From Sulfitobacter sp. (GTDB taxonomy: Bacteria; Pseudomonadota; Alphaproteobacteria; Rhodobacterales; Rhodobacteraceae), in NCBI GenBank assembly GCA_024637305.1, contig JAGXFI010000169.1, positions 1-38,062 on the forward strand: 38,062 bases of DNA. The letters are read 5' to 3'. The notes under the pieces were generated by a model. The model searched no databases and was not told the origin of the DNA. It saw only the letters and a program-made list of their open reading frames with translations. Shown one piece after another: positions 1 to 38,062 of this stretch (the first letter of the stretch is position 1; the number at the start of each line of letters is the position of its first letter). The position numbers were made by a program, and so were the translations under genes.

Positions 1-117
1 GCGTTTCGCGTCGACAAATACTGGCCCCCAGTCAATCGGGTGGACAATGTGCATGGCGACCGCAACCTGATCTGCACCTGCCCGCCGATGGAGGATTACG
101 CCGAAGCGGCAGAGTAA
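1..117 (+). CDS. gcvP: Glycine dehydrogenase (decarboxylating), C-terminal fragment
   Basis: Frame 1 reads [38 protein letters not shown], matching the characteristic GcvP C-terminus; 5' end is outside the window. Confidence 0.9.
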
Positions 118-279
118 ATTCAGCGGCGGCGGGGATTGCTCGGCCGCACCACGATCCTCGCAAGAACCTCTATGCGATGGAGTTTCGACGTCATTTTGGC
201 AGGTGCCGCAAGCAGATGACCCGCACAAGGGACCACGTTTCGAAGATCTGGCGTGTTGATCCTCTTCGTAGGGGCAGGT

Positions 280-2796
280 TCATTCGCGGGCACGCAGCAC
301 CTGCGCGGGGCGGGCACCCAGAGCGCGGTAGGTGAACCCCAACCCGGCCAGAACCGTGGCGAGGACACCGCCGGCGATGATCGCCAAGGCAGAGGGCCAG
401 ATCACGGTGAAGTCCGTTTCCATCACATAATGACTGACGGCCCAGCCGCCGATCACGCCGGCCAGCAAGGCGACGGCCCCGGCGCACAAACCAAGCAGCA
501 TCGCGCGCAGGATGAAACTTACCGCTATCGCCTGGCGAGATGCTCCCATCGTTTTGAGCAAGGCCGCTTCGTAGGTGCGCGCATCCGCGCCTGCGGCCGC
601 CGCCCCGATCAGGACCAGAAACCCCGTCAGTAGCGTGGCGGCAGCACCATAGGACGTGGCCGCCGCAAGCCCTGCCAGCACGCCTGCGACACGGTCGATC
701 GCGTCCCGGACGCGGATCGCGGTGATGTTGGGATAAGCGCTTGCCAGATCGCGAAGGATCGCGGCTTCGGCGTGTTCCTCGGCATACACGGTTGAGATGA
801 ATGTATGCGGCGCGCCTTGCAGCGCACCGGGGTTCATCGTCAGGATGAACCCGATCCCAGCGGTGGAAAAATCCACTTCCTGAAAGCTTGTGATGGTCCC
901 GGTGATGTCGCGGCCCAGCACGTTGACGGTCAGCGTATCGCCAAGTGCAAGACCCATCTCGGCGGCCTCTTCGGCGGCAAAGCTGATCTGGGGTGGGCCG
1001 TCATAATTTGGCGGCCACCATGCGCCCGCCGTGATGATAGCGTCCGGATCAGCGTTCGCAGCATAGGTCACGCCACGATCGCCGCGCAAAACCCAGTGGT
1101 CGCCTGCGGCATCGCGGGCTGGCCTGCCGTTGATCTGGGTAATGACGCCGCGCAGCATCGGTGCGCTGTCGACTTTCTTGACGGCAGGGTCGTCCGACAG
1201 CCGTTGCGTATACCCCGCCATCTGATCCTTCTGAATGTCGACAAAGAAATACGACGGTGCCACGTCCGGCAGGTTGCCGTTGATCGCCTGTCGTAAGTTG
1301 CCGTCGATCTGACCGACAGCGGCCAGCACGGACAGGCCGAGGCCCAGCGACAGGACGACTGCGCCGGCACCTTCGCCAGTGCCGCTGATTGCCGCCAACG
1401 CCCAGCGCAGGCGGGGTCGCCCGCGCGCACGTGTCTTGCCCCAGCGGGCGGCAAGCCGGATCAGAACCGATGTGCATACCAGCAGCAACAGCGCGCCCGC
1501 GATGCCACCGAGCGTCCACAGTGTCAGGCTCCAGCTGCCGTTGAACGACCCGGCGAGACCAACGAGAATTGCAATCGCGACGCCGGTCGCCACGATATAG
1601 CGCGCCGCAGGCCAGCGCGCAGCCCCGTCCCATGCATCACGAAACAGGGTTGCCGCCCGCACCTGTTCGGTTCGGGCGAGGGGCCAGAGGGTGAAGATGA
1701 AGGCAGTCAGCAAACCATAAGCCGCAGCCTCGACCAGTGGACCGGCGTAAATAGTAAAGGTTGCCGGTATCGGCAATCGCGCTTCGATCAGGGGGGCCAG
1801 CAAAAGCGGGCTCAGCGCGCCCAGAACGACGCCGATGCCGACGCCAAGCAGGGATAACGCCCCGATCTGTAAGAAATAGGTAAGAAATATGAGGCGGCGA
1901 TCCGCACCGAGGGCGCGCAGGGTGGCGATAACTTCGGTCTTGCGCGCAAGATAGCTGCGCACGGCGGCGGATACACCGACACCACCCACCGCAAGGCCCG
2001 ATAGTCCTACAAGGATCAGGAAAGCTCCCAACCTGTCGACAAAGAGCGCGACACCCGGCGCGCCGTTGCGCGCGTCGCGCCAGCGGATCCCACTATCGCG
2101 GAAATGCGTTTCGGCCTCGGCCTTCAGCTGGTCCAGTGCGGCACCCTGGGGCAGATCCATCCGGTATTTGGTGTTGAACAGCGTCCCCGGAGCTAACAGG
2201 CCGGATGCGCCCAGACTGTCGATCCGCACCAATGTGCGCGGCCCGAGCGCGAAACCGCTCGCGGCTGAATCAGGCTCTCGCAGGATCCGCGCGCTTAACC
2301 GGAAGGCTTGCGTACCCAAGGTGAACCTGTCGCCGATCTCAAGGCCCAACCGGTCGATCAGCGCGGTCTCCATCGCGGCACCCGGAATTCCGTCGAGCGG
2401 TGCCAGCGCGGTTCCTAACTGGATATCAGGTTCCAGCAGGACGGAACCGATCAGCGGATAGGCGGAGTCCACCGCTTTTACCTGCGTCAGTGCGCGCGCG
2501 TCGCCGACCACGGCCATCGACCGGAATTCAGCAACTTCTGACGTCGCATCGGCCAGTTCGTCAATCCAGGCGCGTTCAGCGGGTGTGGCAAACCGGTAGG
2601 TCAGCTCAAGCTCCGCGTCCCCACCAAGCAGCGCAGCTCCTTCGCGCGCCAGCCCTGCTTCAATCGCTGCGCGGACGGACCCCACTGCGGCAATCGCCGC
2701 AACGCCCAGCGCCAGACACGCCAGAAACAGCCGGAACCCCCGCAGGCCGCCACGCAGTTCCCGCCGCGCGAACCGAAACGCCAGTGACAAGCTCAT
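280..2796 (-). CDS. ABC transporter permease, FtsX-like/YbbP family
   Basis: 838-aa ORF with multiple TM stretches and FtsX-like repeats; overlaps the adjacent ATPase by 4 nt. Confidence 0.88.
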   Translation of the reverse strand: MSLSLAFRFARRELRGGLRGFRLFLACLALGVAAIAAVGSVRAAIEAGLAREGAALLGGDAELELTYRFATPAERAWIDELADATSEVAEFRSMAVVGDARALTQVKAVDSAYPLIGSVLLEPDIQLGTALAPLDGIPGAAMETALIDRLGLEIGDRFTLGTQAFRLSARILREPDSAASGFALGPRTLVRIDSLGASGLLAPGTLFNTKYRMDLPQGAALDQLKAEAETHFRDSGIRWRDARNGAPGVALFVDRLGAFLILVGLSGLAVGGVGVSAAVRSYLARKTEVIATLRALGADRRLIFLTYFLQIGALSLLGVGIGVVLGALSPLLLAPLIEARLPIPATFTIYAGPLVEAAAYGLLTAFIFTLWPLARTEQVRAATLFRDAWDGAARWPAARYIVATGVAIAILVGLAGSFNGSWSLTLWTLGGIAGALLLLVCTSVLIRLAARWGKTRARGRPRLRWALAAISGTGEGAGAVVLSLGLGLSVLAAVGQIDGNLRQAINGNLPDVAPSYFFVDIQKDQMAGYTQRLSDDPAVKKVDSAPMLRGVITQINGRPARDAAGDHWVLRGDRGVTYAANADPDAIITAGAWWPPNYDGPPQISFAAEEAAEMGLALGDTLTVNVLGRDITGTITSFQEVDFSTAGIGFILTMNPGALQGAPHTFISTVYAEEHAEAAILRDLASAYPNITAIRVRDAIDRVAGVLAGLAAATSYGAAATLLTGFLVLIGAAAAGADARTYEAALLKTMGASRQAIAVSFILRAMLLGLCAGAVALLAGVIGGWAVSHYVMETDFTVIWPSALAIIAGGVLATVLAGLGFTYRALGARPAQVLRARE

Positions 2797-3461
2797 TCAA
2801 TGCGCCCGTCACGAAGCCGGATGACCCGGTCGCACCGTTCTGCCAGTCTCGCGGAATGCGTTACCAGCACCAGTGTTGCTCCATACCTGTCGCGCAGATC
2901 GAACAGCAGATCCATGATCGCCGCGCCGTTTTCGCTGTCGAGGTTCCCTGTCGGTTCATCTGCCAGCAGGATGGCGGGCCTTGGAGCCGTCGCGCGCGCC
3001 AGCGCCACACGCTGTTGCTCGCCGCCCGACAATTGCGCCGGATAATGCCCCGACCGCGCCGCCAGTCCCACTGCGGCCAATGCATCCGCCGCCTGATCAT
3101 ACGCATCCGCGATCCCGGCCAGTTCGAGCGGTGTTGCCACGTTCTCCAACGCTGTCATCGTCGGGATCAAATGAAACGACTGAAACACGATACCCATGCG
3201 CCCGCGCCGGAAAGCGGCCAGCGCATCCTCGTCCATTGCGGTCAGATCATGCCCCATCGCGACAACGCTGCCGCCTGTCGCCTGCTCCAACCCGCCCATC
3301 ACCATCAGCAGCGACGATTTGCCCGAACCTGAAGGACCGACCAGCCCCACAGTCTCGCCCGAGTGGATTTCCAATGACACGCCGCGCAAGATATCGACGA
3401 CCCCGGCATTGCCATTCAGGCTCAACGCTGCATCTTTGAGGGTAAATACGGGATCACTCAT
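2793..3461 (-). CDS. ABC transporter ATP-binding protein, YbbA-like
   Basis: Walker A GPSGSGKSS, signature LSGGEQQRVALARA, Walker B ILLADEPTGNLD; start chosen at MSDPVFTLKD. Confidence 0.9.
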   Translation of the reverse strand: MSDPVFTLKDAALSLNGNAGVVDILRGVSLEIHSGETVGLVGPSGSGKSSLLMVMGGLEQATGGSVVAMGHDLTAMDEDALAAFRRGRMGIVFQSFHLIPTMTALENVATPLELAGIADAYDQAADALAAVGLAARSGHYPAQLSGGEQQRVALARATAPRPAILLADEPTGNLDSENGAAIMDLLFDLRDRYGATLVLVTHSARLAERCDRVIRLRDGRIE

Positions 3462-3510
3462 GGGGCCGCCTTTGTGTGGATACCCCCTGCCATATGGAGG
3501 GCTAGGCGCA

Positions 3511-4152
3511 ATGCGCAAGGTAATCATCGGCATCTTCACAATTTTCCCTGCATTGGCGCAAGGCGAGACGGTTATTGCCGCGCTGGGCGACAGCCTGACC
3601 CAAGGTTACGGACTACCAGCCGAGGACGGCTTTGTTTCGCAGCTTGGCAACTGGCTCTCGTCGCAGGGGGTGGAGGTGCGCCTGATAAACGCAGGCGTAT
3701 CGGGCGATACGACGGCGGGCGGTCTTGCTCGGGTGGATTGGACCCTGACGCCCGAAGTTGACGCCATGATCGTCACGCTGGGGGGGAACGATCTCTTGCG
3801 GGGGCTGGACCCGCAGCAGGCCCGCGCAAACATCGACGGCATTCTTAACGCCGCGAAAGACGCCGACGTCGAGGTGCTGCTGGTCGGGATGCAGGCACCG
3901 GGTAACTTCGGTGCCGACTATAAAGCCCAATTCGACACGCTCTATCCTGACCTCGCTGAAAAATACGGCACGCTTTATCTGCCGAGTTTCTTCAGCGGCT
4001 TGATGGAGGAGGGTGTGTTGCCGGATCCGGCAGGCCTGCGGGCTTGGTTTCAGCCCGACGGCATCCATCCGAACGCGAAGGGCGTTGCGCGTATCGTCGA
4101 AGGCATCGGCCCCTCTGTGCTTGCCTTGATCGAGGAAGCGCAGAGCGATTGA
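3511..4152 (+). CDS. tesA: Arylesterase / TesA-like GDSL (SGNH) hydrolase
   Basis: MRKVIIGIFTIFPALAQGETVIAALGDSLTQGYGLPAEDGF; GDSL block, GGNDLLRG block and DGIHPN block. Confidence 0.88.
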   Translation: MRKVIIGIFTIFPALAQGETVIAALGDSLTQGYGLPAEDGFVSQLGNWLSSQGVEVRLINAGVSGDTTAGGLARVDWTLTPEVDAMIVTLGGNDLLRGLDPQQARANIDGILNAAKDADVEVLLVGMQAPGNFGADYKAQFDTLYPDLAEKYGTLYLPSFFSGLMEEGVLPDPAGLRAWFQPDGIHPNAKGVARIVEGIGPSVLALIEEAQSD

Positions 4153-4154
4153 AA

Positions 4155-4176
4155 CGGGGCAAAACCGATCGCCCCG
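4155..4176. terminator. Possible convergent terminator hairpin
   Basis: CGGGGC-aaaaccgatc-GCCCCG between convergent tesA and csp; on the minus strand followed by only TTTC. Confidence 0.35.
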
Positions 4177-4194
4177 CTTGAGTTCATGATCGCG

Positions 4195-4401
4195 TCAGGC
4201 CAGTGCGATATTCGTTGCGCTTTCGCGGCCGTCGCGGCCCGGTTCGATGTCGAAGGTGACCTTCTGATCATCTGCCAACCCTGTAAGGCCGGCACGCTCT
4301 ACCGCCGAGATGTGAACGAACACATCCTTGCCGCCCGAATCCGGCGCGATAAAGCCAAAACCTTTAGTTGTATTGAACCATTTTACGGTACCCGTAGCCA
4401 T
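4195..4401 (-). CDS. cspA: Cold-shock protein (CspA family)
   Basis: MATGTVKWFNTTKGFGFIAPDSGGKDVFVHISAVERAGL; canonical RNP1/RNP2 motifs. Confidence 0.95.
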   Translation of the reverse strand: MATGTVKWFNTTKGFGFIAPDSGGKDVFVHISAVERAGLTGLADDQKVTFDIEPGRDGRESATNIALA

Positions 4402-4547
4402 GAGCCCAGTCTCCTTTACTAATACTGCCCGCAGAATGCGGCAGCGCGGCTCGGTCTGTCCAGAATCGTACTGAGCCTTAAGGAGCAGTTCTCGTTCAGG
4501 TCTTCACTTGCCCTCAAAATTAATGCGGCCCATCTGCGAAAAATCAA
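4402..4547 (-). promoter_or_regulatory. Putative csp promoter and 5' leader
   Basis: On the minus strand: TTGATT (4547-4542), 16-nt spacer, CATTAA (4525-4520), then ~112-nt leader ending AAGGAGACTGGGCTC-ATG; sequence blocks shared with the leader at 23659-23774. Confidence 0.6.
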
Positions 4548-4853
4548 GTATTTTGCGCGTAAATGACGCGATGAGCGAAGCCTTGCCGGATAATTTCACA
4601 AGATTGAAACATTAACAGGCTCTTCAACCCCCGGATGAGGGCTAAACAAGCCAATAGACTCAGGAAAATGCCGTCTTTGACGCAATTCTCCGCCGTACCG
4701 GAGGGACTATCGGTAATCATGCTGATTCCCTTCATTGCCCAAGCTGTATCATCGAAACCGGAGGAAACCGTGAAAGGGGCATCTGATCGCAAGTCGCTGC
4801 CCCAAAACCGTCCAAAACGGCTTGAGCCATCAAAAGCCGCCATCTGCAATAAT

Positions 4854-4869
4854 TTTACCAGTTGATAAA
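4854..4869. promoter_or_regulatory. Putative RutR-like operator upstream of preT
   Basis: TTTACCA-GT-TGATAAA, one mismatch from the perfect palindrome TTTACCA-N2-TGGTAAA found at 8914-8929. Confidence 0.5.
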
Positions 4870-4923
4870 AAAATAGACCTGTGCCAGCGTTTCCCGACAA
4901 GCCGCATGGGAGCCGGAGGAAAG

Positions 4924-6246
4924 ATGTCTGACAAAATTTTCGAGGCCGGGATTGTCCCCGGTCGGTTGCCCACAGAGGCATATGGTACACAGTTCGCCGA
5001 CCTGCATGCGCCGCTCGACGCGCATGAGGCGCTGGTCGCGGCGGATCGTTGCTATTTTTGCTATGACGCGCCCTGCATTACGGCATGCCCTACGGATATC
5101 GACATTCCGTTGTTCATCCGCCAGATAGCGACCGGAACGCCGGATGCCGCGGCCAAGACGATCCTGACCCAGAATATTCTGGGTGGCATGTGCGCCCGTG
5201 TCTGTCCCACCGAGACCCTCTGCGAGGAGGCTTGCGTCCGTGAGGCGGCGGAGGGCAAGCCGGTGCTGATCGGCCAGTTGCAACGCTATGCCACCGACCA
5301 CCTTCAGGCACAGGGCAAACATCCTTTTACACGCGCTGCATCCACTGGCAAATCCGTGGGCGTGGTCGGTGCAGGGCCTGCGGGGCTTTCGGCCGCGCAC
5401 CGGCTGGCAATGCTGGGCCATGACGTCGTGATCTACGACGCCCGCGCCAAACCCGGCGGGCTCAATGAATACGGTATCGCCGCTTATAAAACCGTTGATG
5501 GCTTCGCCCAGGCCGAGGTTGACTGGCTGATGCAGATCGGCGGCATCGAATTTCGCCACAATACCGCCCTAGGGCGGGAAATCACGCTGGACGGACTGAA
5601 AGAACAGCATGACGCGGTGTTCCTCGGCATGGGGCTCGGCGGTGTCAATGCGCTGGGTGCGCCGGGGGATGACAAGCAAGGGGTCGCGCATGCGGTCGAT
5701 TTCATCGCTGAACTGCGCCAGTCCAGCGATCTGTCCAGCCTTCCCATTGGCCGCGACGTGGTCGTGATCGGCGGTGGCATGACAGCGGTAGATGCCGCCG
5801 TGCAGGCCAAGCTGCTGGGAGCCTTGAACGTCACGCTGGTCTACCGGAGGGGCCGTGACAGGATGAACGCCAGCGTCTTCGAGCAGGATCTGGCCGCCAG
5901 CAAGGGCGTGCGTATCGTGACCCACGCTGTGCCTCGGGAGGTCCACGGGAACGGTTCTGTCAGAGAGATAGAGTTCGAATATGTGGACGATCAGATGCAG
6001 CCCACCGGCGAGACATTGCGCCTGCCTGCGGATCAGGTGTTTCGCGCGATCGGACAGACCCTGACGGGCGATGGCCTGCCTGATCTGGACGGTCGCAAGA
6101 TCAAGGTGGATGCGATGGGCCGGACATCCGTCGAGCGGGTCTGGGCCGGCGGCGACTGCGCGGCGGGTGGCGAAGATCTGACCGTCACGGCGGTGGCAGA
6201 GGGACGCGATGCCGCGATGGACATGCACAAGGTCCTGTCGACATGA
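4924..6246 (+). CDS. preT: NAD-dependent dihydropyrimidine dehydrogenase, PreT-type subunit
   Basis: N-terminal Cys clusters (CYFCYDAPCITACPTDIDIP, CARVCPTETLCEEACV) and FAD/NAD dinucleotide-binding motifs (GVVGAGPAGLSAA, VVVIGGGMTAVDAA); adjacent to preA. Confidence 0.9.
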   Translation: MSDKIFEAGIVPGRLPTEAYGTQFADLHAPLDAHEALVAADRCYFCYDAPCITACPTDIDIPLFIRQIATGTPDAAAKTILTQNILGGMCARVCPTETLCEEACVREAAEGKPVLIGQLQRYATDHLQAQGKHPFTRAASTGKSVGVVGAGPAGLSAAHRLAMLGHDVVIYDARAKPGGLNEYGIAAYKTVDGFAQAEVDWLMQIGGIEFRHNTALGREITLDGLKEQHDAVFLGMGLGGVNALGAPGDDKQGVAHAVDFIAELRQSSDLSSLPIGRDVVVIGGGMTAVDAAVQAKLLGALNVTLVYRRGRDRMNASVFEQDLAASKGVRIVTHAVPREVHGNGSVREIEFEYVDDQMQPTGETLRLPADQVFRAIGQTLTGDGLPDLDGRKIKVDAMGRTSVERVWAGGDCAAGGEDLTVTAVAEGRDAAMDMHKVLST

Positions 6247-6310
6247 CGCCGAATGAAAGGGCGTCGTTGCTTGCTGATGGGCTAAGAATGACGCGCGGTG
6301 CCTTGTGCAG

Positions 6311-6343
6311 TTAGGGATAGGCAGGATGAATCCTGCCCTACGG
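6311..6343. repeat. Palindromic REP-like element between preT and preA
   Basis: TTAGGGATAGGCAGGATGAATCCTGCCCTACGG; core GGCAGGAT-GA-ATCCTGCC is a perfect inverted repeat. Confidence 0.5.
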
Positions 6344-6353
6344 GAGAAGAATA

Positions 6354-7652
6354 ATGGCTGATCTGACGAGCAATTTCATCGGGATCAAATCCCCAAACCC
6401 ATTCTGGCTCGCCAGTGCGCCGCCGACGGACAAGGAATACAATGTCCGCCGCGCTTTCGAGGCGGGTTGGGGCGGGGTCGTCTGGAAGACATTGGGTCTC
6501 GATCCGCATATCGTGAACGTCAACGGCCCGCGATACGGTGCGATTTACGGGGCGGACAGGCGGTTGCTTGGTCTCAATAATATCGAGCTGATTACCGACC
6601 GTCCGCTTCAGACCAATCTGGACGAGATCAAGGTGGTCAAACGCGATTATCCGGACCGCGCTATGATCGTTTCGCTGATGGTGCCTTGCGAGGAAGAACC
6701 GTGGAAGATGATCTTGCCTCTGGTCGAGGAGACCGGCGCGGACGGTGTCGAGCTGAATTTCGGCTGCCCGCACGGAATGTCGGAGCGTGGCATGGGGTCC
6801 GCCGTGGGGCAGGTGCCGGAATACATCGAAATGGTAACGCGCTGGGTCAAGGCCAACACGCGGATGCCCGTCATCGTGAAACTGACCCCCAACATCACCG
6901 ATGTCCGCAAACCGGCGGCGGCGGCGCTGTCAGGCGGAGCGGACGCTGTAAGTCTCATCAACACCATCAATTCGATCACGAGTGTTGATCTCGACCTCTT
7001 TGCGCCTGAGCCCACGATCGACGGCAAGGGCGCGCATGGCGGCTATTGCGGCCCTGCGGTCAAACCCATCGCGATGAACATGGTGGCCGAAATCGCGCGC
7101 GATGCAGATCTGCGCGGTTTGCCGATCAGCGGCATCGGCGGCATTACCACGTGGCGCGATGCAGCGGAGTTTCTGGCGCTGGGCGCTGGCAACGTGCAGG
7201 TGTGTACGGCGGCGATGACCTATGGTTTCAAGATCGTGCAGGAGATGATCTCAGGGCTGAGCGAGTATCTGGACGAAAAGGATATCACGCTGGACGATCT
7301 GGTCGGCCGTGCGGTGCCGAACGTAACGGACTGGAACCAGCTGAACCTAAACTATGTGGCCAAGGCGAAGATCGACCAAGACCTTTGCATTTCGTGCGGA
7401 CGGTGTTTCGCCGCTTGCGAAGACACATCGCATCAGGCGATTGCGATGTCCGAAGACCGCACCTTTACTGTCATCGACGAGGAATGTGTCGCGTGCAACC
7501 TGTGCGTCAACGTCTGCCCAGTCGAAGACTGCATCGACATGGTGCCGATGCAGGCGGGGGCGACGGATCCGCGAACGGGCAAGGTGGTCCAGCCGACCTA
7601 TGCGAACTGGACCACGCATCCGAATAACCCGAGCGCGAAGGCGGCAGAATAG
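6354..7652 (+). CDS. preA: NAD-dependent dihydropyrimidine dehydrogenase, PreA-type subunit
   Basis: DHOD-like barrel (ELNFGCPHGMSERGMG) plus C-terminal 2x[4Fe-4S] ferredoxin motifs (CISCGRCFAACED, CVACNLCVNVCPVEDC). Confidence 0.93.
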   Translation: MADLTSNFIGIKSPNPFWLASAPPTDKEYNVRRAFEAGWGGVVWKTLGLDPHIVNVNGPRYGAIYGADRRLLGLNNIELITDRPLQTNLDEIKVVKRDYPDRAMIVSLMVPCEEEPWKMILPLVEETGADGVELNFGCPHGMSERGMGSAVGQVPEYIEMVTRWVKANTRMPVIVKLTPNITDVRKPAAAALSGGADAVSLINTINSITSVDLDLFAPEPTIDGKGAHGGYCGPAVKPIAMNMVAEIARDADLRGLPISGIGGITTWRDAAEFLALGAGNVQVCTAAMTYGFKIVQEMISGLSEYLDEKDITLDDLVGRAVPNVTDWNQLNLNYVAKAKIDQDLCISCGRCFAACEDTSHQAIAMSEDRTFTVIDEECVACNLCVNVCPVEDCIDMVPMQAGATDPRTGKVVQPTYANWTTHPNNPSAKAAE

Positions 7653-7676
7653 GCGCGCAGGCGTCCTGTCCCTGCG

Positions 7677-8084
7677 TCAGCTGGCTTGCGCACCGGCCTT
7701 CTGTGACAGTTGCAGAAGGAACGGCGATGTCGGAAGCGGGTCCGGCATGGCGACAGCCGGAAGGTCGGGGCCAAGCGTGAGCGATTTGCTGGCGTCTGCC
7801 TGCGCGCGGTCTCTTGTTTGCGCGTTTACGATTGAATCGCCGGTCGGCTTTGCCGGCCGCTGCGGTTCGCGCTCCAGCGCCTTGGCAAGAAACGCCAGCG
7901 GCCCTTGCTTGCCTGCCCCGTAGCCGCCGCCGGAATTCCCGAAAGAAGTGGAACTTCCTGCGCCATTGCCTCCCGGGGCAGCTTGCGGGGCCGCGATGAT
8001 CTGTGTGTTCGCTGTCACTGCCGGAGCGCTGATTGAGGGCGGCGGCTGGGACGCAAACGGACTGCTTAGTAAAATCGAACTCAT
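7677..8084 (-). CDS. Hypothetical low-complexity Pro/Ala/Gly-rich protein
   Basis: MSSILLSSPFASQPPPSISAPAV...; intact ORF with no opposing conserved gene; start at MSSILL rather than the upstream Met. Confidence 0.6.
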   Translation of the reverse strand: MSSILLSSPFASQPPPSISAPAVTANTQIIAAPQAAPGGNGAGSSTSFGNSGGGYGAGKQGPLAFLAKALEREPQRPAKPTGDSIVNAQTRDRAQADASKSLTLGPDLPAVAMPDPLPTSPFLLQLSQKAGAQAS

Positions 8085-8147
8085 TGTTCTGCTCCGTCCT
8101 ATAAACAAAGAGGAGCCCACACCCACTTACAATTTGCGCCTTGAGTC

Positions 8148-8162
8148 TTAACGGTTCGTTAA
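8148..8162. promoter_or_regulatory. CtrA-like site TTAA-N7-TTAA
   Basis: TTAACGGTTCGTTAA, about 64 nt upstream of the 7677-8084 gene. Confidence 0.45.
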
Positions 8163-8187
8163 TCCGAGCAGATATTGGTAACTTTGG

Positions 8188-8811
8188 TTAACGCGCAGGG
8201 GCCAGAAACGCGCGAAACATCGCTGCCAGATGATTGGAGGCGCGGACATGCGGGTCTTCGCCTCGCGCAAGCAGGACTGCGACCTGCGACCCGAAATCGG
8301 CGTAGTGCTGGGTCGTCGCCCAGATCGAGAAGATAAGATGCTGCGGATCAACCGGTGCCAGTCGTCCCGCATCCACCCATGTCTGGATTACCGCGCATTT
8401 CTCATCGAAAAGCGGTTTCAGGCCGGTCTCAAGGTGCGGCCCTATGCGCGGTGCGCCTTGCAGGATTTCGCCGGCGAAGAGACGGCTTTCGCGCGGCAAA
8501 TCACGGGCCATGTCGAGTTTGCGCTGCACATAATCCAGCAGTTCCGCCACCGGATCACCAGCAGGATCGAGCGCCGCCAGCGGGTCGAGCCATGTTTCTA
8601 TCAACTGGTTGAGCAAGGTCACGTGAATGGCTTCCTTGCCGTCGAAATAATACAGGATGTTGGGTTTGGAGATGCCCGCCTGCTCGGCTATCTGGTCCAG
8701 CGTGGCACCACGGTAGCCATGCATGGAGAACACGTCCAGTGCCGCATCCAGGATCAGTCCACGGTTGCGCATCTGGATGCGGCTGGGCTTCTTGATGGGG
8801 GCTGGGGACAC
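8188..8811 (-). CDS. rutR: TetR-family transcriptional regulator, RutR-like
   Basis: N-terminal HTH (ILDAALDVFSMHGYRGATLDQIAEQAGISKPNILYYFDGKEAIH) and C-terminal domain; divergent from pyrimidine catabolism genes. Confidence 0.85.
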   Translation of the reverse strand: MSPAPIKKPSRIQMRNRGLILDAALDVFSMHGYRGATLDQIAEQAGISKPNILYYFDGKEAIHVTLLNQLIETWLDPLAALDPAGDPVAELLDYVQRKLDMARDLPRESRLFAGEILQGAPRIGPHLETGLKPLFDEKCAVIQTWVDAGRLAPVDPQHLIFSIWATTQHYADFGSQVAVLLARGEDPHVRASNHLAAMFRAFLAPAR

Positions 8812-8913
8812 GGGGTTTCTCCGGGAATGCTGTGAAAACAGGCAGGGGTGCAGTCGCTTGGATGTGTCCTAAAACCAGTTCTTGACAGTTACCAGCCTAA
8901 CCGCAATCGTAGC

Positions 8914-8929
8914 TTTACCAAATGGTAAA
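8914..8929. promoter_or_regulatory. Putative RutR-like operator between rutR and hyuC-like gene
   Basis: Perfect inverted repeat TTTACCA-AA-TGGTAAA, resembling the RutR consensus TTGACCA-N2-TGGTCAA. Confidence 0.6.
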
Positions 8930-8960
8930 AATTCGCAGACCAGCCTGAAGGAGCCAGCCA

Positions 8961-10211
8961 ATGCCAGCCCCCGGAGAGAACCTGAAGATCAACCCTGATC
9001 GGTTGTGGGACAGTCTTATGGAGATGGCCGCGATCGGGCCCGGTGTGGCGGGGGGCAACAACCGTCAGACGTTGACAGATGAGGATGCCGAAGGCCGTGC
9101 CCTGTTCCAGAAGTGGTGCGAGGCGGCGGGCTGTTCGATGGGTCTGGACCAGATGGGCAACATGTTCGCGCGACGCGAGGGGACGGACCCCGAGGCCTTG
9201 CCGGTCTATGTTGGCAGCCATCTAGATACCCAACCGACAGGCGGCAAATATGACGGTGTTCTGGGGGTGCTGGGCGGACTGGAGATCGTGCGGACGTTGA
9301 ACGATCTCGGGATCAAGACAAGACATCCCATCGTGGTGGTGAACTTCACCAACGAGGAAGGCACGCGGTACGCGCCGGCGATGTTGTCCTCGGGGGTGTT
9401 CGCCGGGGTGCATACGCAGGACTGGGCCTACGGGAGGGTCGATGCCGAAGGCAAGACTTTCGGTGATGAGTTGAGCCGCATCGGCTGGCGTGGCGAGGAA
9501 GAGGTCGGCGCGCGCAAGATGCGGGCATTTTTCGAATTGCATATCGAGCAAGGACCGATTCTGGAGGCAGAGGAACGTGACATCGGCGTTGTCACGCACG
9601 GTCAGGGGCTGTCGTGGACGCAGGTGACCATCACGGGAAAGGATTCTCATACCGGCAGCACGCCAATGCCAATGCGGCATGACGCAGGGCTGGGGATGGC
9701 CCGGGTCCTCGAAAAGGTCAACGAAATCGCGCTGTCCCATGCGCCCCATGCGGTGGGTGCGGCGGGTCATATCGATGTGTTCCCCAATTCGCGCAATGTG
9801 ATCCCCGGCAAGGTGGTGTTTACCGTTGATTTCCGGTCGCCGGATCTCAGCGTAATTGAAGATATGGAGAAACGGCTGCGCAGCGAAGGCTCGGCAATTG
9901 CCGAAGAGATGGGACTTGGAATCGAGTTCGAGAAGGTCGGCGGGTTTGATCCGGTGACCTTTGACGAAGATTGCGTTGCGGCTGTGCGTGCAGCCGCTGA
10001 GCGGTTGGGGTATAGTCACATGGACCTCATTTCGGGTGCCGGACATGATGCGTGCTGGATAAACCGCGTGGCCCCGACGGCGATGGTGATGTGTCCATGC
10101 GTGGACGGGTTGAGCCACAACGAGGCTGAGGATATCTCCAGGGAGTGGGCGCAGGCGGGCGTGGATGTGCTGATGCACGCGGTAGTGGAAACGGCGGAGG
10201 TCATCGGGTGA
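8961..10211 (+). CDS. Zn-dependent amidohydrolase (N-carbamoyl-beta-alanine / allantoate amidohydrolase family)
   Basis: GGKYDGVLGVLGGLEIVRTL, NFTNEEGTRYAPAMLSSGVF, FELHIEQGPILE, GAGHDACWINRVAPTAMVMCPCVDGLSHNEAE motifs. Confidence 0.9.
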   Translation: MPAPGENLKINPDRLWDSLMEMAAIGPGVAGGNNRQTLTDEDAEGRALFQKWCEAAGCSMGLDQMGNMFARREGTDPEALPVYVGSHLDTQPTGGKYDGVLGVLGGLEIVRTLNDLGIKTRHPIVVVNFTNEEGTRYAPAMLSSGVFAGVHTQDWAYGRVDAEGKTFGDELSRIGWRGEEEVGARKMRAFFELHIEQGPILEAEERDIGVVTHGQGLSWTQVTITGKDSHTGSTPMPMRHDAGLGMARVLEKVNEIALSHAPHAVGAAGHIDVFPNSRNVIPGKVVFTVDFRSPDLSVIEDMEKRLRSEGSAIAEEMGLGIEFEKVGGFDPVTFDEDCVAAVRAAAERLGYSHMDLISGAGHDACWINRVAPTAMVMCPCVDGLSHNEAEDISREWAQAGVDVLMHAVVETAEVIG

Positions 10212-10219
10212 AGCAAGCA

Positions 10220-10264
10220 CCGATTTTTTTGAAAATATCGGGCCGGAATTCTCGAAAATTCCGG
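10220..10264. repeat. Two tandem hairpins
   Basis: CCGATTTTTTTGAAAATATCGG (one mismatch) followed by CCGGAATT-CTCGAA-AATTCCGG (perfect 8-bp stem). Confidence 0.6.
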
Positions 10265-10272
10265 GGTGTCGC

Positions 10273-10596
10273 GTGATCGAACCAGACCTTTCCATTGCTG
10301 AGCGGATTGACGCTTTGCTGGATGCGGAGATCGCAGAAGCGATGCAAAGTCATGACAGGGTCTTTCGCCGCACGGCGGCGGCATTCACAAAGGCGCGGCG
10401 GGAGCCGAGGGAAGTCACGGTGAATTTCTCAGGCGGTATCACCCAGCGGTGCTGGTCGGTGTCGAGGGGCGACGGAACGTATCGCGTCGTGTTTTTGCCT
10501 ACGGCGGGGTATTTCTCGCTATGCGTCGAGAGCGATTTCGGCCCGCTGGACATCGGGGTGCATGGGCCGGCCTTGGGGTGTTTTGGGTCAGTCTGA
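10273..10596 (+). CDS. Hypothetical protein (107 aa)
   Basis: ORF lies co-oriented between hyuC-like and hydA; MIEPDLSIAERIDALLDAEIAEAMQSHDRVFRRTAAAF... Confidence 0.55.
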   Translation: MIEPDLSIAERIDALLDAEIAEAMQSHDRVFRRTAAAFTKARREPREVTVNFSGGITQRCWSVSRGDGTYRVVFLPTAGYFSLCVESDFGPLDIGVHGPALGCFGSV

Positions 10597-10660
10597 GCCG
10601 GGGGCTAGCCCCTCACAGCCCGAAAATGGTCGGGCCAATGAAGGAACAGGGAGAATTGAT

Positions 10661-12121
10661 ATGTCCAAGGTAATCAAAGGCGGCACGGTCTGCACGGCAG
10701 ACCGGACATGGAAAGCCGACGTGCTGATTGAGGGCGAGAAGATCGTTCGGATCGGCGAGGACCTGAAGGGCGACGAATACATCGACGCGGAAGGCGCTTA
10801 TGTCATCCCCGGCGGCATTGATCCGCATACCCACCTGGAAATGCCCTTCATGGGCACGACTGCCGCCGAAACTTTCGAGAGCGGCACATGGGCCGCAGCC
10901 GTTGGCGGGACCACGATGGTCGTGGACTTCTGCCTGCCCGGTGCGGACGGATCCATCAAGAACGCGATCAATGAGTGGCACCGCAAGTCGGCTCCACAGA
11001 TCTGCAGCGACGTCGGCTATCATATGGCGATCACGGGTTGGAACGAGACCGTTTTCAACGAGATGAAAGACGCCGTCGATATGGGCGTCAATTCATTCAA
11101 GCACTTCATGGCCTACAAGGGAGCCTTGATGATCGAGGACGACGAAATGTTCGCGTCCTTCAAGCGCTGCGCCGAGCTGGGCGCGTTGCCGATGGTCCAC
11201 GCCGAAAACGGTGATCTGGTCGCTGAGCTGCAACAGAAATATTTCGATCAGGGGATCACCGGGCCGGAAGGTCATGCCTATAGCCGCCCGCCGGAGCTGG
11301 AAGGCGAAGCGGCGAACCGGGCGATCACCATCGCTGATACCGCTGGAGTGCCGCTCTATATCGTGCATGTATCCTGCGAGCAGACACATGAGGCGATCCG
11401 CCGGGCGCGGCAAAAGGGAATGCGCGTCTATGGCGAGCCGCTGATCCAGTTTCTGACGCTGGACGAGAGCGTCTATTTCAATACAGACTGGGACTATGCC
11501 GCGCGCCGCGTGATGAGCCCGCCGTTCCGCAGCAAGGACCATCAGGATTCGCTCTGGGCGGGTTTGCAATCGGGGTCATTGCAGGTGGTAGCGACGGATC
11601 ACGCCGCCTTCAACACGGAACAGAAGCGCGCCGGAAGGGATGATTTCCGCATCATCCCCAACGGGTCCAACGGGCTTGAGGAACGCTTGGCCGTGTTGTG
11701 GACCGAAGGTGTTGAAACGGGGCGCCTGACGCCGAACGAATTTGTCGCGGTGACCTCGACAAATGTGGCGAAGATCCTGAATATCTATCCGCGCAAAGGT
11801 GCTATCGTCGAAGGGGCGGATGCGGATATCGTCGTATGGGACCCCAAGATCGCCAAGACTATTTCACCAAGCAATCACCATTCGGTATTGGATTCCAACG
11901 TGTTCGAAGGTTTTGAGGTCAAGGCGCAGTCGCGATATACCCTGAGCCGGGGCGAAGTGATCTGGGCATGGGGGCAGAATTCGCAACCCAATCCGGGACG
12001 CGGCCGGTTCATTCCACGCCCTGCGTTTCCTTCGGCCAACGTGGCGCTGAGCAAGTGGAAGGAGCTGACCAGCCCGAAAATGATCAAGCGTGATCCGCTG
12101 AACATTCCGGCGGGGATCTGA
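10661..12121 (+). CDS. hydA: Dihydropyrimidinase
   Basis: MSKVIKGGTVCTADRTWKADVLIEGEKIV; GGIDPHTHLEMPFMGT metal-binding motif, NSFKHFMAYKGAL, TDHAAFNTEQK. Confidence 0.93.
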   Translation: MSKVIKGGTVCTADRTWKADVLIEGEKIVRIGEDLKGDEYIDAEGAYVIPGGIDPHTHLEMPFMGTTAAETFESGTWAAAVGGTTMVVDFCLPGADGSIKNAINEWHRKSAPQICSDVGYHMAITGWNETVFNEMKDAVDMGVNSFKHFMAYKGALMIEDDEMFASFKRCAELGALPMVHAENGDLVAELQQKYFDQGITGPEGHAYSRPPELEGEAANRAITIADTAGVPLYIVHVSCEQTHEAIRRARQKGMRVYGEPLIQFLTLDESVYFNTDWDYAARRVMSPPFRSKDHQDSLWAGLQSGSLQVVATDHAAFNTEQKRAGRDDFRIIPNGSNGLEERLAVLWTEGVETGRLTPNEFVAVTSTNVAKILNIYPRKGAIVEGADADIVVWDPKIAKTISPSNHHSVLDSNVFEGFEVKAQSRYTLSRGEVIWAWGQNSQPNPGRGRFIPRPAFPSANVALSKWKELTSPKMIKRDPLNIPAGI

Positions 12122-12130
12122 TTGGGATTT

Positions 12131-12484
12131 ATGAAGGTGCAGAAAGAAAACAGTTTGGCACGCTTGCGCTTTACCGGTGGCATCATCGGATTGCTGGCCG
12201 GTAGCCAGTTTGTGAGACTGCAAAAGGTTATTGCGGTAAAGAATTCGGCTGGATGGAACGTGGTTGAAGTCCTCCCTGAAGACCGCAACCTGATCGTCTG
12301 GGTTTTCCGGATCGTCCTGCTGGTACTGACGCTTGGTCTGTGGACGCTCTCAACCGGCTACATCCTCATTTTCGAGCGCCCGTCGGGCGCAGGCCAAACA
12401 CCTCTCGTGAAGACGTCAAACTCGCTGGTTCCAGCCAATGCCCGGCGTGAACCTGTCCTTTCGGCACCGGGGAGACCAGCATGA
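12131..12484 (+). CDS. Small membrane-associated hypothetical protein
   Basis: MKVQKENSLARLRFTGGIIGLLAG...LIVWVFRIVLLVLTLGLWTLSTGYILIF; overlaps the following ATPase start by 4 nt. Confidence 0.55.
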   Translation: MKVQKENSLARLRFTGGIIGLLAGSQFVRLQKVIAVKNSAGWNVVEVLPEDRNLIVWVFRIVLLVLTLGLWTLSTGYILIFERPSGAGQTPLVKTSNSLVPANARREPVLSAPGRPA

Positions 12485-13257
12485 GCGCCGTCATCTCGGC
12501 TAGGGATCTTGACCTCACTTTCCAGACGAACGATGGCCCTATCCACGCGCTCAAGGGGGTAAGCCTCGACATCACCAAGGGCGAATTTGTCAGCTTCATC
12601 GGCCCTTCCGGCTGCGGCAAAACGACATTCCTGCGGGTGATGGCGGATCTTGAACAACCCACGGGCGGAACCATCGCCGTCAACGGCATGACGCCGGAGG
12701 AAGCGCGAAAGCAGCGGGCATATGGCTACGTCTTTCAGGCAGCAGGGCTGTATCCATGGCGGACCATCGGTGGAAATATTCGCCTGCCCCTTGAAATCAT
12801 GGGCGTGCCCAAAGCAGAGCAGGCGGAACGGGTCGCGCGGGTACTGGACCTCGTCGAGTTGAGCGGTTTCGAGAAGAAATTCCCATGGCAGCTATCGGGC
12901 GGCATGCAGCAGCGGGCGAGTATCGCGCGGGCTTTGTCGTTTGATGCCGATATCTTGCTGATGGACGAACCATTTGGAGCGTTGGACGAGATCGTACGAG
13001 ACCACCTGAACGAACAGTTGCTACGGCTGTGGGACCGGACCGGCAAGACGATTGCGTTTGTGACCCATTCCATCCCCGAGGCGGTGTATCTCAGTACTAA
13101 GATCGTCGTGATGTCACCGCGCCCCGGCCGGATCAGCGATGTCATCGAGAGCCCACTCCCGCGAGAGCGTCCGTTGGATATTCGTGACACGCCGGAGTTT
13201 CTGGAGGTAGCACATCGGGTTCGCGAAGGATTGAGGGCAGGTCATGCTGATACCTGA
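12481..13257 (+). CDS. ABC transporter ATP-binding protein (nitrate/taurine/pyrimidine-precursor type)
   Basis: GPSGCGKTTFLRVMADLEQPTGG, QLSGGMQQRASIARALSFDADILLMDEPFGALDE. Confidence 0.9.
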   Translation: MSAVISARDLDLTFQTNDGPIHALKGVSLDITKGEFVSFIGPSGCGKTTFLRVMADLEQPTGGTIAVNGMTPEEARKQRAYGYVFQAAGLYPWRTIGGNIRLPLEIMGVPKAEQAERVARVLDLVELSGFEKKFPWQLSGGMQQRASIARALSFDADILLMDEPFGALDEIVRDHLNEQLLRLWDRTGKTIAFVTHSIPEAVYLSTKIVVMSPRPGRISDVIESPLPRERPLDIRDTPEFLEVAHRVREGLRAGHADT

Positions 13258-13400
13258 GGTCAAAGCGGCCCGGCGGCCAAAGGTTCTCTCCGATACGCCG
13301 GGTCCGCTCCGCTGTTTGGTTGAGGAGGCGGGGTCCTCTTTCATCGTTCACGGTCATCGGCTTCCCAGCCTGTACCGCCGATGTATCAGACCACCTAGAG

Positions 13401-13479
13401 GTTTCATTGTTCCTAAAATATCCAAAGATCAGGATTTGCATCAGGGAGTAGCGCCGGGATATTTGCAGAACAATGAAAC
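13401..13479. repeat. 23-nt imperfect inverted repeat (20/23) with 33-nt spacer
   Basis: GTTTCATTGTTCCTAAAATATCC (13401-13423) and GGATATTTGCAGAACAATGAAAC (13457-13479). Confidence 0.75.
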
Positions 13480-13491
13480 AGGGGGCGCGGG

Positions 13492-14355
13492 ATGAGACAG
13501 AGCTTCGTACCTGTGGTGACGGTGGTCGGATTCCTGTTTGTACTTTGGTACGCGGCTGCAGTCTGGCTGAACGCGCCATGGACCTACGACAAGGCAACCC
13601 GCAGTGGCGAGGAGATCACGTTTTCCGTTCTGTTGAGCGATACGTGGTCTCAGGAAAAGCCCAAGTTGCCCGCGCCGCATCAGGTTGCTGTTGAACTTTG
13701 GCAGACGACCGTGGAGAAAAAGATAACCTCCAAGCGGTCGCTGATCTATCACAGTTGGGTCACGCTCAGCGCAACGTTGCTGGGATTTGTGCTGGGTACC
13801 GGCTTGGGCGTGCTTCTCGCCGTGGGTATCGTGTTCAACAGGGTCATGGACATGAGTGTGATGCCATGGGTCATTGCCAGCCAGACGATACCGATCCTGG
13901 CGATTGCACCGATGATTATCGTGGTGCTCAACGCTGTGGGGATCTCCGGACTTCTGCCCAAGGCGATGATCAGCATGTACCTCAGTTTTTTTCCCGTTGT
14001 GGTCGGAATGGTAAAGGGACTGCGCAGTCCGGAAGCGATGCAATTGGATCAGATGCGGACGTGGTATGCCAGCCGGACGCAGACGTTTTGGAAGTTGCGA
14101 TTGCCTGCATCAATGCCATATTTCTTTACCTCGCTCAAAATCGCGATGGCGGCGTCCCTGGTCGGTGCCATTGTCGGTGAGTTGCCGACCGGCGCAGTGG
14201 CGGGTCTTGGCGCGCGGTTGCTGGCGGGGAGTTATTACGGGCAGACCATCCAGATCTGGAGCGCACTGATCATGGCGGCGGTATTGGCCGCGGCATTGGT
14301 CGGATTCATCGGACTTCTCCAGCGCGCCACGCTGAAACGGATGGGGATGGTGTGA
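13492..14355 (+). CDS. ABC transporter permease (BPD inner-membrane component)
   Basis: TM-rich protein with LPASMPYFFTSLKIAMAASLVGAIVGE, the typical EAA-like region; starts after the inverted repeat. Confidence 0.87.
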   Translation: MRQSFVPVVTVVGFLFVLWYAAAVWLNAPWTYDKATRSGEEITFSVLLSDTWSQEKPKLPAPHQVAVELWQTTVEKKITSKRSLIYHSWVTLSATLLGFVLGTGLGVLLAVGIVFNRVMDMSVMPWVIASQTIPILAIAPMIIVVLNAVGISGLLPKAMISMYLSFFPVVVGMVKGLRSPEAMQLDQMRTWYASRTQTFWKLRLPASMPYFFTSLKIAMAASLVGAIVGELPTGAVAGLGARLLAGSYYGQTIQIWSALIMAAVLAAALVGFIGLLQRATLKRMGMV

Positions 14356-15194
14356 TGGGGTGGCTGCTTTTTGCAGTAGTGGCGTGGCTTGTCGGGATGT
14401 CGGTCAATATATGGCTGGCAAAACGGCGGGATGGCGCGCGTATCGGGATCCTGCCGCCGCTGGTGTTCGGACTGACATTGGTCGCGGTCTGGGAAGGTGT
14501 CGTGCGCGGTCTGGAGATAAGTCAGGTGCTGTTGCCGGCACCGAGTCTGATCGCCGTGCGCTTCGCATCTTCGCTCGATATCCTTTGGGTCGACTTCGTC
14601 CAGACCGTCGTGAAAGGGGCTTTGTCGGGGTATGTGATCGGTTGCGGGGCGGCGTTTCTCATCGCACTTGCGATCGACCGCTATCCGTTTTTGCAAAGAG
14701 GGCTATTGCCTGTTGGCAATTTCGTGGCTGCGTTGCCCGTGATCGGGATGGCCCCCATTCTCGTCATGTGGTTCGGATTTGACTGGCAGTCGAAAGCGGC
14801 TGTCGTGGTGGTGATGGTGTTTTTTCCCATGCTGGTCAACACCGTGCAGGGATTGCAGGCCACCGAAGCCATGCAGCGCGATCTGATGCGGACCTATGCC
14901 GCAAGCTACTGGCAGACGCTTGTGCGCCTGCGGTTGCCTGCGGCGATGCCGTTTGTCTTCAACGGCCTCAAGATCGGAACGACGCTGGCACTGATCGGTG
15001 CCATTGTTGCCGAATTTTTTGGCTCTCCGGTCAAGGGAATGGGATTTCGCATCTCCACCTCCGTGGGGCAGCTTGCGCTTGATCTGGTGTGGGCGGAGAT
15101 TGTGGTCGCGGCCCTTGCGGGCTCCGCGTTCTACGGGCTGATGTCGCTTGCCGAGCGTTCGGTCACATTCTGGCATCCAAGCCAGCGAAACTGA
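14352..15194 (+). CDS. Second ABC transporter permease
   Basis: LPAAMPFVFNGLKIGTTLALIGAIVAEFF; translationally overlaps the first permease. Confidence 0.87.
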   Translation: MMGWLLFAVVAWLVGMSVNIWLAKRRDGARIGILPPLVFGLTLVAVWEGVVRGLEISQVLLPAPSLIAVRFASSLDILWVDFVQTVVKGALSGYVIGCGAAFLIALAIDRYPFLQRGLLPVGNFVAALPVIGMAPILVMWFGFDWQSKAAVVVVMVFFPMLVNTVQGLQATEAMQRDLMRTYAASYWQTLVRLRLPAAMPFVFNGLKIGTTLALIGAIVAEFFGSPVKGMGFRISTSVGQLALDLVWAEIVVAALAGSAFYGLMSLAERSVTFWHPSQRN

Positions 15195-15229
15195 GATAAG
15201 ATAAACAAACCAACCGGGAGAAAACCAAA

Positions 15230-16219
15230 ATGAAAACGATAAAACAACTTGCTGCCGTTGCGGCTACCAGCCTTTGGGCGACACAGGGATTTGCCGCCGA
15301 CGAAGTCACGCTACAATTGAAATGGGTCACGCAGGCGCAATTCGCGGGCTATTACGTCGCGTTGGAAAAAGGCTTCTACGAAGAAGAGGGGCTCGATGTC
15401 ACGATCAAGCCCGGTGGGCCGGACATTGCGCCGACGCAGGTGTTGGCCGGTGGTGGCGCGGATGTGACCGTCGAATGGATGCCAGCGGCGCTTGCCGCTC
15501 GGGAAAAGGGTCTGCCGATGGTCAATATCGCCCAGCCATTCAAAAGCTCTGGCATGATGCTGACCTGCCGAAAAGACGCAGGCATCAGCAGCACCGATGA
15601 TTTCAAGGGCAAGACGCTGGGTGTCTGGTTCTTTGGCAACGAGTTTCCGTTCCTCAGCTATATGTCGCAGCTTGGCCTTTCCACAGATGGCGGCGAAGAC
15701 GGAGTGACCGTTCTCAAGCAAGGCTTCAATGTCGATCCTTTGCTGCAAAATCAGGCAGCGTGCGTTTCCACGATGACGTACAATGAATATTGGCAGGTGA
15801 TTGATGCCGGTCTGACAGATGACGATCTGGTGCTGTTCAAATACGAAGACGAGGGTGTCGCGACACTTGAAGACGGGCTTTATGTTCTGGAAGACCGTCT
15901 GGAAGACCCGGCGTTCGAGGACAAGATGGTGCGTTTCGTGCGCGCGTCGATGAAGGGCTGGAAATACGCTGAAGAAAACACTGAAGAAGCGGCGGATATC
16001 GTGCTGGAATACGATGCTTCCGGTGCACAGACCGAAAAGCATCAGCGTCGCATGATGAGTGAAATCGCCAAGCTGACTGCCGGATCCAATGGTGCTTTGG
16101 ACGAGGCTGATTATCAGCGCACGGTCGACTCGTTGTTGTCAGGCGGGTCCGATCCGGTGATCTCCAAACAGCCTGAAGGTGCCTGGACGCATGCTATCAC
16201 GGACAAGGCGCTGAACTGA
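15230..16219 (+). CDS. ABC transporter substrate-binding protein, NMT1/THI5-like
   Basis: Signal peptide MKTIKQLAAVAATSLWATQGFAA then EVTLQLKWVTQAQFAGYYVALEKGFYEEEGLDVTIKPGG, typical of ThiY/NMT1-like SBPs. Confidence 0.88.
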   Translation: MKTIKQLAAVAATSLWATQGFAADEVTLQLKWVTQAQFAGYYVALEKGFYEEEGLDVTIKPGGPDIAPTQVLAGGGADVTVEWMPAALAAREKGLPMVNIAQPFKSSGMMLTCRKDAGISSTDDFKGKTLGVWFFGNEFPFLSYMSQLGLSTDGGEDGVTVLKQGFNVDPLLQNQAACVSTMTYNEYWQVIDAGLTDDDLVLFKYEDEGVATLEDGLYVLEDRLEDPAFEDKMVRFVRASMKGWKYAEENTEEAADIVLEYDASGAQTEKHQRRMMSEIAKLTAGSNGALDEADYQRTVDSLLSGGSDPVISKQPEGAWTHAITDKALN

Positions 16220-16244
16220 TAATTTCAGGTTTGCGAAAGGTGAG

Positions 16245-16270
16245 GGTCGGCGGAAACGCCGGCCTTTTTT
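16245..16270 (+). terminator. Rho-independent terminator after substrate-binding protein gene
   Basis: GGTCGGCG-GAAA-CGCCGGCC followed by TTTTTT. Confidence 0.85.
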
Positions 16271-16282
16271 GATCCTGAAACC

Positions 16283-17776
16283 TTATCCTGCATAGACCAG
16301 CGACCAGCGTTCTATGAGCGCCAGTTGCACGCGCTTGGCGCGGGCGTTCCAGCTGCGGCCGCCTCGGGGGGATTCTCGTTGGGCGCGGGTGAGGGTGGCG
16401 CGGATGTCCTCGTCAGCGGCGAATATCGCAAATGCCAATTCCCTGCCATCCGACGCTGTAATGTATCCGGCAAGGCATGACACGAAATTCAGCGTGCCAG
16501 TTTTCGCCAGAACCTTGACCGGATGGGTCTTATCCGGCCGCCCTTTGGCGTCCCGCATGGCGACAGGCTTGAGAATGGCGCGCAGGCCGGAACTTTCGGC
16601 CGTGACCAGCGCCCGCACCATGTCCCGTGTAGTCAGCGAGCTGGCGTCACCAAGTCCCGAATGATCGACCAGCGCAGGCGAGTTCATGCCCAGTTCCGCT
16701 TTTGCCCAGCGGCTCATTTCGGCGGCAGATGCCGCAAGGCTGGCAGGTTGCAACCCGCGCATCATGCTGGCCGAGAGGCCGAGCATTTCGGCGGTAAGAT
16801 TGGTAGAATACCTTAGCATATCCTTGAGAATGTCGCGAAGTGGCGCACTGCGTTGCGCCAGAACCAACTCGGATTCGGGCAGGCTGCTCACGGTCTTCGG
16901 CGCTTTGAGGCGGACGCCTTGCGCTGCGGCCAGAGTGGCAAAGACATCGCCCGCATAAAGCCCGGGCTTTCGCACCGGCAACCAACGCGCGCCTTCTTGT
17001 CCCAACGCGCCGCGTGCCACCGACCATTCGTCGCGCGCAGCGGTTTCGCGGTATGTATAGACCGGCATGGAACGATCCTCGACGCGCATGCTGGCCATTC
17101 CTACACCAGGCCGGTGCCTGGCTGACCGACCTTGCATCGTGACGGCATAACCGCTGCTGCCGCGCTTCCATTCGAAATGCACACGGTTGAAATTCAACGC
17201 GATTCCCGAGATGCCGGGGTTATAGCCGACATGATCGGGCTGTTCTGGATCAATGCGCGAGAGGACCGGCAGAGCAGCATCGTAAACGAGGAAATCGCCC
17301 TTGACCGAGGAGACGCCGGCGGTCTTGAGGGTCGCGGCCAATTCCGCAAGCCCATCCGTATCCAGAGTCGGGTCGCAGCCACCTGCGAGGATCAGGTCGC
17401 CCTGAATCGCGCCGTCCTTGATGCCGCCAGTTGCCATGATCCGCGTTTCGAAGCGGTGATCCGGGCCCAGCATGTCCAACGCATAGAGCGCGGTCAGCGC
17501 CTTGGTCACGCTGGCGGGCGGTTTACCGCGCAAGTCATCGCGACCCTCCAGCACATCGCCGGTTTGCGCGTCGGCCACCGTGAATGCCACCCGACCGAGC
17601 AATTGGGCACCGCCGAGAATGTCGTCAATGCTGTCAGCGGCGCGTTTGTGGTGACCTCCGGGTCGCAGAACCGGCCGCAGCGATGTGTCCGGCGGCGCAG
17701 CCTGACCCGCGCGCGCAGTCAAGAGCCCCGCAAGGGCGGCTGTGAGAATTGAGCGTCGGGAATATCTGACAGACAT
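16283..17776 (-). CDS. dacB: D-alanyl-D-alanine carboxypeptidase/endopeptidase (PBP4 family)
   Basis: Contains PASVTKALTALYAL (SxxK), SALVDHSGLGD-like SxN region, LAKTGTLNFVSCLAGY (KTG). Confidence 0.9.
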   Translation of the reverse strand: MSVRYSRRSILTAALAGLLTARAGQAAPPDTSLRPVLRPGGHHKRAADSIDDILGGAQLLGRVAFTVADAQTGDVLEGRDDLRGKPPASVTKALTALYALDMLGPDHRFETRIMATGGIKDGAIQGDLILAGGCDPTLDTDGLAELAATLKTAGVSSVKGDFLVYDAALPVLSRIDPEQPDHVGYNPGISGIALNFNRVHFEWKRGSSGYAVTMQGRSARHRPGVGMASMRVEDRSMPVYTYRETAARDEWSVARGALGQEGARWLPVRKPGLYAGDVFATLAAAQGVRLKAPKTVSSLPESELVLAQRSAPLRDILKDMLRYSTNLTAEMLGLSASMMRGLQPASLAASAAEMSRWAKAELGMNSPALVDHSGLGDASSLTTRDMVRALVTAESSGLRAILKPVAMRDAKGRPDKTHPVKVLAKTGTLNFVSCLAGYITASDGRELAFAIFAADEDIRATLTRAQRESPRGGRSWNARAKRVQLALIERWSLVYAG

Positions 17777-17865
17777 GCTTTCGACATAACCAGAGGTTTG
17801 CGCCGCTCACAAGATGCCGCAATTCACATTTCCAACATGCCAGCGCCATGCTACCGCCTCGGCGC

Positions 17866-18690
17866 ATGCATCGCGCCGTTTTCATCATGTTTGTAGCCAT
17901 GTCCCTGATCCCCTTGGGCGACAGCGCGGGCAAGCTGTTGACGTCGCAGCATGGCGCGGCACCGGTGTTCGTTGCCTGGTCACGATTCGTCATCGGCGCG
18001 CTGGCACTGGCACCATTCCTGCCGCGCGGCAGCCTGTCCATCCTGCGCGACTGGCGGATATGGCTTCGCGCGGCGACGCTGGCAGCCGGGATCACTTCGA
18101 TCCAGACAGCGCTCCAGACCGAAGCGGTCGCGACCGTCTTTGCCGCGTTTTTTGTCGGCCCGCTGTTCAGCTATGCGCTTGCCGCCATTTTTCTGCGTGA
18201 ACCGGTAACTTATCTGCGCACGGCGCTGGTTGTGCTCGGATTTGTCGGTGTGCTGATCGTTGTGCGGCCCGGCGCGGGGATGACCGTCGGCACCGGTTGG
18301 GCGGTCGTCGCGGGTCTGTGTTATGGCGCGTTCCTGACGCAATCGCGCTGGCTCAGCCACCTTGCACCGCCGTTGCCTTTGACGTTCAGCCAGATGGCGA
18401 TCAGTGCGGTATTGCTGGCCCCCGTCGGGCTGATCTGGCTGCCTGCGCCAACCGCTGGCGTGGCGGGACTGACGCTGACCTCCGGGCTTTCGTCGATGCT
18501 GGGCAATCTGTTGCTGCTTTTTGCTTATCGCTTGTCACCTGCCACACGGCTTGCCCCGCTGATCTATTTTCAGCTGGTGGCGGCTGTGGCGCTTGGTTGG
18601 AGCATCTTTGGCAACCTGCCAGATGCGTGGACCTGGGTGGGGTTGGTCGTGATCCTCGGGGCAGGGATCGCGTCAACGCGGTTGAGGTGA
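17866..18690 (+). CDS. EamA/DMT-family transporter
   Basis: [25 protein letters not shown]...; ten hydrophobic segments with EamA duplication; start could be 17848. Confidence 0.8.
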
Positions 18691-19335
18691 CGATTTCCAC
18701 TTCCCCGCCGCACGGATTGCAGACGAAGAGATATCCACCATCGGGACGTTGACAAAGCACCAGGCGGGCGGTGCCGCCCGGCCCAGCGTCTGGGACAGCC
18801 GCCCTGGTATCCGGTAGGGCGCGTAAAGCTTGGCAGCCCTGCTCATCCGGGCCGAAATGCGCTGACCGGGCCGGGCAAGCACGCCTACGGGCACCCGGTC
18901 CATGATGTTGCGCCAGTCCTGCCATTGATGGAGCTGCGAAAGGTTGTCAGCCCCCATGAGCCAAACGAAACGCACCCTTGGATAGTGACGTTGCAACGCC
19001 TTGAGCGTTTGCGCCGTGTATCTGGTTTGCAGCGCCGCCTCGATCCCTGTGACGTCGACGCGGGGGTCATGCATCACCGTGCGCGCGTGTTTCAACCGCT
19101 GTTGCAAAGGCGCGGGGCCGTGCGCTTTCAGAGGGTTTCCGGGGGTGACAAGCCACCATACCCGGTCCAGCCCGAACAGCTTGATCGCTTCGCGTGTGAT
19201 ATGCGCGTGTCCTGCATGGGCAGGATCGAACGATCCCCCCAACAGTCCGACGACCTGACCGGGGGCGGCGTATGGAAAACTATGGCGCAACGAACACGGC
19301 CCCCGAATTGCTTCAGGGGCCGAATGGACGGGCAA
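18673..19335 (-). CDS. nadD: Nicotinate-nucleotide adenylyltransferase
   Basis: [43 protein letters not shown] and [29 protein letters not shown] motifs. Confidence 0.92.
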
Positions 19336-19358
19336 TCGGCCCGCTTGTCAATCGCGCA

Positions 19359-20909
19359 TCAATTCACGTGTTTGACGATCTCGCCTGACTTGATGCGTGC
19401 GAAATAGCTGTTCATTTCACGCTTCACGATCGGCATCAGGAAGTAGAGTGCGGTAATGTTGACCACTGCCATCGCAAAGATCATCGCGTCGGAGAAGTCG
19501 ATCACCGCGCCAAGTTGCGCCGCCGCACCTACGATAATGAAGAAGCAGAAGATCAGCTTGAAAATCAGCTCCGTCGTCTTGCCCTCTCCGAACAGATAGG
19601 TCCACGCCTTGAGGCCATAGTAGGACCAGCTGATCATGGTCGAAAAAGCGAACAGGACCACCGCAAGGGCCAGCACATACGGAAACCAGCTGAACCCGGT
19701 GGCAAATGCCGCCGATGTCAGTCCGACGCCGCTCAGGTCTCCGACCGTCGAAATCGCCGTGCCGGCTTCGTTCAGCACGAAGTTGCCGGTTGCCGGATCC
19801 ATGATAAGAACGCCCGAAATGGTAATCACCAGCGCCGTCATGGTGCAGATCACCACCGTGTCGATGAACGGCTCCAGCAAGGATACGACGCCTTCCGTGA
19901 CTGGTTCGTTCGTACGCACGGCAGAGTGGGCGATGGCAGCCGAGCCGACACCCGCTTCGTTGGAGAACGCAGCCCGCTTGAACCCCTGGATCAACGCGCC
20001 GACAAAACCGCCTGCGACACCGAGCCCCGTGAAGGCACCTTCAAAGATCTGACCGAAGGCCCAGCCGATCTGGTCTGCATTGACGATCAGAATGACCAAC
20101 GCGGCCAGAACGTAAGTGATGCCCATGAAAGGGACGACCTTTTCCGTCACCTTCGCGATGGATTTAATGCCCCCGACGATAACCATGAACACCACGACAG
20201 CAAAGACGATGCCCGTGATCCAGCCCGGGAAATCACCCAGGACCCCGGAGATCTGCGCGTGCGCCTGATTGGCCTGAAACATGTTGCCGCCGCCTAATGC
20301 CCCGCCGATCGTGAAGACCGAGAAGATCACCGCCAATACCTTGCCGCCCGGCAGGCCACGTTCCTTGAAGCCTTTTGTCATGTAATACATCGGACCACCG
20401 GAAACATGGCCATCCGCATATTCGTTGCGGTATTTTACGCCCAGCGTACATTCGGTGAATTTTGACGCCATACCCAGAAGACCGGCAAGGATCATCCAGA
20501 ATGTCGCCCCCGGCCCGCCGATGCCCACGGCGACCGCCACACCGGCGATGTTGCCAAGGCCCACCGTGCCCGAAAGCGCCGTCGTCAGTGCCTGAAAGTG
20601 GCTGACCTCGCCCGCATCGTTCGGATCGGAGTAATCGCCCTTCACCAGCGAGATCGCGTGCCCGAAAGCGCGCAGCTGGATAAACCCGAAATAGATCGTG
20701 AAGATAGACGCCGCGACGACCAGCCATAGTACGATCCACGGAAATGACGTTCCGGGCAAGTTCATGAAGATCAAATTGACGAACCAGCCTGTTGAGCTGG
20801 CGAAGATATCATTGACGCGCTGATCGAAAGAGACGGCCTCTTGTGCCGCAGCCAACGACGGCAGGCTGAGCGCTGTAGCGACCAGCCCTGTGCTAAAGAA
20901 TTTGTTCAT
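19359..20909 (-). CDS. Sodium:alanine symporter (AGCS family)
   Basis: MNKFFSTGLVATALSLPSLA...; ALTTALSGTVGLGNIAGVAVAVGIGGPGATFWM and AAFSNEAGVGSAAIAHSA motifs; start chosen at 20909. Confidence 0.9.
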   Translation of the reverse strand: MNKFFSTGLVATALSLPSLAAAQEAVSFDQRVNDIFASSTGWFVNLIFMNLPGTSFPWIVLWLVVAASIFTIYFGFIQLRAFGHAISLVKGDYSDPNDAGEVSHFQALTTALSGTVGLGNIAGVAVAVGIGGPGATFWMILAGLLGMASKFTECTLGVKYRNEYADGHVSGGPMYYMTKGFKERGLPGGKVLAVIFSVFTIGGALGGGNMFQANQAHAQISGVLGDFPGWITGIVFAVVVFMVIVGGIKSIAKVTEKVVPFMGITYVLAALVILIVNADQIGWAFGQIFEGAFTGLGVAGGFVGALIQGFKRAAFSNEAGVGSAAIAHSAVRTNEPVTEGVVSLLEPFIDTVVICTMTALVITISGVLIMDPATGNFVLNEAGTAISTVGDLSGVGLTSAAFATGFSWFPYVLALAVVLFAFSTMISWSYYGLKAWTYLFGEGKTTELIFKLIFCFFIIVGAAAQLGAVIDFSDAMIFAMAVVNITALYFLMPIVKREMNSYFARIKSGEIVKHVN

Positions 20910-20925
20910 TTTACTCACCTTCGTT

Positions 20926-21366
20926 TCAAGGAATGATCGTGACGGGCACCGACGACGCGGCAGCGAGCCGCCCTGTGACACCGCCGAACAGACGTTCTTT
21001 GATTCCGCGCGCCCCGACGCGGCCGACGACGATCTGGCTGGCCTTTTGCTTTTTGGCCAGCGCCTCCAGAATGTCCGACACGTCGCCATGCTTTACGATG
21101 CCCTCGACTTCGAGGCCCTCGGCCCGCGTTTCCTTGACGGCCGGATCGACGATGCGTTTATGCGCCATCGACAGCTCCTCTTCGCGGCGATTGTGGCGCT
21201 GTTCGTTTTCCTCAGCTGTCTGGAACGAAAAAGGCGACCATTCGATCACGTAGCAAATCGTGATCGCGCAATCGCCGATGAGTTTGGCCCGCTGTTTCGC
21301 GAAAGCAAGCGCGCGCGCGCCGGCCTCCGATCCGTCCAGGCCCACGATAATGGTGGTTTTCGACAT
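20926..21366 (-). CDS. Universal stress protein (UspA family)
   Basis: MSKTTIIVGLDGSEAGARALAFAKQ...QIVVGRVGARGIKERLFGGVTGRLAAASSVPVTIIP. Confidence 0.88.
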   Translation of the reverse strand: MSKTTIIVGLDGSEAGARALAFAKQRAKLIGDCAITICYVIEWSPFSFQTAEENEQRHNRREEELSMAHKRIVDPAVKETRAEGLEVEGIVKHGDVSDILEALAKKQKASQIVVGRVGARGIKERLFGGVTGRLAAASSVPVTIIP

Positions 21367-21673
21367 ATTGTTTTCCCTGCTGTTGTCGCAATCCCCGTGC
21401 CCATCTTGGTCGATGAAACACAGAGCCGGTACCGACCCCCGCAGCGGGTACCTGCCGCAGGGTAACGCAATAGTAACAAATACGTTAACAAAAATTTTCC
21501 TGCAATCATCTTGCATGCAGATAAATCGACCTGACATCGGGGTCTAAACAGTGAAATCGGCTGATCTTATGGGCATGCGCAAGACGGCACGCCTTTCAAA
21601 AGCGCGCCGTTGATCTTGTCCCGCGTGGACGATATTGCAGGGCGAAGCTCAGTCATCCCAAAGGATTCCGCAA

Positions 21674-23329
21674 ATGGCCGCCTATCAATACGTCTACCAC
21701 ATGCAAGGTGTTTCCAAGACCTATCCAGGCGGCAAGAAGTGCTTTGAGAATATCCACCTCAATTTCCTGCCCGGTGTCAAGATCGGTGTCGTCGGTCCGA
21801 ACGGGGCCGGTAAATCCACCCTGATGAAGATCATGGCCGGGATCGACACCGACTTCACAGGCGAGGCATGGGTCGCCGAAGGGGCAAAGGTAGGTTATCT
21901 GCCGCAGGAGCCGAAGCTCGACCCGGCGCTCAGCGTGCGCGAGAACGTCATGCTGGGGGTTGCCAAAAAGAAGGCCAAGCTCGACCGCTTCAACGAACTG
22001 GCGATGAATTATTCAGACGAGACGGCGGACGAAATGGCGTCGCTGCAGGATCAGATCGACAGCGAGAACCTGTGGGATCTGGACAGCCAGATCGACGTCG
22101 CGATGGAGGCGTTGCGCTGTCCCCCCGACGATGCCGATGTCACGTCGCTGTCAGGCGGCGAAGCGCGTCGCGTGGCGCTGTGCAAACTGCTGCTTGAAGC
22201 GCCCGAAATGCTGCTTCTCGATGAGCCGACCAACCACCTTGATGCCGAAACCATCGCCTGGCTGCAACAGCATCTCATCGACTACAAAGGGACGATCCTG
22301 ATCGTCACCCATGACCGCTATTTCCTCGACGACATCACCGGCTGGATTCTCGAATTGGACCGCGGCCGCGGCATCCCCAACGAGGGCAACTATTCCGACT
22401 GGCTGGAACAGAAGGCCAAGCGCCTCAGCCAGGAAGCACGCGAAGACAAGTCAAAGCAAAAGACGCTGGAGCGCGAACTGGAATGGATGCGTCAAGGGGC
22501 CAAGGCACGGCAGGCGAAATCCAAGGCCCGCATCAAATCCTATAACGAAATGGCCGAAACCTCAGAGCGTGAAAAGCTCACCCGCGCGCAGATCGTCATC
22601 CCCAATGGTCCGCGTCTCGGATCCAAGGTGATCGAGGTCGAGGGGCTGAAAAAGCACATGGGCGACAAACTGTTGATCGAGGGGCTGGATTTCTCCCTCC
22701 CCCCCGGCGGTATCGTCGGCGTGATCGGCCCGAACGGCGCGGGTAAATCGACGCTGTTCAAGATGCTGACAGGTCAGGAAAAGCCCGACGAGGGGACGAT
22801 CGAATACGGCGATACTGTCGATCTGTCCTACGTCGACCAGTCCCGCGATGACCTGAACGCCGATGATAATGTCTGGGAAGCGATCTCGGGCGGGGCCGAG
22901 CTTATCAAGCTGGGGGACGCCGAGGTCAATTCGCGGGCATATTGTTCATCGTTCAACTTCAAGGGCGGCGACCAGCAGAAAAAGGTCGGGCAGCTTTCGG
23001 GCGGCGAACGCAACCGCGTCCACATGGCACGCCTGCTGAAAGAGGGCGGGAACGTCCTGCTGCTCGATGAACCGACCAATGATCTGGACGTGGAGACGTT
23101 GCGCGCCTTGGAAGATGCGCTCGTGGACTTCGCCGGTTGCGCTGTCGTCATCTCACACGACCGCTTTTTCCTCGATCGCATCTGCACGCATATCCTCGCA
23201 TTCGAAGGCGAGGCCCATGTTGAATGGTTCGAAGGCGGGTTTACCGATTACGAAGAGGACAAGAAGCGGCGCTTGGGGGCCGATGCGCTTGAGCCCAAGC
23301 GGTTGAAGCACAAGAAATTCGTCCGCTAG
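21674..23329 (+). CDS. ettA: Energy-dependent translational throttle protein EttA (ABC-F)
   Basis: Two ABC domains, MAAYQYVYHMQGVSKTYPGGKKCFENIHLNFLPGVKIGVVGPNGAGKSTLMKIMAG; LLLDEPTNHLDAETIAWL; LSGGERNRVHMARLLKEGGNVLLLDEPTNDLD. Confidence 0.94.
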   Translation: MAAYQYVYHMQGVSKTYPGGKKCFENIHLNFLPGVKIGVVGPNGAGKSTLMKIMAGIDTDFTGEAWVAEGAKVGYLPQEPKLDPALSVRENVMLGVAKKKAKLDRFNELAMNYSDETADEMASLQDQIDSENLWDLDSQIDVAMEALRCPPDDADVTSLSGGEARRVALCKLLLEAPEMLLLDEPTNHLDAETIAWLQQHLIDYKGTILIVTHDRYFLDDITGWILELDRGRGIPNEGNYSDWLEQKAKRLSQEAREDKSKQKTLERELEWMRQGAKARQAKSKARIKSYNEMAETSEREKLTRAQIVIPNGPRLGSKVIEVEGLKKHMGDKLLIEGLDFSLPPGGIVGVIGPNGAGKSTLFKMLTGQEKPDEGTIEYGDTVDLSYVDQSRDDLNADDNVWEAISGGAELIKLGDAEVNSRAYCSSFNFKGGDQQKKVGQLSGGERNRVHMARLLKEGGNVLLLDEPTNDLDVETLRALEDALVDFAGCAVVISHDRFFLDRICTHILAFEGEAHVEWFEGGFTDYEEDKKRRLGADALEPKRLKHKKFVR

Positions 23330-23339
23330 GACGAATTTC
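23314..23339 (+). terminator. Perfect hairpin overlapping the ettA stop codon
   Basis: GAAATTCGTCC-GCTA-GGACGAATTTC; TAG stop (23327-23329) begins in the loop; no clean T-tract follows. Confidence 0.5.
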
Positions 23340-23623
23340 ATGGGTTTTGCATTTGTGTTCAACGGCTTCGAGGTAGCGTTTTCTCAAGAGGCGCTCAGTG
23401 GAATTTATAAAGCCCTTGCAGGAAAGCGCTAGCGATCCTACATCTGAAAAACCGGTCAATGCGATAACCCGTCTGCCCAGATTAGCGGCGGGTCAGCCGC
23501 TAGGGCGGGCCGGTCATACCCTTTGCTGTTGCCATGACCGCTCCGCATCCAGGATCATGGCGACTTACCAATCCCCAGACAGCACGCCTTGCAGCGGCTT
23601 CCCGCCAATCTCTTGGCTTGCCC

Positions 23624-23774
23624 TTGATTTTAACAGCGTCTGGTGCCATATACCCGACTGCAGACGTTATCTATTTCGACCCACTGTCTCCCTTACGGCT
23701 TCAGTCACTCGAACTACGACCGACTACGCCAAGCTATCGCACACCGCGGATGGCACTACTAAGGAGACTACGGA
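23624..23774 (+). promoter_or_regulatory. Putative csp promoter and 5' leader
   Basis: TTGATT (23624-23629), 17-nt spacer, CATATA (23647-23652), then ~116-nt leader ending AAGGAGACTACGGA-ATG; shares blocks with the csp leader at 4402-4513. Confidence 0.6.
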
Positions 23775-23981
23775 ATGGCTACTGGCACCGTAAAATGGTT
23801 CAACACTACCAAAGGCTTCGGCTTTATCGCACCCGATGGCGGCAGCAAAGACGTGTTTGTGCACATCTCTGCCGTTGAGCGCGCAGGCCTGACAGGTCTG
23901 GCCGACAACCAGAAAGTGACCTTCGACATCGAAGCAGGCCGTGATGGCCGCGAATCTGCGACCAACATCGCGCTCGCATAA
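23775..23981 (+). CDS. cspA: Cold-shock protein (CspA family)
   Basis: MATGTVKWFNTTKGFGFIAPDGGSKDVFVHISAVERAGL; differs at few residues from the copy at 4195-4401. Confidence 0.95.
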   Translation: MATGTVKWFNTTKGFGFIAPDGGSKDVFVHISAVERAGLTGLADNQKVTFDIEAGRDGRESATNIALA

Positions 23982-24007
23982 GCTTTTGTCGCTTACACGA
24001 TATTTTG

Positions 24008-24040
24008 ACCGGCCATTCTGCAACGGATGGCCGGTTTTTT
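24008..24040 (+). terminator. Rho-independent terminator after csp
   Basis: ACCGGCCAT-tctgcaacgg-ATGGCCGGT followed by a T run. Confidence 0.88.
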
Positions 24041-24114
24041 GTTGACTGAGGGTTGTCAAAACGGGCGCTTTTGACATTCTAGGCGGCAGTTCCAGTCTAG
24101 TTTGAGGTTTTTCA

Positions 24115-24666
24115 ATGTACCGCCGCACCTTTATCGCAGGCACTGTTGCCGCCGCTGCATTGCCGCAAGTCCTTCCCGCAGCCACTGCGGGTTTTGATCC
24201 CACGCCCCAGGAGGTGAAGATCAAAAAGGGTTACCAGCCGGGACAGCTTCTGATCTTGCCGCGCAGCTATTACCTCTATTACGTGACTTCTCCGCGTACC
24301 GCGATGCGTTATGGTGTTGGCGTGGGCAAGGCGGGCCTTGAATTCACCGGGACCGCGACAATTGCGGTCAAGAAGGAATGGCCGACATGGCGGCCGACGG
24401 ACGAGATGATCGAACGCGATCCGTCCGCCTACACGCGGTTTATAGGCAACACCGACGCCCAACCCGGAGGGCCGAAGAATCCACTGGGCGCGCGCGCGTT
24501 GTACCTTTTCCAGAATGGCAAAAATACATATTACGCTATCCATGGCACGATTGCCCCGAATTCAATCGGCCGCAATGTTTCCAGCGGGTGTATCCGGATG
24601 CTGAACGAGCATGTCATCGACCTTTACCAGCGCGTACCGATCGGGACCGTTGTAACGGTTCTCTGA
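24115..24666 (+). CDS. L,D-transpeptidase (YkuD domain)
   Basis: Signal-like N-terminus MYRRTFIAGTVAAAALPQVLPAA; catalytic region YYAIHGTIAPNSIGRNVSSGCIRMLNEHVIDLY. Confidence 0.92.
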   Translation: MYRRTFIAGTVAAAALPQVLPAATAGFDPTPQEVKIKKGYQPGQLLILPRSYYLYYVTSPRTAMRYGVGVGKAGLEFTGTATIAVKKEWPTWRPTDEMIERDPSAYTRFIGNTDAQPGGPKNPLGARALYLFQNGKNTYYAIHGTIAPNSIGRNVSSGCIRMLNEHVIDLYQRVPIGTVVTVL

Positions 24667-24682
24667 CTGCTGGGCAGGGAAA

Positions 24683-24705
24683 AGCCCGGCTATCGTGGCC
24701 GGGCT
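24683..24705 (-). terminator. Terminator for the YeeE/YedE operon
   Basis: Stem AGCCCGGC / GCCGGGCT; on the minus strand it is followed by TTTTCCC. Confidence 0.6.
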
Positions 24706-24725
24706 AGACGTTGATTTTGGGATGT

Positions 24726-25313
24726 CTATTCGGCAGGCACGGCGTGGCCACCGGTACGCAGTGACATCGGCAGGGCGAAAGCGATGACGACCAGCAAGGC
24801 TCCCAGAACGATGCCGATCACATCGCCAGACATCGCCGTCAGGCCGTCGTAAGGTGCGCCTGGAACTGTGCCGATCGTAACCTTGCCTCCCGCCAGATCC
24901 TCCAGCATGCCTGACGCCTTCCATGCGGGATAGGTCACCATGTAAGCTGCCGCCCCAAACAGACCACCCGCGATGAAAAAGAGCGCATCCTTGCGGCCGG
25001 ATGCTGCCGCGCAGACACCTGTTCCGGGGCAATAGCCGGACATGGCCCAACCGGTGCCGAGCAACAGTCCGCCGATAAAGACGCCGATATAGGCTGCCTT
25101 GACCGACATATGGCCCACATCGACAAGGCCGAGCATCTGACCGCCAAACATCAGAATGGAACCAGTGCCGATCGCCAGAAGGATGGTTTTCATCAGGTGC
25201 AGGTTCGTGACGTTCAGCATCCGCCCGATCAGGCTGGGGTTCGTAGCCCCCACACGGTCAAGCGTGGCACCGAAAGCGGCCCCGATGATGATTGCGAGTA
25301 TGATGGAAGTCAT
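24726..25313 (-). CDS. YeeE/YedE family (sulfur transport) protein
   Basis: MTSIILAIIIGAAFGATLDRVGATNPSLIGRMLNVTNLHLMKTILLAIGTG; GTGWAMSGYCPGTGVCAAASGRKDALFFIAGGLFGA. Confidence 0.85.
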   Translation of the reverse strand: MTSIILAIIIGAAFGATLDRVGATNPSLIGRMLNVTNLHLMKTILLAIGTGSILMFGGQMLGLVDVGHMSVKAAYIGVFIGGLLLGTGWAMSGYCPGTGVCAAASGRKDALFFIAGGLFGAAAYMVTYPAWKASGMLEDLAGGKVTIGTVPGAPYDGLTAMSGDVIGIVLGALLVVIAFALPMSLRTGGHAVPAE

Positions 25314-25316
25314 GGC

Positions 25317-25865
25317 TCAAGCCTCCTTGTACATGAAGATTGCGACCGGGATCGCCGCAGCGAATGCGCCGGCGGCGAAGATGTAGCCGGAGAGCGCGGT
25401 TTGCATCATGCCCGACATCATATGTCCCGAAGTGCAGCCGCCCGCCAGCCGGGCACCGTAAAGCACGATAAACCCACCGATGAATGCGACCGCGTAACGC
25501 TTTGCCGTGCCGTCCCCGACGGTGTTGCGCCATAGTTCAGGGATGCTGCGTTCCTCGCGGGACAGTCCGCCGCGTGCGAAAACGGACAGGGCCGCTCCTG
25601 CCATCATCGCCAGAACGAAGACAAAGCTGTAGTTCCAAGGCTCGGCGACCGATTCTGCATACTTGCCGCCGGATTTGGCCAGATAGGCATTTGTCGAAGT
25701 AAAGCCATCGTCCGTCGCGGTCACGACATCCGGGTTGATAGCGTTCCAGAGTATCCCGTCCAGAATGACAAACTGTGTCGAGACCCCGATTGGTTTGACC
25801 AGCGCCACCGCGAGGAAGAACACCAGCCCCAGCAGCACGCCTCCGTATTTCCAGTTCAGTGCCAT
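25317..25865 (-). CDS. YeeE/YedE family (sulfur transport) protein
   Basis: MALNWKYGGVLLGLVFFLAVALVKPIGVSTQFV; FIGGFIVLYGARLAGGCTSGHMMSGMMQTALSGYIF. Confidence 0.85.
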   Translation of the reverse strand: MALNWKYGGVLLGLVFFLAVALVKPIGVSTQFVILDGILWNAINPDVVTATDDGFTSTNAYLAKSGGKYAESVAEPWNYSFVFVLAMMAGAALSVFARGGLSREERSIPELWRNTVGDGTAKRYAVAFIGGFIVLYGARLAGGCTSGHMMSGMMQTALSGYIFAAGAFAAAIPVAIFMYKEA

Positions 25866-25885
25866 GATTCGATCCTTTCAATCAC

Positions 25886-25906
25886 ATTCTATTATATGAA
25901 TATAAT
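25886..25906 (-). promoter_or_regulatory. Putative SqrR/BigR-type operator overlapping core promoter
   Basis: ATTC-TATTATAT-GAAT (25886-25901) and overlapping perfect palindrome ATTATAT-GA-ATATAAT (25891-25906), 21-41 nt upstream of the yeeE/yedE start codon. Confidence 0.55.
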
Positions 25907-25926
25907 TGATTTAAGCACCGCGCTCC

Positions 25927-25940
25927 TTGACCCAGATCAA
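25927..25940. promoter_or_regulatory. FNR/FnrL-type box
   Basis: TTGAC-CCAG-ATCAA, one mismatch to TTGAT-N4-ATCAA. Confidence 0.5.
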
Positions 25941-26110
25941 ATACTAGCTACTTCGAAGGTAAGGAAATGGCTGGGCCGTCGCTGGTCGAGGCAGAAAATG
26001 ACGCACCCCACTGGGTGATGAAAACAACATGTTAACTCGAGTGGCTTTAAGCATTGTTTGGCGGGCGCTTTCGTTTATCAAGATCGCCAACAACGAAAAT
26101 AAGCAGGCAC

Positions 26111-27142
26111 ATGGCACACAAAACCTCAGAAGATCGGGAAATCCCCGAAATCAGCAACGCGCGCGATTGGGTAAAGATCCTGTCCAACTACCGCGAACCA
26201 AGCGCGCTACGCAGCTCGTTCGAGCTTGCCGTCACCTTGGGACCATTCTTGGCGCTCTGGGCTTTGGCTTGGTGGGCGCTTTCGATCAGTGGGTGGCTGG
26301 CGCTTGCGATCTCGCTTTGCAACGCGGGATTTTTGCTGCGTTTGTTCGCCATCCAACATGATTGCGGACACAGTGCGTTCTTCAAGAACCGCGTGATGAG
26401 CGACTGGTTGGGGCGCTGCATCGGCGTTCTCACGCTTACGCCCTATGACGTCTGGCGGCGCACCCATTCGATGCATCACAGTTCGTCAGGCAATCTGGGA
26501 CGTCGGGGGATGGGGGATGTCTGTACCCTGACCCTCGAGGAGTATCAGCAGCTCACGCCGTTGGGGCGTCTGGGCTACCGGTTGTACCGGCATCCGATCG
26601 TCCTGTTTGGGCTTGGTCCGGGATACCTGTTTTTCCTCCAGAACCGGATACCGCTGGGGTTGATGGAAAAGACGAGATATTGGGTCAGCGCGATGGGTAC
26701 TAATGTGGCGATTTTCGCCGTGCTGATGGCTATTTTGTACTTTGGCGGTATCATGCCGATCTTGCTGATATTCCTGCCCTCAACCCTGCTGGCGGCAACC
26801 GCCGGGGTCTGGTTGTTTTACGTACAGCATCAGTTTGAAACGACACATTGGGCGGAGGATGAGGACTGGAACCTGCATGACGCTGCGCTGAAAGGCAGTT
26901 CCCATTATGTGTTGCCAGCCGCTTTGCAATGGATCAGCGCCAATATCGGCATCCATCATGTTCACCACCTCTATAGCCGAATCCCATTCTACCGGCTGCC
27001 GGAAGTGCTGCGTGATCATGCGGTGCTGGCCGACGGGAACCGCATGACCATTCGCGAAAGCTTTGCCAATGCGCGGTTGCACCTGTGGGACCCGCGAACG
27101 AAACGTCTGCTGTCCTTTGAACAGGCGAACGCGACAGCGTAA
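26111..27142 (+). CDS. Membrane fatty acid desaturase
   Basis: Histidine boxes HDCGHSAFF, RRTHSMHHSSSGN, HHVHHLYSRIPFY. Confidence 0.9.
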   Translation: MAHKTSEDREIPEISNARDWVKILSNYREPSALRSSFELAVTLGPFLALWALAWWALSISGWLALAISLCNAGFLLRLFAIQHDCGHSAFFKNRVMSDWLGRCIGVLTLTPYDVWRRTHSMHHSSSGNLGRRGMGDVCTLTLEEYQQLTPLGRLGYRLYRHPIVLFGLGPGYLFFLQNRIPLGLMEKTRYWVSAMGTNVAIFAVLMAILYFGGIMPILLIFLPSTLLAATAGVWLFYVQHQFETTHWAEDEDWNLHDAALKGSSHYVLPAALQWISANIGIHHVHHLYSRIPFYRLPEVLRDHAVLADGNRMTIRESFANARLHLWDPRTKRLLSFEQANATA

Positions 27143-27155
27143 CGGGCGTGTGGTC

Positions 27156-27578
27156 TCAGGTGAGGTGCCGCGCCCGTGCGCCGCGTTCGATCGCCGCAGC
27201 ATGCAGGCGGTCTATGTTCAGCTCGTAACGGATTTCTTCGAGCAGACGCAGTTCGGCCTCGTCAAGAGCACCATCGGCGGCTGCGACATCGCAGGCCAAC
27301 GCATAGGCCGTCTCAAACAATCGCTCCGGCAGGGATTCGCGGATCAGGCCGAATAGCGCGTCGAGCCCGTCTTCCTGCTCGAAAAGGTCGAACACAGTTT
27401 GACTGATCGGTGTGATGCGATCAATGTCGAAGGATCCGAAAACAGGCAGGTTGTTCACAGCCGACTGAATCTTGATCAGTTCCGGGGTGCGCATGTTCTC
27501 GTCGGACGCCGAGACAGCAATCATCAGGGCCACGAGCGCGTCCTGCGCGCTGAATGAATGGGTGGTGTCCTGAGCCAT
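27156..27578 (-). CDS. TerB-family (tellurite resistance-like) protein
   Basis: MAQDTTHSFSAQDALVALMIAVSASDENMRTPEL...ALACDVAAADGALDEAELRLLEEIRYEL. Confidence 0.75.
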   Translation of the reverse strand: MAQDTTHSFSAQDALVALMIAVSASDENMRTPELIKIQSAVNNLPVFGSFDIDRITPISQTVFDLFEQEDGLDALFGLIRESLPERLFETAYALACDVAAADGALDEAELRLLEEIRYELNIDRLHAAAIERGARARHLT

Positions 27579-27697
27579 GGAGCGTCCTTTGCGACTGGTA
27601 TGTTGCAGTGCAGAATATTGACGCACCCCTTGGGACGCAATAGGTAGCGCGCAACCGCGCGCATTGGGCGCTGCCGGGTAGGTCGGGAAAATCGCAA

Positions 27698-29278
27698 ATG
27701 TCTGAGATGCGTGAAGCAGCGATGCAAAGCAAGGCGTGGCCCTTCGAAGAGGCGCGCCGCGTGCTGAAACGCTACGAGGCGAAGGCACCCGAAAAAGGAT
27801 TCGTGCTGTTCGAGACCGGCTATGGTCCCAGCGGTTTGCCGCACATCGGGACTTTCGGCGAGGTGTTGCGCACCACGATGGTGCGACGCGCCTTCGAGGC
27901 GATTAGCGACATTCCGACCAAGCTCATTTCGTTTTCGGACGATCTGGACGGTTTGCGCAAGGTGCCTGACAACGTGCCCAACCGCGAGATGATGGGCGAA
28001 CATTTGCAGCGCCCGTTGACCTCCGTGCCAGACCCTTTCGAATGTCACGAAAGCTTTGGGCATCACAACAACGCGATGCTGCAACGGTTTTTGGATACGT
28101 TTGGTTTCGACTACGAATTCCAGTCTGCGCGGGAATATTACCGTTCAGGAGCATTCGATCAGACGTTGCTGAAGGCATGCGAAAAGTATGACGAGTTGAT
28201 GGCTGTGATGCTGAAGTCCCTCCGGGACGAGCGGCGCGAGACCTATTCGATTTTCCTTCCGATCAGCCCGACGACGGGGCGGGTTCTGTATGTGCCGATC
28301 CGCGACGTGAACGCCGCCACTGGCGAGATCACGTTTGATGATGAAGACGGTACCGAAGTGACGATGTCCGTAACGGGCGGGAACGTGAAATTGCAGTGGA
28401 AGCCCGACTTTGGTGCCCGCTGGGCCGCGCTTGGTGTGGACTGGGAACCGTATGGCAAGGAACACGCTCCCAATACCGCGATCTATTCAAAAATTTGTTC
28501 GATCCTTGGCGGACGCCCGCCGGAGGTTTTCACCTATGAGCTGTTTCTGGATGACGAAGGCGGCAAGATTTCGAAGTCCAAGGGCAACGGCCTGACAATT
28601 GATGAATGGCTGACTTATGCGAGTACGGAATCGCTGGCCTACTTCATGTTTCAGAAGCCGAAGACCGCGAAGCGGCTGTTCTTTGACGTAATCCCCAAAG
28701 CGGTCGATGAATACCACCAGCAACTGAACGCTTTTCTCAATCAGGACATGACTGCCCAGTTGAACAATCCGGTGTGGCATATCCACGGGGGCGATGTGCC
28801 GAAGTCGGATATGGTGGTGCCGTATTCGATGCTTTTGAACCTTGCTTCCGTGTCAGGTGCCGAGGAAAAATCCCAGCTTTGGGGGTTCATCCAGCGATAT
28901 GCGCCGGAAACGACACCCGAGGGCAATCCGGGAATGGACGCGGCTGTTGGCCATGCGGTGCGGTATTACAATGATTTCGTAAAGCCGCAGAAGGTTTTCC
29001 GCGCGCCGAACGAGCTTGAGCGCGAGGCGCTGGAGGAATTGCGCGGCAATCTTGTGGACTGGGATGGCGGTCTGGATGCCGAAGCGCTGCAATCCATGGT
29101 TTTTGCCGTCGGCAAGGACCGCTTCGACCCGCTGCGCGATTGGTTCAAGGCTTTGTACGAGGTCTTGCTGGGCGCTTCGCAGGGGCCGCGGTTCGGTGGT
29201 TTTATCGCGCTCTACGGTGTGGATGAAACGGTCGCGCTGATCGACGACGCGCTGGCCGGTAAGCTCGTCAAAGCCTGA
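27698..29278 (+). CDS. lysS: Lysine--tRNA ligase, class I
   Basis: [22 protein letters not shown] (HIGH-type) and [21 protein letters not shown] (KMSKS-type); start may be 27722. Confidence 0.92.
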
Positions 29279-29338
29279 AACTCTTGCCATCGGTTGCGCG
29301 TGACTTACTATAGTTCGCGCAGCTGAGGGAGAAGAGGC

Positions 29339-29740
29339 ATGCGAAAACTTGTTTATGTGGTCGCGTTCCTGACGTTTGGCGTCGGCAGCGCGGTGGCCCA
29401 GGGCGTCGAAATCAAGGGAATCATTTCCCAACAGTTCGAGGCGTTCAAGGTGGATGACTTTGCAAGCGCCTTCGAATTCGCCAGCCCCAATCTGCAAAGG
29501 CTATTCCAAACGCCCGAAAATTTCGGACGGATGGTCACGCAAGGGTATCCAATGGTTTGGCGACCCGCAGAGATGCGTTATCTGGACCTTCGCAAGGACG
29601 AAGGCACCTATCGGCAAAAGGTGTTGATCCGCGACGCGAAGGGCATCAGCCACGTGTTGGAATACCGCATGCAGCAGACCTCCGACGGCTGGCGGATCAA
29701 CGGCGTGCAGATCCTGAAAGATCCAGGAGCGACTGCGTAA
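29339..29740 (+). CDS. DUF4864 domain-containing secreted protein
   Basis: Signal peptide MRKLVYVVAFLTFGVGSAVAQ; EIKGIISQQFEAFKVDDFASAFEFASPNLQRLF. Confidence 0.78.
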   Translation: MRKLVYVVAFLTFGVGSAVAQGVEIKGIISQQFEAFKVDDFASAFEFASPNLQRLFQTPENFGRMVTQGYPMVWRPAEMRYLDLRKDEGTYRQKVLIRDAKGISHVLEYRMQQTSDGWRINGVQILKDPGATA

Positions 29741-29919
29741 CAGCCGGGGGCGGGATCAAAGCCTTCCAGATCAAGCAACGTCACGGTGGTGTAGGCGCGC
29801 CTTAACGGCTTGTTGATATTTCCCTGTCTCGCGCCGGTGTGCTGCCGGAAAGCGGGATCAATCAAACGGTATGTTGCCGAAGCCTGTTCGGCTTTGGCCG
29901 GCTGCGGAAAGGGATTTTG

Positions 29920-32211
29920 ATGAACAAGGCGATAACCGACGGTGTGCTGCTGATGCCGCCTGCGTTTGCAGAGGGTCTGGATGTCTGGGCAAATGGTGAC
30001 GGAACGCCGGGGTCGGCGACATATGCAAATTCGACGACCGGAGCGTTTGTGCCTGCGGATCAGGATTTCGGCGGCGCGCTGGAGCTGGTCAAGACGGACG
30101 CCGTGCAGCGATTGCGCTATATGGGCGAAACGCCTCTGCTGCCAGGCTGCTACTTGCGGATCACGGTACGCATCAAGGCGATCAGTGGTAACCTGCCTTC
30201 GGTGCGCATCGCGGGTTATCCCGGTCGCGCCGGTGGCGGTGCAGTGCCGGGCGTTCCGCAATTTTCTGCTGCCGTGCCGCTCACTTCTTATGGTGAAGTG
30301 GTCGAAGTCAGCGCAATCGTTGGCGGTGGCTTGCGCAACGGTGTGGACCTCGTTTGGGGGCCGCAGGCGCTTTATGGTCACTTCGGGATCGATCTGACCG
30401 GGCAGAATGGCGGGATCGTCCGGGTGGACGATATTCAGATTGATGACGTCACATCGGTTTTCCTGCGGGATATGCTGGCGACTGTCGACGTGCGCGACTT
30501 TGGTGCGGTCGGCGATAATGTGACCGACGACACCGCAGCGTTCGAAGCTGCAAATGCGGCGTCCGACGGGCGCACGGTACTGATCCCTCGCGGTGTTTAC
30601 CGTTTGAACGGGGACGTCACCTTCGATGCGCCGACACGCTTTGAAGGGTCGGTGCGCATGGCTGACAGTGCGATGTTGCTGCTGCGCCAGAATTTCGATT
30701 TTTCGAGCTATGTCGATGCGTTCGATAATGAGGAGATGGCCTTCAAGAAAGCGTTTCAGGCATTGCTGAACAACGCAGATCACGAAGCGTTGGATCTGTG
30801 TGGTCGCAAGGTGGACATTACCGAACCCATCGACATGCAAGCGGCCGTGGGTAACCGCACCAGTTATGCAACACGCCGCGTAATCTGCAATGGTCAGCTG
30901 CAGGCGGCCCCTACAGGGAATTGGGATACCATCACGGTCACGGCAACCGCAACCTACAGCGCCAGCAATTCCCGCATGCTGACAGGTGTAAGTAATGTTG
31001 CCGCGATTCCGGTTGGCGCGCATGTCACAGGCGCGGGCGTCGGGCGAGAGATCTACGTGCGGTCCAAAAATATCACTACGGGCGAGATCACCCTGAGCGC
31101 ACCGTTGTACGATGCGGAAGGCACGCAGAATTTCACCTTCAATCGGTACAAGTACCTGCTGGATTTCAGCGGATTTCAGGCCCTGCACAAATTCGTGCTG
31201 CACAATATTGAATTCCAATGCTCAGCCGTTGCGAGTGGAATCATGCTGGCCCCAGCGGGCACGACATTTACGGTGCGCGATTGCTTCATCACGGCACCGC
31301 TGGACCGTGGGATCACGTCGATCGGCAGCGGCTGCCAGGGCATGTTCATCGAACGTTGCCAGTTCCTGTCCAACGAGGATGCGCTCGACGTGCCGCAGCG
31401 CAGGTCGATCGCGCTGAATGCCAATGCCAACGACGTCAAGCTGCGCAATAGCCGCGCGACCCGGTTCCGTCACTTTGCGCTGCTTGCGGGGCAGAACAAT
31501 ATCATCACCGGCAACCATTTTTTCCAGGGCGACAGTGTAGCTGCCGGCGTGCGGTCTGCCGGTCTCATCCTGGCGGCGCAGTACAATTCGTCTATCGTTG
31601 CGCAAAATTACATCGACAACTGCTTTGTCGAGTGGACTAACGAGCATGATCCACACCCTGAATATCAAAGCGAGTTCTCTTTCAGCTCGTTGGATATCAC
31701 CAGCAACATCTTCCTCACGGGAGAGGTCGCGCCATGGTTCAGCTATATCGTGATCCGCCCGCACGGTCCGGGGCATTTCGTCAACGGCCTGAACATCTCG
31801 GGCAACCGTTTCCGCAGTATCAACGGCAGTATTAATCGGGTGGAGCGCGTCGATACGAGCTTTGCCGATCTTACATATTTCCGGATGCGCAATATCACCT
31901 TCGAAGGAAATTCATTCCACGGGGTCAACACCGCGGTAAGCAACCCGAAGAAATTCAGCCATACCGAAGCCTCGGTGGAGCGGACCTGGGTGATCAATCT
32001 TGGCGACACTCTGCCGTTCAGCGGCTGGACATTGAATGTCGATGCGATTGTGGCCAAGGGCAATATCCGCAATGCGGCTGGGGCGACGATTCATACCCAG
32101 CCCTATGTGCGCACACAGCAGGGGCCGAACAACAATCAGATCCACCTCGTTTGGGAAGAGCCCGTTCGCGGTGAAGTGCAGCTGACGGTCCGAATGGACA
32201 ACGACGTATAA
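29920..32211 (+). CDS. Pectate-lyase-3/GH28-like right-handed beta-helix protein
   Basis: VDVRDFGAVGDNVTDDTAAFEAANAASDGRTVLIPRGVYRLNGD motif and Asn-rich parallel beta-helix repeats (ISGNRF, ITGNHFF, ITSNIFL); start chosen at MNKAITDGV. Confidence 0.78.
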   Translation: MNKAITDGVLLMPPAFAEGLDVWANGDGTPGSATYANSTTGAFVPADQDFGGALELVKTDAVQRLRYMGETPLLPGCYLRITVRIKAISGNLPSVRIAGYPGRAGGGAVPGVPQFSAAVPLTSYGEVVEVSAIVGGGLRNGVDLVWGPQALYGHFGIDLTGQNGGIVRVDDIQIDDVTSVFLRDMLATVDVRDFGAVGDNVTDDTAAFEAANAASDGRTVLIPRGVYRLNGDVTFDAPTRFEGSVRMADSAMLLLRQNFDFSSYVDAFDNEEMAFKKAFQALLNNADHEALDLCGRKVDITEPIDMQAAVGNRTSYATRRVICNGQLQAAPTGNWDTITVTATATYSASNSRMLTGVSNVAAIPVGAHVTGAGVGREIYVRSKNITTGEITLSAPLYDAEGTQNFTFNRYKYLLDFSGFQALHKFVLHNIEFQCSAVASGIMLAPAGTTFTVRDCFITAPLDRGITSIGSGCQGMFIERCQFLSNEDALDVPQRRSIALNANANDVKLRNSRATRFRHFALLAGQNNIITGNHFFQGDSVAAGVRSAGLILAAQYNSSIVAQNYIDNCFVEWTNEHDPHPEYQSEFSFSSLDITSNIFLTGEVAPWFSYIVIRPHGPGHFVNGLNISGNRFRSINGSINRVERVDTSFADLTYFRMRNITFEGNSFHGVNTAVSNPKKFSHTEASVERTWVINLGDTLPFSGWTLNVDAIVAKGNIRNAAGATIHTQPYVRTQQGPNNNQIHLVWEEPVRGEVQLTVRMDNDV

Positions 32212-32266
32212 CAGGCAAGAAGCCAAGTCGGGTTCCGGTGCTATGTCATCGGGGCCCGTTTTGCAT

Positions 32267-32950
32267 TCAGAACTCCCGCCAAAGACCAAATTTAATGGCT
32301 GTTCTGCGGCTGTCCCCTATCGGGTTTTCAAGACCGATTTGCCATTTGGATTTGCCTTTTGCTGGGGTGTATATCAGTGACGGTGCCACAATTGCAGCTG
32401 TATCGCCTTTGCTGTGCGAGACGTAGAGCTGAAACATACTTGCGAAACGGTCCGAAATGTTCAGGCCGACTGTCCCGTCGATCTTTACCAGATGCGCGGC
32501 ATATCCAAAATCCCATATGATCGACGCATCGACAGTCGTCCAGCCGCCTTTTCCACGTAACGTGATACCGCGCCCCCATGTCAGTGCAGTCTTGACATGC
32601 GGTGAAATCAATAACCCTTCCCAGCTGGCCCCCAAACCAAGGTCATAGGCCCAAAGGTTCTTACCTTCGCGGTTGCCAAAGGGTCTGCGCAAAAAAAGCG
32701 TTGCGGTTCCCGATGGCCCGATTGTGGAGTTGCGGAAGATGCCGATGTCGGCCCCGACGGTCATATCATCGCGCAGGCCATGCTCCACATAGGTGTTCGA
32801 ACCGGTCTCATAGAAATAATTGAGGGTGAAAGAGGTGGAGGTGAAGGTTGTCCCTTCTTCACGCAACCATGGTCCTGCCAGCGCAGACGTGGCGAGGCTC
32901 AGACAGAACAGAATAACAAGAAAACCGCGCAACAGGTGCCACTCCTTCAT
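32267..32950 (-). CDS. Putative secreted outer-membrane beta-barrel protein
   Basis: MKEWHLLRGFLVILFCLSLATSALAGPWLREEGTTF signal peptide; alternating amphipathic strands and terminal ...AIKFGLWREF (C-terminal aromatic). Confidence 0.65.
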   Translation of the reverse strand: MKEWHLLRGFLVILFCLSLATSALAGPWLREEGTTFTSTSFTLNYFYETGSNTYVEHGLRDDMTVGADIGIFRNSTIGPSGTATLFLRRPFGNREGKNLWAYDLGLGASWEGLLISPHVKTALTWGRGITLRGKGGWTTVDASIIWDFGYAAHLVKIDGTVGLNISDRFASMFQLYVSHSKGDTAAIVAPSLIYTPAKGKSKWQIGLENPIGDSRRTAIKFGLWREF

Positions 32951-33007
32951 GAAGGGCACTTTGATTAATCGAGGTTAACAAAGCCTTACGAAAGACACCG
33001 GAAACGT

Positions 33008-33035
33008 AAAAGACCCGGGCAGTCCCGGGTCTTTT
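33008..33035. terminator. Bidirectional-capable terminator
   Basis: AAAAGACCCGGG-CAGT-CCCGGGTCTTTT, perfect 12-bp stem with T-tract. Confidence 0.88.
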
Positions 33036-33041
33036 CGCTGT

Positions 33042-33227
33042 TCAAACGTGGGCTTTCGATCCGCGCGGCCCGGCGATGAGCCAGACAATGAAGCCGATCA
33101 CGGGGAAGATCAGGATCCCCAGCGTCCAGAGCACTTTGCTCCCCGTTGACGTGCTTGAGGTGAAGACCTGATAGATCGCATAAATATCTGCGATCAGGAT
33201 GATGAGGCCGAGTAACCCATATTCCAT
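33042..33227 (-). CDS. Small membrane protein, PLDc_N-like
   Basis: MEYGLLGLIILIADIYAIYQVFTSSTSTGSKVLWTLGILIFPVIGFIVWLIAGPRGSK. Confidence 0.78.
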   Translation of the reverse strand: MEYGLLGLIILIADIYAIYQVFTSSTSTGSKVLWTLGILIFPVIGFIVWLIAGPRGSKAHV

Positions 33228-33258
33228 AACGTTTTTCCTTCAATCAGTTGTGATTGGA

Positions 33259-33278
33259 AGAAAAACGCCAAAGTGGCG
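33259..33278 (-). terminator. Terminator downstream of uvrB
   Basis: On the minus strand CGCCA-CTT-TGGCG followed by TTTTTCTT. Confidence 0.6.
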
Positions 33279-33341
33279 GGAATGTTCCCGGACGGATTCC
33301 CGAGGGTCGAAAGTAGCTGTTTTTGCAGGCCGCGTCCCTTA

Positions 33342-35546
<2,205 letters not shown>

Positions 35547-35631
35547 GATCGGTGATCCTTTGGGGGCTTCCCATAGGTGTCATGTTTTGCGCCATGTTCA
35601 AGTAGGCTGCGGCCAGTTTCCAGACCTTAGC

Positions 35632-35916
35632 CTACTTCATCAGACGCTTGCGGTTTGCGCTGACTTTGCGGGCGAGTGGGCGGATCACGGCGCTCATGAC
35701 CATATCGGGGCTTTTTCCCGCCATCAGCGCCTCATTGCCCGCAGCGATCGCTTTTAGCATAGCGGGACCCTTTTCGGTCAGCATGACGTAGTTTTCATCC
35801 GCTTGCGCGGGGATGGCCCCGCTCATTCCCATCAGGCGCAAGGCCATGACGGTTTGTGTGTCAAACATCAGGCGGGCAGCCTGCGTTTGCAACGTGAAGT
35901 AGGCGAATGGATTCAT
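35632..35916 (-). CDS. Hypothetical protein (94 aa)
   Basis: MNPFAYFTLQTQAARLMFDTQTVMALRLMGMSGAIPAQADENYVMLTEKGPAM...; plausible start and helical phasin-like composition. Confidence 0.6.
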   Translation of the reverse strand: MNPFAYFTLQTQAARLMFDTQTVMALRLMGMSGAIPAQADENYVMLTEKGPAMLKAIAAGNEALMAGKSPDMVMSAVIRPLARKVSANRKRLMK

Positions 35917-36075
35917 GAAAGAAGCTCCGAGGCGATAACGGCCAGACTAATCAGGTAGCGCGCAAATATGAAAGAACAATGCCCCCTCGGGCTGAGCCAT
36001 CCCCCGATGTCGCGTGTCTTGCACGGAACCGGCGGGCATGGCATATCTGGCGCAGTCCCAGCGAGAGGCCAATCC

Positions 36076-36387
36076 ATGCGCGCACGAATCTATCAACCGT
36101 CCAGAACTGCAATGTCGTCGGGAACGGCGAAAACGCGGTTATGGCTGTTGGAATTCGTCCCGGCCGAAGCGCGCAGCATTGATCCGCTGATGGGGTGGAC
36201 ATCGTCCGGTGACATGCAATCTCAGGTCCGTTTGCAATTCGAGACCAAGGAAGCTGCAATTGAATATGCGCGTGAGAATGCTATTGACGCGCAGGTTCAG
36301 GATCCCAACAAGCGCAAGCTGAACGTCCGCGTCGGCGGCTACGGCGAGAACTTCGCTACACGCCGCCGTGGTGCCTGGACGCACTGA
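36076..36387 (+). CDS. ETC complex I subunit (NDUFS4-like)
   Basis: [67 protein letters not shown], characteristic of the NDUFS4 family. Confidence 0.88.
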
Positions 36388-36538
36388 CTCCCTGCAAAGC
36401 CGGACTTATCGGATCTTAGGTCATCACGCGCATATGGCGATGTCGCATTCGTCGATATTTTTCGCCAAGGAGCATGGTAAGCCAACCAGAGTCTGAAAGG
36501 ATCTTGTGGAGCAGTCCGCTTCTGGAGATTGTAGTGCG

Positions 36539-37879
36539 ATGAAGTTCGAAGCTATTGCCGATTTCACACTGGGACGGCCTGATATTCCCGACAGCGCCCT
36601 GCGCATGGCCGCCACCCTTTTGATTGACACGCTCGGGGTGGCTGCGGGTGCCTCTGGAATGGCGGCGGGGCGGATTGCGGGGGATCACGCGGTTCGCTTT
36701 CACGCGGCGGGGCTGCCTGCGGATGCGGCGACGCTCATGTTTGACGGGCGCAAGGCGTCGATTGCAGGCGCGGCCTTTGCCGCCGCTACCCAGATAGACA
36801 ATCTGGACGCGCATGACGGCTACAACCCGACAAAGGGACATATCGGCTGCGCGGTCGTGCCGGCGCTATGTGCCTTTGCGGAAAACCGGCCCGAGCTCAC
36901 CGGACGGGACGCGTTGGCGGCACTGGTCATCGCCTACGAAGTTTCGGCGCGGGCGGGCATCGCGCTGCATGGCACCGTCAGCGACTATCACACTTCGGGT
37001 GCATGGAACGCGCTGGGGGTCGCAGCACTCGGCGCGCGCCTGCGCGATCTTTCGCGTCTGTCGCTGCGTCACGCCATGGGGATCGCCGAATACCACGGCC
37101 CGCGCAGCCAGATGATGCGCGAGATCGCCAGTCCGACGATGCTGCATGACGGTTCAGGCATGGGCGCGCTCGTGGGCGTGATGGCGGTATTGCTGGCTCA
37201 GGACGGCTTTGACGGAGCGCCCGCAATTACCGTCGAGGGGCCGGAGGCAGCGCCATATTGGCAGGATCTGGGGCAAAACTGGACGATTACGCAGAACTAT
37301 ATCAAGCCCTATCCGATCTGCCGCTGGGCGCATGCTGCACTCGACGCACTTGGCCTCGTGATGGACACCCACAATTTGACCGACGCCGACATAACCAGGA
37401 TCGAGGTCAACGCGTTTGCCCAGGCTGCGGCGCTTTATGCCGGACTGCCATCTACCACGTCGCAAGCACAATACTCGCTACCCTTTGCCCTCGCCGTGCG
37501 CCTTGTTCATGGCCGCATCGGACCGGAGCATATTACGGGGGATGGCCTGACCGACCATCGCGTCGTCTCCGCGCTGAACAGAATAGAGGTGCATGAAAAC
37601 GACCGCCATTCGACACGATTCCCCATCGGGCGCTGGTCGGACGTGCGGGTTCATACCACCGATGGGCGCGTGCTTGCGTCCGGCGATGTTCATGCGCGTG
37701 GCGGTCCCGAAGCGCCGATCTCCTCAGACGAGATCGAATCCAAATTCCACATTATGGCGGCGGCACTTTCTGCGGAACGCCGTGCGGCGCTCTGGTCGAT
37801 GCAAGGCCGATTGCTGGAATCCGAAGCCGTGTTTTCAGAGCTGTTGGCGCTGACCCATCCAAAAGTCGGCGACGCCTGA
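36539..37879 (+). CDS. MmgE/PrpD family protein
   Basis: MKFEAIADFTLGRPDIPDSALRMAATLLIDTLGVAAGA...HDGYNPTKGHIGCAVVPALCAFAE; YIKPYPICRWAHAALDA. Confidence 0.88.
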   Translation: MKFEAIADFTLGRPDIPDSALRMAATLLIDTLGVAAGASGMAAGRIAGDHAVRFHAAGLPADAATLMFDGRKASIAGAAFAAATQIDNLDAHDGYNPTKGHIGCAVVPALCAFAENRPELTGRDALAALVIAYEVSARAGIALHGTVSDYHTSGAWNALGVAALGARLRDLSRLSLRHAMGIAEYHGPRSQMMREIASPTMLHDGSGMGALVGVMAVLLAQDGFDGAPAITVEGPEAAPYWQDLGQNWTITQNYIKPYPICRWAHAALDALGLVMDTHNLTDADITRIEVNAFAQAAALYAGLPSTTSQAQYSLPFALAVRLVHGRIGPEHITGDGLTDHRVVSALNRIEVHENDRHSTRFPIGRWSDVRVHTTDGRVLASGDVHARGGPEAPISSDEIESKFHIMAAALSAERRAALWSMQGRLLESEAVFSELLALTHPKVGDA

Positions 37880-38024
37880 ACGTATCACACGCCGATCAAT
37901 GCCGAGCGTTTGGTTGTCATGGACGGTGTCCGGCAAAATTCCTGCCGGTACAGTCATGCAGCGATTGAGTCCCGTCGCGTTTGCGATTAGAGAACTTTCG
38001 CAGGCTGCTTGGCAGCCCATCAGC

Positions 38025-38062
38025 GGTCCCGTAGCTCAACTGGATAGAGCACCTGACTTCTA
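38025..38062 (+). tRNA. tRNA-Arg (anticodon UCU), truncated by window end
   Basis: GGTCCCGTAGCTCAACTGGATAGAGCACCTGACTTCTA: acceptor 5' strand, D-arm, anticodon stem CCTGA and loop C-T-TCT-A. Confidence 0.88.

Follow-up and report, generated by a model that had tools for sequence, protein, structure and literature searches.

The window, the whole stretch of 38,062 nucleotides of Sulfitobacter sp. DNA analyzed here, carries two csp genes on opposite strands, each preceded by a leader RNA and a promoter, as follows.

4195-4401, minus strand: csp coding sequence, 68 aa, start codon ATG at 4401 (open reading frame)
4402-4513, minus strand: leader RNA of this csp, about 112 nt, a divergent copy that lacks the 5' box and canonical helix P5 (match to covariance model R1 at 4410-4511, 52.4 bits)
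4520-4547, minus strand: promoter of this csp, TTGATT at 4547-4542, 16-nt spacer, CATTAA at 4525-4520 (sequence and family layout)
23624-23652, plus strand: promoter of the second csp, TTGATT at 23624-23629, 17-nt spacer, CATATA at 23647-23652 (sequence and family layout)
23659-23774, plus strand: leader RNA of the second csp, about 115 nt, a canonical member (R1 match at 23662-23769, 88.1 bits)
23663-23669, plus strand: conserved 5' box GACGUUA beside the predicted transcript start (of 93 leaders, 55 have ACGTT and 62 have ACGWT)
23775-23981, plus strand: second csp coding sequence, 68 aa, start codon ATG at 23775 (sequence and protein search)

The two proteins are 94% identical, bearing out the claim, made in an earlier sequence-only reading of this DNA, that the two genes are nearly identical. 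A third csp of the same genome (contig C120) is without the leader by protein search and covariance model, and R1 matches nothing in this genome other than the two window copies. At 2 kb downstream of the plus-strand csp the window has a gene for a fatty acid desaturase (26054-27142, plus strand), and in Ruegeria conchae such a gene (L277 1596-2609) comes directly after the csp that bears the leader; this proximity suggests a link to cold membrane adaptation.

Transcript starts are predicted from the sequence at about 4513 for the minus-strand csp and about 23659 for the plus-strand csp. The promoter layout that had been proposed as common to both genes is present at each as a -35/-10 pair, and its spacing and the length of the leader recur in Rhodobacteraceae, where csp promoters read CTTG(C/A)NN, 17 nt, CATAT, followed by a leader of about 117 nt. 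The spacer is 17 nt in 79 of 93 csp upstream regions of this family, and the median distance from the -10 element to the ATG is 123 nt. Across upstream regions L001-L092, such promoters resemble alphaproteobacterial heat-shock (RpoH) promoters more than the TTGACA type, which is odd for a cold-shock gene.

The two leaders resemble each other well beyond chance, as their similar lengths and shared blocks had led the sequence-only reading to propose: global alignments of their last 60, 90, 120 or 160 nt score above all 1000 dinucleotide shuffles, and when the Shine-Dalgarno (SD) region is left out the score still exceeds 992 of 1000. Searching 150 genomes of Rhodobacteraceae in the broad sense, we found csp in 149 and took leaders from about 95 csp genes. 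These share one layout, with GACGUUA near the predicted start, followed in order by UAUCGACC, CUGUCUCC (or CUGCUCC, CUGUUUUCC), CGGC, CAGUC, UCGAUC, GAC, GCC, a hairpin CUGCCGCA/GCGGGCAG and the SD. A GACGUUA-type box lies near the predicted +1 in most leaders and may be compared with the E. coli type of cold box, a UGACGUACAGA-like element at the transcript 5' end. The minus-strand copy has neither this box nor canonical P5, in line with its lower covariance model score (52 versus 88 bits). Two UCGA motifs, one in the 5' region and one in the P3 loop, are nearly invariant in leaders L001-L092 and often unpaired in the fold model.

In the MFE fold, both window copies form a three-way junction that is closed by helix P1 and encloses P3 and P4, with the SD about 100% paired. 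The elements of this fold, and of a further helix at the start codon, are the following.

4480-4485, minus strand: anti-SD CUCCUU, 5' strand of P1 (pairs with the SD in the MFE fold at all temperatures tried; family P1 covariation)
4410-4417, minus strand: Shine-Dalgarno AAAGGAGA, 3' strand of P1 (sequence, MFE)
4448-4477, minus strand: P3 stem-loop GGCUC...GAGCC (MFE; family P3 covariation)
4425-4444, minus strand: P4 hairpin CUGCCGCA-UUC-UGCGGGCAG, in DNA CTGCCGCA/TGCGGGCAG (compensatory changes in 7 of 7 pairs, 90 relatives)
23686-23691, plus strand: anti-SD GUCUCC, 5' strand of P1 (covariation, MFE)
23761-23768, plus strand: Shine-Dalgarno AAGGAGAC, 3' strand of P1 (MFE, anchored covariation)
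23696-23730, plus strand: P3 stem-loop CGGC...GCC, including the conserved CAGUC and, at 23709-23712, a UCGA loop (MFE, family conservation and covariation)
23733-23754, plus strand: P4 hairpin GCUAUCGC...GCGGAUGGC, a compensatory version of the minus-copy hairpin (compensatory changes, MFE, sequence)
23769-23792, plus strand: P5 hairpin, UACGG at 23769-23773 with CCGUA at 23788-23792 (Thr-Val codons), the AUG lying between the strands (synonymous covariation, held-out test)

Covariance analysis of csp leaders, which the sequence-only reading had suggested, shows that P1, P4 and P5 covary and P3 does so more weakly; a lack of leader conservation or covariation in related csp genes, named there as counting against the idea, was not what we found in Rhodobacteraceae. 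The strong hairpin noticed just upstream of the minus-copy SD is P4, in which compensatory changes, such as CUGCC/GGCAG to CCGCU/AGCGG, affect all 7 pairs among 90 relatives; P4 reaches z -12.6. The inner part of P3 has a weaker but clear signal (z -4.8), and its GGC/GCC core is invariant and speaks neither for nor against pairing. RNAalifold on the MAFFT alignment recovered P4 only, because gaps displaced the SD; P1 was therefore tested alignment-free and then with anchors.

P1 has an anti-SD of CUCC or UUCC across leaders. The duplex of each leader's own anti-SD and SD averages -10.25 kcal/mol compared with -8.45 kcal/mol when SDs are dealt anew (z about -8.6, 0/2000), and a second test gave -8.48 versus -7.22 kcal/mol (z -8.3); such permutations correct only partly for shared ancestry, and slid registers and segment pairs outside the fold model, which have the same ancestry, gave no stabilizing signal. 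With UCC and GGA as anchors, P1 scores 0.087 for covariation in register versus 0.002-0.010 when slid, with pair 4 being C-G in 59, U-A in 13 and U-G in 8 leaders, and pair 6 being U-A in 29 and G-C in 28, a signal lost in slid registers. The 34 held-out leaders gave z -2.8 (4/1000). Evolution has thus maintained the pairing between the SD and an upstream anti-SD, as expected of a cis-regulatory leader that sequesters its SD.

An unexpected signal between the SD region and the coding region (z -7.0) was traced to positions -8 to -1 and codons 5-6 (Thr-Val), that is, to P5, which itself reaches z -11.7 in Rhodobacteraceae csp genes. When shuffling was confined to genes identical in their first nine residues, which leaves only synonymous differences to contribute, the observed value was reached in 0 of 1000 trials, and the partners can be followed by eye: ACCGUG with CACGG, ACCGUA with UACGG, ACCGUC with GACG, ACAGUG with UCAC and ACUGUG with ACAG. 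P5 recurs in the 34 held-out leaders (z -5.3, 0/1000), and 30 csp genes of other alphaproteobacteria show no such signal (z 0.1). It brackets the start codon in most copies, including the plus-strand copy of the window.

Other pairings gave no covariation signal in the leaders: an alternative ACUG:CAGU hairpin around the anti-SD, pairing of the 5' UAUCGA with UCGAUC, and pairing of the 5' region with the anti-SD, SD or coding sequence. Those among them that are nearly invariant may still form. Among the alternatives tried, no mutually exclusive fold with covariation emerged.

The leader is a feature of csp genes of Rhodobacteraceae. The order sample consisted of 61 genomes, every one from this family, and R1 had matches in 56 of them. 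Carriers include Ruegeria conchae, Phaeobacter porticola, Cereibacter sphaeroides, Rhodobacter sp. CZR27, Yoonia and Primorskyibacter, which point to Rhodobacteraceae in the broad sense as the family to which the window belongs. Each of the 35 fetched matches that were checked lies directly upstream of csp, the restriction to one gene family expected of an SD-sequestering cis-regulatory leader. The class sample comprised 192 genomes, 3 from Rhodobacteraceae and 189 outside, and a true copy was found in 1 of these 189, again before csp (L125 1501-1613, 72.6 bits); this copy in another family may have arrived by horizontal transfer, or the leader may be spread more widely but sparsely. One further, weak match in the class genomes (E 0.06) is not at a csp, and in csp upstream regions of about 25 other alphaproteobacterial families the leader was not found. 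A degenerate DNA pattern proved too short for a scan of all genomes, most of its matches being due to chance; at 59 of these loci the covariance model recognized only three true leaders. The alphaproteobacterial analogue of the E. coli leader that had been envisaged thus stands as a conserved, structured csp leader but not as one general to the class. In another alphaproteobacterial family, two neighboring csp genes (L255, upstream of 1500 and 2038, plus strand) share another conserved sequence upstream, CCAAAGGCCGTCGCACGACT..AAGACAAGACTGCG, which may represent a second family of csp leaders unrelated to this one.

We consider it likely that the leader is a cis-acting RNA of Rhodobacterales csp genes that closes the translation initiation region, and that a cold-shock or Csp-linked signal raises translation. 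P1 would pair the upstream anti-SD with the SD and close the three-way junction with P3 and P4, and P5, immediately downstream, would bracket the AUG by pairing -8 to -1 with codons 5-6. Ribosome binding would be limited in this closed state, and a signal from cold shock or free Csp would lead to more translation, through opening by Csp or a DEAD-box helicase or through refolding during transcription in the cold. Since the SD is closed in the MFE fold, and more so than in shuffled leaders (0.895 versus 0.734 for the family), the default state is expected to limit initiation. In this way the leader probably controls when Csp protein is made.

Several other explanations have to be weighed against this one. 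Conservation of sequence only, for example of DNA elements with an incidental RNA fold, would suit the GACGUUA, UCGA and CAGUC blocks, for which pairing is not demonstrated; as an account of the leader it is scarcely credible and is refuted for P1, P4 and P5 by their covariation, which for P1 and P5 extends to held-out leaders. Sequestration of the SD by P1 in the fold model, together with promoters that resemble those of heat-shock sigma factors, would also fit a heat-type RNA thermometer in which SD and AUG are closed when cold and melt on warming. The likeness to ROSE and fourU thermometers lies in the upstream complementary strand that closes the SD; here, however, the anti-SD CUCC/UUCC sits in a three-way junction, and energy models predict no melting across physiological temperatures, SD pairing from 5 to 42 C staying at 0.90-0.91 in the family average and 0.99-1.0 in both window copies. 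A simple melting thermometer therefore finds no support in them, and we regard a heat-type thermometer as improbable. As energies alone give no temperature switch, the trigger would be a protein (Csp, DEAD-box helicase or S1), co-transcriptional folding or cleavage. The cspA leader of E. coli is about 160 nt long, with a GACGU box at its 5' end and a hairpin just before the SD, a layout similar to that of the leader described here, and Rfam family RF01766 (cspA) matches both loci (4149-4573 and 23725-24039, 53.3 and 32.9 bits). Neither score reaches the gathering threshold of 78 bits, though, and a scan of the leader alone gives nothing for RF01766 up to E=1. It is the csp coding sequence that aligns with the model; homology to Rfam cspA is rejected on this ground, and a true E. 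coli-type thermosensor with a homologous leader is very improbable. RF01766 spans coding sequence, and sub-threshold matches at csp can be mistaken for thermosensors. The Rfam scan proposed in the sequence-only reading gave no family for the leader itself. Like the E. coli cspA leader, with which that reading compared it, this leader is predicted to act on the ribosome-binding site, but its fold is different.

More weight belongs to an mRNA-stability element, in which the UCGA motifs would be RNase E entry sites exposed in a temperature-dependent manner and P1, P4 and P5 would shield the message. Two UCGA motifs occur in 74 of 98 leaders (mean 1.65 versus 0.42 in shuffles), certain RNase E sites mapped by TIER-seq in R. 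sphaeroides have a UCGA pattern (PMC6238624), and the title of a 2004 paper cited there reports temperature-dependent processing of the cspA mRNA of Rhodobacter capsulatus (Jager et al. 2004), so that control of decay has to be taken seriously, whether as a partner of translational control or as its rival. By itself, however, a stability element leaves unexplained why P1 tracks the exact SD and P5 the synonymous codons around the AUG, and UCGA is absent from the minus-strand copy; as the sole explanation we judge it unlikely.

Structured csp leaders are a known kind of element, of which the Rhodobacteraceae leader is probably a new, SD-occluding form. Like the E. coli cspA leader, it is a long csp leader in which structure governs access to SD and AUG, the coding region is involved and the SD is sequestered in one form; unlike that leader of about 160 nt, it has about 115 nt, a different fold and no RF01766 match, and its thermodynamic model shows no change with temperature. 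The E. coli leader (Giuliodori et al. 2010) is described in PMC6386945 and PMC9947658. The R. capsulatus case, as its title presents it, is one of post-transcriptional control, in a bacterium of the same order and in a gene that probably belongs to the same family. Caulobacter crescentus cspA and cspB are controlled post-transcriptionally via the 5' UTR, according to the citation of Mazzon et al. (2012) in PMC8552747, and are alike in being alphaproteobacterial genes with 5' UTR control, but they lie outside Rhodobacteraceae; beyond this family R1 found a true copy in only one class genome. Agrobacterium cspA has a 227-nt leader assigned as a 5' UTR "thermosensor" through Rfam cspA (PMC3738593); it too is an alphaproteobacterial csp leader, and the other alphaproteobacterial csp upstream regions examined are without the Rhodobacteraceae leader. 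The leader matches no Rfam family and no description of it was found in the literature searched, Jager et al. (2004) and Mazzon et al. (2012) being outside that search.

In E. coli, too, the SD is sequestered in the 37 C form of cspA mRNA, from which CspA promotes translation in the cold (PMC9947658); for the closed initiation region proposed here, opening with the help of Csp is on this account the simplest guess. We put forward, tentatively and as a possibility, a cis-regulatory RNA family of Rhodobacterales not described before, whose two adjacent helices, one at the SD and one at the AUG via synonymous positions of codons 5-6, would gate csp translation and be opened by Csp itself in an autoregulatory manner.

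The cspA leader of E. coli is the textbook cold thermosensor, and csp leaders elsewhere can be called thermosensors since RF01766 covers coding sequence. The Rhodobacteraceae, to which Cereibacter sphaeroides belongs, are a large and tractable family, and their csp leader is a clear and independent case of leader structure in which base pairs have been tested. This leader offers specific pairs for mutation and shows that csp codon choice co-evolves with the leader, making it testable whether leader control of csp arose more than once and whether such leaders sense temperature, Csp level or RNase E.
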